Source: a virus
IMG/VR virus record: IMGVR_UViG_3300001282_000007
Coordinates: 35,520 to 99,519 of that record
Length of the DNA stretch: 64,000 nt
Strand: one strand, 5' to 3'
Within the stretch, counting starts at the first letter, position 1, and the number at the start of each line of letters is the position of its first letter. The notes beneath the pieces were generated by a model that saw only the letters and a program-made list of their open reading frames with translations, was not told where the DNA came from and searched no databases. The translations under genes and the position numbers were made by a program. Below are positions 1 through 64,000 of this stretch, piece after piece.

Positions 1-964
1 ACTGAATATCCCACTGATCACCAAATGTCAGGGCCCATTCATTGCAGGCAGTGTTCCACATCATATCGCTGTGTGCCCGGAGCTTCTGCTTTTTAAAACC
101 TGCTGCAAGTAGTCCAGCAAGATCGGGTCGAACTCGGTGATCGTGACCCACCAAAATATCTTCACGGCTAACACTGTAGTGAAGAGCAGGACGAACACCA
201 CGCCAAGACTCAACAACCCGTTGCGCACGAGGGTCCGCAGGCGTGATGTATTCTCCGGAGTTGATCCAGTGATGGTGTATGTCCAGCACAAGAGCCACAT
301 GCTCAGCCACAAGTAAAGTAGAATCGATGCCATTTGTCATTTCGTCATTTTCGATGGAGATAAGATTCCTGGCCTCGGAACTGAGGCGACCCAAGGTCTT
401 TAGGAATTTAGTGACACCACCTTTGCCACTTAAATGTACATTTATCTTGAATCCCGAGTCATGCCAACTTTTTCCATAGCCCATCCAGCGGGCCATGTCT
501 GCATGATACTCAAATTCCAGGATACTGCGTTCCACAATCACGTCATGCTCGCTGGCCAGCACACAAAACTGTCCGGGATGGAAGCTGAGTCGCACACCCA
601 GTCTGCGGGCAGTTTCGCCCACAGGAGCAAAGATCCGTTCACAGTGATCTTGTATCTCTTTGCGCTGCCACCAGTCGATCCATGAAGGTTCAGTATAGCC
701 TTGCAGCATTTCTGAACCCAGCCGTACCATTCTACGACCTTCAGGCAGGGTAGCCACTCGTTCAATCATGCGAACTGCTGCTGTGGCATTGTGATTCATT
801 ATGTCCCATTGCCGCTGTTCAGCTTCATCCTTGTGCTCTCGAAGCCAGCGCATGGTGGTTGATCGGCCGTTTAGTTCACGGTCCACAGCATTGACTTTCA
901 TGCCGCCGCATTCGGACGGATCATTGAGCCATTTGCAACAAAAACCAATTTGGGGTATAGTCAT
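1..964 (-). CDS. uvsE: UV-damage endonuclease UvsE/UvdE (partial, 3' end outside window)
   Basis: UV-damage endonucleases nick DNA 5' of pyrimidine dimers and other lesions and start excision repair. Translating the minus strand from the ATG at 964 gives 321 residues without a stop, so the C-terminus lies beyond the left edge. Family signatures are in order: SFHPGQF (about 127-133), INVHLSGKGG (174-183), SIENDE (203-208), LDIHHHW (227-233) and RAHSD (296-300). These His/Glu/Asp residues are the expected metal ligands of the TIM-barrel. The start lies 1 nt past the stop of the next gene upstream, so the two are co-transcribed. Such repair would protect phage DNA in sunlit water; that ecology is inference. 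Confidence 0.9.
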   Translation of the reverse strand, partial: MTIPQIGFCCKWLNDPSECGGMKVNAVDRELNGRSTTMRWLREHKDEAEQRQWDIMNHNATAAVRMIERVATLPEGRRMVRLGSEMLQGYTEPSWIDWWQRKEIQDHCERIFAPVGETARRLGVRLSFHPGQFCVLASEHDVIVERSILEFEYHADMARWMGYGKSWHDSGFKINVHLSGKGGVTKFLKTLGRLSSEARNLISIENDEMTNGIDSTLLVAEHVALVLDIHHHWINSGEYITPADPRAQRVVESWRGVRPALHYSVSREDILVGHDHRVRPDLAGLLAAGFKKQKLRAHSDMMWNTACNEWALTFGDQWDIQ

Positions 965-965
965 A

Positions 966-1514
966 TCAATCACTGTTGTTGTTCAGTAATTGTAACACAT
1001 TTGGTAATAAATCTCTAGTGATATTGGAGAGTTTTTGGATAGGCTCGTCAAGATTTTTTGGATGATCCACTATCACCCACTGTTTTCCGCTGTCACGAAT
1101 CGACTGCGCTAACAATCCAATATAGTTGTTTCGGCTGACCTTTGCGTTGGGTTTGGATTCCAGGTCAAACCCCACCATGATTATGACATCTGCCACACTG
1201 GCCGATAAATGAGCAGCCACAATGTCATCCACAGAATCCACAACAAAATCAAATGCTCCGCCAAACACATTAACACGCGGCGGTTTGTGCAGAGTTTCAT
1301 AAACAGTTTCTGGAATGTAAAGATTGCATACATCAGCGTAGCCTTGCTCGATCAACACCGCTGCTTGGTCGGCATCCCAGCACACCACATTGTCAGTTTG
1401 ATATGCTCGTTGAGTGCGCCAGCTGCCCCAGATGGGTGCAATGTCACGCATGGGTTGTGTGTCCTGACCCGGCGGCAACAGAGTATTTTCAGCCAACAGC
1501 CAGGCTATATTCAT
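966..1514 (-). CDS. Hypothetical protein, 182 aa
   Basis: No family is recognised. The protein is soluble with no signal peptide or membrane segment. Alternating hydrophobic stretches (ADVIIMVGFDLE near 118-129 and KQWVIVDHP near 154-162) suggest an alpha/beta fold. Its start overlaps the amidinotransferase stop by 4 nt and its stop is directly followed by the uvsE start, so it belongs to the same minus-strand operon. Confidence 0.75.
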   Translation of the reverse strand: MNIAWLLAENTLLPPGQDTQPMRDIAPIWGSWRTQRAYQTDNVVCWDADQAAVLIEQGYADVCNLYIPETVYETLHKPPRVNVFGGAFDFVVDSVDDIVAAHLSASVADVIIMVGFDLESKPNAKVSRNNYIGLLAQSIRDSGKQWVIVDHPKNLDEPIQKLSNITRDLLPNVLQLLNNNSD

Positions 1515-2440
1515 GGCTCTCTATGCAGATCTAGAGTCACACAATGAAAACCGCCGCCCAGCGTTCTGCTGTGACGCAGTTCTAGCGGAATAACTGTCAT
1601 GCCCATGCCCTGTTCCAGAGCCTGTATCATGGCTTGTTGTTTGGCATCAACTATGACTGTATGAGGATCAATGCTCAACATGTTGAGTCCAATCCATTTT
1701 GAAGCATACGGATATTGATAGAATCCTTGTGCCACCACTTCGTCAACAAAAAATATCTCTTTGCCCTTGAGATGTCGTGGTAGATCTTTTCTATTCCGAT
1801 CTAGCCTGCTGCCATTCACAACAAATTGTTCTGCATTCAAGGCCACAATAGTCGAATCAATATGCACACCAGCATAGAAGTTGCACAGTTCAATATCCAC
1901 ATCAGGAAACTGATTGCACAACCATTCGTATGCTGCTCGATTGCCTGAGGCTGATTCAAGAAACAACCACTTGTGTTGTGTCACACGCAAAATATTAGCA
2001 GCGTCTAGAACCATGCCTGCAGCTCGTGGCATTGTGATAACTTGATCTGCTGCTTGTAAAATATCATGATAACACTGTAGTTCCATATCTCTACAAGGAT
2101 ACATCATGGCAGGATCGACCACAATTGACCCATGCACAATTAGTCTATCACGCGGACAGTAGTTGTAGAGGCCATCGTGGACCTGAAAATTCAGTGGATC
2201 CGGACGTACTACTTCAACACCGTGTGCTGTCAACGTGTCTGCCAGCGTTTGCAGGTCTTGATTGGCTTCGTCTATGATCCATTGTGGCACAGGACCAGCA
2301 GGTAGAGGTGTTTCTTTCCAGAGTGTACGCTCTGCTTCTGAGCTAAACACCGGATCGTTGACAGGCCAGTTTGCATGACTAGCGTCGCCGACCACTATGC
2401 TCTTGAGTGTACTGTATTCATCGTGACTGAAAATTTTCAT
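1511..2440 (-). CDS. Amidinotransferase-family protein (StrB/glycine amidinotransferase-like)
   Basis: The family moves an amidino group from arginine to an amine through a Cys-amidino intermediate, as in glycine or inosamine-phosphate amidinotransferase. At 309 aa it is near the size of short members. The catalytic set is visible: PRD (96-98), an Asp at about 146 in LDAANI, the His of GVHIDST (193) with Asp 195, and the nucleophile Cys about 300 in GGGFHC close to the C-terminus. It overlaps the oxygenase gene upstream and the 182-aa gene downstream by 4 nt each. The acceptor is unknown; a sugar or amino acid made by the neighbouring enzymes is an inference. Arginine deiminase-like hydrolysis is the main alternative. 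Confidence 0.8.
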   Translation of the reverse strand: MKIFSHDEYSTLKSIVVGDASHANWPVNDPVFSSEAERTLWKETPLPAGPVPQWIIDEANQDLQTLADTLTAHGVEVVRPDPLNFQVHDGLYNYCPRDRLIVHGSIVVDPAMMYPCRDMELQCYHDILQAADQVITMPRAAGMVLDAANILRVTQHKWLFLESASGNRAAYEWLCNQFPDVDIELCNFYAGVHIDSTIVALNAEQFVVNGSRLDRNRKDLPRHLKGKEIFFVDEVVAQGFYQYPYASKWIGLNMLSIDPHTVIVDAKQQAMIQALEQGMGMTVIPLELRHSRTLGGGFHCVTLDLHREP

Positions 2441-2958
2441 GCGGTCCCGGTTAATTGTAGAGTATAGCGATCAGTTTTGCCAACGTTGGCGGCCAGGTGT
2501 AAGAAATCATCGCGCCAGCTGACCCAATCACCAGCACGCCAATTGGTAATAGGAGCACCGTTCATTTCCAGGTAATGCCCACTGTCCCAGTCTTCTAAGA
2601 ACACAATGGTACGAACCACTGACTGTGTTGATTCAAGCCCGTGTATGAGTTTGAATCTGTTGTAGCTGTCTCTGTGTGCTGGTAATACTGTACCTGGCGA
2701 CATACAATACACACTCCATCCTAGCTTGGTCCAAGGAAACTTGTCACAGATAGATTGCATCCAGACAGGCTCAGGGAAACGCATGTCATACATGTCCCCG
2801 GTAAATTTACTTTGCGTATATCCCAGCTGACGCCATTCTGCTAGACTTTCTCGATCATTGAACTGTTCGTTTATATAGACAAGCTCACGATGTTGTAGAC
2901 CCCAGGTAACATCTATATGCCCCTGGACCCAGATGTTATTTTGGTCGAGTGTTGCCAT
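2437..2958 (-). CDS. 2-oxoglutarate/Fe(II) oxygenase, aspartyl/asparaginyl hydroxylase-like
   Basis: A double-stranded beta-helix oxygenase is indicated by the HxD pair in LPAHRDS (His 95, Asp 97), a distal His about 154 in FLHLAANVG, and a downstream Arg about 164 that would hold 2-oxoglutarate. The middle (RTIVFLEDWDSGHYLEMNG) resembles aspartyl/asparaginyl beta-hydroxylase-like phage proteins. At 173 aa it is a single compact domain. It overlaps the dehydrogenase gene upstream by 23 nt and the amidinotransferase downstream by 4 nt, implying translational coupling. The substrate cannot be read from sequence. Confidence 0.78.
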   Translation of the reverse strand: MATLDQNNIWVQGHIDVTWGLQHRELVYINEQFNDRESLAEWRQLGYTQSKFTGDMYDMRFPEPVWMQSICDKFPWTKLGWSVYCMSPGTVLPAHRDSYNRFKLIHGLESTQSVVRTIVFLEDWDSGHYLEMNGAPITNWRAGDWVSWRDDFLHLAANVGKTDRYTLQLTGTA

Positions 2959-4174
2959 AGTGAACGACTTCGTACTCCGCAGTTGAAGTCAGTTTGCGCC
3001 AAGGATCAACAATAATGCTGCCCGGTTTGATAGCACAGTAGGGTTGGGTATCCAATTGGTCGCCAGTGTATTCATACGTGATTTTGCGATTGTGTGCCCA
3101 AAGAAACACCGCAGGGTAATCCACACTGTCAACCACGTGGGTTCGATCATCTGCAAGAGGATCAATATAGACCACTTGGTGCCCTGCTTGTTCTAGATAA
3201 AATCCAACCAGGGTACTGTAACTGCCAATGCAATAAGGAACGTCTGGCTTGTATGCTTTGCCATGAATCACCACAGGCAGACTGTGCAATGCAGCTTGAT
3301 CAATCAGGAACTGAGCCAAGTTTTTGGCTTGTATTTCTCTAGCATGCATCACAGTATCAAACAAATCGTAGCCAATGTTGTATTCTTCTGCTAACCAACG
3401 CAGAGCAATGTTATCACGTGGATGACAAGCACCTGCATCGCCCATGCCCGCTGTCATGTACTTGGGTCCCATGATACGCATGGTACTACGAGCCAAGGCA
3501 TCTGTGACCACATCAACATTGATGTGTCCAATACGTAGAGCAAAGTCCTGAATCATGTTGACCAGACCAACTTTGGCACTGATGAATGTGTTGTAGAAAA
3601 TTTTAATGGCTTCGCATTCGTCCCAGGTGCCAATTTCGTAGCGTGGATTGTTTGCCATAATAGTCTTGTACAGATCAATCAGTTCGCCTGCTAGAGCATT
3701 GGGGTTGCCATCTTCGGTGCCAATCATGACCATTTCTGGGTTGACCATGTCCCATTTGACCGATCCCATGGCAATTAGATAAGGGTTATACAGGAACTGA
3801 TGCTGTGGATCCAGCAGTGGGAAAAACTTGCGGCGTGTGGTCCCGGGCAATACTGTACTGATCAACACAATCTTTTTTGGACTAGTTGCATATTTGTTTA
3901 TGTTCTTGATAGCGTCAATCACAGCATCGTGACCAAAGTCTTTGGGTTTCATATGGCTGCTTGGAACAGATCCATCGTAACCTTCCTGGTGTGGAGTTGG
4001 CACAGCAATAAAGATCCACTCGCTTTGATTCACAAGTTCGTCTATGTCACAAACTTTCACTGAGTCACTGATTCGCGGGTAAATATCATATCCCCGTACT
4101 GTGTGCTGTTCAGCAAAAACTTCTGCACAGTCCAGGCCCAATTTTCCAATTCCAATAAATCCAATATTCTTCAT
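2936..4174 (-). CDS. UDP-glucose/GDP-mannose dehydrogenase family protein
   Basis: These NAD-dependent enzymes oxidise a nucleotide sugar twice to the uronate. The N-terminus has the Rossmann motif GFIGIGKLG (5-13). The central helix carries an active-site Lys (about 191 in EAIKIFYNTF), and the catalytic Cys is residue 250 in GACHPRDN, the counterpart of the usual GGxCxPKD loop. At 412 aa it is full length. It heads the operon with the oxygenase, amidinotransferase and uvsE. An AAAGGAA ribosome site precedes the ATG, but inside the first codons of the divergent gene starting at 4177. UDP- versus GDP-sugar preference is not determined. Confidence 0.85.
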   Translation of the reverse strand: MKNIGFIGIGKLGLDCAEVFAEQHTVRGYDIYPRISDSVKVCDIDELVNQSEWIFIAVPTPHQEGYDGSVPSSHMKPKDFGHDAVIDAIKNINKYATSPKKIVLISTVLPGTTRRKFFPLLDPQHQFLYNPYLIAMGSVKWDMVNPEMVMIGTEDGNPNALAGELIDLYKTIMANNPRYEIGTWDECEAIKIFYNTFISAKVGLVNMIQDFALRIGHINVDVVTDALARSTMRIMGPKYMTAGMGDAGACHPRDNIALRWLAEEYNIGYDLFDTVMHAREIQAKNLAQFLIDQAALHSLPVVIHGKAYKPDVPYCIGSYSTLVGFYLEQAGHQVVYIDPLADDRTHVVDSVDYPAVFLWAHNRKITYEYTGDQLDTQPYCAIKPGSIIVDPWRKLTSTAEYEVVHYGNTRPK

Positions 4175-4176
4175 AT

Positions 4177-5469
4177 ATGTCAGTTCCTTTAGATAGATTA
4201 TACAACTTTTTGCATGACGTTGTCAATCATGATATAACAATTTATCGCTTTTGGCCACATGGCTCAAAAAAACTTGAAGATCTAACGCCGTTATATTCAT
4301 ACGTAGATTGGTCTAAAATGATGACCAGGCCACCAACAATTTTTCATGACCAGGAGCCGCTGAATTTTTGTTATTGGAATCTAGATGATTTTGCTCGACT
4401 ATGTGTGGACAAACACCAATCGAATTCTTTATATTTAGAAGACAAATATATTGAGTACCAAAAATCACGGCACCTTAAAGGATCAATTCATACCAGTCTG
4501 TATGATTATGTTTTGCTTGTGCATTCGGAAAAAAATAGCTCAGAGGCAGATATCTACCTCCAACATGGATTCTTACCTGTGTACTACTGGAGTCATGCTG
4601 TGATTGCAGCTGATTGGTTTAGATATGCTGCGCATGATCCTGTGTTGCAATATAATACCGCCACGTTTATGCAAGATTTTTTAATATACAATCGTGCTTG
4701 GTCAGGTACTAGAGAATATAGACTAGCATTTGCTGATCAATTGATTAAAGCAGGTTTAGTGGAATATTGCCGCACCAGTTTTGCACCTGTGGATTCAGAC
4801 ATGCACTATAGTCAACACAAGTTTGAGAATTCCAATTTGGCAATCACTAATGCAAATCTAGAAACAGTATTGCCTGCAAACACACATAATTCTCATGCCA
4901 GTGCCGATTACAACAATCAGGATTATGCTCAAACAGGCATGGAAATTGTGCTGGAAACCTTGTTTGATGATTCACGATTGCATCTCACAGAAAAGGCGCT
5001 GCGCCCTATTGCGTGTGGCAAACCCTTTATGCTGGTTGCCACTACCGGTAGCTTAGAATATTTGCGCAGTTACGGATTTGAGACCTTTGGAGATCTTATT
5101 GATGAGTCTTATGATCTTGAAACAGATCCGGTGGCTAGATTGGCCGCTGTGATTCAGGAAATCACCAGGATTGCTGCCATGTGTCCAGCGGATAAAATCA
5201 TACTATGGAATCAACTGCACAAAATTGCTGAGAGAAACAAGCAGAGATTTTTTTCAGCTGCCTGGCAAGCCAGCATAGTACAAGAATATGTTGACAATAT
5301 GAATCAAGCCATAATTACTGTCAATCAACATTGTACCGGAAAACACTGGAAGAAATTTCAAGAACTAGATCGTATCTTGGGAATCAACGATACTCGTTCA
5401 CAAAAAGAAATAGATCAGGTATTGAATTACCTAGCTCTTAAGAACAGTTCCGGACCAGTGGTCGGGTAA
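4177..5469 (+). CDS. Probable glycosyltransferase-like protein, 430 aa
   Basis: The C-terminal half has a run resembling fucosyltransferase/exostosin-like transferases (LHLTEKALRPIACGKPF near 265-285, then a Gly/Phe-rich stretch), where the Glu-Lys pair usually sits in the nucleotide-sugar site. The N-terminal half is not recognised. It is divergent from the sugar dehydrogenase, with only 2 nt between the two start codons, and its 3' end overlaps the convergent gene at 5431 by 39 nt. The ATG at 4177 has no ribosome site of its own, so a later start is possible. The donor and acceptor are unknown. Confidence 0.6.
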   Translation: MSVPLDRLYNFLHDVVNHDITIYRFWPHGSKKLEDLTPLYSYVDWSKMMTRPPTIFHDQEPLNFCYWNLDDFARLCVDKHQSNSLYLEDKYIEYQKSRHLKGSIHTSLYDYVLLVHSEKNSSEADIYLQHGFLPVYYWSHAVIAADWFRYAAHDPVLQYNTATFMQDFLIYNRAWSGTREYRLAFADQLIKAGLVEYCRTSFAPVDSDMHYSQHKFENSNLAITNANLETVLPANTHNSHASADYNNQDYAQTGMEIVLETLFDDSRLHLTEKALRPIACGKPFMLVATTGSLEYLRSYGFETFGDLIDESYDLETDPVARLAAVIQEITRIAAMCPADKIILWNQLHKIAERNKQRFFSAAWQASIVQEYVDNMNQAIITVNQHCTGKHWKKFQELDRILGINDTRSQKEIDQVLNYLALKNSSGPVVG

Positions 5470-5787
5470 TGATTCGGTCTTTAGCCGTTGAATACGGGTG
5501 TTCAACTCGGTATAAAAAGTGTCCAAGTCTCCATTCCATTTGCCCTGTAAATGTTCCATGGCGTCTTCACAATACTTCCAGTTGCGTTTGCGGTATTCAA
5601 CCATGAGATTGGTGTGCAGATCATGAAAGTGATTCATTGTGGGCATGTCCTGTAATGGCACATGCTCTACAAGAGCGTATGCAGTCATTGGAGATTCTTT
5701 TCCTTTGATCTCAAATGTATCCAGTTCCAGAACAATGTACTTTTCTGCGGCGGCTTGGCCAATCTCTTCTCCAAATATTATGTGCAT
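5431..5787 (-). CDS. Hypothetical protein, 118 aa
   Basis: No family is recognised. It is a soluble protein rich in His, Asp and aromatic residues, with a helical centre (near 50-80) that looks amphipathic. A good AAAAGGAA ribosome site lies 7 nt before the ATG. It converges with the glycosyltransferase-like gene and is divergent from the phosphoesterase gene. Confidence 0.65.
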   Translation of the reverse strand: MHIIFGEEIGQAAAEKYIVLELDTFEIKGKESPMTAYALVEHVPLQDMPTMNHFHDLHTNLMVEYRKRNWKYCEDAMEHLQGKWNGDLDTFYTELNTRIQRLKTESLPDHWSGTVLKS

Positions 5788-5811
5788 GTCAATTCCTTTT
5801 AAATATGTATC

Positions 5812-6615
5812 ATGAGCATGACCTTTGATTTAATTTCTGATCTACATTTGGACACCTGGTCTGAAGAATTCAACTGGAGTGGTCAGCCCACCAGTCCTGT
5901 TTGTGTGGTAGCAGGTGACATAAGTCCAGATCCCAAAATAGTAAGAAACACACTGAAACATCTGTCAAACTGTTATGCTGCTGTGTTTTATATCGACGGC
6001 AATGATGAACACCGATACAGATATCATGAGCTAGGAGAAAGCTATCGCGATCTGGCCAGAACAATAGGCAAATTGCAGAGAGTGACTTATCTCCAGGAAA
6101 ACGTGATAATAATCGACGGTGTGGCTATTCTAGGAACCAATGGTTGGTGGGGCTACGATCTGGACACATCCATCAGTCGAGACGAGGGCAAACAACGCAT
6201 GGTAGATTGGTATGAACGATTCATGCCCGGACACTCAATTGACCCTGAAGAACTTAGCAATTGTGCCAGAGCTGACGCTGCTTATCTGATCAACAGTGTA
6301 CAAAAATTACAAACGCACAACGATGTCAAAAAGATTGTGATTGTCACGCACACAGTACCGGGTGCAAATTTGATACAACATGATATTGTACTAGCCGGTA
6401 CTGTACAATTTAATCACATGGGCAATCGACTCATGAATCTAGTACGCACCAATGACACTGAGCACAAAATACATACCTGGTGTTTTGGTCACTATCACGG
6501 GGCCGTGGATCAAAATGTAAATGGGGTGAGATTTGTCAACAACTGTCGGGGCCGAGGCGACACCCCTTACAAACAGGCACCTTATTTTCCCAAAAGAATT
6601 GTTGTAGAAACGTGA
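5812..6615 (+). CDS. Calcineurin-like metallophosphoesterase
   Basis: The five metal-site blocks of the superfamily are present in order: SDLHLD (about 9-14), AGDIS (34-38), GNDEH (about 63-67, variant of GNHE), VTHTVPG (near 182) and FGHYHG (near 225). At 267 aa it is a single catalytic domain that would bind two metals and hydrolyse a phosphomono- or diester. No accessory domain or signal peptide is seen, so it acts in the cytoplasm. A TTAAATA element lies 7 nt before the ATG with no Shine-Dalgarno. A second ATG two codons in is an alternative start. Confidence 0.82.
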   Translation: MSMTFDLISDLHLDTWSEEFNWSGQPTSPVCVVAGDISPDPKIVRNTLKHLSNCYAAVFYIDGNDEHRYRYHELGESYRDLARTIGKLQRVTYLQENVIIIDGVAILGTNGWWGYDLDTSISRDEGKQRMVDWYERFMPGHSIDPEELSNCARADAAYLINSVQKLQTHNDVKKIVIVTHTVPGANLIQHDIVLAGTVQFNHMGNRLMNLVRTNDTEHKIHTWCFGHYHGAVDQNVNGVRFVNNCRGRGDTPYKQAPYFPKRIVVET

Positions 6616-6623
6616 TCCCGAAC

Positions 6624-6932
6624 TTATTCGGCGTCAGGCTCTAGTTTGATCTGTAATGGATACTGCTGCTTTCTTGCACTTTCAGTAACCTCTACGCCTT
6701 TTTGTTCGGCGATTTCATAAGGCAACACTGCAACAATAGCTGATCCGTGCTCATGTATGCTTACAGTGAGTTCTGTGGCAGTTTCTTCAGTATAACCAAA
6801 AAATTCCACTAGACTCTCTATCACAAATTCCATGGCAGTGGTGCTGTCATTGATATAGATCACACGGTAAAGAGACGGCTCCTTGATGGCTTTTTTTGTT
6901 TTTGAAATAGTTGCTGCTTCTGCGTTTGCCAT
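6624..6932 (-). CDS. clpS: ClpS-like adaptor protein
   Basis: ClpS delivers N-degron substrates to the ClpA chaperone and alters substrate choice. The chosen start, at 6932, has AAGGAA 6 nt upstream and gives 102 aa, the usual ClpS size. The core fold is recognisable: RVIYINDSTTAMEFV (about 25-39) matches the beta-turn around the N-degron pocket, including the Asn-Asp pair, followed by a helix with a TEETAT segment and the VSIHEHGSAIV strand where the conserved His sits. A longer ATG start at 6968 would run through the hairpin 5' of the gene. It lies directly downstream of hsp20. Confidence 0.85.
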   Translation of the reverse strand: MANAEAATISKTKKAIKEPSLYRVIYINDSTTAMEFVIESLVEFFGYTEETATELTVSIHEHGSAIVAVLPYEIAEQKGVEVTESARKQQYPLQIKLEPDAE

Positions 6933-6946
6933 GTTGTTCCTTATGG

Positions 6947-6969
6947 AGTGGTGGAACAGTTCCACCACT
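6947..6969. repeat. Perfect inverted repeat between hsp20 and clpS
   Basis: Arms AGTGGTGGAAC and GTTCCACCACT are exact reverse complements around a single base. As RNA it would form an 8-10 bp stem with a small loop. There is no U-run, so it is not a classical terminator. It sits between the hsp20 stop and the clpS ribosome site and could be an operator, a stability hairpin or a processing site. Confidence 0.7.
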
Positions 6970-6970
6970 G

Positions 6971-6978
6971 TATTTACA
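6971..6978 (-). promoter_or_regulatory. Late-like TAAATA element upstream of clpS
   Basis: Reads TGTAAATA on the minus strand, 38 nt before the clpS ATG. It matches the core of the T4 late consensus TATAAATA. Confidence 0.4.
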
Positions 6979-6986
6979 CAATTATA

Positions 6987-7433
6987 TTATACTGCGTATG
7001 TGATTGCAATACTTTTAGGCTTGGCTGACTCAGGAACTTTGCGTTCCAGATACACAGTCAAGATACCATTGCTGATGCTTGCGCCGTTTACTTCCACATG
7101 CTCACTGAGTGGGAATGTTTGTTTAAAGTCGCGTTGTGAAATACCACGATGTAGATATTCGTGAGCTTGATCTTGTTCTGTTGCTTTGGCACCAGAGATC
7201 ACCAACTGACGTTTATCCAGACTGATATCAATTTCTCCTTCAGCAAATCCAGCCACAGCAACTTCAATGGTGACAGTGTCGTCGCCAGTTTTGATCACAT
7301 TGTGGGGAGGATAGTTTGTAGTGGCTTGATGCTGTGTGACACGCATAAGGTCGTCAAATAGATTATCAAATCCAATTCCAAACTTGTGAATTGCAGGAAT
7401 ATCGAAACTACGAAGGGTGAGAGTTTTTGTCAT
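6987..7433 (-). CDS. Small heat-shock protein, Hsp20/IbpA family
   Basis: Small heat-shock proteins hold unfolding proteins for refolding by other chaperones. The 148-aa product has a short N-terminal arm (FDNLFDDLMRV near 22-32), an alpha-crystallin domain (about 45-135) with the typical ISLDKRQLVISGAK strand pair and a YLHRGISQRDFKQTFPL segment, and a C-terminal strand ending in NGILTVYLERKVPE. The sequence is full length. AGGAG lies 7 nt before the ATG. Its leader has a late-like element and a hairpin (7464-7487). T4-like phages of cyanobacteria also carry hsp20, possibly for capsid or scaffold folding. Confidence 0.92.
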   Translation of the reverse strand: MTKTLTLRSFDIPAIHKFGIGFDNLFDDLMRVTQHQATTNYPPHNVIKTGDDTVTIEVAVAGFAEGEIDISLDKRQLVISGAKATEQDQAHEYLHRGISQRDFKQTFPLSEHVEVNGASISNGILTVYLERKVPESAKPKSIAITYAV

Positions 7434-7463
7434 GTTTTTCTCCTATTAAGCAAGATGACTAGT

Positions 7464-7487
7464 GTAGACCCCACCATGGGCATCTAC
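7464..7487 (-). promoter_or_regulatory. Hairpin in the hsp20 leader
   Basis: On the minus strand GTAGA...TCTAC pair, with an inner CCC/GGG and a small bulge. It lies about 30 nt upstream of the hsp20 Shine-Dalgarno. A thermosensor role is only a guess because the hairpin does not cover the ribosome site. Confidence 0.35.
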
Positions 7488-7492
7488 CGCAG

Positions 7493-7500
7493 TATTTATT
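7493..7500 (-). promoter_or_regulatory. Late-like element upstream of hsp20
   Basis: Reads AATAAATA, preceded by TATAAT (combined TATAATAAATAC), about 60 nt before the hsp20 ATG. It could serve as a late promoter or as a sigma70 -10 box; no good -35 box is seen at 17 nt. Confidence 0.45.
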
Positions 7501-7516
7501 ATACTACAGATCAGAA

Positions 7517-7777
7517 TTATATTTTGTTATTTAGGTCAGATATCAGTCGGTAATTTGTCCAGCTTGGGTACTTTGGGTCCAAGACCCAGGTCAGCCCAAA
7601 CAATGTGTAATACTCGTCCAAATCAAAAGTTACTCGTAACTTGCATTTGATTATTTTTGTCTTGTACTCGACGTTGTACTTGTTTGCCCAGGTGGCCAGT
7701 TTTTTAGAAACTGTGCCCACTGCATGTGCTGCTGTCTGACCGCCACCATCCTTTGACCATGCAAATTCAATGTACAT
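7517..7777 (-). CDS. Hypothetical protein, 86 aa
   Basis: No family is recognised. The small soluble protein contains a basic strand-rich middle (TKIIKCKLRVTFDLDEYY near 40-57) and several Trp residues. It begins 1 nt after the clpX stop, so it is read from the same transcript. Confidence 0.65.
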   Translation of the reverse strand: MYIEFAWSKDGGGQTAAHAVGTVSKKLATWANKYNVEYKTKIIKCKLRVTFDLDEYYTLFGLTWVLDPKYPSWTNYRLISDLNNKI

Positions 7778-7778
7778 T

Positions 7779-8990
7779 TTAGCTGTTTACAACCCGGAGT
7801 TCCTCGGGTTCTGCCACCTGATCCGTGTCAATTGACAGCACAGCAATGCCTTGCTGGCGGTATTGTGCAAGATGAAACATGTGCGGCAACAGCACACGTT
7901 CTAGTTCGCTGTGCAGACCACGTGCACCAGTTTGATTGACCAAGGTGCGCTCCGCAATCTCATCCAGTGCCGCCACAGTAAACGTCAAGTCCACGCCATC
8001 TTCAGAAAATAGCCAACGATACTGATCCACATAGTTATTCTTGATCTCTGTGAGAATTCTAATCAGGTCCGCTTTGCTGAGTTGTTTCAAACTGACCCAG
8101 TTGGGAAAACGTCCAACAAATTCCGGAATCATGCCAAACTTCACCAGGTCATCTGGTGTGGTCATGTCCAGATCGGTATCAATAGATGTTTTTGCAACCT
8201 TGGCGTTAAAGCCAATGGAGGTTCCTTGCACACGATTTTTCACTATGGTATCTAGCCCCACAAATGCGCCACCAGCAATAAACAAAATGTTGCGAGTGTC
8301 AATTTCAATCATGTCACCACCAGGATGCTTTCTGCCACCACCTGCTGCTGGAATACGACACACAGTGCCTTCTACCATTTTTAACAGGGCCTGTTGTACA
8401 CCTTCGCCTGACACATCTCTAGTGATCGACGAGCTTTCGCCCTTGCGAGCAATTTTGTCAATCTCATCCACAAACACAATACCCTGCTGTGTCTTGGCCA
8501 CATCGTTGCCTGATGCAGCATACAATCTAGTGATTAGACTTTCCACATCGTCACCCACATATCCTGCTTCAGTGATACTTGTGGCATCAGCAATGGCAAA
8601 TGGCACATCAAGATAACGTGCCACTGACTTGGCCAACAAAGTTTTGCCTGAGCCAGTGGGTCCTAACATCAAGATGTTGGCTTTGTCCATTTCTGGATCA
8701 GTTGTGGTCTTGCTGATGCGTTTGTAATGATTCACAATGGCCACACTGATCATGATCTTGGCAGCGTCCTGACCAATCACATACTGATCCAGATAGTTCT
8801 TCAGGATCATTGGATCTAGTTTGGCTGATGGTGGTTCGGGTGGCACAACTGGTTCGTCAGTTGACAACAGTCCCTGACAAAAATCCACGCACTCGTTGCA
8901 GATGCCTGCATACTCGCCAACAATAAGTTTACGCACGTCATCTTTATTTTTGCCACAGAAGCTGCATGAGGAATGGGTTTCTTTGATCAT
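7779..8990 (-). CDS. clpX: ClpX-like AAA+ unfoldase
   Basis: ClpX unfolds tagged proteins and threads them into ClpP. The ATG at 8990 gives 403 aa beginning just after the stop of the membrane-protein gene; a longer reading to 9047 would overlap that gene by 53 nt. All parts are present: the zinc-binding domain (C9SFC and CNEC), Walker A GPTGSGKT (110-117), the pore loop GYVG, Walker B FVDEIDK, an arginine-finger region, the tripeptide IGF in the position of the ClpP-docking loop, and sensor-2 TGARGL. Because IGF is kept, the phage ring could dock on host ClpP. No phage clpP is seen in the window. Confidence 0.93.
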
Positions 8991-8994
8991 TATT

Positions 8995-10407
8995 TTATTC
9001 TGGAAGTTGTTGTATGCGTTGTTCGATTTGATCACGTTCACTGTCACTCAAAAGCTCAGGATCATACAATCCTTTTTCAATTTGAACAATCAAGTGATCT
9101 ATGTATGCTATGTCGTAAGTATACTGGTCTTTTATAGAATTGTCAACTTTGATCCAGCCGGAGCCGTTGAATTTATACAACACATTGGGAATCGTTGTGG
9201 TCAACACATAGCTGTCACCTTTTACAGCAGTGTCGGGCAGGTGTGTTCCAAATCCAGATGTAGGTTCATGTGATGGCAAAAACTTTAGCCAAGGCAGTTC
9301 TTCTATCTGCCCAGAGTCAAATAATTTTCGTTGATGTTTGAGTGTGTCTGTGGGATTCTCGGCCTTCCATTGTGTCATGGCTGCTTTGAGTTCAGGACTT
9401 TCTTCGTCGGAGTCATCATCGTCGGGCAGTGTTGTTTCTGCTGCTTGTGGCACTGGCTGTGGGTCGGGCTCAAACATCCAACCGGCTGGATGCGGGTTCT
9501 CAGGAAATAGTTCTTGCCGGCTCACAAGTTCGCCAGTGGGCAAGTCTTGTTGTGCTCTAGCACGTAACTGTTCCAGTACTTCTGGATCAATGGGACCATC
9601 ATCAGGTTCATATGCTGGTGGCTCAGGTTCAAGCACTCGACTGGTGCGACCTTCACGTGCCCACTTGAGACTTTCTGTAGATGCCAACAGCATCATGATA
9701 GCTAGTGGATCAAATACACAAACCAACAACATGATCACCCAGCGTACTGCACGTTCCAGAACATTGGCATCAGGATTGTCACCGTAGATCAAGGCTGCAA
9801 TGTACTTGATTGGACCTACTTCAGCTTCGATCTTGCGAAATTCTGCTCGGAGTGGTGCTGCTTCTTCGTTCAGCTTGGCCACGGTTTTCTGCTCAGTGTC
9901 AATTTCGGCTATGAGACGAGCACGTTCTTTATTTTGAGATCTGCGGATCTGAACAGCTTTCTCAGCACCTTTCTCATCGGCACTGCGACCCATGACCTGG
10001 TCCACAGCTTCATCCATCTGTTTAAGTGCCCGACGGTTGGCGTCAATGTTGTCTTTGGATGTTCGAATTTTTTCATCAAAGATCAAAACCTTGGCCTGAC
10101 TGTCGCCACTCACAAGACTCTGATCACTGTGTGCTTTTGACAAGAAACCAAAGATGCCCATGCTGGTGATCAACATTAGCATGATCACAGCAGACACCAG
10201 GTATATTTTCATCAACCATCTGGCTCGTGGCCAGTACTCGTGCAGCCATATGGTCACAACCACCTTGGCCAATTCCAGGATGGATCCCATGATCATGATG
10301 GGTATCACTGCGGCTGCAAATATAGCTGCCAGGCCGGCAATGCTGTAGTAGGCAGCAATAACGCTGAGACTCAGAGCCACGGCTAGAGTTATAAGACTAA
10401 GAAACAT
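8995..10407 (-). CDS. Membrane protein with coiled coil, 470 aa
   Basis: The N-terminus has two to three hydrophobic helices (about 5-35, 36-55 and 72-90). A long charged coiled coil follows (about 110-200, heptad-like, rich in Lys/Glu/Ala). A further membrane helix (near 222-245, [21 protein letters not shown]) precedes an acidic, Pro-rich C-terminal half of about 220 residues. It is likely an inner-membrane protein with a large cytoplasmic tail. The function is unknown; similar layouts occur in T4-like phages, and a role in membrane anchoring or host interaction is inference. No Shine-Dalgarno is seen; GGTAAATA lies 5 nt before the ATG. Confidence 0.72.
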
Positions 10408-10411
10408 AAGA

Positions 10412-10723
10412 CTATTTACCGGATTTTATCTTGGCACTCACAGCGTACTTTACCGAGATCCAGGATGCAAAAGACTGTTCAGGCACATCGAACCAAACTG
10501 GATAGGATGTTTGATTGCCCCAGATGTTGTCTAGTTTGCGCTTGACTCGTGACTGGCTTTTCCAACCTGTGCCATAGAGTGTTTTTGCTTCACGCTGGAT
10601 TGAGTACCAGACGTCGGTGCTTGAGATATCAAACCAAATACGGTGCATGACCAAGGGCGTTGATTCAAGAGAGCTGAGTGACTCGGACATGCTCAACGCA
10701 GCGGCCCCAATTTCAACAGACAT
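10412..10723 (-). CDS. Hypothetical protein, 103 aa
   Basis: No family is recognised. The ATG at 10723 is preferred over the one two codons earlier because it sits 8 nt after an AAAGGA ribosome site. The centre is basic (KSQSRVKRKLDNIWGN) and the C-terminal part contains several Trp residues. It lies downstream of the consensus promoter at 10905-10933, with a leader of about 170 nt. Confidence 0.6.
   Translation of the reverse strand: MSVEIGAAALSMSESLSSLESTPLVMHRIWFDISSTDVWYSIQREAKTLYGTGWKSQSRVKRKLDNIWGNQTSYPVWFDVPEQSFASWISVKYAVSAKIKSGK
10413..10420 (-). promoter_or_regulatory. Late-like element GGTAAATA, 5 nt before a start codon
   Basis: Lies just upstream of the ATG at 10407 and overlaps the stop of the upstream gene. 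No Shine-Dalgarno is present, so a transcript starting here would be leaderless. Confidence 0.4.
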
Positions 10724-10806
10724 ATACATATCCTTTCACTGTGTTAGTCCTTATTGGCATACCCCCAGGTACCAGCCGGGTTTTGATTTTATTCAAGGAC
10801 AGTGTC

Positions 10807-10896
10807 TCAACCTACGTGACTTATGTTCACATGCCACAGTAGCAGTGGGCCTAGGAATTCCACCGCACTATCGAACAGCACCATCTCCTTGGTCAT
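10807..10896 (-). CDS. Possible 29-aa ORF behind a consensus promoter
   Basis: The ATG lies 8 nt after the -10 box at 10905-10910, so its mRNA would be leaderless or nearly so. The peptide is hydrophobic in the middle (FLGPLLLW). An in-frame ATG four codons later directly abuts AAGGAG. The region may instead be a 5' leader or small RNA. Confidence 0.22.
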   Translation of the reverse strand: MTKEMVLFDSAVEFLGPLLLWHVNISHVG

Positions 10897-10904
10897 GCAC
10901 AGTA

Positions 10905-10933
10905 ATTATACAGGCACTGTGGCCTGTTGTCAA
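10905..10933 (-). promoter_or_regulatory. Perfect-consensus sigma70-type promoter
   Basis: TTGACA (10928-10933), a 17-nt spacer and TATAAT (10905-10910). The spacer carries a 6-bp inverted repeat, ACAGGC/GCCTGT, that could be an operator. The -35 box ends 2 nt before the stop of the 227-aa gene upstream. Confidence 0.8.
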
Positions 10934-10934
10934 A

Positions 10935-11618
10935 TTATTTGGCAGGATCCTCGGCCAGTCCACGCCAGGCCGAGGGGTTGATTGCAAAGCCTTCTCGTTG
11001 CCAGGCACGTCCATTCCAGTCAGCAAACATCACAAACGGCCAGGTCATTGTGATAACTTCGTAGCTGCCTGTTCGCGCAGGAAGAGTATCACTGTCATAC
11101 CACTCAGTCATCGCAGGTGTTTTCACAGCATAGTCTGGAATGCCTGGCATTTCAGCAATCAATTCGTCAAGTTCGGCTGCCAACTGTTGAGCAGTTTTTT
11201 CTTGTGATTCTTCTGCCAGGCCTGAAAACTCTTCACCAGTGGTTTCATTGGTCATAAGCAAGGGACCATGAAACCAGTATTCAGTATCATTGTGACTCCA
11301 GCCCAGTGCTTCAAGTCCGTCTGAGAAATCCTGGTCCCAGGCAGCTTCAATCTGCTCACGTTCTGCTGCGCTCATATCCTCAGGAAATGTCCAGTCACTC
11401 CAGCAACCATCATCCAGGCTGTCCAGTTCCCAGTCATAGCCGTAGAGTTCGTAGCCGTCTGGGTTGGCAAGATCAACATCAGGCATTTCATCACTTTCGC
11501 AATAGAACGTGCCCCAACGATAGCCTTCTTCCTTGCTGATTGTCACACCATCCTTGTACCAGAGCTGTTTTTCAACTGCTGACTTTTTGTAATGTGTTGA
11601 TAATCTCCAGACTGCCAT
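10935..11618 (-). CDS. Hypothetical acidic protein, 227 aa
   Basis: No family is recognised. The protein is strongly acidic and Trp/Tyr-rich, with a cluster of Asp/Gly/Trp motifs (near 55-100) and an aromatic C-terminal part (FADWNGRAWQREGF). There is no signal peptide or membrane helix. It follows the SPFH lipoprotein gene at 15 nt, so both are probably read from the consensus promoter at 12499-12527. Confidence 0.7.
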   Translation of the reverse strand: MAVWRLSTHYKKSAVEKQLWYKDGVTISKEEGYRWGTFYCESDEMPDVDLANPDGYELYGYDWELDSLDDGCWSDWTFPEDMSAAEREQIEAAWDQDFSDGLEALGWSHNDTEYWFHGPLLMTNETTGEEFSGLAEESQEKTAQQLAAELDELIAEMPGIPDYAVKTPAMTEWYDSDTLPARTGSYEVITMTWPFVMFADWNGRAWQREGFAINPSAWRGLAEDPAK

Positions 11619-11633
11619 GATAGTTCCTTTGGG

Positions 11634-12437
11634 TTATTTTGCGCTGTTGGTCTGTACTGTGGGAGTCACAACACCGTTGATGACCAAGGTTTGACCTTTG
11701 AAGTTGGCAATAGCATCTGGCAACTTACGCATGGCATCTGCTTGTGCTTCGGCCATCAGCAAGGGAATTGCCATTGGGTTGGCCTGCATTGACTCATTAC
11801 GCTTGCGAGCAGTGGCCACTTTGACTTCTTCGGTCTTGAACTCGTTCTTGGCCTTGACCAATTCGTTAGCACTGGCCACAACTGAGTCAGCTGGTACAAT
11901 ATTACGGATTAGCACTTGACTAATACTGATACTACCGTCCAGTTTTTCTTCGGCAAGATTGCGAACAATTTCTTCCTTGATAAAGGTTTCCATGTCGCTA
12001 CGGGCATCTGCCATGTCCAGGGCCTCATACTTACGAGCGGCCTTGTAGATAGCGTTACGAGCATTCTGCACAATGTAATTGTACATCACATAGGTATCAC
12101 CTTTGAACTCGGTATGGAAGCTCTTGTTCTTGGTTGCATACAATTCACTTACTTGCTGGGGGTTGATGTTGTAAACAACCACTGCATCAAAGTCTTTCAT
12201 GGTGCTGTTGTCTCGGGCAACAGGAGTCATATTCTCCAGCACCACGTTTACGTCCTTGATGGGGAACGTAAGAACCTCACCAATGATTGATTGATTGAAA
12301 GACCCAGGAAGTAGTTCACCACTCTGGACCTGTTTATCAAAACCCACTCGCACACCAACTTCACCAGTTTCAATACGAGTACAACCTGTTGCCAGTACAG
12401 CAGCAGCCAAGATAGAGAGAGTTAAAATACGCTTCAT
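11634..12437 (-). CDS. SPFH/Band-7 domain lipoprotein
   Basis: SPFH (stomatin/prohibitin/flotillin/HflK) proteins form membrane-associated rings that organise lipid patches or control proteases such as FtsH. The 267-aa product starts with a lipoprotein signal (residues 1-19) ending in the lipobox LATGC, so Cys 19 would be acylated. The SPFH core (about 25-190) has the GEVGVRVGF start, a DFDAVVVYNI strand and a helical stretch of Glu/Ala/Lys repeats (near 190-230). Phage copies are unusual. A membrane-stabilising or anti-lysis role, or HflKC mimicry, is inference. Translation follows AAGGAAACACA. Confidence 0.85.
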   Translation of the reverse strand: MKRILTLSILAAAVLATGCTRIETGEVGVRVGFDKQVQSGELLPGSFNQSIIGEVLTFPIKDVNVVLENMTPVARDNSTMKDFDAVVVYNINPQQVSELYATKNKSFHTEFKGDTYVMYNYIVQNARNAIYKAARKYEALDMADARSDMETFIKEEIVRNLAEEKLDGSISISQVLIRNIVPADSVVASANELVKAKNEFKTEEVKVATARKRNESMQANPMAIPLLMAEAQADAMRKLPDAIANFKGQTLVINGVVTPTVQTNSAK

Positions 12438-12446
12438 TGTGTTTCC

Positions 12447-12623
12447 TTAAAATAAAATTACAATCACTGTCATTACCATTACCACTGCCAGTGACACAAT
12501 TATACTGTAACCTATACTTTTTGTCAAGGCTAATTGTTCCTTGCCGTCCATCTTTCTAACAGCAGTGATGCCAAAGTGTATGAGAACAGCAATAATAGCA
12601 AACGCTAACCAAAGTTTAATCAT
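12447..12623 (-). CDS. Small two-helix membrane protein, 58 aa
   Basis: Reading from the ATG at 12623 gives an N-terminal hydrophobic segment (LWLAFAIIAVLIHFGI), a polar loop with KMDGKEQ and a second hydrophobic segment (SIIVSLAVVMVMTVIVILF) to the end. This is a helical hairpin topology. The stop is 10 nt before the SPFH start, suggesting coupled expression. The 3' half also contains a perfect promoter, so selection on the DNA may act for both. The function is unknown; a partner of the SPFH lipoprotein or a holin-like protein are possibilities. Confidence 0.55.
   Translation of the reverse strand: MIKLWLAFAIIAVLIHFGITAVRKMDGKEQLALTKSIGYSIIVSLAVVMVMTVIVILF
12499..12527 (-). promoter_or_regulatory. 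Perfect-consensus sigma70-type promoter for the SPFH gene
   Basis: TTGACA (12522-12527), 17-nt spacer, TATAAT (12499-12504). Transcription would start near 12492, about 55 nt before the SPFH lipoprotein ATG. The promoter lies inside the 58-aa membrane-protein gene. Confidence 0.85.
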
Positions 12624-12627
12624 GATA

Positions 12628-12840
12628 TTAAACGTCCAGGTCCATCTCGCAGGCTTCTTTCACAAGAGCCAGCACTTCATCCAGTGTGTTGCACAAGATC
12701 TTGGCAGTGACATAGTCACCTTTTTTGTTGCGTCCACTTGCCTCTACCATGAAACCGTTGTCATAACGATTCACAGTGTATGATTCATTTACCTTGGTCA
12801 GCTTATCGCTGAGTCGATTTACTGTTTTTGCTGTTGCCAT
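12628..12840 (-). CDS. Hypothetical protein, 70 aa
   Basis: No family is recognised. A basic N-terminal half with a predicted strand pair (SYTVNRYDNGFMVEASGR) precedes a helical C-terminus (LDEVLALVKEACEM). AGGAG lies 7 nt before the ATG. It belongs to a run of small minus-strand genes. Confidence 0.65.
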   Translation of the reverse strand: MATAKTVNRLSDKLTKVNESYTVNRYDNGFMVEASGRNKKGDYVTAKILCNTLDEVLALVKEACEMDLDV

Positions 12841-12875
12841 TTGATTTCTCCTAAAAAATTACTATTCATGATTGA

Positions 12876-13103
12876 TTAAATGATGCGTCCAGTCACAGCA
12901 TACACCAACTGATCCAATGGTGCATCATAGTTTTTACCGTTGCGTCGAAGCATCCAGATTTGTTCCACTAGCTCTTTAGCATCATATGGGCCATGACTCG
13001 AGGGTAATTCGTCACGACTTTCTAGTTCTTCGATCAGGTCCTCTGTTTCAAAATCTCCAAGATTAACATCAACTTCAACTTCTGTGTAAACTGTTTTGTG
13101 CAT
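12876..13103 (-). CDS. Hypothetical protein, 75 aa
   Basis: No family is recognised. The acidic protein has two Glu/Asp-rich helices (DFETEDLIEELESRDE near 17-32 and DAKELVEQIWMLRRNG near 41-56). AGGAAAAATC precedes the ATG. It is co-oriented with its small neighbours. Confidence 0.65.
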   Translation of the reverse strand: MHKTVYTEVEVDVNLGDFETEDLIEELESRDELPSSHGPYDAKELVEQIWMLRRNGKNYDAPLDQLVYAVTGRII

Positions 13104-13140
13104 GATTTTTCCTAAAAATTACTGTTCATGGTTGACCCGG

Positions 13141-13341
13141 CTAGGCCATTCTATCTATGTTTTGTCCCGCACGGTTCATTCTACGATTCATTTCAATTCT
13201 TGCTTGTTCATCAACTTTGGCATCGGCCTGTACACGTCGTTCTTCTAGTCTAAGTTCTTCGTGACGCTTGTCCACCTTTTTGATTTCCATCTGTCGATAC
13301 ACTTCTGCATTTTGTGCAGATATTCTGCTGACTTCTGTCAT
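13141..13341 (-). CDS. Hypothetical charged helical protein, 66 aa
   Basis: Almost the whole sequence is a charged amphipathic helix rich in Arg, Glu and Gln, likely a coiled coil. No family is recognised. It starts within the last codon of the DNA ligase (4-nt overlap), so it is translated with the ligase. Confidence 0.62.
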   Translation of the reverse strand: MTEVSRISAQNAEVYRQMEIKKVDKRHEELRLEERRVQADAKVDEQARIEMNRRMNRAGQNIDRMA

Positions 13342-14705
13342 AGTTTTTCTCCTGCTTCAAATCCACGAAAGCGTACAAAGCGCGGAAATCTCAATGAGTA
13401 TGATCCGTCTTGGTTTTGTGTGACTGCGTCCGCTTCGACTTCAACCACGTCACCAAGTAGCTCATTCCGACTGGCCCAATACTCATCACGAAGAGTATCG
13501 CTAAACCCACTGCCAACATTAACGCAAATTCTACGGTCATCATCAACTCCTTCACAAATTATAGCACCCAACCGGCCCTGATTGCGACCGGTACCTTCTT
13601 CAAAACCCACAATATTAAGATCAACTGTGATTGTGGGTTTCCATTTCATCCAAAAACTAGATCGCTTGCACTCATATGGTGCGCCAAGATCCTTGATCAT
13701 GATACCTTCAAATCCGTTGGCCACAGCATCCTGTGCATATCGATTCATGATGTCATGCCCTTCGGCTGTGTCCAGATCCACAGTGATACCGTCCATGAGA
13801 CGCAGACAATCTGTAGCATCAAACCGTGCTCGAGATCCTGTTAAAATATCAAGTCGCTTGCTCTGTTGTGCATTATAGTGTCCTTCTTGAAAACTGTCAA
13901 GTGGAATGATATCAAACACATGATACACCATGTCCGTGGTTTCGGCATTTGTTTTGCGTTGTGCCTGCCGCATGAGTTGTTGAAAGCTGGCACCTACAAT
14001 CTCGCCGTCCAGCACATATCGTCCGCCAAACGCACCAATCAGTTTGCGGTTGGCAGCAATGGCTTCGGCCACGTGCGGAAAGTTTTCAAACGGCTTGCCA
14101 TTGCGGCTGTACAGTGTAACACTGGCACCTTGTACCACTGCCAGAACTCGCACACCATCCAGTTTGACCTCCAGGCGTTTGATGCCTTTCATCTTGGCCG
14201 GACGATCAGTTGAATCTTGCGCCAGCTGGCAGGTAAAGGTAGGTATCTTCCAGGATGTTTTGCCCAGAACCTTGTTGAGTGTTTTCTCACTGATGCCGCA
14301 GCGCAGGTCCTTGATCAAGACTCGTCTACACATGCCATTCCACTGCTCCGAATCAAACAGTTCACTCACTTGTTCAATGCGATCTCTAGCAGCATGCCCG
14401 GTTACTCCGCGAGTTCTCAAGTCCTCACACAAGCCCCAGAATATAGGCCACGGGTTGGGCTGTCCGGTTAGACCCTCAGTCTCCGGCACCTGGCGAACAT
14501 TGTACACATAGAAAGGATTGTATGCCAGGTAACAGTTGAACAAAAAACCCTGTGCGCCGGCACTGCCCAATTTTGAAGCCATCAAGGCTTTTTCAATCAC
14601 TCGTTCTTTGTGCAAGCGGCTGTCGCTGGATTCAAGGTCGCGAATCCAGTCAGCTACCACTACGTGTTTCCAAAACTCATTGTTGTCAAAGTCAATGTCA
14701 TGCAT
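13338..14705 (-). CDS. ATP-dependent DNA ligase
   Basis: The enzyme seals nicks through a lysyl-AMP intermediate. The nucleotidyltransferase core shows motif I KLDG (VKLDGVRVL, near 178-187), motif Ia/II (SRNGKPFENFP), motif III (LDGEIVG), motif IV (FEGIMIKD) and motif V (WMKWKP). A C-terminal OB-fold part (about 345-455) has the GRLGAIICEG segment. The N-terminal about 150 residues form a helical DNA-binding domain. At 455 aa it is similar in size to T4 ligase and longer than T7 ligase. GGAG lies about 8 nt before the ATG. Confidence 0.92.
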   Translation of the reverse strand: MHDIDFDNNEFWKHVVVADWIRDLESSDSRLHKERVIEKALMASKLGSAGAQGFLFNCYLAYNPFYVYNVRQVPETEGLTGQPNPWPIFWGLCEDLRTRGVTGHAARDRIEQVSELFDSEQWNGMCRRVLIKDLRCGISEKTLNKVLGKTSWKIPTFTCQLAQDSTDRPAKMKGIKRLEVKLDGVRVLAVVQGASVTLYSRNGKPFENFPHVAEAIAANRKLIGAFGGRYVLDGEIVGASFQQLMRQAQRKTNAETTDMVYHVFDIIPLDSFQEGHYNAQQSKRLDILTGSRARFDATDCLRLMDGITVDLDTAEGHDIMNRYAQDAVANGFEGIMIKDLGAPYECKRSSFWMKWKPTITVDLNIVGFEEGTGRNQGRLGAIICEGVDDDRRICVNVGSGFSDTLRDEYWASRNELLGDVVEVEADAVTQNQDGSYSLRFPRFVRFRGFEAGEKL

Positions 14706-14708
14706 TAT

Positions 14709-15167
14709 TTAATTCTCCTGCGGGCGGGCCAAAGCACATACTAATAGAAATTGTTCATAGGCTGCACGAACACTGGCATGTGTCATGAGTTTGTCTGCTT
14801 CCGTCTGCAGGGCACGAATACCTGCTTCGGCAATATCGTGTGAACTGGCTCCGCTCAACGTACAAAGTTCATCACCAAACTCTTTAGCCAATTTCTTCCA
14901 TGCCTTTTGTTGTGCAGGTGTGATAGGAGTGCGAACAGGCCGCATTTCACTGGCTTTATGCATTGCCCGAATCATAGCCTCTTCGGCTACTCGGCTGGCC
15001 GCCATCATGGCCGCATAGTTAGGGTCAATGTTGTATCGGCGACTAGCACCCCCTGGGTAAACCATCACAAGATGAGTACCTTTAGAAAAACTATCCGCAA
15101 GATCGTTGTCATACTCAGACACAGGAACATATCTGCGGCCACGTTTTTCGTAGTAGATTTTTTTCAT
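14709..15167 (-). CDS. Hypothetical protein, 152 aa
   Basis: The ATG at 15167 overlaps the upstream stop by 4 nt and is preferred over an earlier one at 15185. A basic N-terminus (MKKIYYEKRGRRYVPV) is followed by helical Ala/Met-rich segments (YAAMMAASRVAEEAMIRAMHK) and a C-terminal helix. Similar Ala-rich proteins are frequent in phages; no function is recognised. Confidence 0.65.
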   Translation of the reverse strand: MKKIYYEKRGRRYVPVSEYDNDLADSFSKGTHLVMVYPGGASRRYNIDPNYAAMMAASRVAEEAMIRAMHKASEMRPVRTPITPAQQKAWKKLAKEFGDELCTLSGASSHDIAEAGIRALQTEADKLMTHASVRAAYEQFLLVCALARPQEN

Positions 15168-15517
15168 TCTTTTAACTTCTTCCAAACAAATCTTTTTTCA
15201 GCATCAATAGCAAACTCAGTGCGCGACCCATTAACATCATTGCACCAGTTACTGACTATATCATAACTACCCCAACTTCCTTCGGGTGCATTTTCCCTAA
15301 TCCAAGTTGCTATAGCCCAAAACATTTGACGATTGGCAGTATCAGCAACAGCCAATGCACGGTCGTAATCTTTTGCTAACATTGATTCGCAAAACCCACA
15401 TGGCGTAAACCCCTTAATCAAATAGTTTTGAAGTGTTTCGCGGGTATGCAATGGGATTTCCATACCCATGTATCTCAAATCATCCTCGGCTTCACTAAAA
15501 TCAATCAATGTATTCAT
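15164..15517 (-). CDS. Hypothetical protein, 117 aa
   Basis: The first half resembles phage-conserved small proteins with a Gly-Phe-Cys loop (TPCGFCESMLAKDYDRA near 38-52) and a following aromatic helix. No catalytic set is recognised. It overlaps its neighbours by 1-4 nt on both sides, in a tight operon. Confidence 0.65.
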   Translation of the reverse strand: MNTLIDFSEAEDDLRYMGMEIPLHTRETLQNYLIKGFTPCGFCESMLAKDYDRALAVADTANRQMFWAIATWIRENAPEGSWGSYDIVSNWCNDVNGSRTEFAIDAEKRFVWKKLKE

Positions 15518-15873
15518 TACCAGCTACTGTTATAAAAAACTTTTAGTCCCAAAAACACTTCTGCTTTGGCTGCTCGGACAAACGCAAGATCACTGTCTCG
15601 ATATTCGTCGTCGCTGTCCTGCCCAAAAAAGAATCCGCTAGTGGCAGGCAATTGTTTGTGAGTAACTGCCTGTTCCAGAGCTTCAAGATCTTCCCAGGCG
15701 AGTTCTAGTTCAACGCCGTTGAATGAGTCGTACTCTAAATCTTTTGATTCAGCAAGTCGCTCCATCCAGCCATGCAGGTTAGGATGTTTACGCCAGTAGG
15801 CAATTTCACGCTGTCCAGTTTCGTCATTTGTTGCTGCCTTGGCGGCAGCATAAGCATACATGTCCAGTCCCAT
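15517..15873 (-). CDS. Conserved MGLDMY-type phage protein, 118 aa
   Basis: The N-terminus MGLDMYAYAA marks a small family found widely in phages and bacteria, sometimes mislabelled as phosphoglycerate kinase. A YWRKHPNLHGWME segment (near 26-38) and a C-terminal acidic to aromatic part follow. The biochemical role is unknown. It overlaps both neighbours by 1 nt. Confidence 0.72.
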   Translation of the reverse strand: MGLDMYAYAAAKAATNDETGQREIAYWRKHPNLHGWMERLAESKDLEYDSFNGVELELAWEDLEALEQAVTHKQLPATSGFFFGQDSDDEYRDSDLAFVRAAKAEVFLGLKVFYNSSW

Positions 15874-16118
15874 TACATTACCTTTCTAATTGCAGCCATT
15901 GCTTCGGGAAAACGTTTCATGGTGTCAGTTGCACTGTCCAGCTCAAGCAAGGCAGCTTGTTCCAGCAAACTGATGGCATAGGCCACATCCGCTGCACCCA
16001 CTGCCACCATCCAGTCCTGAATTTCTTCTGGAGTCTTCAGGTTCATCACAATGTTCATGTCTGACACTTGGTATCGATTAAAACCCAATTGAGCAAAGTC
16101 AATTTTGCGATTGGTCAT
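15873..16118 (-). CDS. Hypothetical protein, 81 aa
   Basis: The ATG at 16118 follows the upstream stop closely; a start at 16133 is less likely. The protein is helical with Ala/Leu-rich segments (VAYAISLLEQAALLEL). No family is recognised. Confidence 0.6.
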   Translation of the reverse strand: MTNRKIDFAQLGFNRYQVSDMNIVMNLKTPEEIQDWMVAVGAADVAYAISLLEQAALLELDSATDTMKRFPEAMAAIRKVM

Positions 16119-16119
16119 G

Positions 16120-16503
16120 TTACCTAACTCCAAATACTGCTGCCATCAAGGCGTCAACTTCTGCTTGAGTAACAACCACTGGCTCAGTGCGGCGAACACG
16201 AGCAGGCTTTGCAGTCTTGACACGAACAGTTTTGGTGAGATGTTTTTTTGCAGTTTTAGCAGGGCGGAGTTTGACTGCCACTTCGCCTGCCAGTGCTTCA
16301 CGCACCGCATCAGTGTCAGCAAAGCCTGCTAGATTCTGCAGATAACACACAGCACCGGCCTTGTCCATTGCACTTGGCAACGGCACAATATTCACATCAG
16401 TGTCGCCCAGCTTGGCCAATTGCTTGCCCCGAGCTTCTGAGTTGGCAAAACGAACTTTGACAGCGCCTTTGAGAACGGAAGTACCAGCGAAAGTATAAAG
16501 CAT
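16120..16503 (-). CDS. Hypothetical basic-linker protein, 127 aa
   Basis: An N-terminal domain (about 1-75) ends in the segment DAVREALAGEVAVKL. A Lys/Arg/Ala/Pro-rich linker (about 80-108) and a short C-terminal helix follow. The linker suggests nucleic-acid contact, but no domain is recognised. It is the first gene behind the promoter at 16532-16560, with AGGAG 7 nt before the ATG. Confidence 0.68.
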   Translation of the reverse strand: MLYTFAGTSVLKGAVKVRFANSEARGKQLAKLGDTDVNIVPLPSAMDKAGAVCYLQNLAGFADTDAVREALAGEVAVKLRPAKTAKKHLTKTVRVKTAKPARVRRTEPVVVTQAEVDALMAAVFGVR

Positions 16504-16531
16504 CTAAAACTCCTTTTGTGTTTAAGCGTTA

Positions 16532-16560
16532 ATTATAACAGATTGGCGAATATTGGTCAA
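16532..16560 (-). promoter_or_regulatory. Sigma70-type promoter, cassette family
   Basis: TTGACC (16555-16560), 17-nt spacer and TATAAT (16532-16537). It lies inside the 3' end of the SWIM-type gene and reads into the 127-aa gene. Confidence 0.78.
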
Positions 16561-16907
16561 CCGTTTTGTTTTGTGTGCTTGCACTGGCCGCGGAATCGAA
16601 ATCCCGAGCAAGTGCAGCTCAAGTTGCCGTTTAACCGAGTCACGGTATAAACCTCACCCTTGCTGCCGGCCACGGTCCAGGTCTCACCTGCAGGTGGTGC
16701 CACGTCAACAGAAACATTCCATTGATCAGGCACAATTTTGAATTTGCGTCCACGGATGTCAATCCGCATGGGCGTACGAAATTTGTGTGCTGCTCCTGTG
16801 CCAAACTTCACATAGGCATACATCTTGCTCTTGCCATCGTCCATCAGGTACACATGATTGGGTGCCGTGTCACCGGACCATTCAGTTGTTTCAGCAAACC
16901 ATTTCAT
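16557..16907 (-). CDS. SWIM-type zinc-finger protein, 116 aa
   Basis: The C-terminus holds a compact CxC...CxH set (SCTCSGFRFRGQCKH, about 97-111), the SWIM-finger pattern used for DNA or protein binding. The N-terminal 85 residues are beta-rich and basic (MRIDIRGRKFKIVPDQW) and may form a further small domain. The partner is unknown. The start overlaps the upstream gene by 4 nt. Confidence 0.72.
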   Translation of the reverse strand: MKWFAETTEWSGDTAPNHVYLMDDGKSKMYAYVKFGTGAAHKFRTPMRIDIRGRKFKIVPDQWNVSVDVAPPAGETWTVAGSKGEVYTVTRLNGNLSCTCSGFRFRGQCKHTKQNG

Positions 16908-17095
16908 TTTTCAGCCTTTGCAATCAGGCTCATACCTTTGTTCATGACTGTTTGCAGGGCCACTCGCTGTTCAGCAGTGAGTTCGTTGCGTTGTTTTGCA
17001 GCCAGCATGGATTCCAGAGTTTCTAACAAAAACCCGCTGACGCTGTGATCAATGCGATACTGTTCACAGATTGAGATAGCTTGAGTAATGTCCAT
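16904..17095 (-). CDS. Hypothetical helical protein, 63 aa
   Basis: Entirely helical with a Met/Leu-rich middle (GFLLETLESMLAAKQR). No family is recognised. It is first behind the promoter at 17125-17153 and has AGGAGCAGAG before the ATG. Confidence 0.65.
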   Translation of the reverse strand: MDITQAISICEQYRIDHSVSGFLLETLESMLAAKQRNELTAEQRVALQTVMNKGMSLIAKAEK

Positions 17096-17114
17096 TCTCT
17101 GCTCCTGTTTTGCT

Positions 17115-17267
17115 CTATGTGTGTATTATAGCATTTCGAGCAATATTGGTCAACCAACCCAAAATAGCCAACCACACAATCCATTCTACCACTGTAAATT
17201 CGCTGCGATGATAGTACAACAACATCTTTCGTTTGAACTTTTCATAACGGGCAGCAGCTGGTTGCAT
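17115..17267 (-). CDS. Possible small membrane protein, 50 aa
   Basis: The ATG lies 6 nt past the -10 box at 17274-17279, which would make a leaderless mRNA. The peptide has a basic N-terminus (RYEKFKRKMLLYYHR) and a Trp-rich hydrophobic helix (EWIVWLAILGWL). Its 3' end overlaps the next promoter. An internal ATG at codon 15 preceded by AAAG is an alternative start. Confidence 0.42.
   Translation of the reverse strand: MQPAAARYEKFKRKMLLYYHRSEFTVVEWIVWLAILGWLTNIARNAIIHT
17125..17153 (-). promoter_or_regulatory. Sigma70-type promoter, cassette family
   Basis: TTGACC (17148-17153), 17 nt, TATAAT (17125-17130), then ACACACAT and a ribosome site. It reads into the 63-aa gene. Confidence 0.8.
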
Positions 17268-17273
17268 GTGTGT

Positions 17274-17302
17274 ATTATAGCATCATGGGTATTATTGGTC
17301 AA
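17274..17302 (-). promoter_or_regulatory. Sigma70-type promoter, cassette family
   Basis: TTGACC (17297-17302), 17 nt, TATAAT (17274-17279), directly after the porin terminator. It reads toward the 50-aa ORF. Confidence 0.8.
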
Positions 17303-17305
17303 CCA

Positions 17306-17330
17306 AAAGAAAACCCGCCTCAGCGGGTTT
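17306..17330 (-). terminator. Rho-independent terminator after the porin gene
   Basis: An 8-bp stem AAACCCGC/GCGGGTTT with a 4-nt loop is followed on the minus strand by TTTTCTTTT. It separates the porin gene from the small-gene promoters. It could also work on the plus strand, where U-rich sequence follows as well. Confidence 0.85.
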
Positions 17331-17359
17331 TTGTTGTACTGCGTTATACAGTGCAGGAT

Positions 17360-18241
17360 TTAGAAGTTGACTTCTAGACCAGCACCAAATTTCTGTACAT
17401 TGGTTGCAGAATCTTCTTTGACATAACGTGCATGAACCAAAGTGTTCTTGCTCAGTGCATAAGATGCGCCAACATTGTAGGCCTTGACAGTGTCATTCTC
17501 ACCGTAGCCAGCAAGCAAAGTCACTGCACCAACAGCCTGGTTAACACCAACTGATTTACCAGTGGTTGATGCACCAGATACTTTGTCTTCAGAATACATC
17601 GCAAATACTTTTGTGCCAGATGCCAGAGCTAGTCTAGCACCAACGATGCCTGAATAGCTGTTGGTACCAGTGGTCAAACGAGCAGCAGTTGCGCTCACAG
17701 CACCTACAGTGTACTCAACACTGCTGGCTTGTGATTCTGTAGTGCCACCAGCAACTTCACTGTTGGCAATTGCATACGTAGCAGAAAGTCCAGCAACAGG
17801 CTTGGCAGTCAAGAACACTGCATTTTGCAAACGTGAACCTTGTGCAGCATGAATAACTGCGGTGCTGGAACCAAAAGCATTGCCCATGGCGTCATAGTTG
17901 TCAAGTGTGCGAGCAATGGTGTGTTTGTCACGACCCATGGCCACGGAACCCAACTTGTGAGACAAGCCAACAACAGCAGTGCGGTCACCCAGTGTGGTTG
18001 CTGCAGGAGCGTCGCCACCGTAGCCAGTTTCAAGCACAACGCCAGCAGTGATGCCGCCAGCAAGTGCTTCTGTGGCTTTGATACCGAAACGGCTGGAATC
18101 GTTTGTCAACGCGGTTACACCTTCGGCGGTGCCGGTCTTGGTGTTTTCTTGGTACACACGAGCTTTACCGTAAACGGTGGCGTCAGCTTGTGCTAGGGAG
18201 GCGGCCAATGCTAGGGCCATTACTAAAGCATATTTCTTCAT
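17360..18241 (-). CDS. Outer-membrane porin, Gram-negative (betaproteobacterial-type)
   Basis: Trimeric porins form 16-strand diffusion channels. The 293-aa product has a signal peptide (1-19, cleavage after AQA), the strand VYGKARVYQE at the mature N-terminus, the porin signature SRFGIKATEALAGGITAG (about 51-68), the DRTAVVGLSHKLGSVAMGR segment, alternating aromatic/polar strands and a C-terminal FGAGLEVNF ending in Phe, the BAM recognition signal. It is shorter than the usual 330-380 aa, mostly by loop trimming. A strong terminator follows, and AAGGA precedes the ATG. This is a rare cargo for a phage, and it argues for a Gram-negative host. Confidence 0.85.
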   Translation of the reverse strand: MKKYALVMALALAASLAQADATVYGKARVYQENTKTGTAEGVTALTNDSSRFGIKATEALAGGITAGVVLETGYGGDAPAATTLGDRTAVVGLSHKLGSVAMGRDKHTIARTLDNYDAMGNAFGSSTAVIHAAQGSRLQNAVFLTAKPVAGLSATYAIANSEVAGGTTESQASSVEYTVGAVSATAARLTTGTNSYSGIVGARLALASGTKVFAMYSEDKVSGASTTGKSVGVNQAVGAVTLLAGYGENDTVKAYNVGASYALSKNTLVHARYVKEDSATNVQKFGAGLEVNF

Positions 18242-18312
18242 GAGGTTTTTCCTTAAAATTAATTTTTGTGCTATTCACACTAGTTACTTAGCGGATTGTG
18301 ATGCATCCAGGG

Positions 18313-20241
18313 TTATTTTACCACTAGATTGGCTGCTTCTGCGTCTGAATAGGTGGATGGTATGAGATTGGCCTGCGGAACTACGCCTGCATACTCGCTG
18401 GGTATGGCAGTATCTTGCCCAATGCCCACGCCGTTTAGCACCAAGAGATTACGTCCTTCTCTCAGGCAGGCCACAATAGCTTGTCCGCCTTGGGTGGTAA
18501 GATCAGCCACTGTTTCGATAAACTGTGCTGGACCATTGGCTTCTGTATTGATTCCGTAGTCAGGCAGATTTTGCACAAAACTCATGACTGGTCCGCGACC
18601 CGATGCGTCAAGATTGGCAATGTCTATGCTGGCCAGTGCAAGATTGGTATTTTCAGAAATCAATTTTGCTGCCATCGAGTTGAAGTCAGAATTTAAAACG
18701 CCTGATTGGGTAGGGTATGTTGCGGATATGTTAGAAACCTGCACTGTGGCATTGGCTATTAGTTGTTGTAATGCTGCATCAGCATTGGCATACACTCCAA
18801 CACCTGTGCCTGCAGGAATCGTAACTGGTCCGGCAACAGCATTGCCGTACACTCCGTTGACAGTATTTTGCATTCTGCCATAGGTGTCGGTCAACCCGGC
18901 CAGGATACCTGCACTGGTCATACTGTTGATTGTGACTGTGGTGTTGCTCAGCACACTTGTATAGTCAACTCCGACTGCTGCGCCAAGAAGATCAGTAATT
19001 ACCAGTGTTCCGTCTGGTCCTGAGCCGGTAGCATATGAATTAGAATAGTATGCAGCCACGCTAGCAGGCACAGCCTGTTCTAGTGCAGATATAGATGGCA
19101 GATCTCTCGTGGTCTGCATGAAAGCAAATGCTACTGCCAGTTGAGATAAATTGAGATTGCTTATATTTTTTATTTGTTGTAGACTAACTTGTATGGCCTT
19201 GCAGGCCAGAGCCTGGTCTGCTGGTATGATTCTGGCAAGTCTTTCGTAGCTGATTATATTCAGAGTACCCAAGGTCAACACATATCTTGGCAAGTAAATC
19301 AACAATTTTGAATTCACTGTGCCTTGTGTGTTGTCGTAGATGGCCCGTAGCACTGACGTGGTATCTTGATTGTAGGTGCGTACTGTGAGACTGGCAATGC
19401 TGTTGGGGAATATTTTTGCAGGATTCAACAGGTCTGCCATGGTGTTTATGTTCTTGGTAGTCACACCAAAAATAGCCAACACCTGTTCTAGGTCAGTACC
19501 TGTGACATTCAGCAGGCCCAGGTATGCCAGATGTTGTACACTATCACTTACATTGACATTGGGAGTGGTTAGATTACCAATGCTGGCTTCGTCAAGTCCT
19601 GCTTGAATCAAGATAGCTTGAATGTTTGGTGTGAGATTGGTCAGTGTAACCAATTGTCGTAGCAGTGCTGCTGGAGAACCAAAATTACCAAGATTGTCAA
19701 GATCAATCAATTGTCCCAGTGCTTCTAGGTCTAGTCCAAATGTTGTCATGGCCAAGGTGGTGTCACTGAGATTGCCAGTGACAAGACTGTTCATGGTGGT
19801 AAACGTTGACCCAAGATAGGTCTGACTGTTTACGCTGGTGTTGATAAATTGATTGACCGAAGTTATGTAACCTTGTGCTGCACCAAACACCTGCGCAAAA
19901 ACTGCAACATTGCCATTGCCAAGATAGCTAGAGCCCTGGGCAGTAATTATGCCAGTAAATCCAGATGTGGTGTTTGTGCCTAGAGACGCATACGCAGCAG
20001 GTGTGTTGTCAGCTAGTGCAGGCACAGTGTTTGCACAAAATGTAAACATGCTGGTCAGTGTGTTTCCACTGATGTTGGCAGCAGCACTATTACCCACAGT
20101 ATTAAAAAATGGCGTCAATAGTGATGTGCTGGTGTAGGCTGTTACTGCTGCTGTCCAGGTGTTGGCAATGGCCACTCCACCGTTGTTGCTTAACGTGGCG
20201 CCGGCAATCATTTGTAATGGAGTCAACACACTTATGGCCAT
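18313..20241 (-). CDS. Probable virion/tail-tip structural protein, 642 aa
   Basis: The sequence is low in charge and rich in Asn, Thr, Ser, Ala, Leu and Ile, with repeated NLT/NTT-type turns and many predicted helices. No enzymatic motif is seen. Cys is rare. It begins 3 nt after the PAAR gene, so the two are translated together, and a tail-tip or baseplate-hub role next to the spike is likely. Glycine- and Asn-rich stretches could hold beta solenoids. A cell-puncturing effector cannot be excluded. Confidence 0.62.
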   Translation of the reverse strand: MAISVLTPLQMIAGATLSNNGGVAIANTWTAAVTAYTSTSLLTPFFNTVGNSAAANISGNTLTSMFTFCANTVPALADNTPAAYASLGTNTTSGFTGIITAQGSSYLGNGNVAVFAQVFGAAQGYITSVNQFINTSVNSQTYLGSTFTTMNSLVTGNLSDTTLAMTTFGLDLEALGQLIDLDNLGNFGSPAALLRQLVTLTNLTPNIQAILIQAGLDEASIGNLTTPNVNVSDSVQHLAYLGLLNVTGTDLEQVLAIFGVTTKNINTMADLLNPAKIFPNSIASLTVRTYNQDTTSVLRAIYDNTQGTVNSKLLIYLPRYVLTLGTLNIISYERLARIIPADQALACKAIQVSLQQIKNISNLNLSQLAVAFAFMQTTRDLPSISALEQAVPASVAAYYSNSYATGSGPDGTLVITDLLGAAVGVDYTSVLSNTTVTINSMTSAGILAGLTDTYGRMQNTVNGVYGNAVAGPVTIPAGTGVGVYANADAALQQLIANATVQVSNISATYPTQSGVLNSDFNSMAAKLISENTNLALASIDIANLDASGRGPVMSFVQNLPDYGINTEANGPAQFIETVADLTTQGGQAIVACLREGRNLLVLNGVGIGQDTAIPSEYAGVVPQANLIPSTYSDAEAANLVVK

Positions 20242-20244
20242 GTG

Positions 20245-20532
20245 TTATCCTGCAAAAACGGTTGGACTTCCGGAAGCTATAAAAGTACATGCGGCCAAGG
20301 GATCGCCCAGTCGTGCCAAAGGTCTAAGATTAACAAACACAGTTGGACTTCCTGAAGAAATTGGCGCCACATGCCCTCGACACGGATTACCGGGTCGTAA
20401 ATGCGCTGTGCTAATATCACCTAATCTTGCAGCAGGTTTTAAATTGACAAATACCGTGGGACTGCCGTTGGCAATAACGTAGGGAGAACAATGTGGAACT
20501 CCGGGATCACCTAATCTTGCTACTGGTCGCAT
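20245..20532 (-). CDS. PAAR-repeat spike-tip protein
   Basis: PAAR proteins cap the phage or T6SS spike. The 95-aa sequence contains three copies of a GSPTVFVNL-P-ARLGD unit (near 23-38, 61-77 and a partial one at the end) with His/Cys residues between (PHCSP, HLRPGNPCRGH) that match the zinc site at the PAAR tip. It overlaps the gene upstream by 26 nt and precedes the 642-aa protein. Confidence 0.88.
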   Translation of the reverse strand: MRPVARLGDPGVPHCSPYVIANGSPTVFVNLKPAARLGDISTAHLRPGNPCRGHVAPISSGSPTVFVNLRPLARLGDPLAACTFIASGSPTVFAG

Positions 20533-20722
20533 ATGCCTTTTCCATAAGTTTTAAAAAAAGACCACACCAGGCATCTATCTCTTCGTGCTGCTGTTGAGTG
20601 TGTGGTTCAGGTGGAATTTCGGGCAGAAATTCTATCACATGATCTAGATCGTCAGGAATATCTTTGTATTGATCATACACAAAAAGCTCAGTGCCTTTCA
20701 TGATTACAAATCTATGCCCCAT
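20507..20722 (-). CDS. Hypothetical protein, 71 aa
   Basis: No family is recognised. A small acidic protein with a PEIPPEPHTQQQHEE linker and helical C-terminus. A CATAAATA element ends 4 nt before the ATG with no ribosome site; an internal ATG seven codons later is possible. Confidence 0.58.
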   Translation of the reverse strand: MGHRFVIMKGTELFVYDQYKDIPDDLDHVIEFLPEIPPEPHTQQQHEEIDAWCGLFLKLMEKAYATSSKIR

Positions 20723-20726
20723 GCTG

Positions 20727-20734
20727 TATTTATG
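20727..20734 (-). promoter_or_regulatory. Late-like element CATAAATA, 4 nt before a start codon
   Basis: Just upstream of the ATG at 20722, opening the PAAR operon. No Shine-Dalgarno is present, so a leaderless late mRNA is possible. Confidence 0.45.
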
Positions 20735-20753
20735 GATGTGAAATACTGGGCTG

Positions 20754-21053
20754 TTAACCCATTATCAATTTCTTTTCCGGCACTCGGATTCCAGTCAATG
20801 CTTCGATGTACTTCATCTTGACTGCATCATCTGTCAATGCGTAAATTGCCACGTTGTTGATGTTTAGTTTGACTGGCTCATCTGCATCAGCAGTAAACAT
20901 GCTGGGCACTAGTCCCAGGCCCTGCGGTCCAGGTGCTACACTAACTGGTGCACTGATTTCCAGCCAATCTCCGTCGGCCCGTGTTAGTTTGGCAATGAGT
21001 TCTTCGCCAGAGTTCAATTTAAAAGTTACTGTGCTGCCTTCGAGATGTTTCAT
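20754..21053 (-). CDS. Hypothetical Sm-like protein, 99 aa
   Basis: The N-terminal strand pattern (TVTFKLNSGEELIAKLTRADGDWLEI, about 8-33) resembles an SH3/LSm-like barrel, as seen in small cyanophage proteins. A hydrophobic centre and helical C-terminus follow. The fold call is inference. It overlaps the glutaredoxin gene by 4 nt. Confidence 0.65.
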   Translation of the reverse strand: MKHLEGSTVTFKLNSGEELIAKLTRADGDWLEISAPVSVAPGPQGLGLVPSMFTADADEPVKLNINNVAIYALTDDAVKMKYIEALTGIRVPEKKLIMG

Positions 21054-21277
21054 TCTGTTAATTTCTTTCTAAGTTCTGTAAATCCGCCCACAAGTTCTTC
21101 ATCCAGGAAGATCTGTGGTAATGTTCGAGCATTTGGTACTGCTTCTAGTAGTTGTTCACGTGTCCAGTCCTGGCTCACGTTGCGTTCTTCATATTCAATG
21201 CCTCGAGATTCCAGTAGCGTTTTGGCCTGGTCGCAATAGGGGCATTGGTCTTTTGACCATACAATTGCGGTTGTCAT
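21050..21277 (-). CDS. Glutaredoxin
   Basis: A 75-aa thioredoxin-fold protein with the dithiol active site CPYC (12-15), a cis-Pro loop (TLPQIF near 52-57) and the GGFTEL segment near the end that binds glutathione. It would reduce the phage ribonucleotide reductase, whose genes lie directly upstream in the operon. Overlaps its neighbours by 4 nt on both sides. Confidence 0.93.
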   Translation of the reverse strand: MTTAIVWSKDQCPYCDQAKTLLESRGIEYEERNVSQDWTREQLLEAVPNARTLPQIFLDEELVGGFTELRKKLTE

Positions 21278-21444
21278 GCTTTTTCTAATTCCTTTTGTAG
21301 TTCTATTGACTCTCTAATTTGTGAACATTCAGTTTGATATTGACATTCATGCACTGTATTTGCTAACTGATATACAGGAAGCAGTGAGCAAAATTGTGTG
21401 TAATGTGAGCCCTCTAGTGGGCAGATCGTGCATTGAGTTTTCAT
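21274..21444 (-). CDS. Cys-rich small protein, 56 aa
   Basis: The ATG at 21444 overlaps the nrdB stop region closely; an upstream ATG is less likely. Six Cys residues are arranged as CTIC (near 5-8), then three further single Cys plus a QCS-type pair, suggesting a small zinc or redox protein. The function is unknown. Confidence 0.6.
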   Translation of the reverse strand: MKTQCTICPLEGSHYTQFCSLLPVYQLANTVHECQYQTECSQIRESIELQKELEKA

Positions 21445-21445
21445 T

Positions 21446-22546
21446 TTATAACTCCGGTAGTGCATCGTAGTCCAGCTGATCGCTCATGACTCCAATAACA
21501 TAGTTAGTGCTTTCAGACTCTTGCAGTGCAGTTTGTTTGTTTGATGTGTTCACATGCTTGTTGAACCAAGGAATAGGTGTCGAGCGAGGTGCAGGTTCCT
21601 GATACTTGATACCAATTTCCTTGAGTGCGCCCACGGCTGTGTAGTCCACAAAGTCTTTGAGAATGTTGGCATTGAGTCCAATCACAGGTCCCTTGTTGAA
21701 CAGGTAGTCTGCCCAGCCCTTTTCTTCACGGATCACATCCAGATACAACTCATACACTTCAGCTTCGCACTCAACCTTGGCTGCGGCAAAGCGTGGATCT
21801 TCTTTGATGACCTGATTGATCATATAAGCAGTCCACTCCTTGTGCAAGATCTCGTCTTGCAGGATCAAACTAATGATATTGCCATTGCCCATGAAGATCT
21901 TGTTCTCTACCATGGCCAGGCTTGTGGCAAAGCTGACCATAAAGCGGAACGCTTCCAGTGCATAGCTGGCATGCAATGCCATCCAGATTGCTCTCACATG
22001 TTCTACTTCTTCCACAGGTTGGCCTAGTTCTTTGGCACAGTTGATTCTGTGTAGGTCATCATAGTATTTGCCAACACTTGATGCCATGTCGATGATCTGT
22101 TGCGTGTCGTGAATGGTGTTAAACACATCCTTGGGCACGTTGTAGATGTTGCGAATGATGTGACTGTAGCTCTTTGAATGAATGTTGGTTTCAAAGAATG
22201 TCCAGTTGTAGATTAGAGCTTCTAGTTCTGGCAATGATACCACAGGCATAAAGATCTGACTGGGTCCACGACCTTGCAAACTGTCTAGAGCTGTTTGTCT
22301 CAACAAGTTGCTGGTAAAGATATGCTTAACTGTTTCGCTGGCATCCTTGAAGTCATTTGAATCTTTGGTAAGACTGACTTCTTCGGGTTGCCAAAAGAAG
22401 CCACGTGCTGTGGCTTCATAGTCTGCAATCTTTTTGTATTTGACTTCTTCAAAGCGTTGAATAGTTACAGGACCTGCAGGGTCCAGGAACATCTTGCGAT
22501 TGAGGTAATCGGTTCGTGTTGCCAAGTTATATTGTTGTTTTGACAT
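21446..22546 (-). CDS. nrdB: Ribonucleotide reductase class Ia, beta subunit
   Basis: The subunit carries the diiron-tyrosyl radical cofactor. Family features are visible: TALDSLQGRG (near 88-98) with the first Asp ligand, the FETNIHSKSYSHI block (near 122-135) with Glu and His ligands and the radical Tyr, and the HKEWTAYMI block (near 229-238) with further ligands. At 366 aa it is close to E. coli NrdB (375). The C-terminal tail, which docks on NrdA, ends in acidic/hydrophobic residues. No obvious Shine-Dalgarno precedes the ATG. Confidence 0.94.
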   Translation of the reverse strand: MSKQQYNLATRTDYLNRKMFLDPAGPVTIQRFEEVKYKKIADYEATARGFFWQPEEVSLTKDSNDFKDASETVKHIFTSNLLRQTALDSLQGRGPSQIFMPVVSLPELEALIYNWTFFETNIHSKSYSHIIRNIYNVPKDVFNTIHDTQQIIDMASSVGKYYDDLHRINCAKELGQPVEEVEHVRAIWMALHASYALEAFRFMVSFATSLAMVENKIFMGNGNIISLILQDEILHKEWTAYMINQVIKEDPRFAAAKVECEAEVYELYLDVIREEKGWADYLFNKGPVIGLNANILKDFVDYTAVGALKEIGIKYQEPAPRSTPIPWFNKHVNTSNKQTALQESESTNYVIGVMSDQLDYDALPEL

Positions 22547-22567
22547 TTGTTTTATATTTCTATTTTG

Positions 22568-24883
22568 TTAAAGTTTGCACGACTCACAGTCGTCTTGATC
22601 GTCAAAGTCAATCACTTCAAGCGGGGCATCTTCTGTGACATTCTTGCTGCCTGTTTTGTTGATCAGGCTGTAGTAAAAAGTTTTCAGGCCCCAGTGGTGT
22701 GACTGCATCAAGTTTCGTGCAATCAGGGTGGTCGGAACCTTACGGTCTGCAAAGTGTGCAGGATTGTAGAATGTGTTGGTGCTGATACTCTGATCAACAT
22801 AAGCAGCAATAACAGCCGCAGTCTTCAAGTAACCATCACAATCTTTCTGTTCCCACATCAGTTGATATTTGTTCTTGAGTTTGTGGTACTCTGGAACCAC
22901 CTGTGTCAGGCTTCCGGCTTTGGATTCTTTAACACTGATCAAGCTCATAGGCATTTCAATACCGTTGGTTGAGTTGATTACAACTGAACTGGATTCCACA
23001 GGAGCCACTGCCATTTGTGTGGCATTGCGTACCCCATGCGTTTTCATTTCTGTACGCAGGGCTTCCCATGGCAGCTCTGGAGCAAAGTCTGCAAGTTCAT
23101 TCACACCCTGAGCTCGTAGTTCCCAGGGGAATGTTCCTTGACCGTAGCGTGTGTGATCGCTGCCTAGACACTTGCCGCGTTCCTTGGCCAGTTCTACACT
23201 GGCTTCGGTCAAGTAAAATGCCAGGTGTTCCATCCAAGTTTTGACTTCACCTAGTGCATCCTTTTCACCATATTGCAAGCCACGCTTGGCGTGCCAGTAT
23301 GCCAGGTTGGTAATACCAATACCTAGCGGACGAATCTCGTCATTGCTTAGTTTGGATTGAATTGATAAGAAATCTTGATAGTCCAATATATTATTGAGGC
23401 TTCTATGTAAAATGCGACAAGCCCTGCGCATATCTTCAGGATTACGGAAGGCACCCCAATTAATGGAACCAAGAGTGCATAAAGCGATGCGGCCATCAGC
23501 ATCATCGAGGCGCTTAAAAGACTTAGTAGGTAAAAGTATTTCACAACATAGATTACTCTGATAGATTGTATGATACTCAGGATCAAATGGACCCTGCTTC
23601 ATCACATTGTCAATGAACACTAGATAGATACGGCCAGTGTCTGTGCGTTCTTTCAAGATGCCACCCTTGAATACTTCTTCTGCACTCATGGTCTTCTTGC
23701 GAAGGTCCTTGCGCTTTTCGTATTTGACATAGAGTTCTTCAAACAGTTCTGTATTGCTGTAGAATGCCTGATACAGATCTGGCACTTCATTAGGATCAAA
23801 GAATGTGATCATCTCTTTATTCTTAAATCGTCTCCAGAAGAAGGCGGAGAGGACCACTCCATAATCCATGTGTCTGACTCTAGTTTCTTCTGTGCCTTGG
23901 TTGTTCTTGAGTACAATAAGGTCATCAAACTGATGATGCCAGATGGGATAGAACACTGTGGCTGAGGCATTGCGAATGCCACCTTGTGAGCATGAGCGCA
24001 GGTCACCAAACCATTTTTTTAAGAATGGTATCATACCTGTGTGCATGATTTCGCCACCGCGAATGGGTGAACCCAACGGACGTAGTCTACCAATCTCTAA
24101 GCCAATGCCAGCACGTTTGCTGGCATACTTGGCCATCATTTCGCCCGAAGCAAATATACTATCGAGGTCGTCATCGCTGCGTATAAGGACGCAACTCGAA
24201 AATTGTTTAGTAGGAGTCCCCAGGCCAGCCAGAACAGGAGTAGCAAGAGTAAAAAGACCATCACTCGCTGCATTGTAATATTCTTTGATATAGCGCATTC
24301 TCGCTGTGTTCGGTTCTTCTGAGTGAAATACAGTAGCGGCCGCGACCATGTATCTAATTTGTGGAGTTTCATAAGTTTGTCCTGTTGAACGATTTTTTAC
24401 CAGGTACTTTTCAATCAGCTGCTCAATAGCTGCATAACTGTATTGTTCGTCCTTGGCATGATCCAGCATGTCATTCATGCGGTTCCAGTCATCTTCGGTG
24501 TACCACTCTAACAACTCAGGAGTGTACAAGCCTGTGGCCACATTGGTCTTCACAATGTCATACAGGTGAGGAGGTGTGTAGGTACCATAAACGTCTTTTC
24601 TCAACATTGATAGTCGTTGCTTGCCGGCCACAAACTGATAGTTGGTGTGCCCAACTCCGGGATTTGATTCCACGTCAATCAAGTCAACAATGGCTCTAAG
24701 CGTGATACCGTCTATTTCTCTAGTGGTGATGCCATCATAAAAATGCAATTGTGCCTTGATTTCTACCATGCTTTGACTAACATCTGCAATGCCTGCGCAT
24801 ACTTTTGCAATCTGTGTCTGCCATTTTTCCAACGCCAACGGCTCACGAAGGCCATTGCGCTTTTGTACTGTGATTGTTTTCAT
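22568..24883 (-). CDS. nrdA: Ribonucleotide reductase class Ia, alpha subunit
   Basis: Reduces ribonucleoside diphosphates for phage DNA synthesis. The 771-aa protein has an N-terminal ATP cone (1-90), the SSCVLIRSDDD block with the first redox Cys, the NLCCEI triplet (radical Cys and Glu), the ALCTLGSIN block with the second redox Cys, the radical-transfer tyrosines near the C-terminus (FYYSL) and a terminal CESCKL pair for thioredoxin/glutaredoxin exchange. Length matches E. coli NrdA. Two stretches around the active-site cysteines (about 23340-23590 and 24150-24330) differ in base composition and codon choice from the rest. No Shine-Dalgarno; TTAAATA lies 3 nt before the ATG. Confidence 0.95.
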   Translation of the reverse strand: MKTITVQKRNGLREPLALEKWQTQIAKVCAGIADVSQSMVEIKAQLHFYDGITTREIDGITLRAIVDLIDVESNPGVGHTNYQFVAGKQRLSMLRKDVYGTYTPPHLYDIVKTNVATGLYTPELLEWYTEDDWNRMNDMLDHAKDEQYSYAAIEQLIEKYLVKNRSTGQTYETPQIRYMVAAATVFHSEEPNTARMRYIKEYYNAASDGLFTLATPVLAGLGTPTKQFSSCVLIRSDDDLDSIFASGEMMAKYASKRAGIGLEIGRLRPLGSPIRGGEIMHTGMIPFLKKWFGDLRSCSQGGIRNASATVFYPIWHHQFDDLIVLKNNQGTEETRVRHMDYGVVLSAFFWRRFKNKEMITFFDPNEVPDLYQAFYSNTELFEELYVKYEKRKDLRKKTMSAEEVFKGGILKERTDTGRIYLVFIDNVMKQGPFDPEYHTIYQSNLCCEILLPTKSFKRLDDADGRIALCTLGSINWGAFRNPEDMRRACRILHRSLNNILDYQDFLSIQSKLSNDEIRPLGIGITNLAYWHAKRGLQYGEKDALGEVKTWMEHLAFYLTEASVELAKERGKCLGSDHTRYGQGTFPWELRAQGVNELADFAPELPWEALRTEMKTHGVRNATQMAVAPVESSSVVINSTNGIEMPMSLISVKESKAGSLTQVVPEYHKLKNKYQLMWEQKDCDGYLKTAAVIAAYVDQSISTNTFYNPAHFADRKVPTTLIARNLMQSHHWGLKTFYYSLINKTGSKNVTEDAPLEVIDFDDQDDCESCKL

Positions 24884-24885
24884 TA

Positions 24886-25311
24886 TTATTTAATTTGTTG
24901 TTTTATTTCTTGTAGCGAAACACTATGATGAACTTTATAAGGTCCTGGGTTGATATTTAACACTTGTTCCGGCCCCCAATTCAATATATATTTCTTTTGG
25001 GTAACTAGGACTAAATTGTCACTTCCAGTGTCTACTAGATGGGAATCCTGCATTTCCGAGTGGTCCAGCATAGCTATAGTATACATGATTCCCAGTCCGC
25101 GAGCAAGGCCGCAGTACATGTTGTCGCTCAATAGTTGCCAGGGATCTGGCCAAGTGGGCCGATCATCCCAGTGCAAATGGTAAGCACGCCACGGAGCGCA
25201 AAACCACCAGGCATTAATCAGGTGCAGTGCAGATTCTGAATCGACCTGTGCGGCTTGGGCCCGGAGTTGTGACCAACTGTCGAGCCGTTGAGCAAAAGTG
25301 GGGAGCCACAT
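24886..25311 (-). CDS. Hypothetical protein, 141 aa
   Basis: No family is recognised. The Trp-rich N-terminal half (AWWFCAPWRAYHLHWDDRP near 34-52) is followed by a mixed alpha/beta part. It is directly upstream of nrdA and downstream of the tail-spike gene. Its stop overlaps the nrdA leader. Confidence 0.62.
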   Translation of the reverse strand: MWLPTFAQRLDSWSQLRAQAAQVDSESALHLINAWWFCAPWRAYHLHWDDRPTWPDPWQLLSDNMYCGLARGLGIMYTIAMLDHSEMQDSHLVDTGSDNLVLVTQKKYILNWGPEQVLNINPGPYKVHHSVSLQEIKQQIK

Positions 25312-25317
25312 CGCTTT

Positions 25318-26919
25318 TTATGCTAGGTGGGTTATTGAATATTGAATAGTACCAGCATTACCGGTACTGGAAGTGGTTGCAGTCCAGGATACCACACTGG
25401 CTGTTTCGCTCACAGCAAATGTCACACCCGGACCTGTGCCATTATTTACACTGGTATCTTGTCCAGTTAATCCTGTGCCCGAGCTAGTTGTGCCTGCCAC
25501 AATAAAATACACTCCGGTTTGAATGTCAACTGTTCTCACAATAGTGTAATTGATTTGTACTGCACGAATTTTGGTCGCATCAAATGTGGTTATAACTTGA
25601 CCGGCAGTGTTGTCCACCAAGGTCAGTGCCTGACCCGTTTCTCTTACATAGGTGCCTTGTTTGATTTGGTCAGCACTTTCATACGCAAGATTAACTCCAT
25701 CATTTATGTTGATTCGTGGATAGGTGGTAGCATAAACAGCAGTACGTTCAAACATGTCACCTATGCTGACATTTTGTTCACCCAGGAAGTTGATTACTGA
25801 TGTGGCTGGACTTGTGGTTCCATTAAAGTGGTTGCCAACGTCATAGAACACATTGTAGCCCGAAGCATTGAGTCCGGTGTTGGCAGCAATTTTGATACCT
25901 TCAGCATAGATGTTATCAAAGCTGTTGCCCAGGATTCGGAATCCAGTTGGTCCACCATTCACAGGCGTCGGGTCACCCAACAGCACACCTTGGAACAATG
26001 TGTCAAATTGGCTTTCAGTTACCACACACCCTTGCGTTTCGTTGGCAGTGTTGAATGCCCAGGTGGCGCCTGTAAAACTGCATCTACGGAAGGTGATGTT
26101 GTTGCAGATCAAACTCAGAGTTGAGTCAAACCGCACACATGCCATATTGTCAGCATCTGTCACAAGATCGGCCTGAACCAACGGTCCGTTAAAACCAACA
26201 TCGGTAAATGTGCAAAAACTAGCATCCTGTACCAGCATGATGTCTGTGATTGCCAATGACTGGAATCCTAGGAAAGCAATTTCAATATTGGTAGGTGCAA
26301 TAGCACCGTTATTTCCAATGTTTACACCTGTCTGTTGTAGACTGTCGCCAAATCTGGCCACGTATTCACTCAAGGTACTTGTAGGGCTTGAAGTGTCCAG
26401 CGTAATAACACTAGAGTTTGCACCTTCGCCGTAGAGTCTGGCATAAGGCGGAATTATGATTGATTCAGTAACCAAGTAAACGCCGGCCGGGAAGAACAAC
26501 GACCGGCGAATTTGTGGATTGATTTCTCTACAGAACAACTGGTACAATGCGCGATTGATAGCAGCCGTATCGTCTGTGACACCATCGCCTACTGCACCAA
26601 AGTCCAGGACGCTGGCAAATTGATCCAACCAGTTTTGTAAACTCAAACTAACTGGACTGCCTGACGTGGCACCAGTTTGCACAGTGTATCCAGCAGCAGC
26701 ACCTTGGTAGGTGTATGCTCCATTTACCAACAGCAAATCTGAGAACTCTGTGAGAACTTCAGTATTGCCAACAACCGGTGCGCCATCCTGAAGGGTGCCA
26801 TTGCCGATGTATAATTTGCGTTCGTCAATAGCCCAGCCCAATTCTGCACCGGCCAATTGCGGCAGATTTTCTGCTAGACCTTTACGGTTTGTGATGCGAC
26901 TAACTTGTACAATTGCCAT
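25318..26919 (-). CDS. Tail spike / tail fibre with pectate-lyase-type beta helix
   Basis: The N-terminal about 60 residues (AELGWAIDERKLYIGNG) match the head-binding module of phage tail fibres. The motif VLDFGAVGDGVTDDTAAIN (about 105-123) is the hallmark of the right-handed pectate-lyase-3 beta helix used by capsule-degrading spikes, and Gly/Asn-rich rungs follow to about 410. The C-terminal about 100 residues are Thr/Ser/Val-rich and may be the trimerisation or receptor-binding part. No catalytic residues can be assigned with certainty. A GCTAAATA element and AGGAT ribosome site lead it. Confidence 0.83.
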   Translation of the reverse strand: MAIVQVSRITNRKGLAENLPQLAGAELGWAIDERKLYIGNGTLQDGAPVVGNTEVLTEFSDLLLVNGAYTYQGAAAGYTVQTGATSGSPVSLSLQNWLDQFASVLDFGAVGDGVTDDTAAINRALYQLFCREINPQIRRSLFFPAGVYLVTESIIIPPYARLYGEGANSSVITLDTSSPTSTLSEYVARFGDSLQQTGVNIGNNGAIAPTNIEIAFLGFQSLAITDIMLVQDASFCTFTDVGFNGPLVQADLVTDADNMACVRFDSTLSLICNNITFRRCSFTGATWAFNTANETQGCVVTESQFDTLFQGVLLGDPTPVNGGPTGFRILGNSFDNIYAEGIKIAANTGLNASGYNVFYDVGNHFNGTTSPATSVINFLGEQNVSIGDMFERTAVYATTYPRININDGVNLAYESADQIKQGTYVRETGQALTLVDNTAGQVITTFDATKIRAVQINYTIVRTVDIQTGVYFIVAGTTSSGTGLTGQDTSVNNGTGPGVTFAVSETASVVSWTATTSSTGNAGTIQYSITHLA

Positions 26920-26940
26920 ATGAATCCTGATTCTGTGCTG

Positions 26941-26948
26941 TATTTAGC
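26941..26948 (-). promoter_or_regulatory. Late-like element GCTAAATA upstream of the tail spike
   Basis: 21 nt before the ATG at 26919, followed by an AGGAT ribosome site. It contains the stop codon of the nuclease gene. Confidence 0.5.
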
Positions 26949-27654
26949 GTGTGGCGTAATACAGCTCAACTCGTTTCATCCACTCATTGGTCCAGTGTGC
27001 AAACTCGTCTCCCTCAATCACGTACTCGGTGTATATGGGCTTGCCCAGGCTACCGTCTGCTAGTACATCGGGCTGTTGAGCCATCAAAATAACGCCGCAG
27101 TCAATGGCAGTACCGTGGGTTTCGTTGTGTGCTGCTGCATACGCTGCCAACTGCACAAAATAATCATCAATCCATTCACGTTTTTTGGGTTTGTTGGTCT
27201 GTTTGAAATCCATGATAGCAGGCTTGTTTTTCCATACGCCCAAACAGTCTGTGGTTCCGGCATATAACCCACTATAATACACAGGAACTTCTGCACCCCA
27301 AAATTCATTCACATGGCACAGTCCTTGTAGAATAACTTCTGCTGCCATGAACCATGAAGGATGTGCAAAAGGATTGCCGGGCAAGGGTTTCATGTCATCA
27401 TTCAACATGTAGTGCTCAAGATACGCATGCATGCGTGTGCCACGGTTGGCTGCTTCTGTGGTAATTTCTTGTGCTTTTTGTTCGCCCACCCGCCGGCGCC
27501 AGTTGGCCAGGACCTGACGTTTTTCTTCTGACTTGGTTCGGTCCAGTATTGTGGTTACACTGGGTACCTTGCTGCCGTCGGGCAAACAGTAGTGTCGTTT
27601 GCCGTCTATGGTTTCTCTATTGATGGGCGTGTAGTTGTATCGGTTGACTATCAT
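26944..27654 (-). CDS. PD-(D/E)XK family exonuclease (RecB/Cas4-like)
   Basis: The 236-aa protein has N-terminal segments RGTRMHAYLEH (near 71-81, with His and Glu that help bind metal), GLYAGTTDCLGVW (near 128-140, Asp ligand) and AIMDFKQTNK (near 145-154) giving the D-x-K catalytic pair, then a QLAAYAAAHNE helix with the conserved Gln/Tyr. This is the arrangement of RecB-type nucleases in T4-like phages, which degrade host DNA or process ends. It follows iscA by a 1-nt gap and precedes the spike. Confidence 0.85.
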   Translation of the reverse strand: MIVNRYNYTPINRETIDGKRHYCLPDGSKVPSVTTILDRTKSEEKRQVLANWRRRVGEQKAQEITTEAANRGTRMHAYLEHYMLNDDMKPLPGNPFAHPSWFMAAEVILQGLCHVNEFWGAEVPVYYSGLYAGTTDCLGVWKNKPAIMDFKQTNKPKKREWIDDYFVQLAAYAAAHNETHGTAIDCGVILMAQQPDVLADGSLGKPIYTEYVIEGDEFAHWTNEWMKRVELYYATR

Positions 27655-27975
27655 TTAAACTCTAAAACTTTCTCCACAACCACAGCGGTCGCGTTCGTTG
27701 GGATTTGAAAATTCAAATCCTTCATTGAGACCTTGTCTTGTGTAGTCTACTTCAAGTCCTTGAAGATAGGCACAACTTTTGGGATCAACAAACAATTTGC
27801 AGTTGGCACAGTCAATGCAGATATCTTCAGGTTGTGCTGTATCTACATATTCCAACACATAAGCAAGTCCTGAGCAACCTGTGGTTCTTACACCAACACG
27901 AATACCAATACCATGGCCGCGACGTTGAATGGTTTGAGTTATTTTTCTAGCAGCATCATCAGTTAAGGAGATCAT
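27655..27975 (-). CDS. iscA: IscA/A-type Fe-S carrier
   Basis: A-type carriers hold and pass on Fe-S clusters. The 106-aa product has all three cluster Cys: the one in TGCSGLAY (near 34) and the CGC pair near the C-terminus (RCGCGESF). The GIRVGVRTTGCSGLAYVLEY block and GLNEGFEFSNPN are very close to bacterial IscA. Four extra Cys in the middle (CIDCANC, SCAY) are unusual. It overlaps iscU by 17 nt. The nearest source is probably the host; that is inferred from the similarity. Confidence 0.92.
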   Translation of the reverse strand: MISLTDDAARKITQTIQRRGHGIGIRVGVRTTGCSGLAYVLEYVDTAQPEDICIDCANCKLFVDPKSCAYLQGLEVDYTRQGLNEGFEFSNPNERDRCGCGESFRV

Positions 27976-28351
27976 GCTTGCTTTTGTAATCTGCTACTGC
28001 GGCCTTGATGGCATCTTCAGCCAGGATGCTACAGTGGATCTTGACCGGAGGTAATGCTAGTTCTTCGGCAATGTCGGAGTTTTTGATTGTTCCTGCTTTG
28101 TCGATGTGCATTCCTTTGACCCATTCGGTAATGAGGCTCGAACTCGCAATAGCCGATCCGCAGCCATACGTTTTAAATTTTGCATCTGTAATAATACCTG
28201 TATCATTGTCAACCTTTATTTGTAACTTCATTACGTCACCGCAGGCAGGTGCTCCTACCATGCCTGTGCCAACGTCTACATCGCCTTTTTCAAAGCTGCC
28301 CACATTGCGTGGATTTTCGTAGTGATCGATTACTTGATTTGAATAAGCCAT
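27959..28351 (-). CDS. iscU: IscU Fe-S cluster scaffold protein
   Basis: IscU builds [2Fe-2S] clusters with sulfur from IscS. From the ATG at 28351 it is 130 aa, the usual size. The scaffold Cys are present in GAPACGDVMKLQI, YGCGSAIASSSL and VKIHCSILAEDAI, with the Asp beside the first. The LPPVKIH segment that docks HscA is intact. AAAGGAACC precedes the ATG. No iscS, hscA/B or fdx is seen, so the pair must use host partners. It is driven by the promoter at 28369-28397. Confidence 0.94.
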   Translation of the reverse strand: MAYSNQVIDHYENPRNVGSFEKGDVDVGTGMVGAPACGDVMKLQIKVDNDTGIITDAKFKTYGCGSAIASSSLITEWVKGMHIDKAGTIKNSDIAEELALPPVKIHCSILAEDAIKAAVADYKSKHDLLN

Positions 28352-28368
28352 ACAGGTTCCTTTTGTTG

Positions 28369-28397
28369 AGTATACTACCAACAGGCTGACTAGTCAA
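28369..28397 (-). promoter_or_regulatory. Sigma70-type promoter for iscU-iscA
   Basis: TTGACT (28392-28397), 17-nt spacer, TATACT (28369-28374), about 18 nt before the iscU ATG. One mismatch in each box. Confidence 0.8.
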
Positions 28398-28407
28398 CCA
28401 GTTTGAA

Positions 28408-28758
28408 TCAACCGAGATTACGGTCTTTGTTCATGGCCGATTTTGCAGCCTGTGCCACAATATTTTGTGCTTGATTTACCGGCATAGCAGTGGGTCCAGG
28501 TTGTTCGCCGCCTTTGAATATCAATTCAGTAGCATCTGGCGACATGGGTTCTATTATGCCACTCAAGGGCGGTTGGCCAACTAGGCTTTGCAAAGTATCA
28601 GGAGTGATATCAATCCCAATATTTTTAGCACGATTGATAAATGCCTGAACAGGCATTTGTAGTTTTGCAGAAGTATCTGTGGCACGGCCCACAGCAAATT
28701 GGGCCAGGGCCAGTAATTTGTCTGCGGTGTCGTCTACAGCTACTTCATCAATTCGCAT
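28408..28758 (-). CDS. Hypothetical protein, 116 aa (possible virion protein)
   Basis: N-terminus MRIDEVAV is similar to MKLNELAV of the next gene upstream, suggesting a shared targeting or assembly tag. The rest is Ala/Pro/Gln-rich and helical. It overlaps the neighbouring gene by 1 nt. No domain is recognised. Confidence 0.62.
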   Translation of the reverse strand: MRIDEVAVDDTADKLLALAQFAVGRATDTSAKLQMPVQAFINRAKNIGIDITPDTLQSLVGQPPLSGIIEPMSPDATELIFKGGEQPGPTAMPVNQAQNIVAQAAKSAMNKDRNLG

Positions 28759-29642
28759 TATCTGCGCTCTCGTCCTAGAGATGCTGCAGGGCCAACGGCT
28801 GCTGCATCTAGTTCTTCTTCAGGAGAGGGTGCAGTCATGCTCACGTCAATTTGTTCTTCGCCGGCTGGTGGAGGTGGAGCCATTTCAGCTCCGGGCATTT
28901 CAACAGGGCCTTGACCAGTTACCACACCAAGAGCTTGTTCCAGCTGTTGTTTGCTGCCTTGCAGATTCTGAACCAGTCCGGTCAATGCTGCTTGTGCATC
29001 ATTGTTGAACTGAGCTGCTTGATCTGCACCAATTTGATTTTTAATTGAATCAACCAAGGCTGGCAATTCTTTGAACTGCATCTCAGTGGTGTCTTCAATC
29101 ATGCCTTGCATTTTGTCAACCATGTCTTGTGCAGCCAGAACTACTTGGGCTTGCTGAACTTCGCTTTCGCTAAGATAGTATCCATAAGTTTGAGCACGAC
29201 GACGTTCTTGCACTGAGGTAGTGCTGCTGAGATTGGTAAGTTCGTTCTGCTTGTCGGTCACTTGTTTTTTCAGATCTTCAAGTTCTTTTTGTATCTGTGT
29301 CTTCTGGTCCATCTTTTGCTTGGCAGCCATGGCAGCAGCCTGTTGGGGATTTACTCCCGGTGCAGGGGCAGCAGTGTTGGCAGCGGCCATTTCATCTTCG
29401 TAGATTTTTTCTGCAAGTGCCTGTTCCATCATCATCAATTTCAGGTAAGCAGGGTCACGCTCACTGGTGTGACGTGCAGGGCCGCTTCTGTGTTCAGATA
29501 ATACCCCACGTACCTTGCGATACATGTTGTGCAGTTGACCGCGATTCATTGAGTCAAATTGAACTTGTTGATCAAAATGACTCTCGAATACCTTAGCGAT
29601 TTGTTGTGTGGGGCGTGTTACGGCCAGTTCGTTTAGTTTCAT
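28758..29642 (-). CDS. Hypothetical coiled-coil protein, 294 aa (possible scaffold/virion protein)
   Basis: N-terminal MKLNELAVTRPTQQIAKVFE is followed by a long coiled coil with Gln/Lys/Glu heptads (about 110-150), an Ala/Gln-rich helical region and a Pro/Glu-rich acidic C-terminus (near 240-290). The low-complexity helical make-up is like prohead-core or virion proteins of T4-like phages, but no homologue is named with certainty. GCTAAATA and GAGGAAAC form a late-type leader. Confidence 0.65.
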   Translation of the reverse strand: MKLNELAVTRPTQQIAKVFESHFDQQVQFDSMNRGQLHNMYRKVRGVLSEHRSGPARHTSERDPAYLKLMMMEQALAEKIYEDEMAAANTAAPAPGVNPQQAAAMAAKQKMDQKTQIQKELEDLKKQVTDKQNELTNLSSTTSVQERRRAQTYGYYLSESEVQQAQVVLAAQDMVDKMQGMIEDTTEMQFKELPALVDSIKNQIGADQAAQFNNDAQAALTGLVQNLQGSKQQLEQALGVVTGQGPVEMPGAEMAPPPPAGEEQIDVSMTAPSPEEELDAAAVGPAASLGRERR

Positions 29643-30084
29643 TTGAGTTTCCTCGTAGTTGCCAGTATTTAGCCAAATTTATACATTTTGTCAACTCTTG
29701 TTCCAGCAGTTGACTTTGGTCTTGTCGGTAGGATACTTTGGTTATTACAGTTTCCCAGGCAGTTCCCGACATACGATCTGCAATGTTCTTACGGATGTAA
29801 ATATCATTGCGCAATCGTGTGAGTGATTGATCTAGCTCTTGTATTTGTCTAGCAAGATTAAAATAGTTTAATCTGTCGGCTATGCACCAGGCAAGTGCAG
29901 ATTTAGTAGTGCTAAATTTGCCCACAGCATCGTCTCTTATGGAAACGTCAAATCCCGGATCTCTGGGCTGTATTGTGTATTTGCCAAAAGCACGATATTT
30001 TTCCCCGTCTTCTACAATGACGTTTTCCAGCAGATGAGGCAGTTCTCTTTCGGCCAGGGCGGCCAATTTGCGGCTGGCTTTCAT
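29593..30084 (-). CDS. Hypothetical protein, 163 aa
   Basis: The ATG at 30084 overlaps the upstream stop; a longer reading is unlikely. A beta-rich N-terminal domain (about 30-80: YTIQPRDPGFDVSIRDDAVG) is followed by a long helical part (FNLARQIQELDQSLTRLRNDIY). The C-terminal about 15 residues overlap the start of the next gene by 50 nt in another frame. No family is named. Confidence 0.62.
   Translation of the reverse strand: MKASRKLAALAERELPHLLENVIVEDGEKYRAFGKYTIQPRDPGFDVSIRDDAVGKFSTTKSALAWCIADRLNYFNLARQIQELDQSLTRLRNDIYIRKNIADRMSGTAWETVITKVSYRQDQSQLLEQELTKCINLAKYWQLRGNSNETKRTGRNTPHTTNR
29666..29673 (-). promoter_or_regulatory. Late-like element GCTAAATA
   Basis: 24 nt before the ATG at 29642, with GAGGAAAC as ribosome site. 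It lies inside the 3' end of the 163-aa gene. Confidence 0.5.
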
Positions 30085-30341
30085 TTGAATACGTAGTGTG
30101 ATAACAACCAACCAACAGTGGCCAACAAGAACCCAATAGATCCAAGTCCCCAGTTTATCAATTGATTGTTTCGATTGTCCACAATTTTATGCATCATGGC
30201 ATGAACTTCTTCTGTCATGTCTTTTAGTCGACTGATAGCAGAATTGGCAGAATCTAGTTGCAGTTCTAGATGGCGATAACGTTCGGCGCAGAGCTCTACA
30301 TGCGCTTCCAGGCTCTTCTTTTCGATTTCTGTTGTGTCCAT
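30081..30341 (-). CDS. Small coiled-coil membrane protein, 86 aa
   Basis: A charged amphipathic helix (1-58, heptad-like) leads to a single C-terminal transmembrane helix (NWGLGSIGFLLATVGWLLSHYVF, about 63-85). This is a tail-anchored layout. Function unknown; a lysis or virion-linked role is possible. CATAAATA ends 4 nt before the ATG and no ribosome site is present. Confidence 0.62.
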   Translation of the reverse strand: MDTTEIEKKSLEAHVELCAERYRHLELQLDSANSAISRLKDMTEEVHAMMHKIVDNRNNQLINWGLGSIGFLLATVGWLLSHYVFK

Positions 30342-30344
30342 GAA

Positions 30345-30755
30345 TTATTTATGGCCTTTTGGATAGAACCAAATGTTCACGTCTGGTTGTAGTAGTGTGG
30401 TCAGTTGTTGCTGAACATAGTTGATGATTGGAACGCCGCGGCATGCCTGTTTGAGCAAGCCCACTGGATCTTCATCGAGTCTGAACACATCATCAAACTC
30501 TGTTTCAAACTCAAATTCCCAACGACCGTTTTGCATTCGTATGTTAGATATGTGCTGCGGCTGTGTGTACAGTCCTATCAATTGCAATATAGTTTCCCAG
30601 TTGCGTTGTTGATTTCTACTGCTGTTCCAGGATTCAAAATTGGTTATTGATTGATCTGCTCGGTCCACAAACGGCAAGACGCTTGTTCGAAAATGTCCTG
30701 TAACACCAGTGGGTCTACAATCAAAATCAGTCAATACACAAATACTATATGCCAT
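30345..30755 (-). CDS. Hypothetical virion-type protein, 136 aa
   Basis: MAYSICVLTDFDCRPTG starts a mixed alpha/beta protein with an aromatic, acidic middle (EFEFETEFDDVFRLDED) and a C-terminal FYPKG. It resembles uncharacterised proteins near structural genes of T4-like cyanophages. CGTAAATA ends 4 nt before the ATG with no Shine-Dalgarno. Confidence 0.62.
   Translation of the reverse strand: MAYSICVLTDFDCRPTGVTGHFRTSVLPFVDRADQSITNFESWNSSRNQQRNWETILQLIGLYTQPQHISNIRMQNGRWEFEFETEFDDVFRLDEDPVGLLKQACRGVPIINYVQQQLTTLLQPDVNIWFYPKGHK
30346..30353 (-). promoter_or_regulatory. Late-like element CATAAATA, 4 nt before a start codon
   Basis: Precedes the ATG at 30341 directly and overlaps the stop codon of the 136-aa gene. 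No Shine-Dalgarno is present. Confidence 0.4.
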
Positions 30756-30759
30756 GGAG

Positions 30760-30767
30760 TATTTACG
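30760..30767 (-). promoter_or_regulatory. Late-like element CGTAAATA, 4 nt before a start codon
   Basis: Precedes the ATG at 30755, just after the terminator at 30771-30803. An independent start site after a terminator is required here, which supports the promoter call. Confidence 0.5.
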
Positions 30768-30770
30768 GCC

Positions 30771-30803
30771 AAAAAAAAGCCCCGGAAATAAACCAGGGCC
30801 TTG
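30771..30803 (-). terminator. Rho-independent terminator after the 143-aa virion gene
   Basis: On the minus strand AAGGCCCTGG pairs with CCGGGGCTTT (10 bp with two G-U pairs) around a 7-nt loop, followed by a run of U. Insulates the gene upstream and suggests high expression of it. Confidence 0.85.
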
Positions 30804-30824
30804 ATTTTTTACTACTATCTAGTA

Positions 30825-31256
30825 TTAGACAGGAGCAAAGTTGGTAGCAGCAGTAGTGAACACTGCATTGCCGGCTGCTGAACTCAATTCCAAGTTCTGA
30901 CCACCAGATGCCACTGTGGCACTGGTATTAGCAGTGGTCAACAATGTGGCAGCAGTGTATGCGCCTGTTGGATAGATAGCCAAGTTCAACACTGTTGGTG
31001 CTGCTGGACTAACTTGATACATGGCCACAGTGCCCTTGGTCTGAATAGCTTGCAACACATTGTTGATATAGCCATTCACGTTTGCTGATGTAGTCAACGC
31101 ACCATTGGCAACCAAGCTGAAGAAATCCAGCTTGGGACCTTGGAAGTTAACTGAACCAGTTGCAGCAATGTTAGCTGTTCCGCCAATGTTGCCATTGGCT
31201 GTATCCATGTTGAATACTGGTTGATTCGTGCCGTTTGTTTTTGTAAATCCTGACAT
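30825..31256 (-). CDS. Probable abundant virion protein, 143 aa
   Basis: A small, nearly charge-free protein rich in Ala, Thr, Asn, Gly and Val with alternating beta-type residues (ALTTSANVNGYINNVLQAI). It is bracketed by a late-like promoter with an AAGGAG ribosome site and a strong terminator, as a single-gene transcript. This layout suits a capsid decoration or tail-surface protein; the function is not proven. Confidence 0.66.
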   Translation of the reverse strand: MSGFTKTNGTNQPVFNMDTANGNIGGTANIAATGSVNFQGPKLDFFSLVANGALTTSANVNGYINNVLQAIQTKGTVAMYQVSPAAPTVLNLAIYPTGAYTAATLLTTANTSATVASGGQNLELSSAAGNAVFTTAATNFAPV

Positions 31257-31296
31257 TTAAAGTCTCCTTAAGTAAGTGGGCTACTTGCCCTACTTT

Positions 31297-31304
31297 TATT
31301 TATC
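31297..31304 (-). promoter_or_regulatory. Late-like element GATAAATA upstream of the 143-aa virion gene
   Basis: 40 nt before the ATG at 31256, with AAGGAG close to the start codon. Confidence 0.5.
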
Positions 31305-31318
31305 GATCTTGATAAAAA

Positions 31319-33268
31319 TTAAGGGCTTGGTGGGTTGTTTCGAGCTTTGTTTCTGGCTGTGAAATCAAAGCGATTTACTGCTTTACCATAGCCTGCAGGG
31401 GTTGCAAACACCCATCCTTCGTTGCCGGGCACTTGTGCATCCAGCTTGGTCAACAGGTCCAGTTTCAGATCATGCAGCAATTCAAACAACACAAAGGCAG
31501 CAGCCAAGGCTTGTTCATTGCTGGTAGGGCTGCGCAGATATTGCAGAATGTTGTTGTACTTTTGCGGTGTTTGAGTCTGTTGCAGCCAGGCTAGAAATCC
31601 CGGCACAAGATCACTAAAATTGCCAGTGTATGCTGCATGGTTTGGATCCACACGTTTGTTGATGTAGTCTATTGCCAGCTTGGCCAAGTCAGTTATTTTC
31701 ATGGCACGTAGTTCAGCAGGATTAAACAAGGTGTTCATGACTGCTCGGTTTTGGCGCAACAGTGACTTGATTTGTTTGACAATGGGATCTGCTGTTTCCA
31801 CAGGCTTAGCATATATGGGTTCGATCAACAACAGGCCGGGCACAGGATTAAACTTGACTCTGCTGAGTGGCTGCTTGGCAGCGCCTGCATCTTCGTACAT
31901 GGTATGCACAGCAACACCAACTTGAGATCCTGCAATGTCCTTGCCCAGTTTGCTGGCAACTGGAATTCTGTATTCCACAGTGTTTGGTTTGAATTCCACC
32001 AGACCTGCGTTTATTTCCCAGGGCTTTTCGGGACTGTACAACAGGTCGCCCTTGACATAGCCACGAAAGTTTTCTGGAGTAGCAGCTTCCAAATATGGCC
32101 AGATACTCTGATACACTGGCAACAGTGTCTGCACTCGGGTGGCCTGATTGCCTTTGGCAGCAGCATTGGCATCACGCTGTGCCATGTGGTCAGCCACAGC
32201 ATCGGTACTGGTAAACAGGCCATCATATCCAACTGCACCGAATCCTGCATCATCTGTGAGCACAAATTCTCCGGTTTCGGGCTTGCGACCAAATACCACA
32301 GCAGGCTTTCCGTCCCATTTGACTGACCCTTGTTTGGGCTGTTTGTAAAAAGAATCAGCAATGGCCAGCGCACGGTCAACACCCGCGGTTCCTTGACGGA
32401 ACACATAGTCTTCCAGATGCTCAATACCCTTGGCTTGGCCGCCCACCGCAGTGGGCTCTTGTTCGTATATCTGATACAAGGGCTTGGCTTCGATCAATTG
32501 CTGCATGCCTTGATTTACTATTCTGTCCCGTAGTCTGGCCAAGAAGTTAACATCATTTTCTTTTACAGGCATTTCGGGTTCTTTAAGGCCTTCACGGGCT
32601 AGATATTCACGAAAGTCTTTGAGCTTGGCGTCACGGTCGGGGTCCTTTGCTAGAGCAGCATAAATTGATTCTACATTCTTTAGTGCAGCTCGGTCCTGAG
32701 TGCCGCCCAGCAATACCGCAGACACATAGTCTGGATCTTGACCGCCTCGGACCAGTTCATTTGTGGTGCGGCTGATCATGCCATTTGCGCCCACCTTGAG
32801 TCCGGCTTGTTTGGCCAAGCTGCTCAGCAGCACATTGCGATTCATGCCCTTGTAGGCTGATCCTTCAGATCCACCATAATAGAATGTGCCCCAATCCAGG
32901 TTGGGAAAGAACATAAAATCAGTCTGTACAAATCCTTTTTCGGGATCTCCGCCGATGGGAGTTCTAAGATGCACTTCGCCTGATTTACGAACCCATTCAC
33001 GAGGGTCGAGTCCTTGACTGGTGGCCCATTGTGTTAGCCCGGCTGCCACCTGTTCTTTGGTTGTTTCTCCAAGATCCACAGCTAGATCCAGGTCACCAGA
33101 TGTGGCCTTGCGGCCAGTGCTGCCCAACCAACGATCTTCAGGAAATTCAATACCTGTAACTTGTTCCACCCAGGCAATGGTAGCGGCAACGTCAGCTTGA
33201 TTGATGCGTTGTGTCAGTGGTTGGCCTTGGGGGTCTTTGAATACATTGCCGCCTTCGAAAATTTTCAT
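31319..33268 (-). CDS. Nucleotidyltransferase fused to ligase-like domain, 649 aa
   Basis: The chosen ATG at 33268 follows AGGATCAAG; an 18-codon longer reading is less likely. The N-terminal domain shows the polymerase-beta nucleotidyltransferase pattern: GS (49-50), then DLD (Asp 59 and 61) and QTDFMFF with Asp 117 as the third metal ligand. The second half starts with GIEHLEDYVF and carries SVKWDGKPAVVFG, with Lys 317 in a KxDG motif like DNA/RNA ligases; cyanophages have a related unnamed domain (DUF6267-like, from memory). C-terminal helices follow. Co-occurrence suggests nucleotide transfer to and joining of nucleic-acid ends, which is inference. Confidence 0.7.
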   Translation of the reverse strand: MKIFEGGNVFKDPQGQPLTQRINQADVAATIAWVEQVTGIEFPEDRWLGSTGRKATSGDLDLAVDLGETTKEQVAAGLTQWATSQGLDPREWVRKSGEVHLRTPIGGDPEKGFVQTDFMFFPNLDWGTFYYGGSEGSAYKGMNRNVLLSSLAKQAGLKVGANGMISRTTNELVRGGQDPDYVSAVLLGGTQDRAALKNVESIYAALAKDPDRDAKLKDFREYLAREGLKEPEMPVKENDVNFLARLRDRIVNQGMQQLIEAKPLYQIYEQEPTAVGGQAKGIEHLEDYVFRQGTAGVDRALAIADSFYKQPKQGSVKWDGKPAVVFGRKPETGEFVLTDDAGFGAVGYDGLFTSTDAVADHMAQRDANAAAKGNQATRVQTLLPVYQSIWPYLEAATPENFRGYVKGDLLYSPEKPWEINAGLVEFKPNTVEYRIPVASKLGKDIAGSQVGVAVHTMYEDAGAAKQPLSRVKFNPVPGLLLIEPIYAKPVETADPIVKQIKSLLRQNRAVMNTLFNPAELRAMKITDLAKLAIDYINKRVDPNHAAYTGNFSDLVPGFLAWLQQTQTPQKYNNILQYLRSPTSNEQALAAAFVLFELLHDLKLDLLTKLDAQVPGNEGWVFATPAGYGKAVNRFDFTARNKARNNPPSP

Positions 33269-33284
33269 CTTGATCCTGTTGAGT

Positions 33285-33533
33285 TTATGTGCTTGTTGGA
33301 GTTTTTCTAACGGTTCTAGCAAAACGTCCTGCGTCCCGGGTACGGATAGAATTCAGCAGTTTGCGTGTGAGATTTTCTGCTTGCTCGGGTGTGTATGTAG
33401 CATCAATCTGCTCCAGCAAGTTGATAGCACTGGCTATGACATTTGATGCCCGACTCTCAATCACTAGATCGCGTTCACGCTCGATATACATGGAATCTAA
33501 TTCTTCTAACAAACTACGGGTGCGTTTTTGCAT
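33285..33533 (-). CDS. Hypothetical helical protein, 82 aa
   Basis: Charged and helical throughout (LLEELDSMYIERERDLVIES; INLLEQIDATYTPEQAENLTRKLL), probably a coiled-coil dimer. No family is recognised. It follows a late-like element and precedes the fusion protein by 16 nt. Confidence 0.62.
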   Translation of the reverse strand: MQKRTRSLLEELDSMYIERERDLVIESRASNVIASAINLLEQIDATYTPEQAENLTRKLLNSIRTRDAGRFARTVRKTPTST

Positions 33534-33558
33534 GATTTTTATTGCAGACCTTTGACAT

Positions 33559-33566
33559 TATTTATC
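33559..33566 (-). promoter_or_regulatory. Late-like element GATAAATA
   Basis: 25 nt before the ATG at 33533, in the gap after the SGNH-like gene. Confidence 0.5.
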
Positions 33567-33587
33567 GGTTTTTGATTTCAACTAGAG

Positions 33588-34298
33588 TTAGTTAGACTTG
33601 AGTCGATTATTTATTTCTGCCCAGATTGATTCTCTATCCAGATCATATGGAATCCACTGTGTTTGATTGATTAGTGACTCTAATTCTTTTTGTAAATTTG
33701 GATCAATAGTAACATTGATCTGAGGAATAATTTGTTCTATTAACCAATGAAAATGTACAATCGGCGACGGTTGCACTTCTGCTTGCCTAGTTGTGCTAAA
33801 TTGATTATTTTTACTAAAAAAATTTTCTGAGTCTGTGCTTGTATGAACTATTTGGCAATTTAAATTTTCAGCTGTTTGCGATACTAGTGCATGATATACT
33901 TGTTGTCTACGATTGTGTTGGCTTTGTTGTACATAAAGGCTGTGGTAATGCTGGACCTCCTGAACTTTGCTAGCACTACTTAACCACCAGTTTTTTCCTT
34001 GCAAATCTACATTGACGTTGAAATGATACGTTGGGTCGTTGGCAATAATCTCTTGCCAGGAGTCATCTTCGATTATCTTATCAAATCTGTCAGCGGTCGG
34101 CCACTGAAAGATTACTATGCTATCATGCATCTGATCTAATAGATCAACAAATCCTGAGACTAAAAATTCAGTACCTGCTCCAATTCCTGCGGTATTGATT
34201 ACTTGATGTTCGGGCACCAGCGTTTGTAAAATCTGAGGCCACTCTGGCCATATATGCCCGGTTGCAAATCCGTCACCAAAACAAAAGATTTTCTTCAT
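33588..34298 (-). CDS. SGNH-hydrolase-like protein, 236 aa
   Basis: The N-terminus MKKIFCFGDGFATG resembles block I of SGNH/GDSL hydrolases (GDS), with Gly replacing the usual Ser, so the nucleophile may be missing. A GIGAGTEF stretch could be block II. The C-terminal His is uncertain. Base composition is AT-rich relative to the neighbours. The paralogous gene at 37500 keeps GDSW. A substrate-binding rather than catalytic role is possible. Confidence 0.52.
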   Translation of the reverse strand: MKKIFCFGDGFATGHIWPEWPQILQTLVPEHQVINTAGIGAGTEFLVSGFVDLLDQMHDSIVIFQWPTADRFDKIIEDDSWQEIIANDPTYHFNVNVDLQGKNWWLSSASKVQEVQHYHSLYVQQSQHNRRQQVYHALVSQTAENLNCQIVHTSTDSENFFSKNNQFSTTRQAEVQPSPIVHFHWLIEQIIPQINVTIDPNLQKELESLINQTQWIPYDLDRESIWAEINNRLKSN

Positions 34299-34299
34299 A

Positions 34300-35106
34300 T
34301 CAAAATCTTTGATCAAAAGTTTTTAAGTGTTGATCCACAATGTTCCATATCTGACAGGTGGATGTAGGATAATTATTATTATCAAACAACTCTCCATCAA
34401 ATATTCCAATGGACTTTGACAACAAACTATTGATTAATGCCTGAGATATTTCATTACTAAAAAATTCAATATTGTTTCCTGCAATTGCGGCATGTGCCAA
34501 GTGTTTGCATTCTTTGTAATATTGCCATCCTTGGTTTCTAGTTAAAAATTCTTCCAATAAATCACTTAGCTCCCGGTCGGGTACGAATGTTATTTCTAAA
34601 AAATTGGCCAGGCGATACAGTTCATTATAAAATTCCACTAGATCAAACAAACTTTCCATGTTAAATTCAAAAACTACTGCGTCGGGCCAGCGCCAATTAT
34701 CTGGCAAAGAATATCCATCAACAGTTGAATTAAATTTAGCATACCACTCATTTCTAAGTTTTACAGGACTATGTCTCACTGATTCTGGGGTTAGTTTTAT
34801 TTTTTTTTCTAAAGGTATATCGCCGGCTCGGCTCATGACATTGATTTGATATATCCAGTTGGCCCAGTCCTGACTAATGTTGATTCTAACTACCTTGGTT
34901 GGAGTATTTTGTGATATATCAAACTCAGTATAATGTGCAGCTTCTACTATCCTGTGCGCCATGTAATTTTTGTCATTGCGAATTTGATGGCAAGATCCGT
35001 GCTCAGTAAAAATATTATGTACCCTTGGACCCTTGTGTAGCCAGGTGTTTATCACGTATTCTAAAAAATGTCCATGGCTTCCAGAAAAAAAATCTAGGTA
35101 TATCAT
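34300..35106 (-). CDS. P-loop-like protein, 268 aa (possible sulfotransferase-like)
   Basis: The start IYLDFFSGSHGHFLEYVIN contains GSHGHF, like the 5'-phosphosulfate loop of sulfotransferases, and a conserved-looking RINISQDWANW segment comes near 74-84. The rest is AT-rich in codon use. It overlaps the helicase gene by 4 nt. The family call is tentative; no substrate is indicated. Confidence 0.5.
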   Translation of the reverse strand: MIYLDFFSGSHGHFLEYVINTWLHKGPRVHNIFTEHGSCHQIRNDKNYMAHRIVEAAHYTEFDISQNTPTKVVRINISQDWANWIYQINVMSRAGDIPLEKKIKLTPESVRHSPVKLRNEWYAKFNSTVDGYSLPDNWRWPDAVVFEFNMESLFDLVEFYNELYRLANFLEITFVPDRELSDLLEEFLTRNQGWQYYKECKHLAHAAIAGNNIEFFSNEISQALINSLLSKSIGIFDGELFDNNNYPTSTCQIWNIVDQHLKTFDQRF

Positions 35107-36539
35107 GCAGCTTTGATTTGCCCCAGCAACTGCTTGAGTTTGTTGCTTTGTACATCTGCTGTGACTCGACCACTCAAAGGATCATGACCGTCTCGTGGTC
35201 TGGGCTTTTCCCAGGGCTGCGAACTACTGCCGCTGTCAGCAGGCGCGACTTGACTGCGGGCCTTAATTGAGTCCATGATTGAACTTTGTGGTTTGTTATG
35301 ACCGTTTTCGTCCCCACCTTCATCAGTAATGCGCATGGTTTCAATGTTGTACTCCAAATCAATTTTTTGACCAACGCCGGTCGAGCTTCGAGATTTCATA
35401 CACTGTATCTGATACTTGCCACGCTCTTTCATGGAGCGACTGGTAAAGATACCAAACACATTGTCTGCTGTGTTGATTTTACTGATACCACCTGAAATGT
35501 GGCTGTGATCAAATTCCATTTCTTCCACTGCTGATCTGTTCAACTGACTTGCTGTTACCAACAACACGCCCAGTTCCTTAGCCAGGTTACGCAGCTCTTC
35601 CGATACATACTTGTCTTTCACAAACAAGTCATTGGGACTAACTTTAGCACTCACAGGCATGACCAAGTCAAGATAATCCACCATCACAAAGTCCACTTTG
35701 ATGCCTGTTTGTATCTGTACTTCTTTTAGATATGCACGGATATCATTCACATTGCTCTGTGCCGGCAAGCCTTTCACACGATACTGTCCGGATTTCTTGG
35801 CCACCATCTTGACCTTGAGTTCTGTTGAGTCAATGTCACGGCGTATTTCTTTGGTGCTCATGTTTGTGAGCATGGCGTCTGTTCTCAAACTTGTGAGTTC
35901 TTCTGATAGTTCCAGTGTGATATACACGCCACTCATGCCCTGCTGCAACCAGTTCAGGGCAATGTTCATCATGACTAAGGATTTACCCGAGCCCGAACCA
36001 CCTGCAAAGATGTTGAGTTCACCACGACTGAATCCACCATACAGCAGTCGATCCATTTGCGGCCAACCTGTGCTAACTTGTCCACCTGAATTGAAATACT
36101 TGTTGATCCTGGCTGCTGGATCTGCAAAGTAATCTGTACCCATGTCCTTGGTCAGGGAAATCTGCACAGCATCCTTGATCAGTTTTTCCACAGGATCATA
36201 GTCGCCTTTTTCCAGCAAGTCTGCTGCTTTTAGAATGGCACGTTCTAGTTCCTGGCGTCGTGTAAATGCTTCAAACTCAGTCATGAACCAGTCATAGTGA
36301 CCTTCGTTCAAGTCTGGCACTGCATTCAACTTGATGCCTGTGGCCGCAGCGATCTGTGCTCGATCTGGCAGAGTCTTGAACTGTTCTGAATGCTCCTTGA
36401 TAAACGCCGCAGCGGTTCTTAGATTGCGATCAAAATTTTCTGGATTGTAGATGTTCTGCACCCGAACGTAGCTGGCGGCGTCCTCCAGCATCATTTCTAG
36501 GAATAGTTTCTGAACATCAGTGCTGTAGTCTTTTAACAA
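35103..36539 (-). CDS. Replicative DNA helicase, DnaB/T4 gp41-like
   Basis: The hexameric 5'-3' helicase of the phage replisome. The RecA-like core has Walker A GGSGSGKS (about residue 184 from the chosen start), a FVMVDYLDL Walker B, TASQLNRS (motif H3-like) and a GGISKINTAD loop. The N-terminal helical domain is intact. The start is not certain: TTG at 36539 with CGAAAG upstream is chosen, while TTG at 36590 overlaps the primase by 74 nt and ATG at 36494 cuts the first helix. Primase and helicase genes lie side by side as in T4-like phages. Confidence 0.9.
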   Translation of the reverse strand: MLKDYSTDVQKLFLEMMLEDAASYVRVQNIYNPENFDRNLRTAAAFIKEHSEQFKTLPDRAQIAAATGIKLNAVPDLNEGHYDWFMTEFEAFTRRQELERAILKAADLLEKGDYDPVEKLIKDAVQISLTKDMGTDYFADPAARINKYFNSGGQVSTGWPQMDRLLYGGFSRGELNIFAGGSGSGKSLVMMNIALNWLQQGMSGVYITLELSEELTSLRTDAMLTNMSTKEIRRDIDSTELKVKMVAKKSGQYRVKGLPAQSNVNDIRAYLKEVQIQTGIKVDFVMVDYLDLVMPVSAKVSPNDLFVKDKYVSEELRNLAKELGVLLVTASQLNRSAVEEMEFDHSHISGGISKINTADNVFGIFTSRSMKERGKYQIQCMKSRSSTGVGQKIDLEYNIETMRITDEGGDENGHNKPQSSIMDSIKARSQVAPADSGSSSQPWEKPRPRDGHDPLSGRVTADVQSNKLKQLLGQIKAA

Positions 36540-37497
36540 GTTGTTTCTTTCGTAATTCAATTTTGATCTTGGATGTTTCTCTAGCGTCAATTATAGTTAG
36601 CAATGTGCCCAGGCGCCCATACAGTTTGACAGCATCATTCACATCCTTGACTTCCCGGGGCCATGCGGGCATGCTCACAGCCCAGCCCAGTTCCACAGCA
36701 CGATCCACCAGTTCCATACCTGCTAGATCTTGATCGGGTACCACTGTGATTTCTCGACCAAGATTGCGAATCAATCTAGCTTGAGCATCACTTATGGTGT
36801 TGTGCATCAAGGCAACACCGCCAATGCTAAGTGCATCAAAGATACCTTCAGTCACAATCACCTGAGTCCAGTCAGGACGCAACAGGTCTGTGCCAAACAC
36901 ATAGCCTGGCTGCATGTCATTGATGTAGCGTGGATTACGATCATCCAGAAATCTAACAGTGTGTCCCACAATGCTGTTGTGATGTGTGAATGGTATGATC
37001 ACTTGATCACGGGCGGGCCAGGCTTCTGGATTTGTTTGTGTCATCACAGGATAATCATCTGGCACACATCTTGATCTCACATAGTCGCGATGCAGTCCTG
37101 TGCTACCAATCAGTTCAGCGAATGGCGGCAGGTCTCGTTCTTCAAACTTGATATCTGCTAGAATATCCACGGTGCGTTGTCTATCATCTAGAATGCCGTG
37201 TATGCTCCGGTGCCGCAGACTTTCAAGATTCAACATTTCTATTTCACGTTCGGGCACACCCATCCAGCTCAAGAGCCTGCGGGCCTTGAAACTTACAGTA
37301 CGGCCAAGGATAAAGCTAGCGGTGTAGTTGCAGTTGAAGCAGTGATAACTCCAGCCCTGTTCAGATGTTTTGATTCCGCCGCGGCTTCTGCGATCTGGTG
37401 TGTCGCCGTTGTGTTCACAACACACAGCATTAAAACTGATCCACCCCGATGCACTAGATTTTCGTTTGGCGGGTAAGTATCCAAGAATGTCGAGCAT
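36517..37497 (-). CDS. DNA primase, DnaG/T4 gp61-like
   Basis: The 326-aa protein has an N-terminal zinc ribbon with CCEH (near 26-29) and CFNC (53-56), an RNA-polymerase-type middle, and a TOPRIM domain with the Glu in VIVTEGIFDALS (near 210) and the DxD-type PDQDLAG (near 248). It makes RNA primers for the lagging strand with the adjacent helicase. The Toprim is complete. Confidence 0.9.
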   Translation of the reverse strand: MLDILGYLPAKRKSSASGWISFNAVCCEHNGDTPDRRSRGGIKTSEQGWSYHCFNCNYTASFILGRTVSFKARRLLSWMGVPEREIEMLNLESLRHRSIHGILDDRQRTVDILADIKFEERDLPPFAELIGSTGLHRDYVRSRCVPDDYPVMTQTNPEAWPARDQVIIPFTHHNSIVGHTVRFLDDRNPRYINDMQPGYVFGTDLLRPDWTQVIVTEGIFDALSIGGVALMHNTISDAQARLIRNLGREITVVPDQDLAGMELVDRAVELGWAVSMPAWPREVKDVNDAVKLYGRLGTLLTIIDARETSKIKIELRKKQLVKRLQH

Positions 37498-37499
37498 TC

Positions 37500-38231
37500 T
37501 TACATTGTAACATCATCTATGGTAGAAATCAACTTTTCTGCAATCATTTTATGCCCTATTTCGTTGGGATGACCTCCGGGCATGACCAGTTCTCGTTGTT
37601 GATTGTCGGGATGGTTACGAAACCACATGGTAGTAGAGAAGCCGGGCCATATCTGGGTGGGCAGATCCAGTTTGACATCTTCAGGCATGATCTGGAACTG
37701 CATCATTTGAAGATTGCGTCTAGCAGCAATACCATCAAAGCTCAGCAGGGTTTGCTGATAATTTAGTTTTGCTAGTTTTGAACAGTTGGTCAGCACCAGC
37801 TGTTGTTTGACCATGTTTCTAAATTCCTGCGGAACCACACTGCTGCCGTATTCCACCCAGGTTGAGTGTATGAATCGATTCCAAGGAGGATCGTTGGCAT
37901 AGCTCACATGATTGGGATTGTAAAAGCTCAGACGATCTGAGTCTGTGTGTCCAATCAAGATCAGGCACTGTTCTGGCTCGGGCTCGTGATCCAACCACCA
38001 TAAAAATGTCCACATGGAACTTTGCATGCTGCCTCCGGCAATTCCAAAGTTTTCCATGGGCACACCGTAGTGTTGTGCTGTCAGCCCCAGAAAGTTGTGA
38101 CTTTCACGATAGGCGTTGTTTTGATGCCAGCATGTGTGTGCATCTGAATGTTGTCGTTGTAGTTCTGGATCCAGTAGTTCATCGCCGAACATCCAGGAAT
38201 CACCAAACCCTACAATTTTTTTAAATTTCAT
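37500..38231 (-). CDS. SGNH/GDSL-like hydrolase, 243 aa
   Basis: Block I is VGFGDSWMFG (8-17) with the Ser nucleophile, block II a GIAGGSM (near 63-69), block III GHTDSDR (near 94-100, with Asp), and block V HPNEIGHKMI near the C-terminus with the catalytic His. These enzymes deacylate lipids or sugars; phage copies may de-O-acetylate glycans. It overlaps the baseplate-like gene by 4 nt and precedes the primase by 2 nt. Confidence 0.7.
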   Translation of the reverse strand: MKFKKIVGFGDSWMFGDELLDPELQRQHSDAHTCWHQNNAYRESHNFLGLTAQHYGVPMENFGIAGGSMQSSMWTFLWWLDHEPEPEQCLILIGHTDSDRLSFYNPNHVSYANDPPWNRFIHSTWVEYGSSVVPQEFRNMVKQQLVLTNCSKLAKLNYQQTLLSFDGIAARRNLQMMQFQIMPEDVKLDLPTQIWPGFSTTMWFRNHPDNQQRELVMPGGHPNEIGHKMIAEKLISTIDDVTM

Positions 38232-39307
38232 CTAACTAGTATACTTGTCACGGCTCCGGTATTGATGCTTATTGCAGCCACTTGATTGGTAGCTGGGTTG
38301 GTCACATATCCTGTTCCGCCGTTTATAACATTTATGGCAGATACTGAGGTGCCAGCAATTACTGCTTCAGCAACAGCGCCCGCACCAAGTCCAATGATGT
38401 TGACTCTGGGTGGGGCCAGATATCCGTAACCACCTTGATTCACAGTGATAGAAGTGATCACTCCATTTGCTCCATTTGCTGTGGCTGTGGCCAATTGAAT
38501 TTGTGCTGTGCCCGGATAGGAGTCAAGACTTAGACGTAGCAAAGGATGATATCCTGGCACTGTGATGGGTTCTGTTCCGGTGCGATTATAGTATTGATAG
38601 ATGTCCGAAACATCTGCCCAGATTGATTCATAAGTTTGTGCTGCCTGTGCCTTGATGTTGCCAGTGAAATGATCCATTTCCAACTGGAATGTGGTCAGGC
38701 TTGCACCTGTGGTTGACACAAAACTCGAGTATCTCTGAGGATTTGCATTGGTATTGCCCGGTGGCGGGTTGAGTGCCCAGTCAGGATAGTTGCCCTGCAA
38801 CACAGGATTTATATATACCTCTGGACCATAAATGGTAGGAATGCTTAGTAGGCCGCTGGGCACAAACTGTGGCTGCACAGAATCCACAATGTCCACATCA
38901 GCACGGGCCAGAGCCTGTGCATCCACAAACACTGCTTCAACTAGGTCGCCGCTGGCACGTTCAATTGCATAGCTCGACGGTTCTGCAGGAAACTCTGTGG
39001 TTTCAGCAGCACTGAGTGTTACCTTGGCACGACCAAATTGAGCATTGATTATGACCATTTCTTTTTCAATCAGCTGTTGATTGCCAGCCAAATTGATCAG
39101 TCTAAACTTCAGTGCCGACCCTGTGATATTCACAGGTTTTTGATCTTGGTTCACAAACTCAAACAAGATCACATTGTCAACACCTTTGTTGACAGTTAAT
39201 TTTTTTGCATACACAGGATCCCACCTCCGGTCAAAATAAGCGCCGCTGGTATCTACTAATAAAATTCGCTGAACTTGCTGATAAAGATAAACAGGGGTTG
39301 AATACAT
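38228..39307 (-). CDS. Virion structural protein, baseplate-upper-protein-like, 359 aa
   Basis: The ATG at 39307 has GGAG 6 nt upstream. The N-terminal part (about 40-125: a DNVILFEFVNQDQKPVNITG strand set) resembles the BppU-like N-terminal domain of tail proteins. The C-terminal half has two copies of an ITVNQGGYGYLAPPRV-type Gly/Tyr/Pro repeat (near 290-345), typical of phage tail and fibre proteins. GGTAAATA serves as late-type promoter. Confidence 0.7.
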   Translation of the reverse strand: MYSTPVYLYQQVQRILLVDTSGAYFDRRWDPVYAKKLTVNKGVDNVILFEFVNQDQKPVNITGSALKFRLINLAGNQQLIEKEMVIINAQFGRAKVTLSAAETTEFPAEPSSYAIERASGDLVEAVFVDAQALARADVDIVDSVQPQFVPSGLLSIPTIYGPEVYINPVLQGNYPDWALNPPPGNTNANPQRYSSFVSTTGASLTTFQLEMDHFTGNIKAQAAQTYESIWADVSDIYQYYNRTGTEPITVPGYHPLLRLSLDSYPGTAQIQLATATANGANGVITSITVNQGGYGYLAPPRVNIIGLGAGAVAEAVIAGTSVSAINVINGGTGYVTNPATNQVAAISINTGAVTSILVR

Positions 39308-39323
39308 AGGACGCTCCAAACAA

Positions 39324-39331
39324 TATTTACC
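39324..39331 (-). promoter_or_regulatory. Late-like element GGTAAATA
   Basis: 17 nt before the ATG at 39307, with GGAG between. It is arranged back-to-back with the plus-strand element at 39345. Confidence 0.5.
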
Positions 39332-39344
39332 TAAGGAGCCTTGG

Positions 39345-39352
39345 TATAAATA
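39345..39352 (+). promoter_or_regulatory. Perfect T4-type late promoter element TATAAATA
   Basis: An exact match to the T4 late consensus, 16 nt before the plus-strand ATG at 39369. It is the only full TATAAATA noted in the intergenic regions of the window. Confidence 0.6.
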
Positions 39353-39368
39353 TCCAAACTAATACTAT

Positions 39369-39746
39369 ATGGGCAAAGACTTATTTCAAAAACTAGCTGA
39401 CAAATATCCGTTTATTACCTTGTGCGTTTACGCCAGCAATGAATATGTGGGGATTGTGCAAAACAGAGATGATGTTATCACAACCATCTATGACTTTGGA
39501 ACTGTCAAAGATTCAGAACAAAAACGACGTTATCTTGATCTGGCCAACACCTGGTGGTGGGAAAGCAACAGAAGTATTCCGATCAACATATTCCTGCGTG
39601 GAGAATGGGATGAATTTCGTCTGTGCCTTCGCACATTTGTCAACAAAGATCTGGAAATCTTGCACGGTCCTGTGTGCAGCCTAAATGACATTGCCCGTAG
39701 AAAAGGCAAGAGAAAATCTATTACTCTTGTGAGACGCCTAGACTAA
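39369..39746 (+). CDS. Hypothetical protein, 125 aa
   Basis: A small alpha/beta protein; N-terminal LFQKLADKYPFITLCVYASNEYVGIVQN and a C-terminal basic tail (ARRKGKRKSITLVRRL). Similar proteins with a 'YASNEYVGI' strand are common in T4-like phages; the function is unknown. It is one of the few plus-strand genes here and overlaps the convergent mini-DnaE gene by 9 nt. Confidence 0.68.
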   Translation: MGKDLFQKLADKYPFITLCVYASNEYVGIVQNRDDVITTIYDFGTVKDSEQKRRYLDLANTWWWESNRSIPINIFLRGEWDEFRLCLRTFVNKDLEILHGPVCSLNDIARRKGKRKSITLVRRLD

Positions 39747-40298
39747 TAGATTCATGTGCAAGGCTACCAGAGCCGCATAACCTAGAGCATGTGCTTTCTT
39801 GAATGTGTAGCCTCGACTGGTATCGCCATCCCAGACTGAATCAAACACCGTGGGCCAATCTAACCCTTGTAGGTGTGCCTTGCCTGGGCGTATGATTGAT
39901 ATAAATGCTGCCATTCTAGGTATACTGTCAGGTCTCATGGTCGCCAGCAAGTGTCCATAATTGCCCACGTGAACCAACTGCTTGGCCCATTCAGGATCTT
40001 GCCATAGTCTTGCCCATGGTGGTGTGGCTGCAAGCACAGCGTCGTAGTGCTCGGGACTCTGTATCAACTGATACACACTCATGTTCAAGAAGTCCAGTTT
40101 GAAATAGCCACGAGCTTCTGCTGACTCGTAGTCTATGGCAGCACAGTTATTCACAGGATCTTGTGGAATGTCTGTGACATACACTCCTGAATTGTGACGT
40201 CTAGGTCTACCATCTGTGATCTGCCGTGCAGGGGTGTGCTGAATCAGTTTCAGTACATGTTCGCGATCAGCAAAGTCAATGTCAATGTCTGCGCTCAT
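39738..40298 (-). CDS. Miniature DnaE/PolC-like protein, 186 aa
   Basis: The ATG at 40298 overlaps the upstream stop. Three blocks match bacterial DNA polymerase III alpha in order: ADIDIDFADR (3-12, catalytic Asp-x-Asp of the palm), SGVYVTDIPQDPV...GYFKLDFLNMSVYQLI (near 38-80, the KFDFLGL palm/fingers block), IRPGKAHLQG (near 136-145, the FRPGPLQSG block) and GYTFKKAHALGYAA (near 163-176, the YGFNKSHS block). Intervening parts, the exonuclease and clamp-binding domains are missing. It may be a non-catalytic relative or a compact nucleotidyltransferase. Homology is inferred from these blocks. Confidence 0.68.
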   Translation of the reverse strand: MSADIDIDFADREHVLKLIQHTPARQITDGRPRRHNSGVYVTDIPQDPVNNCAAIDYESAEARGYFKLDFLNMSVYQLIQSPEHYDAVLAATPPWARLWQDPEWAKQLVHVGNYGHLLATMRPDSIPRMAAFISIIRPGKAHLQGLDWPTVFDSVWDGDTSRGYTFKKAHALGYAALVALHMNLLV

Positions 40299-40633
40299 AC
40301 TGTACACAAGGCCACAACTGTTTTCAATTGCTGCTCAGCTAGACGCACAGCCTCCAGTGCATCTGCCACAGCAGGATACTTTTGTGCCAGGTCCTGGGCT
40401 GCTTTCTCTTGTGCCATCTTTAGCCATGCCCAGGCAAGTGCTTCTTCAGCATTGGAGGTAAGGCCCACACTGGATCCGCCGCCCATAGCGAGCCAGGCGT
40501 TGCCATCATACACCTGTGTTTGATTGTTGTGGTATCGCAACATGCCTGCACTGGCAGCACCTGGACTGATGTATGGTCCAACAGGATTGGTTGTTGTGAC
40601 CCATGTACTTGTGGGGTAAACGCTGGTGATCAT
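40295..40633 (-). CDS. Hypothetical protein, 112 aa
   Basis: The N-terminal half (about 1-55) is Gly/Pro/Tyr-rich with the segment YISPGAASAGMLRYHNNQTQ, like tail-type repeats, and the C-terminal half is an Ala-rich helix (AEEALAWAWLKMAQEKAAQDLA). It overlaps the mini-DnaE gene by 4 nt. No function is assigned. Confidence 0.63.
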   Translation of the reverse strand: MITSVYPTSTWVTTTNPVGPYISPGAASAGMLRYHNNQTQVYDGNAWLAMGGGSSVGLTSNAEEALAWAWLKMAQEKAAQDLAQKYPAVADALEAVRLAEQQLKTVVALCTV

Positions 40634-40637
40634 TATG

Positions 40638-41312
40638 TTACCATCCTGCTTGTTTCAAAATATTCTTGGCATATGCCTGATCCTGGGGTCTATCCTGAAA
40701 TTGCTTTTGCCAGGCATCGCTGTCAATATAGGGCCATATCATAGCAACCTGTGTGGCATCTAGTTCGCTTAGAAACTTCTGTCCCGATTCTGAATTGTAA
40801 ATTACCCAGGCACTTATTCTACCTGCGGTCACAGCATAGCACAGGACATTGGCATTGCCATATCTCATGCAATCATGTGCAGGGCTGGTGTTTTTTTCTG
40901 ACCAGTCTATGCCAAACTCTATGGCTCGTGTGAGTGCATCATCCACGGCTTCTACTTTCAGGTGATCTACTAGATATTCTGTGTACACCTTGTCACTGCA
41001 CCAGTGGTCAATCTTGCGATTGTGTTTCAACAACCAGGCCATGAATCTGTCTGGGTTGATCACTCTGGTGTTCACACAGTAGTGCCCAAACTTCACAAAT
41101 GCACGATAGTAACTGCTTTCACAAAAGGTATCGTGTGTTTTGTTTCTGGCTGATCCTGCCATGCTTTCATAAAAGCGAATGTAGGCCTGAAATCCCAGTC
41201 TTGGACCCGGCTCGTCACGCTCGCGACGACGACGTTTGGGTTCGCACATGTGCGCTTGTATAGATGTTTCTCTCACAAACTCTTTTTTGCAATATTCGCA
41301 CACATGGGTCAT
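40638..41312 (-). CDS. Zinc-finger-containing hypothetical protein, 224 aa
   Basis: An N-terminal C2H2-type finger (VCEYCKKEFVRETSIQAHMC, about 4-23) is followed by an Arg/Glu-rich basic stretch (KRRRRERDE). The remaining 190 residues are a helical domain with several Trp and Cys residues and no recognised fold. A single zinc finger plus basic stretch suggests nucleic-acid binding, as a possible regulator. Similar proteins occur in T4-like cyanophages. Confidence 0.66.
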   Translation of the reverse strand: MTHVCEYCKKEFVRETSIQAHMCEPKRRRRERDEPGPRLGFQAYIRFYESMAGSARNKTHDTFCESSYYRAFVKFGHYCVNTRVINPDRFMAWLLKHNRKIDHWCSDKVYTEYLVDHLKVEAVDDALTRAIEFGIDWSEKNTSPAHDCMRYGNANVLCYAVTAGRISAWVIYNSESGQKFLSELDATQVAMIWPYIDSDAWQKQFQDRPQDQAYAKNILKQAGW

Positions 41313-41317
41313 GCTGA

Positions 41318-41764
41318 TTACTTTTTGGTGTTACCCGAGTCTCGATTGTATACGTCTAGTTCTTTTTGTGTAACCAATTCGGCCATTACGTCAATTTCGT
41401 CGTCTTTGTAGGTGGGATATATTTCCATCAAGGCTTTACGTTTGGCACTGAGTCCTGCTTCTTTTTTCTTGGGAGCAATCCAGGGATGTCGCATTGTGCC
41501 CATGCCCGGACTCATTGCAGTAGCACACAGCCATTGCAGTTTGGGATGACGGCCTATGTCAAAAAAGTGCTTGTTGAGATAGTGGTTGCAGCTCTGCACA
41601 TAGTATTCTTGCAGTTCCTGAGCACCATCTACTGCTGAGCCCCAGCGCAACATCAGGAACGTAGAGAATTTCTTGCGCTCATCTGAGTCAAGTTCATCAT
41701 AGAAGTTTCTGTTCTTGACGTCCAGTTGGCGCATCTCGTTTGAAATGTGTAGTTTATCACTCAT
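41318..41764 (-). CDS. Probable clamp-loader small subunit, gp62-like, 148 aa
   Basis: The ATG at 41764 overlaps the upstream stop; a reading from 41857 is unlikely. The block NFYDELDSDERKKFSTFLML, then RWGSAVDGAQELQEYYVQ and the HPKLQWLCATAMSPGMG segment resembles T4-like gp62, which with gp44 loads the sliding clamp gp45. The gp44 and gp45 genes are not in this window. The similarity is from memory of the cyanophage family and moderately secure. Confidence 0.58.
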   Translation of the reverse strand: MSDKLHISNEMRQLDVKNRNFYDELDSDERKKFSTFLMLRWGSAVDGAQELQEYYVQSCNHYLNKHFFDIGRHPKLQWLCATAMSPGMGTMRHPWIAPKKKEAGLSAKRKALMEIYPTYKDDEIDVMAELVTQKELDVYNRDSGNTKK

Positions 41765-42021
41765 GTGGTCTTGCTCAGTTGATAGATCATTATAGCACGT
41801 TCCAGGGCGTCTTGTAAAGTGGGATTGGTCCGGGCCGTTCGCCGAATCTCTCCCCACATTTTATCTTCCTGTATATGGTCATACACAGGTCTGCCATCAC
41901 TGGTCCTAGGATCATGATCATGGCCCACCACTGTGCGAGCAAGTTCTCCCACACGTCTGGAGTACACCGTGCCGTCCACACGTTCGTAGATCAAGGGCAC
42001 ACCAGGCACAAGGCTACCCAT
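41761..42021 (-). CDS. Hypothetical protein, 86 aa
   Basis: The ATG at 42021 overlaps the 46-aa gene upstream by 8 nt; an ATG at 42042 is an alternative. Residues include YERVDGTVYSRRVGE and a His/Asp-rich stretch (GHDHDPRTSDGRPVYDHI). No family is recognised. Confidence 0.6.
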   Translation of the reverse strand: MGSLVPGVPLIYERVDGTVYSRRVGELARTVVGHDHDPRTSDGRPVYDHIQEDKMWGEIRRTARTNPTLQDALERAIMIYQLSKTT

Positions 42022-42154
42022 ACTGATACCCGTACTGAACATGTGCCCAACGCAGGAATCGTTCCAGACCTTCGCGGTCTTCGGGGTAGCTTTCTAAAAA
42101 CAGTCTAGCCAATCGATTGATTGTTACAAATACTTCAGGTTCTGTGTAAGCCAT
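42014..42154 (-). CDS. Small protein, 46 aa
   Basis: From the ATG at 42154, right after the 166-aa gene's stop. The sequence (start MAYTEPEVFVTINR, then LARLFLESYPEDREGLERFLRW) is a helical acidic protein. Its overlap with the next start fits a coupled operon. Confidence 0.58.
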   Translation of the reverse strand: MAYTEPEVFVTINRLARLFLESYPEDREGLERFLRWAHVQYGYQYG

Positions 42155-42156
42155 AT

Positions 42157-42657
42157 CTACCAGGCCTTGTTGTAGTCTACTATTTCACAATTGCGACTGA
42201 CGTCTTTCACAAAGTACACACAGTCAGGTTGTTCGGCATCGTTGATAGGTACACACAGCATCTGTCCATTCTTGAGTTTGGGAGCATACCAGGATACTTC
42301 TTGATAAACATCAATAATCTCAATGGGTGGAAAACTGGGTCTAAAGCTGCTGAGAGGATTGAACTGGAACACATTGAAGCCACGATCATTGATACTGGTC
42401 AAGGGCAGCATTTCTAGGTCACCCAGGTCTGGTTCACCAATTAAAATTTGCCAGTCCACGGGCATTTTAATTCTGGCATCCCCTATCTGCAGCACCAGGG
42501 CAGGTGCGCTGAAGCTTTCTAAAAATATCAAAGGAATGTAGTGATAATCTGGATCTTGTGGATTGCTGTTGTCCAGGATGGCAAAACGCATATCATCCAC
42601 TTCGTCGGGCAAATGATCTAGATCATAGGGTTTGTTGTCAAGTGTTAAAATTCTCAT
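42157..42657 (-). CDS. Hypothetical beta-rich protein, 166 aa
   Basis: Strand-rich sequence with acidic N-terminal part (LDHLPDEVDDMRFAILDN) and Pro-rich strands (PLSSFRPSFPPIEIID). Similar uncharacterised proteins are found near replication genes in T4-like phages. It is the first gene after the promoter at 42664-42692, so may be early. Confidence 0.66.
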   Translation of the reverse strand: MRILTLDNKPYDLDHLPDEVDDMRFAILDNSNPQDPDYHYIPLIFLESFSAPALVLQIGDARIKMPVDWQILIGEPDLGDLEMLPLTSINDRGFNVFQFNPLSSFRPSFPPIEIIDVYQEVSWYAPKLKNGQMLCVPINDAEQPDCVYFVKDVSRNCEIVDYNKAW

Positions 42658-42663
42658 GTGTTA

Positions 42664-42692
42664 ATAATACAGTATTTGTAAAGTAAAGTCAA
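42664..42692 (-). promoter_or_regulatory. Sigma70-type promoter
   Basis: TTGACT (42687-42692), 17-nt spacer, TATTAT (42664-42669), 6 nt before the ATG at 42657. No Shine-Dalgarno is seen, so its mRNA may be leaderless or nearly so. Confidence 0.7.
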
Positions 42693-42695
42693 CCA

Positions 42696-44165
42696 TTATT
42701 TGATCTTCATCCACTCTAGTTTCTCTGCTGAGAATGGATAGTTGGCTTCCTTATAAAAGGCCTTGCGCTTGGTCAGATGACGCTTGGCAAACTTGCATGT
42801 GCTGGTTATGTCCCAGATTTCCACATGATCTTTGTCTTCGGCTTTTCTAATACCGCGTCCAATACTCTGTATCACACGCACAAAGCTCTTGCCTGGCTCT
42901 ACCAGCACAAGATTAAAGATGCGTGGTATGTTGATACCCACCGCAGCCACACCATAAGTGGCCACAATAATCTTGTCAGTGGCATCGGCTACCTGATTGT
43001 ATTCGTCCTGGCGGGTTTTTGACTTGGTAGCACCAGACACAAACACTGCCTTGTCGCCCAGGCGTTCTACCAGTTGTCGTCCACATTCAGTCCTGTCTAC
43101 CAACACCAGAGTATTGCCTGTTTCGTTTACCTTGCGTATCAGTTCTGCCATGGTGTCCAGTCTTCCGGACTCTTCCAGCAGGTACTTGAGCTCGCTTTGA
43201 TAGTCAGCGTATTCCACATGATCCACCAGTTGCACAATGTTCACATGGCACTGTGCTAGGACGCCTGCGTCTTGTAGTGTGCTGGCACTGAGTCGACTGA
43301 CCACAGGACCCAGGCTGACCAACAGGGCCTGGCTTTCAAACAGTTCTTTTGGCACTGTCCCGGTTAGTCCCCATCTCAAGGGAATCTGACTCATGGCTCC
43401 GGTCAGCAGGGTCTTGAGTGCATCAGCCTTGGCCATGTGAACCTCGTCCACAATCACACACACCACATCTTGTATAAACTCATGAATGGTTATTTCTGCT
43501 TCACCAGTCTTGGTCAGCTTCATCATGTTGTTGAGACTCTGCCAGGTGCATATGGTATGCTGACGATTGTATTCTTTTCTGTCGCCAAAATACACGCCCA
43601 CATCCAGTCCCATGTTGATGTAGTCTGCCTCGGTCTGCGTTACTAGACTCTTGTTGGGCACAATCACAATACTTCGACCATAGGCACTGACAGCATCACT
43701 CAAGGCTGCTGTGATAATGGTCTTGCCTGCTCCGGTGGCCACTTCTTGTATGCACTGCGGATTGGTCAGAAACTTGTTGATAATTTCCACTTGATAGTCA
43801 CGCAGCACCATGGGCTGGCCAGCAGCTGGATGGGTTTTGGGCCACAGCACATGACTGTAATGATTTTCTGACACTGCTGCAAAGTCAAAAGAAGTGGCAT
43901 ACTCACGCTGATCATCTAGTACTGGACTATAGTCGAACTTGTCAAGTATGGGCATGATCTCGGGCAAGAGATTCACATAGGTGCTGCCACCCAGTTGGAA
44001 GTAGGCAATCTTGCCGTCCCATCGGCCCAGCCGTACCGCAGGCAGATAACGTGCTGCTGGATTCTCATACTTGAATGCCGTGACCAGAGCCTTGCGGCAA
44101 TCTAGATCAAGTCCTTCTATCTTGATGTTGACTTCATCTCGAATTACTATAGTGCATTGTTTCAT
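42696..44165 (-). CDS. uvsW: UvsW-like SF2 DNA helicase
   Basis: UvsW unwinds branched DNA and R-loops and drives the switch to recombination-dependent replication. The 489-aa protein has Walker A TGAGKT (144-149), Walker B VDEVH (near 238), motif III GLTGT, motif IV/V parts and motif VI QSIGRGIRKAEDK (near 445), preceded by an N-terminal domain of about 110 residues as in T4 UvsW. Complete. It overlaps the radical SAM gene by 32 nt. Confidence 0.92.
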   Translation of the reverse strand: MKQCTIVIRDEVNIKIEGLDLDCRKALVTAFKYENPAARYLPAVRLGRWDGKIAYFQLGGSTYVNLLPEIMPILDKFDYSPVLDDQREYATSFDFAAVSENHYSHVLWPKTHPAAGQPMVLRDYQVEIINKFLTNPQCIQEVATGAGKTIITAALSDAVSAYGRSIVIVPNKSLVTQTEADYINMGLDVGVYFGDRKEYNRQHTICTWQSLNNMMKLTKTGEAEITIHEFIQDVVCVIVDEVHMAKADALKTLLTGAMSQIPLRWGLTGTVPKELFESQALLVSLGPVVSRLSASTLQDAGVLAQCHVNIVQLVDHVEYADYQSELKYLLEESGRLDTMAELIRKVNETGNTLVLVDRTECGRQLVERLGDKAVFVSGATKSKTRQDEYNQVADATDKIIVATYGVAAVGINIPRIFNLVLVEPGKSFVRVIQSIGRGIRKAEDKDHVEIWDITSTCKFAKRHLTKRKAFYKEANYPFSAEKLEWMKIK

Positions 44166-45306
44166 AGTTGATTATTTCTTGCAATAGATCTGGTAGCTCT
44201 TTGAACACTAAGTTTAACACATTTAAAGATATTTTGCGATGTTTGCATAGCCTAATTATTTTCTCAATTGACCTAGTTCTAGCAACAGAATCAAATTCTG
44301 AGCAAGCTATTGTATTTTTGCTGTAGTTTAGTAAAGATATTTTTTGTCGTGATGTAAGGGTACTATTTTTGAGTCCCAATTTGATAAACTCAACTATGTT
44401 ATTCTTTTCAACCGGAGTTAGCATATCCCAGTTCAAGTCATCATTAAGCAAATTAATCCAGTGTGTCTCAAGATTATTTTGGTTAGCAAACTCTAACCAA
44501 TCAAACACTGAAAAAATATTTAGTGGTTGCACTACTATTACTGTTTCCAATTTTGCATTTGGTAATTGTTGTTGATAGTTTAGTATATTCTGTTTTACTT
44601 CATCCCACTTGGCCGGATATCGTATGAATTCGTAATGATCGCTAGTACCATCCACACTAAATCGTAATTCTAATTTTGGTATGTGTTTTAGGATTTCAAT
44701 GTGTTTAGGATTTAGTATTGTGCCGTTTGTGGTTATTTTGAAATATTCTATGCCACTGGCTTGCACTTGTTCTAGTATGCGTATGCAATACTTGGCATAA
44801 AAGAATTCTCCCCCGGCTACCGAAATGTATTTTAAATTTGGCAATGTTTCAATTGCCTCGCACACACGGTCTGTTTCATCAAAGTTTATAATTTCTGATA
44901 TCAATCCCATACTTTTTTGTTCGGCACCAATGGCGCTACTAAATTTTGGACTGCACATGATGCAATTGAGATTGCATAAGTTTGATGGAAATATGTCTAG
45001 TTCTTGTATTGCTGTTTCAGCAAGATGATCAATGTCAAAGTATCTATTTTTAAGTTGTCTAACGCTGAGTTGTCCTGTTTCTTCAACTAGTTGACATGTA
45101 GAGCAGCCCGGAGGCAAGGTATCTTGAGTCAACAGATGTTGTTGCAGTTCTTGCAACATATCTGACTCAAGATATTCATTAAGGTTAGTGTAAGTTGTTT
45201 TTTTATCCGGGTTAAACAAACAACACGGTCTAATTAGTGTTGAATTTTTATTTTTGCCATCTTCAATTCTGACAGATGCAAACGGCATTATACAATATTT
45301 TTTCAT
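44134..45306 (-). CDS. Radical SAM enzyme, 390 aa
   Basis: The CxxxCxxC motif (Cys 111, 115, 118 in CNLNCIMC) binds the [4Fe-4S]-SAM cluster. N-terminal Cys (28, 29, 68, 71) may ligate an auxiliary cluster. A VAGGEFFYAKY segment fits the SAM-binding GGE motif. The C-terminal half is helical and AT-rich. The layout resembles twitch/SPASM-like phage enzymes modifying a peptide or nucleic acid; the substrate is unknown. A promoter (TTGACT-N17-TATACT, 45312-45340) ends 5 nt before the ATG and there is no ribosome site, so the mRNA may be leaderless. Confidence 0.8.
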   Translation of the reverse strand: MKKYCIMPFASVRIEDGKNKNSTLIRPCCLFNPDKKTTYTNLNEYLESDMLQELQQHLLTQDTLPPGCSTCQLVEETGQLSVRQLKNRYFDIDHLAETAIQELDIFPSNLCNLNCIMCSPKFSSAIGAEQKSMGLISEIINFDETDRVCEAIETLPNLKYISVAGGEFFYAKYCIRILEQVQASGIEYFKITTNGTILNPKHIEILKHIPKLELRFSVDGTSDHYEFIRYPAKWDEVKQNILNYQQQLPNAKLETVIVVQPLNIFSVFDWLEFANQNNLETHWINLLNDDLNWDMLTPVEKNNIVEFIKLGLKNSTLTSRQKISLLNYSKNTIACSEFDSVARTRSIEKIIRLCKHRKISLNVLNLVFKELPDLLQEIINYETMHYSNSR

Positions 45307-45311
45307 ATGTT

Positions 45312-45340
45312 AGTATATACTTATTGTTGCAAGAAGTCAA
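45312..45340 (-). promoter_or_regulatory. Sigma70-type promoter for the radical SAM gene
   Basis: TTGACT (45335-45340), 17-nt spacer, TATACT (45312-45317). The start codon at 45306 lies 5 nt beyond the -10 box. The -35 box directly follows the U-run of the terminator. Confidence 0.78.
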
Positions 45341-45370
45341 AAAAACAGTCGCCTTTTTAGGGGCGACTGT
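45338..45370 (-). terminator. Rho-independent terminator after the AAA+ gene
   Basis: On the minus strand ACAGTCGCC pairs with GGCGACTGT (9 bp) around an 8-nt loop, then a run of seven U. It ends transcription of the 341-aa AAA+ gene just before the radical SAM promoter. Confidence 0.88.
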
Positions 45371-45411
45371 GAAATCTGGGCAGGAGCCAACCTAGGCCCA
45401 GAAAAACTATC

Positions 45412-46437
45412 TCATTGTGCAGGCTTCATGCATGTGGTCTCTGCCATCAAGCGCCATTTTGCTGGAAAGCTCTTTACCAAGTCTGCTACCTTCAGCGCCA
45501 TACGCAGGCTCATTTCACGCAGTCGAGTCTGATTGGTGTTCATGAACTCAATGATGTCGTCTTGCTGGCACTGCTCAAAGTCGTAGTCTGCAAACAACAC
45601 GCCATCGCTGGCAATTTGTTTGATACGCAAAATCTTGTCACGCATGGTGTCCAGCGTCAAGTCCAGGTAATGGCAGCGACTTTGCAGTGCATCCAGGTGA
45701 TCCCGCAATTTCTGCGATTTCATTTTGTCAAACTTCAAGTTGGTGATAAAAATCACACTGCCTTTGAATTCAAAACTGTCCGGGATGCCTTCGCGGCGCA
45801 GGCTGCTGGATTCTGACAACCAGGAAATCTTGCGCTTCTTGCCTGAGTCCAAGGCACCCTTCAGCAAGTTCAGTGCAACGTCATCCAACAGGATCGAGTC
45901 ACAGTCATCAAACACCAAGACACAGTTCTCGTCTGAGTACTTGTACAGAGTCTGATACAGGCCAATTGGGGTGGCTGAGCCTTTGACAACTTCTGCACGA
46001 AGCCGTTTGCCTGCCAGCTTGTCAAACATAGTGGCCTTGTCAATTTCCAATTCCACGCCAAAGCTCTTGCCCACGCCCGGAGGTCCTGACACAATCATGG
46101 CACGGATGTCGCCGGCTGTTGCGGCCTTTGTCATGTCTGTAAGAATTTCAAAACGCTCACGGATTCGAGCCATTGCCTGTTCTTCAGTTTCAACTGCTAC
46201 CTGAGCCACGGGTGTTTGAACTTGTTCTGTCACAGCTTCTCCTGATACCATTTCATAGTCAGAAATATTATTTACACGAATGCGGATAGTGTCTGGGCAG
46301 TTGGGAAATGCCCCGTCATTTTGCACAGTCACATATCCACCCTTGACGCCAGTCTGAAATCCACTGACTAATTTGAAAACGTTTCCGTTTACTTTTTTGT
46401 TGCGGTACTCACCACTAACGATTCGAATTGCACTCAC
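45412..46437 (-). CDS. AAA+ ATPase, 341 aa
   Basis: An N-terminal domain of about 90 residues precedes an AAA+ module with Walker A SGPPGVGKS (117-125), Walker B VLVFDDCD (about 173-180), sensor-1 ITN and a C-terminal helical lid. It is not gp44-like: it lacks the clamp-loader SRC motif. Similar ATPases are found in T4-like phages of other hosts, role unknown. The start is GTG, 7 nt after AGGAG, behind the promoter at 46468-46496. Walker motifs are intact, so it is likely active. Confidence 0.83.
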   Translation of the reverse strand: MSAIRIVSGEYRNKKVNGNVFKLVSGFQTGVKGGYVTVQNDGAFPNCPDTIRIRVNNISDYEMVSGEAVTEQVQTPVAQVAVETEEQAMARIRERFEILTDMTKAATAGDIRAMIVSGPPGVGKSFGVELEIDKATMFDKLAGKRLRAEVVKGSATPIGLYQTLYKYSDENCVLVFDDCDSILLDDVALNLLKGALDSGKKRKISWLSESSSLRREGIPDSFEFKGSVIFITNLKFDKMKSQKLRDHLDALQSRCHYLDLTLDTMRDKILRIKQIASDGVLFADYDFEQCQQDDIIEFMNTNQTRLREMSLRMALKVADLVKSFPAKWRLMAETTCMKPAQ

Positions 46438-46467
46438 GGTTGGCTCCTTTTTGTGCGTTAAAATAGT

Positions 46468-46496
46468 ATTATAGCAGAACTCTGAATAAAGGTCAA
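46468..46496 (-). promoter_or_regulatory. Sigma70-type promoter, cassette family
   Basis: TTGACC (46491-46496), 17 nt, TATAAT (46468-46473). The spacer begins TTTATTCA as in its neighbours. It drives the AAA+ gene. Confidence 0.85.
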
Positions 46497-46512
46497 ATGC
46501 GCCAAAGTGTTG

Positions 46513-46671
46513 TTAATAACGGGCGCTTAAGGCTGCTTTGTAGGCTAGCACAAACTTGTTAAAAGCGTCTTGCACTTCGTCATTTTGGTCTAGAAACATC
46601 TCGTTGAGTGAAACTTGCACTTTAAGCATGGCATTGTCTAAACGCTGTTCTTGTGTCTGTAAATCTTGCAT
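46513..46671 (-). CDS. Small protein, 52 aa
   Basis: Reading from the ATG at 46671, with AAAGGAAAC upstream, gives a helical, Gln- and Leu-rich peptide (LQTQEQRLDNAMLKVQ) with no recognised family. It lies behind the promoter at 46698-46726, about 30 nt upstream. Confidence 0.55.
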   Translation of the reverse strand: MQDLQTQEQRLDNAMLKVQVSLNEMFLDQNDEVQDAFNKFVLAYKAALSARY

Positions 46672-46697
46672 GGTGTTTCCTTTGTTGCTAAGTGTAT

Positions 46698-46726
46698 ATT
46701 ATAACATTTCGGTGAATAAAGGTCAA
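46698..46726 (-). promoter_or_regulatory. Sigma70-type promoter, cassette family
   Basis: TTGACC (46721-46726), 17 nt (TTTATTCACCGAAATGT), TATAAT (46698-46703). It drives the 52-aa gene. Confidence 0.83.
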
Positions 46727-46732
46727 ATCCTG

Positions 46733-46846
46733 TTATTTGTTAGCTAGCCGTTTTATAATAGCAATAAACCAATGCTGGGCAAGAATTTCTTGGAATCTCA
46801 GCTCTGGGTTGTACCATTCACCAGTTTTGCGATCTTGTACCATCAT
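46733..46846 (-). CDS. Small protein, 37 aa
   Basis: From the ATG at 46846 with GGAG 6 nt before it: starts MMVQDRKTGEWYNPE and ends in a helix with HWFIAIIKRL. No family. Behind the promoter at 46873-46901. Confidence 0.5.
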   Translation of the reverse strand: MMVQDRKTGEWYNPELRFQEILAQHWFIAIIKRLANK

Positions 46847-46872
46847 AATCAGCTCCTTTTTGCTATGTGTGT

Positions 46873-46901
46873 ATTATAGCATTTGGGTGAATAAAGGTCA
46901 A
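46873..46901 (-). promoter_or_regulatory. Sigma70-type promoter, cassette family
   Basis: TTGACC (46896-46901), 17 nt, TATAAT (46873-46878), followed by ACACACAT. Confidence 0.85.
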
Positions 46902-47092
46902 TCGAAGCAGGCTGTGTAAACTGCTTCGCGTACAGCGGTGTCTACTGCTTCGGCATAGACTTCTTCCAGTGCCAGTGCAGCCAGCATGGCTTGCACAGTG
47001 GGCCAACTGAGTTGGCGTTGAAACTTCAGCATCACAATGCTTTCTACTGCTTGGTTGCCCGCGTCAGTAAACATTCCGTATTCATGAATCAT
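46898..47092 (-). CDS. Small protein, 64 aa
   Basis: The ATG at 47092 follows AAGGAACGAG and a cassette promoter (47121-47149); a longer reading would run into that promoter. Helical with Val/Ala-rich C-terminal half (LAALALEEVYAEAVD). Its last codons overlap the next promoter's -35 box. No family is recognised. Confidence 0.58.
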   Translation of the reverse strand: MIHEYGMFTDAGNQAVESIVMLKFQRQLSWPTVQAMLAALALEEVYAEAVDTAVREAVYTACFD

Positions 47093-47120
47093 CTCGTTCC
47101 TTTTTGCTGCGTATGTGTGT

Positions 47121-47149
47121 ATTATAGCATTTCGGTGAATAAAGGTCAA
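47121..47149 (-). promoter_or_regulatory. Sigma70-type promoter, cassette family
   Basis: TTGACC (47144-47149), 17 nt (TTTATTCACCGAAATGC), TATAAT (47121-47126). It overlaps the end of the 81-aa gene. Confidence 0.85.
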
Positions 47150-47391
47150 TCGTACTGTTTTCGCTCGCCGGACTCTTGATTGTACTCATAGCCCCGGTAG
47201 TATTCACGCATCTCTGCAATGGTCATGTCAGGGCCCTCCACACGAGGTGCATTGCCGGTGCCATTGGGGTACTTGTGGGGATCTTGTGCTCGGCCGTAGT
47301 AGCTGTCTGCTGAGCCACGATCAAATGGGCTACCATGTGCGGCATCGTATGTGATGCCTTGAAATTCTACTGTTTGGACGGTATCAATCAT
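47146..47391 (-). CDS. Conserved phage protein, 81 aa
   Basis: Contains the strongly conserved-looking segments YDAAHGSPFDRGSADSYYGR and PHKYPNG, known in many small phage proteins of tailed phages, whose function is unknown. GAGAAGAAA precedes the ATG. Follows the 116-aa gene at 12 nt. Confidence 0.7.
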   Translation of the reverse strand: MIDTVQTVEFQGITYDAAHGSPFDRGSADSYYGRAQDPHKYPNGTGNAPRVEGPDMTIAEMREYYRGYEYNQESGERKQYD

Positions 47392-47403
47392 TTTCTTCTC
47401 CTA

Positions 47404-47754
47404 TTACTTGAAATAACGATAAGGCAAGCCCAGAGTGTAAGCAAGGTAGTCGTTGTCGCCGCGAGTCTGTTCAGCTTCGTGTATCCAGCGCATGGCCATG
47501 TCACGATTCTCAGCACCGCAAGCAATGATGCTCTGCACTCGCATCTCAAACTCGTGAGCTGCTTTTTCTTCAGAGATCTTGCGATCACACTCGTTGTGCT
47601 GGATCATGCGGGACAGGTGCTCAAACTCCTGATTGAATTCAGCTTCAGTCCAACCCGTAGTGTCCACGTGACGAGGACGGAAACCATGGGCGTCTTTGTA
47701 CATATCCCAGAAGATGCTGTGCAGTTCTTCAGTACGGGTGATTGTATCTTGCAT
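47404..47754 (-). CDS. Hypothetical protein, 116 aa
   Basis: Acidic helical protein (TEAEFNQEFEHLSRMIQHNE; RWIHEAEQTRGDNDY) with a C-terminal aromatic YRYFK. Similar small proteins occur in diverse phages. It has its own cassette promoter (47781-47809) and AAGGAA ribosome site. Confidence 0.66.
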   Translation of the reverse strand: MQDTITRTEELHSIFWDMYKDAHGFRPRHVDTTGWTEAEFNQEFEHLSRMIQHNECDRKISEEKAAHEFEMRVQSIIACGAENRDMAMRWIHEAEQTRGDNDYLAYTLGLPYRYFK

Positions 47755-47780
47755 GATCAGTTCCTTGTTGCGATGTGTGT

Positions 47781-47809
47781 ATTATAGCACAATGGTGAAT
47801 AATGGGCAA
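47781..47809 (-). promoter_or_regulatory. Sigma70-type promoter, cassette family, in a hairpin
   Basis: TTGCCC (47804-47809), 17 nt, TATAAT (47781-47786). The -35 box is part of the inverted repeat 47797-47826. Confidence 0.78.
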
Positions 47810-47826
47810 TCTGTTGCCCATTATTC
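47797..47826. repeat. 13-bp perfect inverted repeat
   Basis: GAATAATGGGCAA and TTGCCCATTATTC are exact reverse complements with a 4-nt loop. The repeat starts 2 nt after the stop of the 88-aa gene and overlaps the next promoter's -35 box and spacer, so it may be both terminator-like and an operator. No U-run follows. Confidence 0.75.
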
Positions 47827-47828
47827 GT

Positions 47829-48095
47829 TTAGGCTTCCGCAGTGTCAAACACCACGCCTTTGAACTGCTCGTAGTCGTAGAATGCCACAAGTGTTTGGCC
47901 GCTAAAGTACACTGTCATTCCGCCCAAGTCTTCGCTTGAGTCAAACAACAGCACACTTTCTTCCTCAAAACGATCTTGCAGTTCTTCCATTTTGTCGTTG
48001 CCTGTGGCTTCAAAGCTCTGCATGGCTTCTGCTTCGTAGTTGTGTGTATAGCTCTCAACTGATTCAATTTGCTGTTCTTGTGCATCTGTAAGCAT
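47829..48095 (-). CDS. Hypothetical acidic protein, 88 aa
   Basis: Strongly acidic with helical N-terminal half and a beta-type C-terminal half (GGMTVYFSGQTLVAFYDYEQF). AAAAGGAA precedes the ATG. Its promoter is at 48123-48151. No family is recognised; an acidic DNA-mimic is a speculative option. Confidence 0.66.
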   Translation of the reverse strand: MLTDAQEQQIESVESYTHNYEAEAMQSFEATGNDKMEELQDRFEEESVLLFDSSEDLGGMTVYFSGQTLVAFYDYEQFKGVVFDTAEA

Positions 48096-48122
48096 GTGAG
48101 TTCCTTTTGTTGCTAAGTGTGT

Positions 48123-48151
48123 ATTATAGCAAAAAGGCGAATATTGGACAA
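48123..48151 (-). promoter_or_regulatory. Sigma70-type promoter, cassette family
   Basis: TTGTCC (48146-48151), 17 nt, TATAAT (48123-48128). Starts right after the stop of the glycosyltransferase gene and reads into the 88-aa gene. Confidence 0.78.
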
Positions 48152-48152
48152 C

Positions 48153-48968
48153 CTAACACCAGTGTTGGTTTATCACAGGATCGTGTGTTTCGTGCGGTTT
48201 AGGATCGCCGTGAAATATCAACAAACTGTTGTCTGGTGCAATAGTGGTGCCACGTGACGGTGATCGGTAGGTTCTGTTTCGAAAATTCATACCGCCATTT
48301 AGTGCAGTCCACCGCCAGCTCACTGCTCGTCCGTCTTCAAAAAATCTACGGTGTCTTGCAGTTATTACAGAATTTAAATAATCCTGATCGCCCCCGCGAT
48401 AACTGCTTTGTACCTTTTCAACACCTTGCTTTTCAAATTCTGTCCAGATTGGTGCCCAGGTCACTGTGTTCCAGTACATCACACTGGAGTTCATGCTTTG
48501 CACATGGGGCTTCCATAGTGATTTAAAATCACGTATGGTCCAAAAATATGCAGGATTCAGATCAATGATCCAGTCCAGACTGTTTACCACCACTGTGTCC
48601 AGATCAAAATACAACAATTGTCCTTGATGATGTGCAGGGTTAAACAACTGCATTTTGTACCACCAGGATTGTTTGCGGCCGCTGACACCGGGCCATTCCT
48701 GCAGATCGTGGCGGATCATGTGCGATGGCACAGGTCTGCCAGGTTCTGTGTACACATGTAGTCGTATACCGCGAGAAATGTGTCTACTCAGCATGGAGTA
48801 CAATCGATCCACATAGATCCAGTCGTAGCCCGAGCCGTGTATCACGCAGGCACAATCAACAGGACCCTTAGGATCTGACACCGTGGGTGCAACATAGCCC
48901 GGAGATTTCTTTGCTCGATGTTCAGCTCTGGCTGCTCGGCGCATGGCTTTTTCTTGCTGAATGTCCAT
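48153..48968 (-). CDS. Glycosyltransferase, GT-A type (GT8-like)
   Basis: The DLDTVV motif (near 122-127) is a DxD-type metal-binding site. N-terminal Lys/Arg/Ala tail (about 1-30), then CACVIHGSGYDW strand, a long central domain and a C-terminal IFHGDPKPHE motif with His, typical of phage glycosyltransferases of this type. 271 aa. It overlaps no gene but follows the GT17 gene at 1 nt. Donor and acceptor unknown. Confidence 0.75.
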   Translation of the reverse strand: MDIQQEKAMRRAARAEHRAKKSPGYVAPTVSDPKGPVDCACVIHGSGYDWIYVDRLYSMLSRHISRGIRLHVYTEPGRPVPSHMIRHDLQEWPGVSGRKQSWWYKMQLFNPAHHQGQLLYFDLDTVVVNSLDWIIDLNPAYFWTIRDFKSLWKPHVQSMNSSVMYWNTVTWAPIWTEFEKQGVEKVQSSYRGGDQDYLNSVITARHRRFFEDGRAVSWRWTALNGGMNFRNRTYRSPSRGTTIAPDNSLLIFHGDPKPHETHDPVINQHWC

Positions 48969-48969
48969 G

Positions 48970-49758
48970 CTAGTTTTCGGGCGGATTGTGCCAGTATGCA
49001 GGATAGTTTTTCAATACCGACTGCACACTGTCAGGATATTTTACATCAATCACGTGTGTGGTGCATTTATGGTTGATAGCACTTATGGTATCAAGTTGTT
49101 TGAATGCTGCGAGTATTTGTTCAGGGTCTCTGTGCTGGCTTTCTATGCAGCTGACCACTTTGTTGCGTATGAGATCATCACTGCCCATCCAGGTCCAGTG
49201 CCAGCCCACTGGTGTTTTGAATCCCACACAATGGCTTCGATCTTTGCGTTTGATGCTGTTGCCCTTGTAGAGTTCATGTGGCGTGTCAAACATTCGTCGG
49301 CGTGCTACCACACTGCCTTTCCAGTTGCGTTCAGCACGTTGATCCACACGATACATGTACATTTCAAATCCACATGTGACTGGTTTATCGTGTTGATCCA
49401 TCAATGCTACAATATCTGCCCAGGATTCTGGATTGATTATTTCGTCAAGATCACCGTGTATCACAATGTCTTCTGAGTCACATTCTGCCAGTGCAGGTGC
49501 TAGGGCCTGCCGCATCATGGTTTCACACACAAGATTGGTTTGATCTGCTGACAACTCTAGTGTGACTACCTGCAGCCTGTCACCGTACCTGGTCTGATAC
49601 CGATCAAGATTGTTTGACAAATTGTATGGTTTGGGAATTCCGCTGAATGTTCTGCTGGCTTCAAGCACTATCCAACGATCCACGTAATGATCAGTGATGG
49701 CCAGATGTATATCCAGCATGTCAAATTCATCGTTGAACAGCAGAGTATCAATTATCAT
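48970..49758 (-). CDS. Glycosyltransferase family 17-like protein
   Basis: GT17 members include beta-1,4-N-acetylglucosaminyltransferase III. The N-terminal MIIDTLLFNDEFDMLDIHL block, the LEASRTFSG segment (near 33-41) and a GDLDEI DxD site (near 101-106) match this family, 262 aa being the usual bacterial/phage size. Overlaps the methyltransferase gene by 4 nt. A phage or host glycan is the likely target. Confidence 0.82.
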   Translation of the reverse strand: MIIDTLLFNDEFDMLDIHLAITDHYVDRWIVLEASRTFSGIPKPYNLSNNLDRYQTRYGDRLQVVTLELSADQTNLVCETMMRQALAPALAECDSEDIVIHGDLDEIINPESWADIVALMDQHDKPVTCGFEMYMYRVDQRAERNWKGSVVARRRMFDTPHELYKGNSIKRKDRSHCVGFKTPVGWHWTWMGSDDLIRNKVVSCIESQHRDPEQILAAFKQLDTISAINHKCTTHVIDVKYPDSVQSVLKNYPAYWHNPPEN

Positions 49759-50396
49759 TCAGGCCACCTGTAAATTATTTGGTAGTTGTCATACACTGGC
49801 AAAATACCTTTTGCCGCAAGATAGTCTGCAATGTAGTGTCCTTTGCCTGTTCTGATTCCTGATTCAACAAATCTACTGTTGTCATCAATTGCTATCATTG
49901 CTCCGGCTTTTAGATACGGTTCAATGGCTTGGAATTCTCTAAGATGATGGGCAGCACTGTCATGGTCATTGTTCCATTTGACATCCCAGGAGTCAAGATA
50001 AAACAAATCTGTTTGGTCCAAATCTTGCAGACTTTGCAACCAGGTCACACTGTCCATGCATGTGGCTCGAAAGTTCATGCTTGGTATAGCCGTGTTAGAT
50101 GTTGCCACTGCTGCAGGATCAATATCCACGCTGCGAACAGTGCCACCGTGTTGATCCACAAACTCTGAGAACAACCTAGCACTTTGTCCATCTTTCCAGT
50201 TGCCCGGGTTACGCATGGTTCCTGTTTCAATAATATGGTATTCGGGCAGTGCCAGGCTTTCGAGATAAGCAAACATCAGGTTAAATCCGTCAGCTCGGCG
50301 ATATAGACCTTCCACAAGTCCACGCTTGGCACCACTAACAGTGGGGTTCAGTAGATCAAAATAGTTGTCACGATAGTATTCAAGCCAGGTGGTCAT
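49755..50396 (-). CDS. Class I SAM-dependent methyltransferase-like protein, 213 aa
   Basis: The segment IIETGTMRNPGNW (near 55-67) is the SAM-binding Gly-rich loop variant, and VRSVDIDPAAV (near 87-97) the acidic loop after strand 2. The LFYLDSWDVKW segment fits strand 4. A TAAATA element ends 4 nt before the ATG. The target is unknown; glycan methylation is likely from context. Confidence 0.7.
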   Translation of the reverse strand: MTTWLEYYRDNYFDLLNPTVSGAKRGLVEGLYRRADGFNLMFAYLESLALPEYHIIETGTMRNPGNWKDGQSARLFSEFVDQHGGTVRSVDIDPAAVATSNTAIPSMNFRATCMDSVTWLQSLQDLDQTDLFYLDSWDVKWNNDHDSAAHHLREFQAIEPYLKAGAMIAIDDNSRFVESGIRTGKGHYIADYLAAKGILPVYDNYQIIYRWPE

Positions 50397-50400
50397 GTGT

Positions 50401-50406
50401 TATTTA
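50401..50406 (-). promoter_or_regulatory. Late-like TAAATA element, 4 nt before a start codon
   Basis: TTTAAATAACACATG on the minus strand, no Shine-Dalgarno, before the ATG at 50396. It overlaps the stop of the upstream methyltransferase gene. Confidence 0.4.
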
Positions 50407-50985
50407 AATCGAACTGTTGTTATCAAAAGGTTTTGTAACCAACCAGCAACGACCAGATCGTCGAACCTTTATGTTTAATGGTCCAAAGAAATCCCACACC
50501 GCTTGTTGCACACCAGGATAGCCTTTGGTATAATCATCGCCGCCAAACTGAGATCCCGGGCGTATTTTTGGCCACCAGGCTTCAAGATCATTGGTCACTG
50601 ATTCGTAGCTGTGGCCTGCATCTACATAACAAAAGTCCACAGAATCATCCTCAAAATCAGCGGCTGCATGCCAACTCATCATGGTCAGCATTGTTATGTG
50701 CTCCAGCACTGGTTTTACATTTTGTCGGAATATGTTTTCAAGGTCCTGAACAGTGTCAGTATCATAGGCAATGGCTTCTTCGCCTTTCCAGCTGTCCACA
50801 CAGTAAAATGGGCCCAGCTTGTCACGATTGATCAATTCTACCACACAGTATGCAGCACTACGGCCAGTCCAGGATCCCAATTCTACCCAGGTACCACCTG
50901 CAGGAAATTGCTCTAGAACAATATCAAGCATGATAGTATTCTTGTGACTCATAAATCCGTCAACGCTTTGGTAAAAATGCTCCAT
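50404..50985 (-). CDS. Class I SAM-dependent methyltransferase (Methyltransf_24-like)
   Basis: Residues WVELGSWTGRS (near 33-43) form the SAM loop, FYCVDSWKG (near 60-68) the second acidic strand and FCYVDAGHSYE (near 119-129) the motif with the Asp-His pair, as in phage-type Methyltransf_24. At 193 aa it is single-domain. Divergent from the cytidylyltransferase-cupin gene, with a TAAATA element on each strand between them. Confidence 0.78.
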   Translation of the reverse strand: MEHFYQSVDGFMSHKNTIMLDIVLEQFPAGGTWVELGSWTGRSAAYCVVELINRDKLGPFYCVDSWKGEEAIAYDTDTVQDLENIFRQNVKPVLEHITMLTMMSWHAAADFEDDSVDFCYVDAGHSYESVTNDLEAWWPKIRPGSQFGGDDYTKGYPGVQQAVWDFFGPLNIKVRRSGRCWLVTKPFDNNSSI

Positions 50986-50992
50986 GATATTT

Positions 50993-51000
50993 TATTTACC
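50993..51000 (-). promoter_or_regulatory. Late-like element GGTAAATA, 7 nt before a start codon
   Basis: Before the methyltransferase ATG at 50985. Part of a divergent late-type promoter pair with the plus-strand element at 51014-51020. Confidence 0.45.
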
Positions 51001-51013
51001 ATTATGTATGCAC

Positions 51014-51020
51014 ATAAATA
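51014..51020 (+). promoter_or_regulatory. Late-like element ATAAATA, 5 nt before a start codon
   Basis: Before the plus-strand ATG at 51026, preceded by CAC. No Shine-Dalgarno is present, so a leaderless mRNA is possible. Confidence 0.45.
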
Positions 51021-51025
51021 TTTAC

Positions 51026-51784
51026 ATGAAAATTGTACTTGTAACTGGGGGATTTGATCCCTTACACTCTGGACACATTTCCTATCTAGCAGCAGCCCGG
51101 CAACTGGGTGATCGACTGGTAGTGGGAGTAAATTCTGACGCATGGTTGTGCCGTAAAAAAGGGCGACCGTTTATGCCTGCAGTTGAGCGTGTGGCAGTGA
51201 TAGAAAATTTACGCATGGTAGATCGCTGCATCCTGTTCAATGACGATGATGGTTCAGGTATTGAAGCCATTCGTGCAGTACAGACCATGTATCCCGAAGA
51301 TGAAATCATCTTTGCCAACGGTGGTGATCGTACAGCAGTCAACATTCCCGAAATGGTGGTGCAAGATGTGATCTTCAAATTTGGAGTTGGCGGCGACGAC
51401 AAAAAGAATTCCAGCAGCTGGATACTGGAAGAATGGAAAAAGCCCAAAACTGATCGAACCTGGGGCTACTATCGTATTCTTCACGAAGTTGGCAGTCATG
51501 TCAAACTCAAAGAACTCACAGTGATGCCGGGGCAAAGACTCAGCATGCAACGGCACTCAACTCGTGCAGAGTTTTGGTTTGTGGCCGAAGGTGAAGCCAC
51601 CGTTTACACTGTGAATCCTCACAGCACCGAATACGAGTTAATGGCAAGTCCTGCACGGCACCAATCCACGTGGATAAAATTAAATGAGTGGCACCAGCTG
51701 TGCAATGAGACTGATCAACCCTTGAAACTGATCGAAATCCAATACGGTGAAAACTGTGTTGAAGAAGATATTGAACGAAAATGA
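51026..51784 (+). CDS. Cytidylyltransferase-cupin fusion
   Basis: The ATG at 51026 starts an N-terminal nucleotidyltransferase domain (1-140) with GGFDPLHSGH (8-17), the HxGH signature of cytidylyltransferases such as RfaE/HldE, and a GGDR segment. The C-terminal part (about 145-252) is a cupin like type II mannose-6-phosphate isomerase: LTVMPGQRLSMQRHSTRAEFWFVAEG with metal His/Glu residues. A fused activating and isomerising enzyme for one sugar nucleotide is inferred. The next gene overlaps by 4 nt. Confidence 0.82.
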   Translation: MKIVLVTGGFDPLHSGHISYLAAARQLGDRLVVGVNSDAWLCRKKGRPFMPAVERVAVIENLRMVDRCILFNDDDGSGIEAIRAVQTMYPEDEIIFANGGDRTAVNIPEMVVQDVIFKFGVGGDDKKNSSSWILEEWKKPKTDRTWGYYRILHEVGSHVKLKELTVMPGQRLSMQRHSTRAEFWFVAEGEATVYTVNPHSTEYELMASPARHQSTWIKLNEWHQLCNETDQPLKLIEIQYGENCVEEDIERK

Positions 51785-52470
51785 AAAACATCATACCAGT
51801 TTTTGTGGGCTACGACCCTAGAGAAGCCATAGCGTATCATGTGTGTGCCAACTCAATTATTAGACATGCCAGTCAACCAGTCAGCATCATTCCATTGGCT
51901 TTGAATCTGTTCCGAGACTACACAGAAACACACACAGATGGCAGCAATCAGTTTATCTACAGTCGATTTCTGGTACCGCACTTGATGAACTACAGTGGGC
52001 ATGCTATCTTTATAGATGGTGACATGATTGTGCGTGGAGACATTGCCGAGTTATGGAATCTGCGCAACACCGCACAAGATGTGCAAGTGGTCAAACACGA
52101 TTACCAGACACGCATGAGTGAAAAATATCTGGGATCAAAAAATGAAAACTATCCTCGAAAAAATTGGAGCAGTGTCATGCTCTGGAACTGCAACAGTTTC
52201 CCCAATAGAAAATTAACTCCTGAGTTTATTGAAAAATCCACAGGTGCTGAACTGCATCGTTTTTCCTGGCTAGACGATGAACGCATAGGTGCCTTGCCTC
52301 CTGAATGGAATTGGTTGCCTGATGAGTATGGTCCCAGTACTGATGCCAAACTGTTGCACTACACTCTGGGCACACCGTGCTTTCATGAGTTTGCCACAAC
52401 ACCACAAGGCAGTGAGTGGCATCAAGAACGCATACTCACTGAGTATTGCCAGCAGCGAGATATAGAATGA
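51781..52470 (+). CDS. Glycosyltransferase, GT8-like
   Basis: A GT-A fold with IFVDGD-type motif (here FIDGDMIVRGD, near 77-87), an N-terminal FVGYDPREAIAY block and a C-terminal LLHYTLGTPCFHEF with the metal-binding His, 229 aa. It resembles phage/bacterial GT8-like enzymes in capsular or LPS pathways. Overlaps both neighbours by 4 nt. Confidence 0.78.
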   Translation: MKNIIPVFVGYDPREAIAYHVCANSIIRHASQPVSIIPLALNLFRDYTETHTDGSNQFIYSRFLVPHLMNYSGHAIFIDGDMIVRGDIAELWNLRNTAQDVQVVKHDYQTRMSEKYLGSKNENYPRKNWSSVMLWNCNSFPNRKLTPEFIEKSTGAELHRFSWLDDERIGALPPEWNWLPDEYGPSTDAKLLHYTLGTPCFHEFATTPQGSEWHQERILTEYCQQRDIE

Positions 52471-53279
52471 ACAACTGGATTTTTCTCAGCAAAAACGGTG
52501 AGGATGAGTATGTCAACATGTTGGCTCGCAGTGCCAAGCTAGAACCTACCAACTCTGACTATTTTGATTATCAGTATGACATAGCAACAGATCACAATCA
52601 GTTGGTGTTGCGGGGCATTCTCAAACACAAAATAATGAAACAATGTCTAGAGGATGGCAATAATTTTTATTTCATGGACTCGGGTTATGTGGGCAACAAT
52701 ATCAGTAACAAAAACTCACAAGGTATCAAGATGTATCACAGAATTGTGCTGAATGATCTGCAACACGCCACCATACGTGAGCGACCCAACGATCGTTGGA
52801 ATCAACTGGGAATCAAACCCCATCCTCGGCGGTATGGCAAGCGAATTATTGTGGCAGCTCCAGATGAAAAGCCCTGTAGATATTATGGCATAGACCAACA
52901 GCAGTGGATCAGAGAAACTGTGGCCACAATAAAAACATACACAAATCTTCCAGTGGAGATACGAGAACGGGCGCCCAAACGAATTGATAGAGTTCAGTAC
53001 CAACCACTCAGCCAGCTATTGATAAAAGATGTGCATGCCCTGGTCACTTTCAACAGCGTAGCGGCTGTAGAAAGTATACTGGCAGGTGTGCCAGCATTTG
53101 TGTTAGCACCTAGTCATGTGGCCACACCGGTGGGCAACACAGATTTGGCCAAGATTGACAATCCATTTTATCCTGATCGAGACCTACTTGACGCCTGGTG
53201 TCACAGTATGGCATATGGCCAATATCATGTGAAGGAACTGGCCAATGGCACAGCATTTAGAATGATGCAAGAATCATGA
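52467..53279 (+). CDS. KpsS/LipB-like glycosyltransferase-family protein, copy 1
   Basis: The ATG at 52467 overlaps the previous stop. The C-terminal half holds the block HALVTFNSVAAVESILAGVPAFVLAP (near 194-220), matching the donor-binding motif of capsule-type transferases, followed by a NTDLAKIDNPFYPDRD motif that recurs in the two paralogues. The N-terminal half is less conserved. Paralogous to genes at 53276 and 57163. Confidence 0.68.
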   Translation: MNNWIFLSKNGEDEYVNMLARSAKLEPTNSDYFDYQYDIATDHNQLVLRGILKHKIMKQCLEDGNNFYFMDSGYVGNNISNKNSQGIKMYHRIVLNDLQHATIRERPNDRWNQLGIKPHPRRYGKRIIVAAPDEKPCRYYGIDQQQWIRETVATIKTYTNLPVEIRERAPKRIDRVQYQPLSQLLIKDVHALVTFNSVAAVESILAGVPAFVLAPSHVATPVGNTDLAKIDNPFYPDRDLLDAWCHSMAYGQYHVKELANGTAFRMMQES

Positions 53280-54241
53280 AAGTTGTAAGCTATTTGGCCA
53301 CGCTGCCTAGAAAAGAACAATACACTCCTGAGTCATTGAAAAAGGCCACGGACAAACTGGACACCTTGAAATATTTTGCACAAGGAGTGACCGAATACGG
53401 CGACGAAGGTATAATTGAAACCGAATCTGTATATCAACCCAGTGATGTGGCTGTGATCCTGGGCTGGGTACACGAACACGGAAAAACAGCCCAGCACCTG
53501 CAACTGCGTCAAGAGATTGTGGAAGGTCAACGCAGCTCGGGTGGACGCACAGTTATTGCTGATTCAAATTTGTTTTTGTACAAGGATACAAATAACCCTG
53601 GCTATTGGTTGCGCTACAGCTATGATGGTGTGTTCCCCAACACCGGCGAATACTGCGATCAGACTCCAGATCCTGTTCGGTGGCAATCAATACAGGCACA
53701 AACAGGAGTGCAATTGCGACCCTGGAGAGTCAACGGCAATCATGTTTTATTGTGTTTGCAACGTGACGGTGGGTGGAGCATGGCAGGATGGGATGTGATA
53801 GACTGGGCCATCAAGACCATTACAGAAATAAGAAAATACTCAGATCGTCCTATTAGAATTCGTCCACACCCCGGAGACAAACGAGCTGTGAAATACTGCG
53901 AACGTCTGATAAAACTTTGCACTGGCCGCAGATTAACAAATATACAACTGAGCCAGGGCGGTAGCACACTGACTGAAGATTTTGTTGATTGCTGGGCAGT
54001 GATCAACCACAACTCTAGTCCTGCTGTGGCTGCTGCCATTGAAGGTATACCTGTATTTGTTACTGATCCAGATCGCAGTCAGGCTCGTGACATAGCAGGT
54101 GCAGGATTTCACAGAATTGAAAAACCACACACTCCTGATCGTGACGCATGGATACAGAGAATTGCACAATTTCACTGGAATCACGAAGAATTGAGATCCG
54201 GCACATGCTGGGAACACATGAAAAAATGGGCGGTCAAATGA
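53276..54241 (+). CDS. KpsS/LipB-like glycosyltransferase-family protein, copy 2
   Basis: 321 aa; the middle has IRIRPHPGDKRAVKY (near 196-210) and CWAVINHNSSPAVAAAIEGIP (near 238-258), the typical sugar-nucleotide-binding half. The PHTPDRD motif near the C-terminus is shared with copies 1 and 3. ATGA overlap with the next gene. Confidence 0.7.
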   Translation: MKVVSYLATLPRKEQYTPESLKKATDKLDTLKYFAQGVTEYGDEGIIETESVYQPSDVAVILGWVHEHGKTAQHLQLRQEIVEGQRSSGGRTVIADSNLFLYKDTNNPGYWLRYSYDGVFPNTGEYCDQTPDPVRWQSIQAQTGVQLRPWRVNGNHVLLCLQRDGGWSMAGWDVIDWAIKTITEIRKYSDRPIRIRPHPGDKRAVKYCERLIKLCTGRRLTNIQLSQGGSTLTEDFVDCWAVINHNSSPAVAAAIEGIPVFVTDPDRSQARDIAGAGFHRIEKPHTPDRDAWIQRIAQFHWNHEELRSGTCWEHMKKWAVK

Positions 54242-54972
54242 TTGAAATTATTACCAGCATGAATCAGCGTTACTATGACCTGATTGGCAAAGATTGTGTA
54301 GACAGTTTTTTGAGACACTGGCCAAGCTCACACGGCCTTACTGTGTATGTGGAGCACATGGTACTGCCTGTTGATGAACGAATCAAAATTATTGATTTTG
54401 ATGATCTTGAACCTGACTACACTGTGTTTCAAGCAGATCCAGACTGCAATCAAAGTGAAAAGAAATTTGCCAAAAAAGCCTATACCATCATGCATGCCAT
54501 GCATCACAGCAAGGCAGATTGGATTGTGTGGCTGGATGCTGATGTGATATCAGTTGCCGACATGCCCGACGAGTTATGGACAGCATTGTTGGATCAACAA
54601 CATCTGAGTTTGTACATGGGCGTAAATTACACCAGCGACAAAAGCGGCAAAAAAGGAGCATGGTTGGTTCCCGAAACCGGAGTGTTTGCAGTGAATACCC
54701 GCCATCCGGATTTTGCAACGCTGCGAGATGAATATTGCCGTCGATATCGTGAACGTGATCGCAGTGGTCTTCGTAGATTCTATGACAACGATGTGCTGGG
54801 TGTGGCTATTCGGGCGGTGCCCAATGCAACGCACAGAGACCTTTGTGCAGGCTTTCTCAAGCCCTACAAAACTCCGTTGCCGCATACTGTGCTGGGCAAG
54901 TATCTAATACACTTCAAGGCCAAGCACTCAAAAGCAGAATATGGTCAAGAGCCTGTGGACGAAGACCAGTAA
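54238..54972 (+). CDS. Glycosyltransferase, DxD-type, copy A
   Basis: The ATG at 54238 overlaps the upstream stop; a longer reading from 54148 is unlikely. Motifs: KKAYTIMHAMHH, then IVWLDADVIS (DAD metal site, near 98-107). C-terminal His/Lys (HFKAKHS). Paralogous to the minus-strand gene at 54945. 28-nt overlap of the two convergent genes' ends. Confidence 0.72.
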   Translation: MIEIITSMNQRYYDLIGKDCVDSFLRHWPSSHGLTVYVEHMVLPVDERIKIIDFDDLEPDYTVFQADPDCNQSEKKFAKKAYTIMHAMHHSKADWIVWLDADVISVADMPDELWTALLDQQHLSLYMGVNYTSDKSGKKGAWLVPETGVFAVNTRHPDFATLRDEYCRRYRERDRSGLRRFYDNDVLGVAIRAVPNATHRDLCAGFLKPYKTPLPHTVLGKYLIHFKAKHSKAEYGQEPVDEDQ

Positions 54973-55772
54973 CTTTCTGTTCGGGGTCTCACAAGATCCT
55001 TGTCATTGCTACGCCCAGTATCTTTGCGTTTGCCTTTGAGATGGTCTAGGTATGCACCCCAAGCAGTGTTGATTAGTGGATGCCCTTCGCCTTTGATCAA
55101 TCCTGCACTCCAGTTGAGTTGACGCCATTGAGGGTTGGCTGCCTGCACTTCTTTACGAGTTTCATCAAACACCCAACAATCATTCCATTCAGCCATGGTC
55201 ATAAGACGCCCGGAATCATAGGCCAACTGAAACTCTTGCAGCCATGCCCGAGTCACAGGATCCCGAAGATTCATGCCATACAAGCCGCATTCAGTAAATT
55301 TCTTTTCTCTACCCAAAAATGCCAGACCAGTATCTACAGGCATTTGACTATTGATAAATTCAGTAGTGATAGGTGTGTGGCATACCATGTCAGCATCCAT
55401 CCAGAACAACACATCAGCTGCACAGTTAGCAGCACAATGGCTAACAGAATATGCTTTGTGACTGAATCGTATGGCATCCCAGCGAAATCCAATACCAGGT
55501 GCTTTGCCTTTGCGATCCACAGGCCCTGTGGCAACTTGTCCACGTGCTCTAGGGTCCGATCCCCAGCGTTGTTTGAATGCCACAATTTCTGGACTTGCTG
55601 CGTGTAGGTCTCTCACATGTAGATTGGGTGCTGATTGTGTGATAGCACAATCTTCTGTGTAAACATATAGGTCAACTTCTTGAGGCCAATTTTGTAAAAA
55701 TGTATCAATCATGCGGCTGGCATATTTTTCATAGCCAGCAGCATGGAATGTTGTTAGTACTGCGTATTTCAT
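54945..55772 (-). CDS. Glycosyltransferase, DxD-type, copy B
   Basis: The block SHKAYSVSHCAANCAADVLFWMDADMVC (near 104-131) matches copy A, with a DAD site and Phe/Trp before it. 275 aa with N-terminal MKYAVLTTFHAAGYEKYASRMI. Starts 1 codon from the FkbM-like gene upstream. Substrate unknown. Confidence 0.72.
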   Translation of the reverse strand: MKYAVLTTFHAAGYEKYASRMIDTFLQNWPQEVDLYVYTEDCAITQSAPNLHVRDLHAASPEIVAFKQRWGSDPRARGQVATGPVDRKGKAPGIGFRWDAIRFSHKAYSVSHCAANCAADVLFWMDADMVCHTPITTEFINSQMPVDTGLAFLGREKKFTECGLYGMNLRDPVTRAWLQEFQLAYDSGRLMTMAEWNDCWVFDETRKEVQAANPQWRQLNWSAGLIKGEGHPLINTAWGAYLDHLKGKRKDTGRSNDKDLVRPRTESYWSSSTGS

Positions 55773-56485
55773 GTGGGTTGATAAATTTCGTTTTGTTTGT
55801 TGTTCCAGTACTGATGATCGGCAATTTGTTGTTTGATGATAGCAGTATCTATCTCATCAAGTGTTTGCTTTCTGGGAACAGTTAGGTCTATACTGACTCG
55901 GTCTGGATGGAACCAAAATGCATTCACTGCTCTTGTGTCAAATGTAAAAAACTCATAGCCATACTGTGACCACAGGTCTTTGTACTTTGACAATGAACAG
56001 CCATAATGAAATTTTCTATTGTATGTGACTTTTTTTACTGGGTTTTCAACATAAGGAAAACTAGCCCAGTCGTTGCCAAAATGCTTGTTGATTTCACAAC
56101 ACACTGTGGCAGGGCTGAATCCTGAGTGCAATAGAGTTGATGCCACTTCATAATCAAAGCTGTCAATGTCTAGACTAAAAAAGTCTGGTTGCCAATATTG
56201 TTCGGGTATGCATTGTGCAACATCACCTGGGGAAATCATTTGCTGTATTTTGATCAACTGATCTGGCCATCTTTCAGTCACAGATGGATTCCAGTTCCAC
56301 CCATCTATGCCAACTCCCGAATATCCTTGATGCAGCAGGTCCAGAGTCATATTTTGTGTTCCGTCGCCAAATCCAATCTCCACAAAAGTTTGTTTGGGAT
56401 CAGCTATTCCTGCCAGCATGTACTCAATGATTCCAGTCTCGTCATTCTGACTAAAACCTTGTCGTTCATAGGGTAAATGCTTCAT
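55769..56485 (-). CDS. SAM-dependent methyltransferase-like protein, 238 aa
   Basis: The ATG at 56485 overlaps the FkbM gene by 4 nt. FVEIGFGDGTQNM (near 34-46) is the SAM loop, GVGIDGWNWNP (near 57-67) the acidic strand, FFSLDIDSFDYEV the Asp motif. The overall pattern is FkbM-like. 238 aa. Context suggests glycan O-methylation. Confidence 0.7.
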   Translation of the reverse strand: MKHLPYERQGFSQNDETGIIEYMLAGIADPKQTFVEIGFGDGTQNMTLDLLHQGYSGVGIDGWNWNPSVTERWPDQLIKIQQMISPGDVAQCIPEQYWQPDFFSLDIDSFDYEVASTLLHSGFSPATVCCEINKHFGNDWASFPYVENPVKKVTYNRKFHYGCSLSKYKDLWSQYGYEFFTFDTRAVNAFWFHPDRVSIDLTVPRKQTLDEIDTAIIKQQIADHQYWNNKQNEIYQPT

Positions 56486-57129
56486 AGTGGTATCCATATT
56501 GTGTTGCTCTTGCTTTTGACTGCTGCTGCTTCGTATGGGCCGCACAAGTCGTTCAACCATTGCTTGTGATATTCTTGTTGTCCGTTGTCTTCTATCAGCA
56601 ACCAGGGTCTATTGCGTTGTATAGTGGCGCGACTTCCTTCCAACACTGCATTTTCAAAGCCTTCAACATCTATCTTGATCCAGTCAACTGATTCAAAATT
56701 GAATCGATCCAGAGTGGTTAGTTCTCCGGTGTGTTTTTCGAACTCAGGGTTAGCAACAAACTCTTCAACTTGTTTGGTATGACCGCACTTAAGAGTTTGT
56801 AATTCAAATGTGACTGTTTGATCTTTATCGCCAAGCCCTAGGTTATGCAATTCAACATTGAGATAACTTTCTAGATTTTTTTGCAACACTTCAAAATTTT
56901 TGAGCACTGGTTCAAAGCATATTACCCGTTCAAACTGTTCGGCACTGGGTCTGGCAAAGATACCAATGTTGGCACCAATGTCAATCATGGTGCGTTTGCG
57001 TGGAATATTTTGGAATATATAGTAACGATACCGTTGTTGATAGTGTATATCTACATGTTCAGACAAGCGTTCACTAAAGAATCCATTAGGGGGTTCGGGA
57101 CTGTGCCAGAGAGAATTTATTTTATACAT
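56482..57129 (-). CDS. FkbM-family methyltransferase
   Basis: MIDIGANIGIFARPSA (near 48-63) is the SAM loop, VICFEPVLKN (near 69-78) the acidic loop, and TLDRFNFESVDWIKIDVEGFE (near 139-159) the FkbM hallmark, including the IDVEGFE end. 215 aa. O-methylation of a sugar is the usual reaction. Confidence 0.85.
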   Translation of the reverse strand: MYKINSLWHSPEPPNGFFSERLSEHVDIHYQQRYRYYIFQNIPRKRTMIDIGANIGIFARPSAEQFERVICFEPVLKNFEVLQKNLESYLNVELHNLGLGDKDQTVTFELQTLKCGHTKQVEEFVANPEFEKHTGELTTLDRFNFESVDWIKIDVEGFENAVLEGSRATIQRNRPWLLIEDNGQQEYHKQWLNDLCGPYEAAAVKSKSNTIWIPL

Positions 57130-57146
57130 GGTGTTTGTTCAATAAC

Positions 57147-57152
57147 TATTTA
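57147..57152 (-). promoter_or_regulatory. Late-like TAAATA element upstream of fkbM
   Basis: TTAAATA on the minus strand, 17 nt before the ATG at 57129. Weak -35 context. Confidence 0.35.
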
Positions 57153-57162
57153 ATATCATATC

Positions 57163-58977
<1,815 letters not shown>

Positions 58978-58984
58978 TCAATGG

Positions 58985-59437
58985 TCACACTTGAATATCT
59001 TCCATGCCGGCTGCTCGTAGTCTAACAATGTGGCCCAGCATGAAGTTCTTGCTTTCTAGTGCTTTCATGATACCCAGCCAGCGATTACGCAGCAGGGCTA
59101 CTTCATTGATAATGGTTTCAAAGTCAATCACTTCATCTTCGCCGTCCACATACTTTTCAGCATCTCTGCTGCTGAGAGCACGATTGTAACCTTCCAGATA
59201 CTTTTGAAAGTGCTTGCGACGAATCTTGCGTAACTGAATATTCAGCAGATTTAGTACAGCTTCCACTTCCTGAAGCTGGTAGAATCTCTGCTCAGTTATG
59301 CCCGGAAGCAGCTTGATGTTGTTCTCAACGATGCCGCCAATTTTGCAATCTCGTTTGGCATCCGTGAGCTCACGATCATAGTGTGCCATGAAGTCTGGGA
59401 TCTTGCCCAGATCCGCGGCCACTTGACTATACCACAT
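58985..59437 (-). CDS. uvsY: UvsY-like recombination mediator
   Basis: UvsY loads UvsX on gp32-coated ssDNA. The 150-aa sequence has N-terminal helical part, a LRKIRRKHFQKYLEGYNRAL basic stretch and a C-terminal MKALESKNFMLGHIVRLRAAGM block that resembles the T4 UvsY end (IKSRGF...HIQDMRAF). The neighbouring uvsX and gp32 genes support the call. AAGGA precedes the ATG. Confidence 0.72.
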   Translation of the reverse strand: MWYSQVAADLGKIPDFMAHYDRELTDAKRDCKIGGIVENNIKLLPGITEQRFYQLQEVEAVLNLLNIQLRKIRRKHFQKYLEGYNRALSSRDAEKYVDGEDEVIDFETIINEVALLRNRWLGIMKALESKNFMLGHIVRLRAAGMEDIQV

Positions 59438-60680
59438 GTTCCAGTTCCTTTACGAGCCAAGGAAAAATCTTGACCCAACTTGTGCCACGTCTACGATCAG
59501 TTTCATCAAGGAATGTTTTTAATTTCAAAAGCTCGGTACTATTTGGTTGTGATTGAGAATAGTTATGCACAATGCCTTCCATGCACTGCATGGCCAATTG
59601 ATCTTGATCAGTGTCAGTTGGCATAGAATTTAGAATACAATCAAAATCTTGCTTGAACACAGCATTTCCTAAAATATTTGGTACAAGATAACCGGGACCT
59701 GGTGCAACCACACTAAAGAAATGTCCTATCTCACGATGTGATTTCCAGACTTTTATTTTTTCAATCAGTGCAGGCATAGTCTTGATTGTGAGAACACTAA
59801 TAGTTTGATTTATGTGCAGGGTCAACCAAGGCTCTTGTAGCAATCTTTCAAAATTTGCAATCCATTGTTCCACTTTCATTCCGTATCTTGTATACTCTTG
59901 TTCAGGGCCAAGACAATCAATACTACAGGTTAAATCGACTCGTTTGAGCTTGCCACTTGTGACCAAATTTTTAAATCGTTGCACAAACTTTTCTAGTTTT
60001 TTTGAATCTAGCATTAGATTAGTTATGGTACAAAATTCTAGATTAGGATGCTCAGTAGATTCAAAATATTCCAGACAAGTTTCAAGTTCAGGCTGGTAAA
60101 AACCTTCTCCTCCTGCTACAGTAAATCTTACTAGTCCTGTTGAATGTTTTTGCATCCATTCCCAGAATTTTGTTAACATAGCCGAATAGTCTGAGTCAAT
60201 AGGAAAGTATTCTAGAACAACTCCGTTCTTTTCAAATTTACCATGTTTTTTATACTCCTGATTCATTCTTGAGCTTAGATCAGGAGAACAATACAAGCAA
60301 GAAAGATTGCATTGGTTATTGAAAAATACTTCAAGCACAGTTGGCTGAACTACTACTGCTGTGGGGTCTAAATCCAACTCCGGTGGTGATTGATTTGGGA
60401 TCGCAAGATGTCGCATACGATCGCTAGAACCACCACTTTGCTCTATGTCACGGCAATAGTAACAACTGGAATCTTCGGGCCAAAGCCCGTCCAACATCCG
60501 CTTGCGTTCTGATTGCTTTTTTTCAGTATTGTGAAAAGTATCAAATGTCTCCGGAGTCAACTGCCCGTGTCCAGCACGATGGCAACTAGCAGTTACTCCT
60601 TTGTAAAGATACAGAGTACTCCAGTTCCATTTTAACTGGCAGGCTGTTGCAGTCTTGATAGGAAAATATTTGTCGCCCAT
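59427..60680 (-). CDS. Radical SAM enzyme, twitch-like, 417 aa
   Basis: The CxxxCxxC site is C124-C128-C131 in CNLSCLYC. An N-terminal about 110 residues holds Cys 14, 33, 73 and 76 (CYYC), possible auxiliary cluster ligands. AGGEGFYQPE fits the SAM-binding motif. It resembles the enzyme at 44134 in layout, though sequences diverge. TAATG overlap couples it to the acidic 89-aa gene upstream. Substrate unknown: a peptide, tRNA or sugar are options. Confidence 0.8.
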   Translation of the reverse strand: MGDKYFPIKTATACQLKWNWSTLYLYKGVTASCHRAGHGQLTPETFDTFHNTEKKQSERKRMLDGLWPEDSSCYYCRDIEQSGGSSDRMRHLAIPNQSPPELDLDPTAVVVQPTVLEVFFNNQCNLSCLYCSPDLSSRMNQEYKKHGKFEKNGVVLEYFPIDSDYSAMLTKFWEWMQKHSTGLVRFTVAGGEGFYQPELETCLEYFESTEHPNLEFCTITNLMLDSKKLEKFVQRFKNLVTSGKLKRVDLTCSIDCLGPEQEYTRYGMKVEQWIANFERLLQEPWLTLHINQTISVLTIKTMPALIEKIKVWKSHREIGHFFSVVAPGPGYLVPNILGNAVFKQDFDCILNSMPTDTDQDQLAMQCMEGIVHNYSQSQPNSTELLKLKTFLDETDRRRGTSWVKIFPWLVKELEHVV

Positions 60681-60949
60681 TAGTTTTCCCAGTTGTCATC
60701 TTCTGTGGTATCACTATCTTCATCCGGATCTTCGTCTTCGGGATCCACATAATCTCGGTCGTTGTCAAGATACGCAGTGAGCGCACGTTTGATATCCACA
60801 TCGTTCTTGAAGGCAGCACGAATATCATCCACATCAGAATCGTTGTCAATCAAGATCGCAACCACAGCTTCTGCTGCTTCGTCACGATCCACAGTGTTCA
60901 CGTAACGCTTGAGCTCACTCCAGATTTCACTTGCTACTGTTTCGCTCAT
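60680..60949 (-). CDS. Hypothetical acidic protein, 89 aa
   Basis: Helical N-terminus, then a strongly acidic C-terminal tail (VDPEDEDPDEDSDTTEDD). It sits between uvsX and the radical SAM gene and overlaps both. A DNA-mimic or a peptide substrate of the radical SAM enzyme are possible; neither is proven. Confidence 0.65.
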   Translation of the reverse strand: MSETVASEIWSELKRYVNTVDRDEAAEAVVAILIDNDSDVDDIRAAFKNDVDIKRALTAYLDNDRDYVDPEDEDPDEDSDTTEDDNWEN

Positions 60950-62007
60950 GCTTCGTCTCCTGCTTCTTCTACAACGACCTCATCTTTGATCTTGGCAAAA
61001 TCCGCCATGACCTTGTCAAGACAGCCATCTTCGTTGGCTTCCCAGGCCTTGCGGAAATACTTGATAATTTCGCCTGTGTCCTGTATAGTGAATGCCAGTC
61101 TATTGCCATCCTTTTTAAGGATACCTTTTTTCTCAGCTAGATCAGTCAAGCCCGAGTACGGACTCATGCCCGTGGTGTACGGAATCTTGACCTGCACACC
61201 TTCAAACGGTTTTGAATAGCGTGTTTTCATGATCTTGCATGACGCACGGATACCGTTGACTTCTGACACCTTGTTGCCATCTTCATCTTCTTTGAGCTTG
61301 AGTTTCTTCATGGCAACCACAATTGAACTGGCGTAGATAAATCCTTGTCCACCCGAGATCTTGTCATCTGGATCAAACATGTCTTGACTTGCGTATGTGT
61401 GATTGGTACAGACCAAGCCCACATTGTAATTGCCAAACATGTTGACACAGTTACGAACCAAGGCTGTGAGTGCTTTGGGTTTACGACCCAGGTCACCTTT
61501 CATTTCGCCTGCTTCAAACTGATTAACGTCTGTGGGTGTCAACAACATGCCCAGGCTGTCAATCACAAACATGACCTTGGGACGTTCGCCTTCGGCCAAG
61601 GCCTTGTAGTCCTGCATGAATGTAGAGATTGTTTTGGCCACATCATCAATCATGCTCATGCTGAGTTTCAGCAGTTTGTCTTGGCTGGTGTCCACACCCA
61701 GTGCCTTGAGCCATGCTTCGTCCAGTGCGTTTTCGCTGTCAACCAACACCACATAGATGCCTTGCTCTTGTGCGTTCTTGATAATGTTGCCCGAGCAGAT
61801 GTAACTTTTGCCTGCGCCAGATTCACCAGCAAACACTGTGACCTTGCCTAATGGAATACCTCGATCAAAGAATCCAGAGATCAGATAGTTCAGTGCAAAG
61901 TTACCTGTGCTTACCCAGTCGGTAGGGTCATTGAAGCCAATGCTGAGTCCTTCAATGCTTTTTGTAATTTCCTTGCGGAACTTGCTTACGTCAAATGCTT
62001 TTGCCAT
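60946..62007 (-). CDS. uvsX: UvsX/RecA-like recombinase
   Basis: Forms presynaptic filaments for strand exchange. Walker A GESGAGKS (61-68) and Walker B VMFVIDSLG (near 150) are present, with the loop-1/2 segments (KISGGQGFIYASSIVVA near 218-234). 353 aa, matching T4-type UvsX. AAAGGAAAAAACG precedes the ATG. Confidence 0.94.
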   Translation of the reverse strand: MAKAFDVSKFRKEITKSIEGLSIGFNDPTDWVSTGNFALNYLISGFFDRGIPLGKVTVFAGESGAGKSYICSGNIIKNAQEQGIYVVLVDSENALDEAWLKALGVDTSQDKLLKLSMSMIDDVAKTISTFMQDYKALAEGERPKVMFVIDSLGMLLTPTDVNQFEAGEMKGDLGRKPKALTALVRNCVNMFGNYNVGLVCTNHTYASQDMFDPDDKISGGQGFIYASSIVVAMKKLKLKEDEDGNKVSEVNGIRASCKIMKTRYSKPFEGVQVKIPYTTGMSPYSGLTDLAEKKGILKKDGNRLAFTIQDTGEIIKYFRKAWEANEDGCLDKVMADFAKIKDEVVVEEAGDEA

Positions 62008-62033
62008 TCGTTTTTTCCTTTATACATATAGAA

Positions 62034-62057
62034 ACACACAGGGATCGCCCTGTGTGT
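62034..62057 (-). terminator. Hairpin between gp32 and uvsX
   Basis: ACACACAGGG pairs with CCCTGTGTGT (10 bp, 4-nt loop). On the minus strand it is followed by TTTC, a weak U-run, so it may be a partial terminator or attenuator that lowers uvsX relative to gp32. Confidence 0.65.
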
Positions 62058-62066
62058 GACGTCAGA

Positions 62067-63050
62067 TTACTTTTGTTGACGTGAACGAATCATGGCCAGG
62101 ATGTCTTCGGCTTTTTGTGCTGGTTTTGGGGCAGCAACAGGCTCAACAGCAAAAGATTTTTCTGCTGCGGCAACATCTTCGTCAAAGTCTGCAACAGGTG
62201 CAGGTGCTGAACGTGCCACAGGAGCAGGAGCGTCTTCAGAGGCTGCGCCACCAGCAGGTGCGTTGACACCAGCAGGACGGAAGTATTGACCCCAACGCTC
62301 TGTATCGTAAGGCTGTCCATCTACACTTGCTTCAAACATTTCCTTGATTACCTTGAGCTCAACTGCTCCGGGCTTCTTGGGCAAGAATGTGCTGAGATCA
62401 TACAGGCCATGTGTGGACACAGCAGCTTGTTCAGCTTCAGTCAGGGCGGATTCTTTACGAGCCCATTTTGATGTGTTGTAGTCTGCATATCCACCTTTGC
62501 TTGTCTTAGCAATGCGGAAATCCAAGCCACGCAACATGTCAGTTGGCAATTCTTCCAACTCAGGATCCATCAAGGCACCTTTGATCAAGGTAAACAACTG
62601 AGGTCCAATGATGAACTTGCGAATAGGATTGTCCGGTGTTTTGTCGTCGCCGATGGGATTCTCACGTACAAAGCCCTGGAAAATGTAACTGCGCTTTTTC
62701 CAGTACTTGCGACCCATGTCTTCAAGACTCTTGTCCTTGAACCATGTGCGTACTTCTGCCAAGATTGGGCAAGCATCGCCCCACATCTCAACACATGGCA
62801 CTTGCACCATGACTTGTTTGGAATCCATCTCACCTTTGACGCCATTGAATGGCAGTCGAATCATTGCTCGCTCTGCCCAAAAGAATGTGTTTTTTGTGTT
62901 ACCGTCTGGCAGGAAACGAAGTACAGCTTCTTTGCCTTCTTCCATGTTCCAGTGTGGGTAAATTGATTTGTCGCCGCCTCCGGTGGATTGCCCACCTTTG
63001 TTGCTGTCTGCGGCCTGTAGCCGTGCGCGGATTTCTGCTAGTGATGCCAT
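62067..63050 (-). CDS. Single-stranded DNA-binding protein, T4 gp32-like
   Basis: Covers ssDNA in replication and recombination. 327 aa with an N-terminal cooperativity segment (LAEIRARLQAAD), the OB core (about 35-215) with ERAMIRLPFNGVKG, and Cys at VPCVEMWGDACP in the region where T4 gp32 binds zinc, then an acidic/Ala-Pro C-terminal tail (near 265-327) for partner contacts. It fits the T4 layout and lies upstream of uvsX. Confidence 0.88.
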   Translation of the reverse strand: MASLAEIRARLQAADSNKGGQSTGGGDKSIYPHWNMEEGKEAVLRFLPDGNTKNTFFWAERAMIRLPFNGVKGEMDSKQVMVQVPCVEMWGDACPILAEVRTWFKDKSLEDMGRKYWKKRSYIFQGFVRENPIGDDKTPDNPIRKFIIGPQLFTLIKGALMDPELEELPTDMLRGLDFRIAKTSKGGYADYNTSKWARKESALTEAEQAAVSTHGLYDLSTFLPKKPGAVELKVIKEMFEASVDGQPYDTERWGQYFRPAGVNAPAGGAASEDAPAPVARSAPAPVADFDEDVAAAEKSFAVEPVAAPKPAQKAEDILAMIRSRQQK

Positions 63051-63069
63051 ATTGTGTTGCCTTTCTTGT

Positions 63070-63128
63070 GCGTTAATATGATTTTAAAAATTTAAGATCT
63101 ACTTAAATGTTGCCTACAAGTTATTATA
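63070..63128 (-). promoter_or_regulatory. gp32 leader: extended -10 promoter and AU-rich stretch
   Basis: TATAAT (63123-63128) is preceded by TG (extended -10) and lacks a good -35 box. The leader that follows is about 70 nt, with an unstructured A/U-rich segment (about 63070-63105). In T4, gp32 represses its own mRNA through such a leader; that this applies here is inference. Confidence 0.45.
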
Positions 63129-63190
63129 ACACAGCTTGTCTGTGTTTCCTACCACCAAAGGTAGCGAACTTTGCCTATCTAGTTGCTTAC

Positions 63191-63217
63191 GGAAGGGCAT
63201 GCCACTACACGCCCTTC
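63191..63217. repeat. Inverted repeat downstream of the last gene
   Basis: GAAGGGC and GCCCTTC form a 7-bp stem around about 12 nt; a U-rich stretch follows on the plus side only. It may be a weak terminator for the minus-strand gene that ends at 63233. Confidence 0.5.
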
Positions 63218-63224
63218 TTTGTTT

Positions 63225-63232
63225 TATTTATG
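63225..63232 (-). promoter_or_regulatory. Late-like element CATAAATA
   Basis: Directly follows the stop of the Ala/Pro-rich gene, 175 nt before gp32. It could give a second, late transcript of gp32. Confidence 0.3.
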
Positions 63233-64000
63233 TTATCTGAGCTGTGCTAGAGATTTTATTCTTGCCAGATCAGATTCATACATGCCTGTGTAGTCCTCTT
63301 CATTAACCGGTGCTGCTGGTGCTGGAGGAACCAGGCTACGGAACTGAGCAGTGCCCTGTGCAGTGAGTGGGTAGCCGCGTAGACCATCGCGTTCTTGTCC
63401 TGCTTTGTTATACCATTTACCGTTGGGTCCTTTTGTCAATGGTTCTTTTGTTTGATAATCCTTGGGAACAAATGGTTCAGATGACACTGCCGGTTCAGGT
63501 GCAGAAACAGTTTGGGCGCCGCCCGCTGCTCTTCTGGCCAACTCTGCCTTGGCCTGATCTTGACTAATCATCCAACGGCCTGGAGCGCCAGATGCTGCCT
63601 TTTGCAAGTAAGCATCGCCAAAACTTTCGCCTGCTTCAGATAATTTGTTGCTAGAGATTACTTCCTCTGCAACCGGAGCAGCGGGCGCAACTGGAGCAGC
63701 AGGAGCAGCAGGAGGTGCTGCTGGTTCAGGAGCAGCGGCTGCTTCTAAATTTTGAGCCAGTTCAGCAATCTCAGCAAATTCATCTCGATTGCGATCAATC
63801 CAGGCCATGACCAAGGGAACAGCATCTGCGTCAGGATCTTCTTCGGCCAGTTCTTCCAGTTGATTAAACAAGTTGTCGTCGCCAATGTAGTCACCTAGCA
63901 CATCTTTGGCATCAGACGCATCTGGACCAACTGGATGCGGTTCACTTAACCACAGTTTGAGCTGATCCATTTTTTCCGGAGTGTCTGGCAAAGCCCAGGG
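63233..64000 (-). CDS. Ala/Pro-rich protein, partial at right edge
   Basis: The open frame runs through the edge; an ATG at 63970 (GGAAAAA upstream) or TTG at 63991 could also start it. N-terminal acidic part (LEELAEEDPDADAVPLVMAWIDRN), then an Ala/Pro/Val linker (near 85-110), and a C-terminal part with GPNGKWYNKAGQERDG and YESDLARIKS. No family is recognised; low complexity suggests a virion or scaffolding role. Confidence 0.55.
   Translation of the reverse strand, partial: PWALPDTPEKMDQLKLWLSEPHPVGPDASDAKDVLGDYIGDDNLFNQLEELAEEDPDADAVPLVMAWIDRNRDEFAEIAELAQNLEAAAAPEPAAPPAAPAAPVAPAAPVAEEVISSNKLSEAGESFGDAYLQKAASGAPGRWMISQDQAKAELARRAAGGAQTVSAPEPAVSSEPFVPKDYQTKEPLTKGPNGKWYNKAGQERDGLRGYPLTAQGTAQFRSLVPPAPAAPVNEEDYTGMYESDLARIKSLAQLR

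What the first reader, a model, noticed from the sequence alone, without database searches (positions are those of the whole stretch)
31319..33268. Polymerase-beta nucleotidyltransferase domain fused to a KxDG ligase-like domain
One 649-aa protein carries a full GS...DLD...QTD triad (Asp 59, 61, 117) and, 200 residues later, KWDGKPAVVFG with Lys 317 in a ligase-type motif I. Ligase-like proteins of cyanophages are known without the first domain, as far as I recall. A single enzyme could add nucleotides to an RNA or DNA end and then join it, for example for tRNA repair against host anticodon nucleases.
Basis: partly seen in the sequence, partly recalled or inferred. Interest (0 to 1): 0.72.

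Follow-up and report, generated by a model that had tools for sequence, protein, structure and literature searches.

The report
Phage gap-filling polymerase–ligase fusion enzyme
A family of large freshwater phages makes one protein that joins a DNA-polymerase-X-like nucleotide-adding domain to a ligase-like sealing domain, most likely to fill and seal small gaps in nucleic acid; a similar two-in-one repair enzyme is proven in an algal giant virus, but I found no report of one in bacterial viruses.

Summary
The fusion is not a mis-join: 177 IMG/VR loci carry it as one ORF in a conserved gene order, and all parts are under purifying selection.

The N-domain is best described as a DNA-polymerase-X-like nucleotidyltransferase: the top 50 Foldseek hits are all Pol mu/lambda/beta/TdT, and a profile match beats all 200 shuffles. 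No Pfam family recognises it, and the lyase domain and YFTGS motif are missing. The C-domain is Pfam DUF6267. Its motifs I, III, IIIa, IV and V are invariant in 61 diverse sequences and its model (pLDDT 94) resembles nucleic-acid ligases, but it has no OB domain and carries a helical insert.

In jumbo phages (Atu_ph07, Phosso, PA5oct) the same N-domain is a separate gene beside a ligase-like gene. Elsewhere DUF6267 stands alone or pairs with an NMNAT-like domain.

The tRNA-repair idea is weakened: the contig already carries an RNA-ligase/kinase/phosphatase cassette beside 29 tRNAs, and a standard DNA ligase. I favour fill-and-seal DNA repair, possibly virion-delivered (conserved L-x-E|GG leader). 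The closest precedent is PgVPolX. Substrate and activity are untested.

The parts
31319..33268 (-). whole fusion gene, 649 aa, ATG at 33268, stop 31319-31321
   Evidence: conserved in 177 fused IMG/VR loci
33254..33268 (-). N-terminal leader MKIFE, putative prohead-protease-type site IFE|GG
   Evidence: 42 distinct leaders in homologues: P1 = E in 41, P3 = L/I in 39 of 40, P2 free; unfused jumbo-phage homologues start M-GG or M-SG at this point
32744..33253 (-). DNA-polymerase-X-like nucleotidyltransferase core, aa 6-175
   Evidence: AF2 + Foldseek: top 50 PDB hits all family X polymerases; hhalign versus PolX profile beats 200 shuffles
33086..33124 (-). GSTGRKATSGDLD, metal-binding Asp 59 and Asp 61
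   Evidence: D59/D61 invariant in A1 and A2
32918..32926 (-). QTD, third catalytic Asp 117
   Evidence: Q115/D117 invariant
32429..32743 (-). helical region and low-confidence linker, aa 176-280
   Evidence: AF2 pLDDT < 50 at aa 234-280
31322..32428 (-). DUF6267 / phrog_455 ligase-like covalent nucleotidyltransferase domain, aa 281-649
   Evidence: Pfam PF19782 3.2e-28, phrog_455 1.4e-24; model pLDDT 93.8, best PDB hits nucleic-acid ligases
32309..32320 (-). motif I K317-W-D-G
   Evidence: K, D and G invariant in 61 sequences
32036..32050 (-). motif III G407-D408-L-L-Y (Asp instead of the usual Glu)
   Evidence: D408 invariant in A4
31895..31906 (-). motif IIIa H455-T-M-Y
   Evidence: H455 invariant in A4
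31433..31888 (-). helical insert of about 150 aa between motifs IIIa and IV (aa 461-612)
   Evidence: A4 model secondary structure
31406..31420 (-). motif IV E617-G-W-V-F
   Evidence: E617, G618, V620 invariant in A4
31376..31384 (-). motif V K629-A-V
   Evidence: K629 invariant in A4; one close homologue (L052) has Asn
33285..33533 (-). 82-aa gene directly upstream, phrog_11854 (labelled virion structural), constant neighbour
   Evidence: present in 154 of 159 eligible fused loci; homologue Phosso gp444

Best explanation
The gene encodes a two-headed nucleic-acid repair enzyme. The N-terminal DNA-polymerase-X-like domain (Asp 59, 61, 117, two-metal chemistry) adds one or a few nucleotides to a 3' end at a gap or nick. 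The C-terminal DUF6267 domain then forms a Lys317-AMP, activates the 5'-phosphate and seals the nick. The substrate is most likely DNA: small gaps in the phage genome left by base damage, nuclease attack or replication. Shown here: conserved catalytic residues, fold resemblance of both halves, the fusion and its split-gene counterparts, and purifying selection. Inferred: catalytic activity, coupling of the two steps, and DNA as substrate.
For: N-domain: the top 50 PDB matches of the model are all Pol mu, lambda, TdT or beta (prob 0.77-1.00). The profile alignment to family X polymerases is collinear over GDxD, xD and part of the thumb, scoring 29.0 against a maximum of 21.6 in 200 column shuffles. 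C-domain: motifs I, III, IIIa, IV and V are invariant in 61 diverse members; the pLDDT 93.8 model finds ATP-dependent DNA ligases first, then RNA/tRNA ligases. Functional linkage: in Atu_ph07 and Phosso a KxDG ligase-like gene immediately precedes and overlaps the stand-alone N-domain gene; in PA5oct it lies three genes upstream, and that PA5oct ligase-like protein matches the DUF6267 model (BFVD, E 1.2e-5). Context: primase, DnaB (76/76 eligible fused loci), UvsW, UvsX, SSB, exonuclease. Median pairwise dN/dS is 0.06-0.16 in every part. Precedent: PgVPolX, a polymerase X-ligase fusion shown biochemically to fill and seal gapped DNA (PMC5537341). RNA repair is already served by another cassette in the same contig.
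Against: Foldseek E-values are modest (2e-3 and 2e-2) and TM-scores low (0.28 and 0.16 by target). No Pfam polymerase X domain matches, and the YFTGS motif and lyase domain are missing. The ligase domain has no OB fold, which classical DNA ligases need. The same phage has an ordinary OB-containing ATP DNA ligase (window 13338-14705). In other phages DUF6267 pairs with an NMNAT-like domain instead.
Confidence: 0.5

Rival explanations
1. RNA end-repair enzyme: the N-domain adds nucleotides to a cut RNA and the ligase domain, lacking an OB fold like T4 Rnl-type enzymes, joins it, for example in tRNA repair against anticodon nucleases.
For: No OB domain after motif V. The Atu_ph07 partner ligase is weakly RNA_ligase PF09414 (0.002) and is named RNA ligase in BFVD. 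The contig holds 29 tRNAs and a tmRNA.
Against: The contig has a separate Rnl1-type ligase + PNK-type kinase + phosphatase beside the tRNA array. The N-domain resembles polymerase X, not the CCA or poly(A) enzymes, in the fold search. The fusion sits in the replication block, far from the tRNAs.
Confidence: 0.2
2. Virion-packaged repair or host-takeover enzyme: the leader is a capsid-targeting/prohead-protease site (L-x-E|GG); the mature enzyme is packed in the head and ejected with the DNA to mend the incoming genome or modify a host target. This concerns delivery and can be true together with the best explanation.
For: Leader pattern P1 Glu, P3 Leu/Ile over 42 distinct leaders, with unfused homologues starting M-GG there. 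17 of 38 DUF6267-only proteins match a T4-CTS-like leader search, e.g. MKSFLSFISE|SK. The PA5oct N-domain homologue EST35_0231 is recorded as a structural protein by ESI-MS/MS. The contig has a cluster of MRASEFxxE-type proteins. [quoted passage not shown]
Against: No T4-like prohead protease or capsid found in four contigs (negatives not conclusive). A loose L-x-E N-terminus is not enriched genome-wide (26 versus 20-25 at internal offsets). The S-CREM2 DUF6267 protein gp87 is not in its virion proteome.
Confidence: 0.35
3. The DUF6267 domain is a ligase-fold nucleotidyl carrier that transfers NMP to something other than a nick (a protein, a small molecule or an RNA 5' end), and the N-domain is an NMP transferase as well, so the protein modifies a target.
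For: DUF6267 is alternatively fused to an NMNAT/cytidylyltransferase-like domain (L158; S-PM2 591-aa protein). No OB fold, large helical insert, and the phage already owns DNA and RNA ligases.
Against: All relevant fold matches are nucleic-acid ligases, not capping enzymes or AMPylators. The N-domain partner looks like a polymerase.
Confidence: 0.15

Closest known systems
PgVPolX of Phaeocystis globosa virus 16T (PMC5537341)
   Same: N-terminal family X polymerase core fused to a C-terminal ligase in a large DNA virus; shown to fill gaps and seal nicks in DNA.
   Different: PgVPolX is 1093 aa with an NAD+-dependent LigA-type ligase and a dRP-lyase domain; the phage protein has a DUF6267 ligase-like domain, no lyase domain and no OB domain. 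The two look like independent fusions.
DUF6267 (PF19782) / phrog_455 of T4-like cyanophages
   Same: Clear homologue of the C-terminal half, with the same invariant motifs.
   Different: Members outside this phage group lack the N-terminal nucleotidyltransferase; they stand alone or are linked or fused to a cytidylyltransferase/NMNAT-like domain. Pfam lists no function, and no paper in the library mentions the name.
Family X DNA polymerases (Pol beta, lambda, mu, TdT, bacterial PolX)
   Same: Best and only fold matches among the top 50; same triad layout and SGDxD context.
   Different: No 8-kDa lyase/HhH part, no conserved YFTGS, below any Pfam threshold.
Split ligase-like + nucleotidyltransferase gene pairs of Agrobacterium phage Atu_ph07, Sinorhizobium phage Phosso and Pseudomonas phage PA5oct
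   Same: Homologous N-domain, ligase-like gene adjacent (Atu_ph07, Phosso) or three genes away (PA5oct), next to primase/helicase genes.
   Different: Two separate genes; the ligase partners are too divergent to hit DUF6267 by HMM.
Bacterial LigD (NHEJ ligase-polymerase)
   Same: Polymerase and ligase joined in one chain for break repair (general knowledge).
   Different: The LigD polymerase is of the archaeo-eukaryotic primase family, not the Pol-beta superfamily, and LigD works with Ku.

Membership tests
Family X DNA polymerase | catalytic Asp triad GS..GDxD...xD | tested here: met
   D59, D61, D117 invariant including 25-28% identical homologues
Family X DNA polymerase | palm + thumb fold | tested here: inconclusive
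   Top 50 Foldseek hits all family X, prob up to 1.00, but E >= 2.4e-3 and TM about 0.28
Family X DNA polymerase | sequence-profile relation to family X | tested here: inconclusive
   No Pfam match; hhalign score 29.0 versus shuffle maximum 21.6, P 0.0014, probability only 17%
Family X DNA polymerase | YFTGS motif and 8-kDa lyase/HhH region | tested here: not met
   Only about 45 residues precede the palm motif; the FYYGGS stretch is variable among homologues
Covalent nucleotidyltransferase (ligase) superfamily | motif I KxDG | tested here: met
   Invariant in 61 sequences
Covalent nucleotidyltransferase (ligase) superfamily | motifs III, IIIa, IV, V | tested here: met
   D408, H455, E617/G618/V620, K629 invariant in A4
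Covalent nucleotidyltransferase (ligase) superfamily | ligase adenylation-domain fold | tested here: inconclusive
   pLDDT 93.8 model; best PDB hits are DNA and RNA ligases, prob 0.89, E 0.02
ATP-dependent DNA ligase (classical) | OB-fold domain with motif VI | tested here: not met
   Chain ends one helix after motif V
DUF6267 / PF19782 | score above the curated cut-off | tested here: met
   99.6 bits against a cut-off of 27
PgVPolX-type fusion | LigA-type NAD+-dependent ligase half | tested here: not met
   The ligase half is DUF6267; no DNA_ligase_aden match anywhere in the contigs
PgVPolX-type fusion | gap filling and nick sealing activity | not testable with these tools
   needs purified protein
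T4-type internal (capsid-targeted) protein | N-terminal leader ending in L/I-x-E before A/G/S | tested here: met
T4-type internal (capsid-targeted) protein | prohead protease encoded by the phage | tested here: inconclusive
   PF03420 and a cyanophage gp21 query found nothing in the contigs, with no positive control for either search

The most novel reading that the evidence does not exclude
A new class of phage fill-and-seal repair enzyme, independent of the algal-virus PgVPolX, built from a lyase-less polymerase-X-like domain and a previously unassigned ligase family (DUF6267). It is made with a cleavable capsid-targeting leader, packed in the virion and injected, so that gaps in the incoming genome are mended before phage gene expression.
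Probability: 0.2. Interest if true: 0.8.

Novelty: new variant of a known kind. Interest (0 to 1): 0.6.

Why it matters
It would give function to DUF6267, a family found in hundreds of cyanophage genomes with no assigned role, and would show that DNA viruses of bacteria and of algae arrived separately at the same polymerase-ligase fusion. The split-gene versions in cultured Pseudomonas and Agrobacterium phages make both the activity and the proposed virion delivery directly testable.

Tried and rejected
Plain sequence searches against the PDB found nothing meaningful. NCBIfam: none. Pfam on the eight N-domain members gave only unrelated sub-threshold hits. Bacterial/archaeal genome contigs hold no relative by the pattern search. 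Single-sequence profile comparison does not separate polymerase X from E. coli Cca/PcnB, so only the profile score was used. T4 gp21 and gp23 queries found nothing. Genome-wide enrichment of L-x-E N-termini: none. A mis-assembly origin of the fusion was rejected on the conserved gene order and purifying selection. The cyanophage virion proteome check was negative for DUF6267. Rfam: nothing in 30000-37600. The two split loci, L046 (in-frame stop) and L223 (overlapping frames), may be sequencing errors and were not built on. No paper on a phage polymerase X-ligase fusion was found in the open library, but most subscription papers are not held.

Full report
Observation. The ORF is on the minus strand, ATG 33268 to stop 31319, 649 aa; the + strand reading is full of stops. 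Motifs III, IIIa, IV and V follow K317 at D408, H455, E617-G618 and K629, so the stated refuter is not met.

The fusion is real. IMG/VR holds at least 430 pattern-matched relatives. Among the loci fetched, 182 carry both domains in one frame and 177 of these were used for gene order: DnaB upstream in 76 of 76 eligible loci, the 82-aa gene (phrog_11854) in 154 of 159, and downstream genes in 136/138, 122/123, 103/104 and 85/86. Some of these loci overlap or are near-identical, so the counts are not independent. Median pairwise dN/dS is 0.06-0.16 in every part of the protein. A chance ORF or a mis-join is therefore excluded.

N-domain. It matches no family library. An AlphaFold2 model from 20 homologues (mean pLDDT 70) gave 50 of 50 top PDB matches to family X polymerases, prob 0.77-1.00, best E 2.4e-3. 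TM-scores are low (about 0.28), so this is a resemblance, not an assignment. A profile comparison with four family X sequences aligned the GDxD, third Asp and part of the thumb collinearly, scoring 29.0 against a maximum of 21.6 in 200 column shuffles. The lyase domain is missing and the YFTGS motif is not conserved, so I call it polymerase-X-like and do not file it as a member.

C-domain. Pfam DUF6267, 99.6 bits against a cut-off of 27, and phrog_455, both without assigned function. Across 61 diverse members the ligase motif residues are invariant. The model is confident (pLDDT 93.8). Its best PDB matches are ATP-dependent DNA ligases and then RNA/tRNA ligases, at weak E-values (0.02 and above), probably because of a helical insert of about 150 residues between motifs IIIa and IV. 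There is no OB domain after motif V.

Relatives with the halves apart. Jumbo phages Atu_ph07, Phosso and PA5oct carry the N-domain as a separate gene (25-28% identity). In Atu_ph07 and Phosso the immediately preceding, overlapping gene is a KxDG ligase-like ORF; in PA5oct it lies three genes upstream. The PA5oct ligase-like protein matches the DUF6267 model in BFVD at E 1.2e-5. The order SSB, UvsX, UvsW, primase then ligase/nucleotidyltransferase is shared between PA5oct and the window. In T4-like cyanophages DUF6267 stands alone next to a cytidylyltransferase-like gene or is fused to it (L158; S-PM2).

What it probably does. Two halves that recur together, next to replication genes, one resembling a gap-filling polymerase and the other a ligase, fit fill-and-seal repair. 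PgVPolX of an algal giant virus does exactly this on DNA (PMC5537341). The window overlaps a 261,673-base contig at 99.995-100% identity over 45 kb. That contig also encodes an ordinary ATP DNA ligase with OB domain (window 13338-14705) and, beside 29 tRNAs and a tmRNA, an Rnl1-type RNA ligase, a PNK-type kinase and a metallophosphatase. General DNA sealing and tRNA repair are therefore already covered, which weakens the tRNA-repair reading and points to a specialised role. The lack of an OB domain keeps RNA, or a non-ligase transfer, possible.

Possible virion delivery. The fused proteins begin M-(0-8 residues)-L/I-x-E-G-G. Over 42 distinct leaders P1 is Glu in 41 and P3 is Leu/Ile in 39 of 40, with P2 free, which fits a T4-type prohead-protease site (the L/I-x-E rule itself is general knowledge, not looked up here). 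The unfused jumbo homologues start with Met directly at that GG/SG, and the PA5oct one is recorded as found in virions by mass spectrometry. Seventeen of 38 DUF6267-only proteins match a T4-CTS-like leader search, and the contig has a cluster of MRASEFxxE-type proteins. Against this: no prohead protease was found (without positive controls), there is no genome-wide enrichment, and the S-CREM2 DUF6267 protein is absent from that phage's virion proteome. I rate this possible, not shown.

Verdict. Observation confirmed; architecture interpretation supported; tRNA-repair function not supported. New variant of a known kind (viral polymerase X-ligase fusions), with the ligase half from a family that has had no assigned function.

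Noticed in passing
L250:11469-13355 (contig G001 91469-93355, the 261-kb contig overlapping the window) and L249/L250 tRNA array: RNA-repair cassette: Rnl1-type RNA ligase (PF09511 4e-12), PNK-type kinase (AAA_33) and metallophosphatase, beside 29 tRNA genes and a tmRNA gene.
   Followed up: partly
window 13338-14705 (-): Ordinary ATP-dependent DNA ligase with OB domain, close to PDB 6rau (384 bits); present in all four related contigs searched.
   Followed up: yes
L252/L253 (contig G001 130-157 kb): Cluster of proteins starting MRASEFIHE, MRASEFVSE, MRATEFVTE, MRSSEFLNE, MNINDIITE: T4 capsid-targeting-like leaders in a phage without a detectable T4-like head.
   Followed up: partly
L158:3217-4989, and cyanophage loci L082-L088: DUF6267 ligase-like domain fused or adjacent to an NMNAT/cytidylyltransferase-like (HxGH) domain; could recycle NMN to NAD+ if the ligase used NAD+, untested.
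   Followed up: no
L082:5154-5933, L084:5028-5945, L087:3647-4666: Genes next to DUF6267/ligase genes that by eye look like PD-(D/E)xK-type nucleases (no Pfam hit).
   Followed up: no
L086:6558-8401 (Atu_ph07): Two paralogous genes with leaders MRLFQLLE and MRWHQLIE downstream of the split pair; by eye they could be ADP-ribosyltransferase-like injected proteins.
   Followed up: no
L046 and L223: Two loci where the fusion is split by a stop or a frame change; natural splits or sequencing errors.
   Followed up: no

Follow-up and report, generated by a model that had tools for sequence, protein, structure and literature searches.

An open reading frame at positions 39738–40298 of the window, the 64,000-nucleotide stretch of virus DNA analysed here (positions 35,520 to 99,519 of IMG/VR record IMGVR_UViG_3300001282_000007), very probably encodes the C-terminal half of a minimal C-family polymerase that is split over two genes, with phrog_11127 as the half carrying GRGS, and the pair is proposed to act as an auxiliary polymerase. 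Underlying this reading are sequence homology and fold, catalytic residues that do not vary in either half, coordinates that abut on DnaE, and the near-complete co-occurrence of the two genes.

Mini-polymerase gene, motifs, and conservation

The mini-polymerase gene (phrog_11778) lies on the minus strand, with its ATG at 40298 and its stop codon at 39738–39740, and encodes 186 residues that include the catalytic Asp triad and reduced fingers. The first-pass annotation had listed three to four blocks of bacterial Pol III alpha in order within this frame; all four were located, in the bacterial order, and matched to E. coli K-12 DnaE: DIDIDF (residues 4–9, 40272–40289) to D401–F406, FKLDFLN (66–72) to K553–L557, IRPGK (136–140) to R639–P642, and FKKAHALGYA (166–175) to F756–H760. 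DIDIDF, suggested as a possible catalytic Asp pair, did correspond to that pair, with D4 and D6 equivalent to D401 and D403. Within the second block, KLD (67–69, 40092–40100) contains the equivalents of K553 and of the third catalytic Asp, D555, and the two fingers motifs are RPGK (137–140, 39879–39890; RPGP at 639–642 in E. coli) and FKKAH (166–170, 39789–39803; FNKSH at 756–760 in E. coli), all on the minus strand. In E. coli DnaE, the catalytic metals are bound by D401, D403, and D555, and R362 and K553 also belong to the active site. The GRGS phosphate-binding motif is missing from the mini-polymerase chain and is carried by the partner protein.

Residue conservation was assessed in an alignment of the window sequence with 58 of 59 non-redundant references, the one omitted being identical to the window. 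At identities down to 27%, D4, D6, D8, H35, K67, D69, R137, P138, K140, F166, K167, and H170 were invariant (59/59), the catalytic Asp residues D4, D6, and D69 among them, and K168 was kept in 55/59. DxDxD was seen in 115 of 116 mini-gene rows, the exception having a different N-terminus. Six comparisons with relatives at 90–94% protein identity gave dN/dS of 0.07–0.13 for the mini gene, and on these sequence comparisons the catalytic positions are under strong purifying selection. That the gene is the decaying remnant of a formerly complete phage dnaE, as its being far shorter than DnaE might suggest, is extremely improbable, since the dN/dS values contradict decay, the protein measures 182–200 aa in 59/59 references, and at least 585 viral stretches encode it (585 confirmed of 600 matches listed).

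Homology and predicted fold

Searching PHROGs assigned the mini-polymerase to phrog_11778, ‘DNA polymerase’ (E 1.5e-49), with a weaker match to the full-length DnaE family phrog_405 (E 9.3e-6), and profile–profile comparison of 59 mini-polymerase relatives with five full-length DnaE sequences scored 54.0, whereas 100 shufflings of column blocks reached no more than 33.0. Searches with the single mini-polymerase sequence gave no family in Pfam, no match among PDB sequences, and one spurious weak match, with no DnaE, in NCBIfam. The AlphaFold model was confident (pLDDT 93.8, pTM 0.83), and Pol III alpha/PolC structures ranked first against it. With Foldseek, the top 11 of 76 matches were all Pol III alpha, at probability 0.91–1.00 (0.04 at row 12), with nothing at E ≤ 0.001 and a best value of 1.2e-3; with VIA-align, 13/13 leading structures were Pol III alpha/PolC, at Z 6.5–10.2, and the first unrelated structure scored 2.8.

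Residues 1–186 of the model mapped to E. coli DnaE 399–776 in 4jom, 5fku, and 5fkw, and to 398–776 in 2hqa, with 173–182 residues aligned onto 378 in the E. coli rows of VIA-align. Since the model covers just 399–776 of 1160 DnaE residues, it has no PHP, clamp-binding, or OB part, and the thumb (the template/primer grip) is almost wholly lost, in agreement with what had been read from the letters. The mini-polymerase was thus confirmed as the counterpart of the half of bacterial Pol III alpha that holds the catalytic residues, with a resemblance beyond chance, and its earlier description as a miniature DnaE/PolC core holds, but it contains half an active site.

The clamp- and tau-binding parts of DnaE are C-terminal, and the mapped region stops short of them. 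The first-pass proposal of a decoy titrating host Pol III partners (tau, clamp), which draws on the homology to host Pol III alpha, is therefore very improbable; a decoy would need neither the catalytic triad, invariant and under strong purifying selection as described above, nor a co-retained GRGS half.

The partner gene and the site of the cut

A second small gene, phrog_11127, was found in phages carrying the mini-polymerase, and corresponds to about residues 276–393 of DnaE. Its product is about 170–195 aa long (about 169–182 aa in the cultured phages), and some members are already annotated ‘DNA polymerase III alpha’. Pfam PF07733 matched in 7/7 cultured jumbo or large phages with the mini gene, always at another locus and over about positions 16–98 of the profile. 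The partner alignment comprised 22 of 24 sequences, after omission of two long ORFs that belong to interrupted genes of the full-length dnaE type, and GVGRGS, which includes the R362 equivalent, was invariant in 22/22 of these relatives from viral contigs, at identities down to 37%. GxGRGS is the nucleotide-phosphate motif of DnaE, with R362 and S364. A search for related loci using a distant partner sequence as query found nothing.

The AlphaFold model of the partner was moderately confident (pLDDT 77.3, pTM 0.60). VIA-align placed residues 89–192 of this model on E. coli DnaE 276–393, with Pol III alpha/PolC in 16 of 16 rows, and hhalign placed the partner on DnaE 318–392; Foldseek with the partner model returned nothing at E ≤ 0.001, and the first ~88 residues matched nothing. 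Of 51 partner rows, 47 matched the search pattern for GRGS, and in these the chain stops 26–28 residues past the motif that contains it; the other four did not match the pattern.

On DnaE the two halves abut, the partner ending at 393 and the mini-polymerase starting at 399. The nucleotidyltransferase signature has the form GRGS ... DxD, and the cut separates its GRGS part from its DxD part. The idea, also raised in the first-pass annotation, of a new small nucleotidyltransferase standing alone is not supported, because the part of the active site with GRGS is absent from the mini-polymerase and comes from a second phage gene.

Co-occurrence and separation of the two genes

The mini gene was present in 63 GenBank phage records, including RaK2, 121Q, PBECO4, GAP32, PA5oct, Atu_ph07, XacN1, SCTP-2, and Slicko01 (the union of two listings, each showing 60 of the 63), and the partner was present in 62 of these, the exception being PP728206, a 109-kb record. 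Conversely, every partner record among the matches listed (60 of 73) also had the mini gene, and the partner was confirmed in two Slicko/Slickus records by a separate search. Among viral contigs, most of which are fragmentary, 5/12 records with the mini gene also showed the partner, and 5/14 records with the partner also showed the mini gene, an incomplete pairing as expected for fragments. Scanning genome contigs for cellular homologues gave 12 loci, all in metagenome-assembled genomes from unrelated phyla, which are provisionally read as misbinned phage contigs.

The distance between the halves ranged from about 11 kb (Slicko01) to more than 180 kb (Atu_ph07), and neither fusion nor adjacency of the halves was found in the loci collected. 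Two full-length DnaE comparators were the sole ORFs to match both profiles at E ≤ 1; at the level of loci, the double matches came from these comparators and from full-length-type dnaE genes with interruptions (L157–L161 and L163). As a separate observation, the full-length-type dnaE genes of viral contigs L163 (2872–5229, plus strand), L157, and L160 are split into several ORFs, and the fingers of L163 have, directly after the RPG motif, an insertion that by eye resembles an intein and contains an HNH-like stretch.

No partner was found in the window's own contig (99,519 bp) with PF07733 and the partner alignment. Viral genome G001 (261,673 bp) carries a mini gene identical to that of the window, at 254,524–255,087, and its partner at 170,285–170,875, about 84 kb away. 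In the left part of the window's contig, 19,270 bp are 99.995% identical to G001 and another 730 bp are 100% identical, so that the contig starts at about G001 position 179,271; the partner is missing because the contig stops about 8.5 kb short of the partner position in G001.

Genomic neighbourhood and replication context

Directly downstream of the mini-polymerase, a convergent gene, phrog_11637, with function unknown (39369–39746, plus strand), overlaps the mini-polymerase stop with its 3′ end; since this position is kept in 109 of the 117 loci with room for it, phrog_11637 may have a functional link with the mini-polymerase. Upstream, phrog_11058 (40638–41312, minus strand), whose product has one C2H2-like zinc finger at its N-terminus, weakly matched by Pfam, lies within about 1.5 kb in 100/109 loci with room. 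The surrounding replication cluster, all on the minus strand, contains a T4 gp61-like DNA primase (phrog_47; 36517–37497), a T4 gp41-like, DnaB-type replicative helicase (Pfam and PHROGs; 35103–36590), and a UvsW-type helicase (Pfam and PHROGs; 42696–44165), found in 104, 79, and 76 of 127 loci, respectively, as raw counts irrespective of locus length.

A family-B polymerase was found in 12 of 13 records searched, comprising 7/7 named phages and 5/5 large viral contigs including G001, where it lies at 120,018–121,232; none was found in the window's own partial 99.5-kb contig. These findings agree with the T4-type replisome recognised earlier and with the view that the mini-polymerase is not the main replicase, and the split Pol III alpha would therefore be a second polymerase.

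The small size of the mini-polymerase, its conserved place beside the gp61 and gp41 genes, and the location of the partner near the gp44 clamp-loader gene in several phages would also suit a DnaE-derived replisome subunit of the phage that is catalytically dead and has a structural or accessory role. Such a subunit is quite unlikely, as some catalytic residues should have been lost from a pseudo-enzyme, and the metal-binding Asp residues and GRGS are invariant at the lowest identities sampled in both families (27% for the mini-polymerase, 37% for the partner).

Proposed mechanism

For the split polymerase, we infer that the two proteins form a heterodimer that would rebuild the polymerase palm around one composite active site, with the partner chain supplying the R362 and S364 equivalents, and the mini-polymerase supplying the Asp triad, the K553 equivalent, and the fingers. 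If both halves are active in this form, the composite site would bind Mg2+ and dNTP and extend DNA, and the heterodimer would assist the family-B replicase as an auxiliary polymerase, in repair, gap filling, or synthesis of one strand, its exact task being the least certain part of the proposal. Without the thumb, PHP, and clamp-binding parts, the predicted heterodimer would have low processivity, unless proteins of the phage replisome hold it in place.

Alternatively, both halves might make up an active nucleotidyltransferase other than a template-directed DNA polymerase, catalysing, for example, terminal addition, or modifying a nucleotide or the end of a nucleic acid. In favour of this alternative, catalytic residues are kept while the protein has lost the thumb and most of the parts that grip DNA (173–182 residues over about 378), and the phage has another polymerase; the invariance of the fingers motifs RP and FKxxH, and the place of the gene within the uvsW–primase–helicase cluster, which suits DNA synthesis, make it unlikely. 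The chances are about even for the fullest form of the split-polymerase reading, in which the GRGS ... DxD signature is cut between two chains that assemble in trans, the product is a template-directed second polymerase, and the enzyme is the smallest C-family polymerase known, possibly a model of an ancestral form.

Relation to known systems

With bacterial DnaE/PolC, the phage pair shares the catalytic Asp triad, K553, GRGS (in the partner), and the fingers motifs RPG and F..KxH, but what is one protein in bacteria is two here, with no PHP, clamp-binding, OB, or C-terminal domain and almost no thumb. Cyanobacterial DnaE is likewise encoded in two pieces, which are re-joined by a split intein, but it is cut elsewhere. 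Joining of the phage halves by a split intein was considered and rejected, as each half is about 170–200 aa long, with no room for an intein and no intein-like extension.

A split minimal Pol III alpha has already been described in group 2.2 jumbo phages, among which Atu_ph07 is named (Iyer et al. 2021, PMC7824862, sections 3.4.1 and 3.5, and legend of Fig. 3b). Atu_ph07 carries both the mini gene and the partner, and the latter (gp316) had already been called a Pol III alpha subunit in the 2018 Atu_ph07 paper (PMC6102473). Judging from the text of PMC7824862, phrog_11778 would be the C-terminal unit of the enzyme of Iyer et al. Like that enzyme, the one described here has a C-terminal unit with the catalytic Asp residues and fingers and without other Pol III domains, a separate, distant gene for the N-terminal unit (62/63 records; about 84 kb away in G001), and a family-B polymerase in the same genome (7/7 phages, 5/5 large contigs). 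No fundamental difference was found, the present case being an uncultured phage, and the arrangement belongs to the split Pol III alpha kind already described.

New beyond Iyer et al. 2021 are the cut site at DnaE 393/399, the residue conservation, the co-occurrence counts, and the models. With the idea in print since 2021, what is gained is precision: the two genes involved, the position of the cut, and the residues to change are now named in a form that can be tested directly. No bench test of the split enzyme was found in the literature, judged by titles and abstract openings, with most subscription journals and preprints outside the coverage. If active, the pair would be a polymerase whose active site is shared by two independently encoded proteins of about 360–380 residues in all, and thus a tractable minimal C-family enzyme, and would help to explain why a bacterial-type polymerase core is kept beside a family-B replicase in T4-type giant phages.

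Other genes in the window

Adjoining uvsW, a radical SAM protein (PF04055) is encoded at 44134–45306 on the minus strand, and the ORF at 59427–60680 resembles a radical SAM protein by eye, with no Pfam match at E ≤ 0.001. Also on the minus strand are genes for a ClpX-like unfoldase with a C4 zinc finger (PF06689 and PF07724; 7779–9047), an SPFH/Band 7 (prohibitin-like) protein (PF01145; 11634–12437), and an outer-membrane porin of Gram-negative type (PF13609, E 8.6e-24; 17360–18241), which has a signal-peptide-like start and is possibly a host-derived surface protein.
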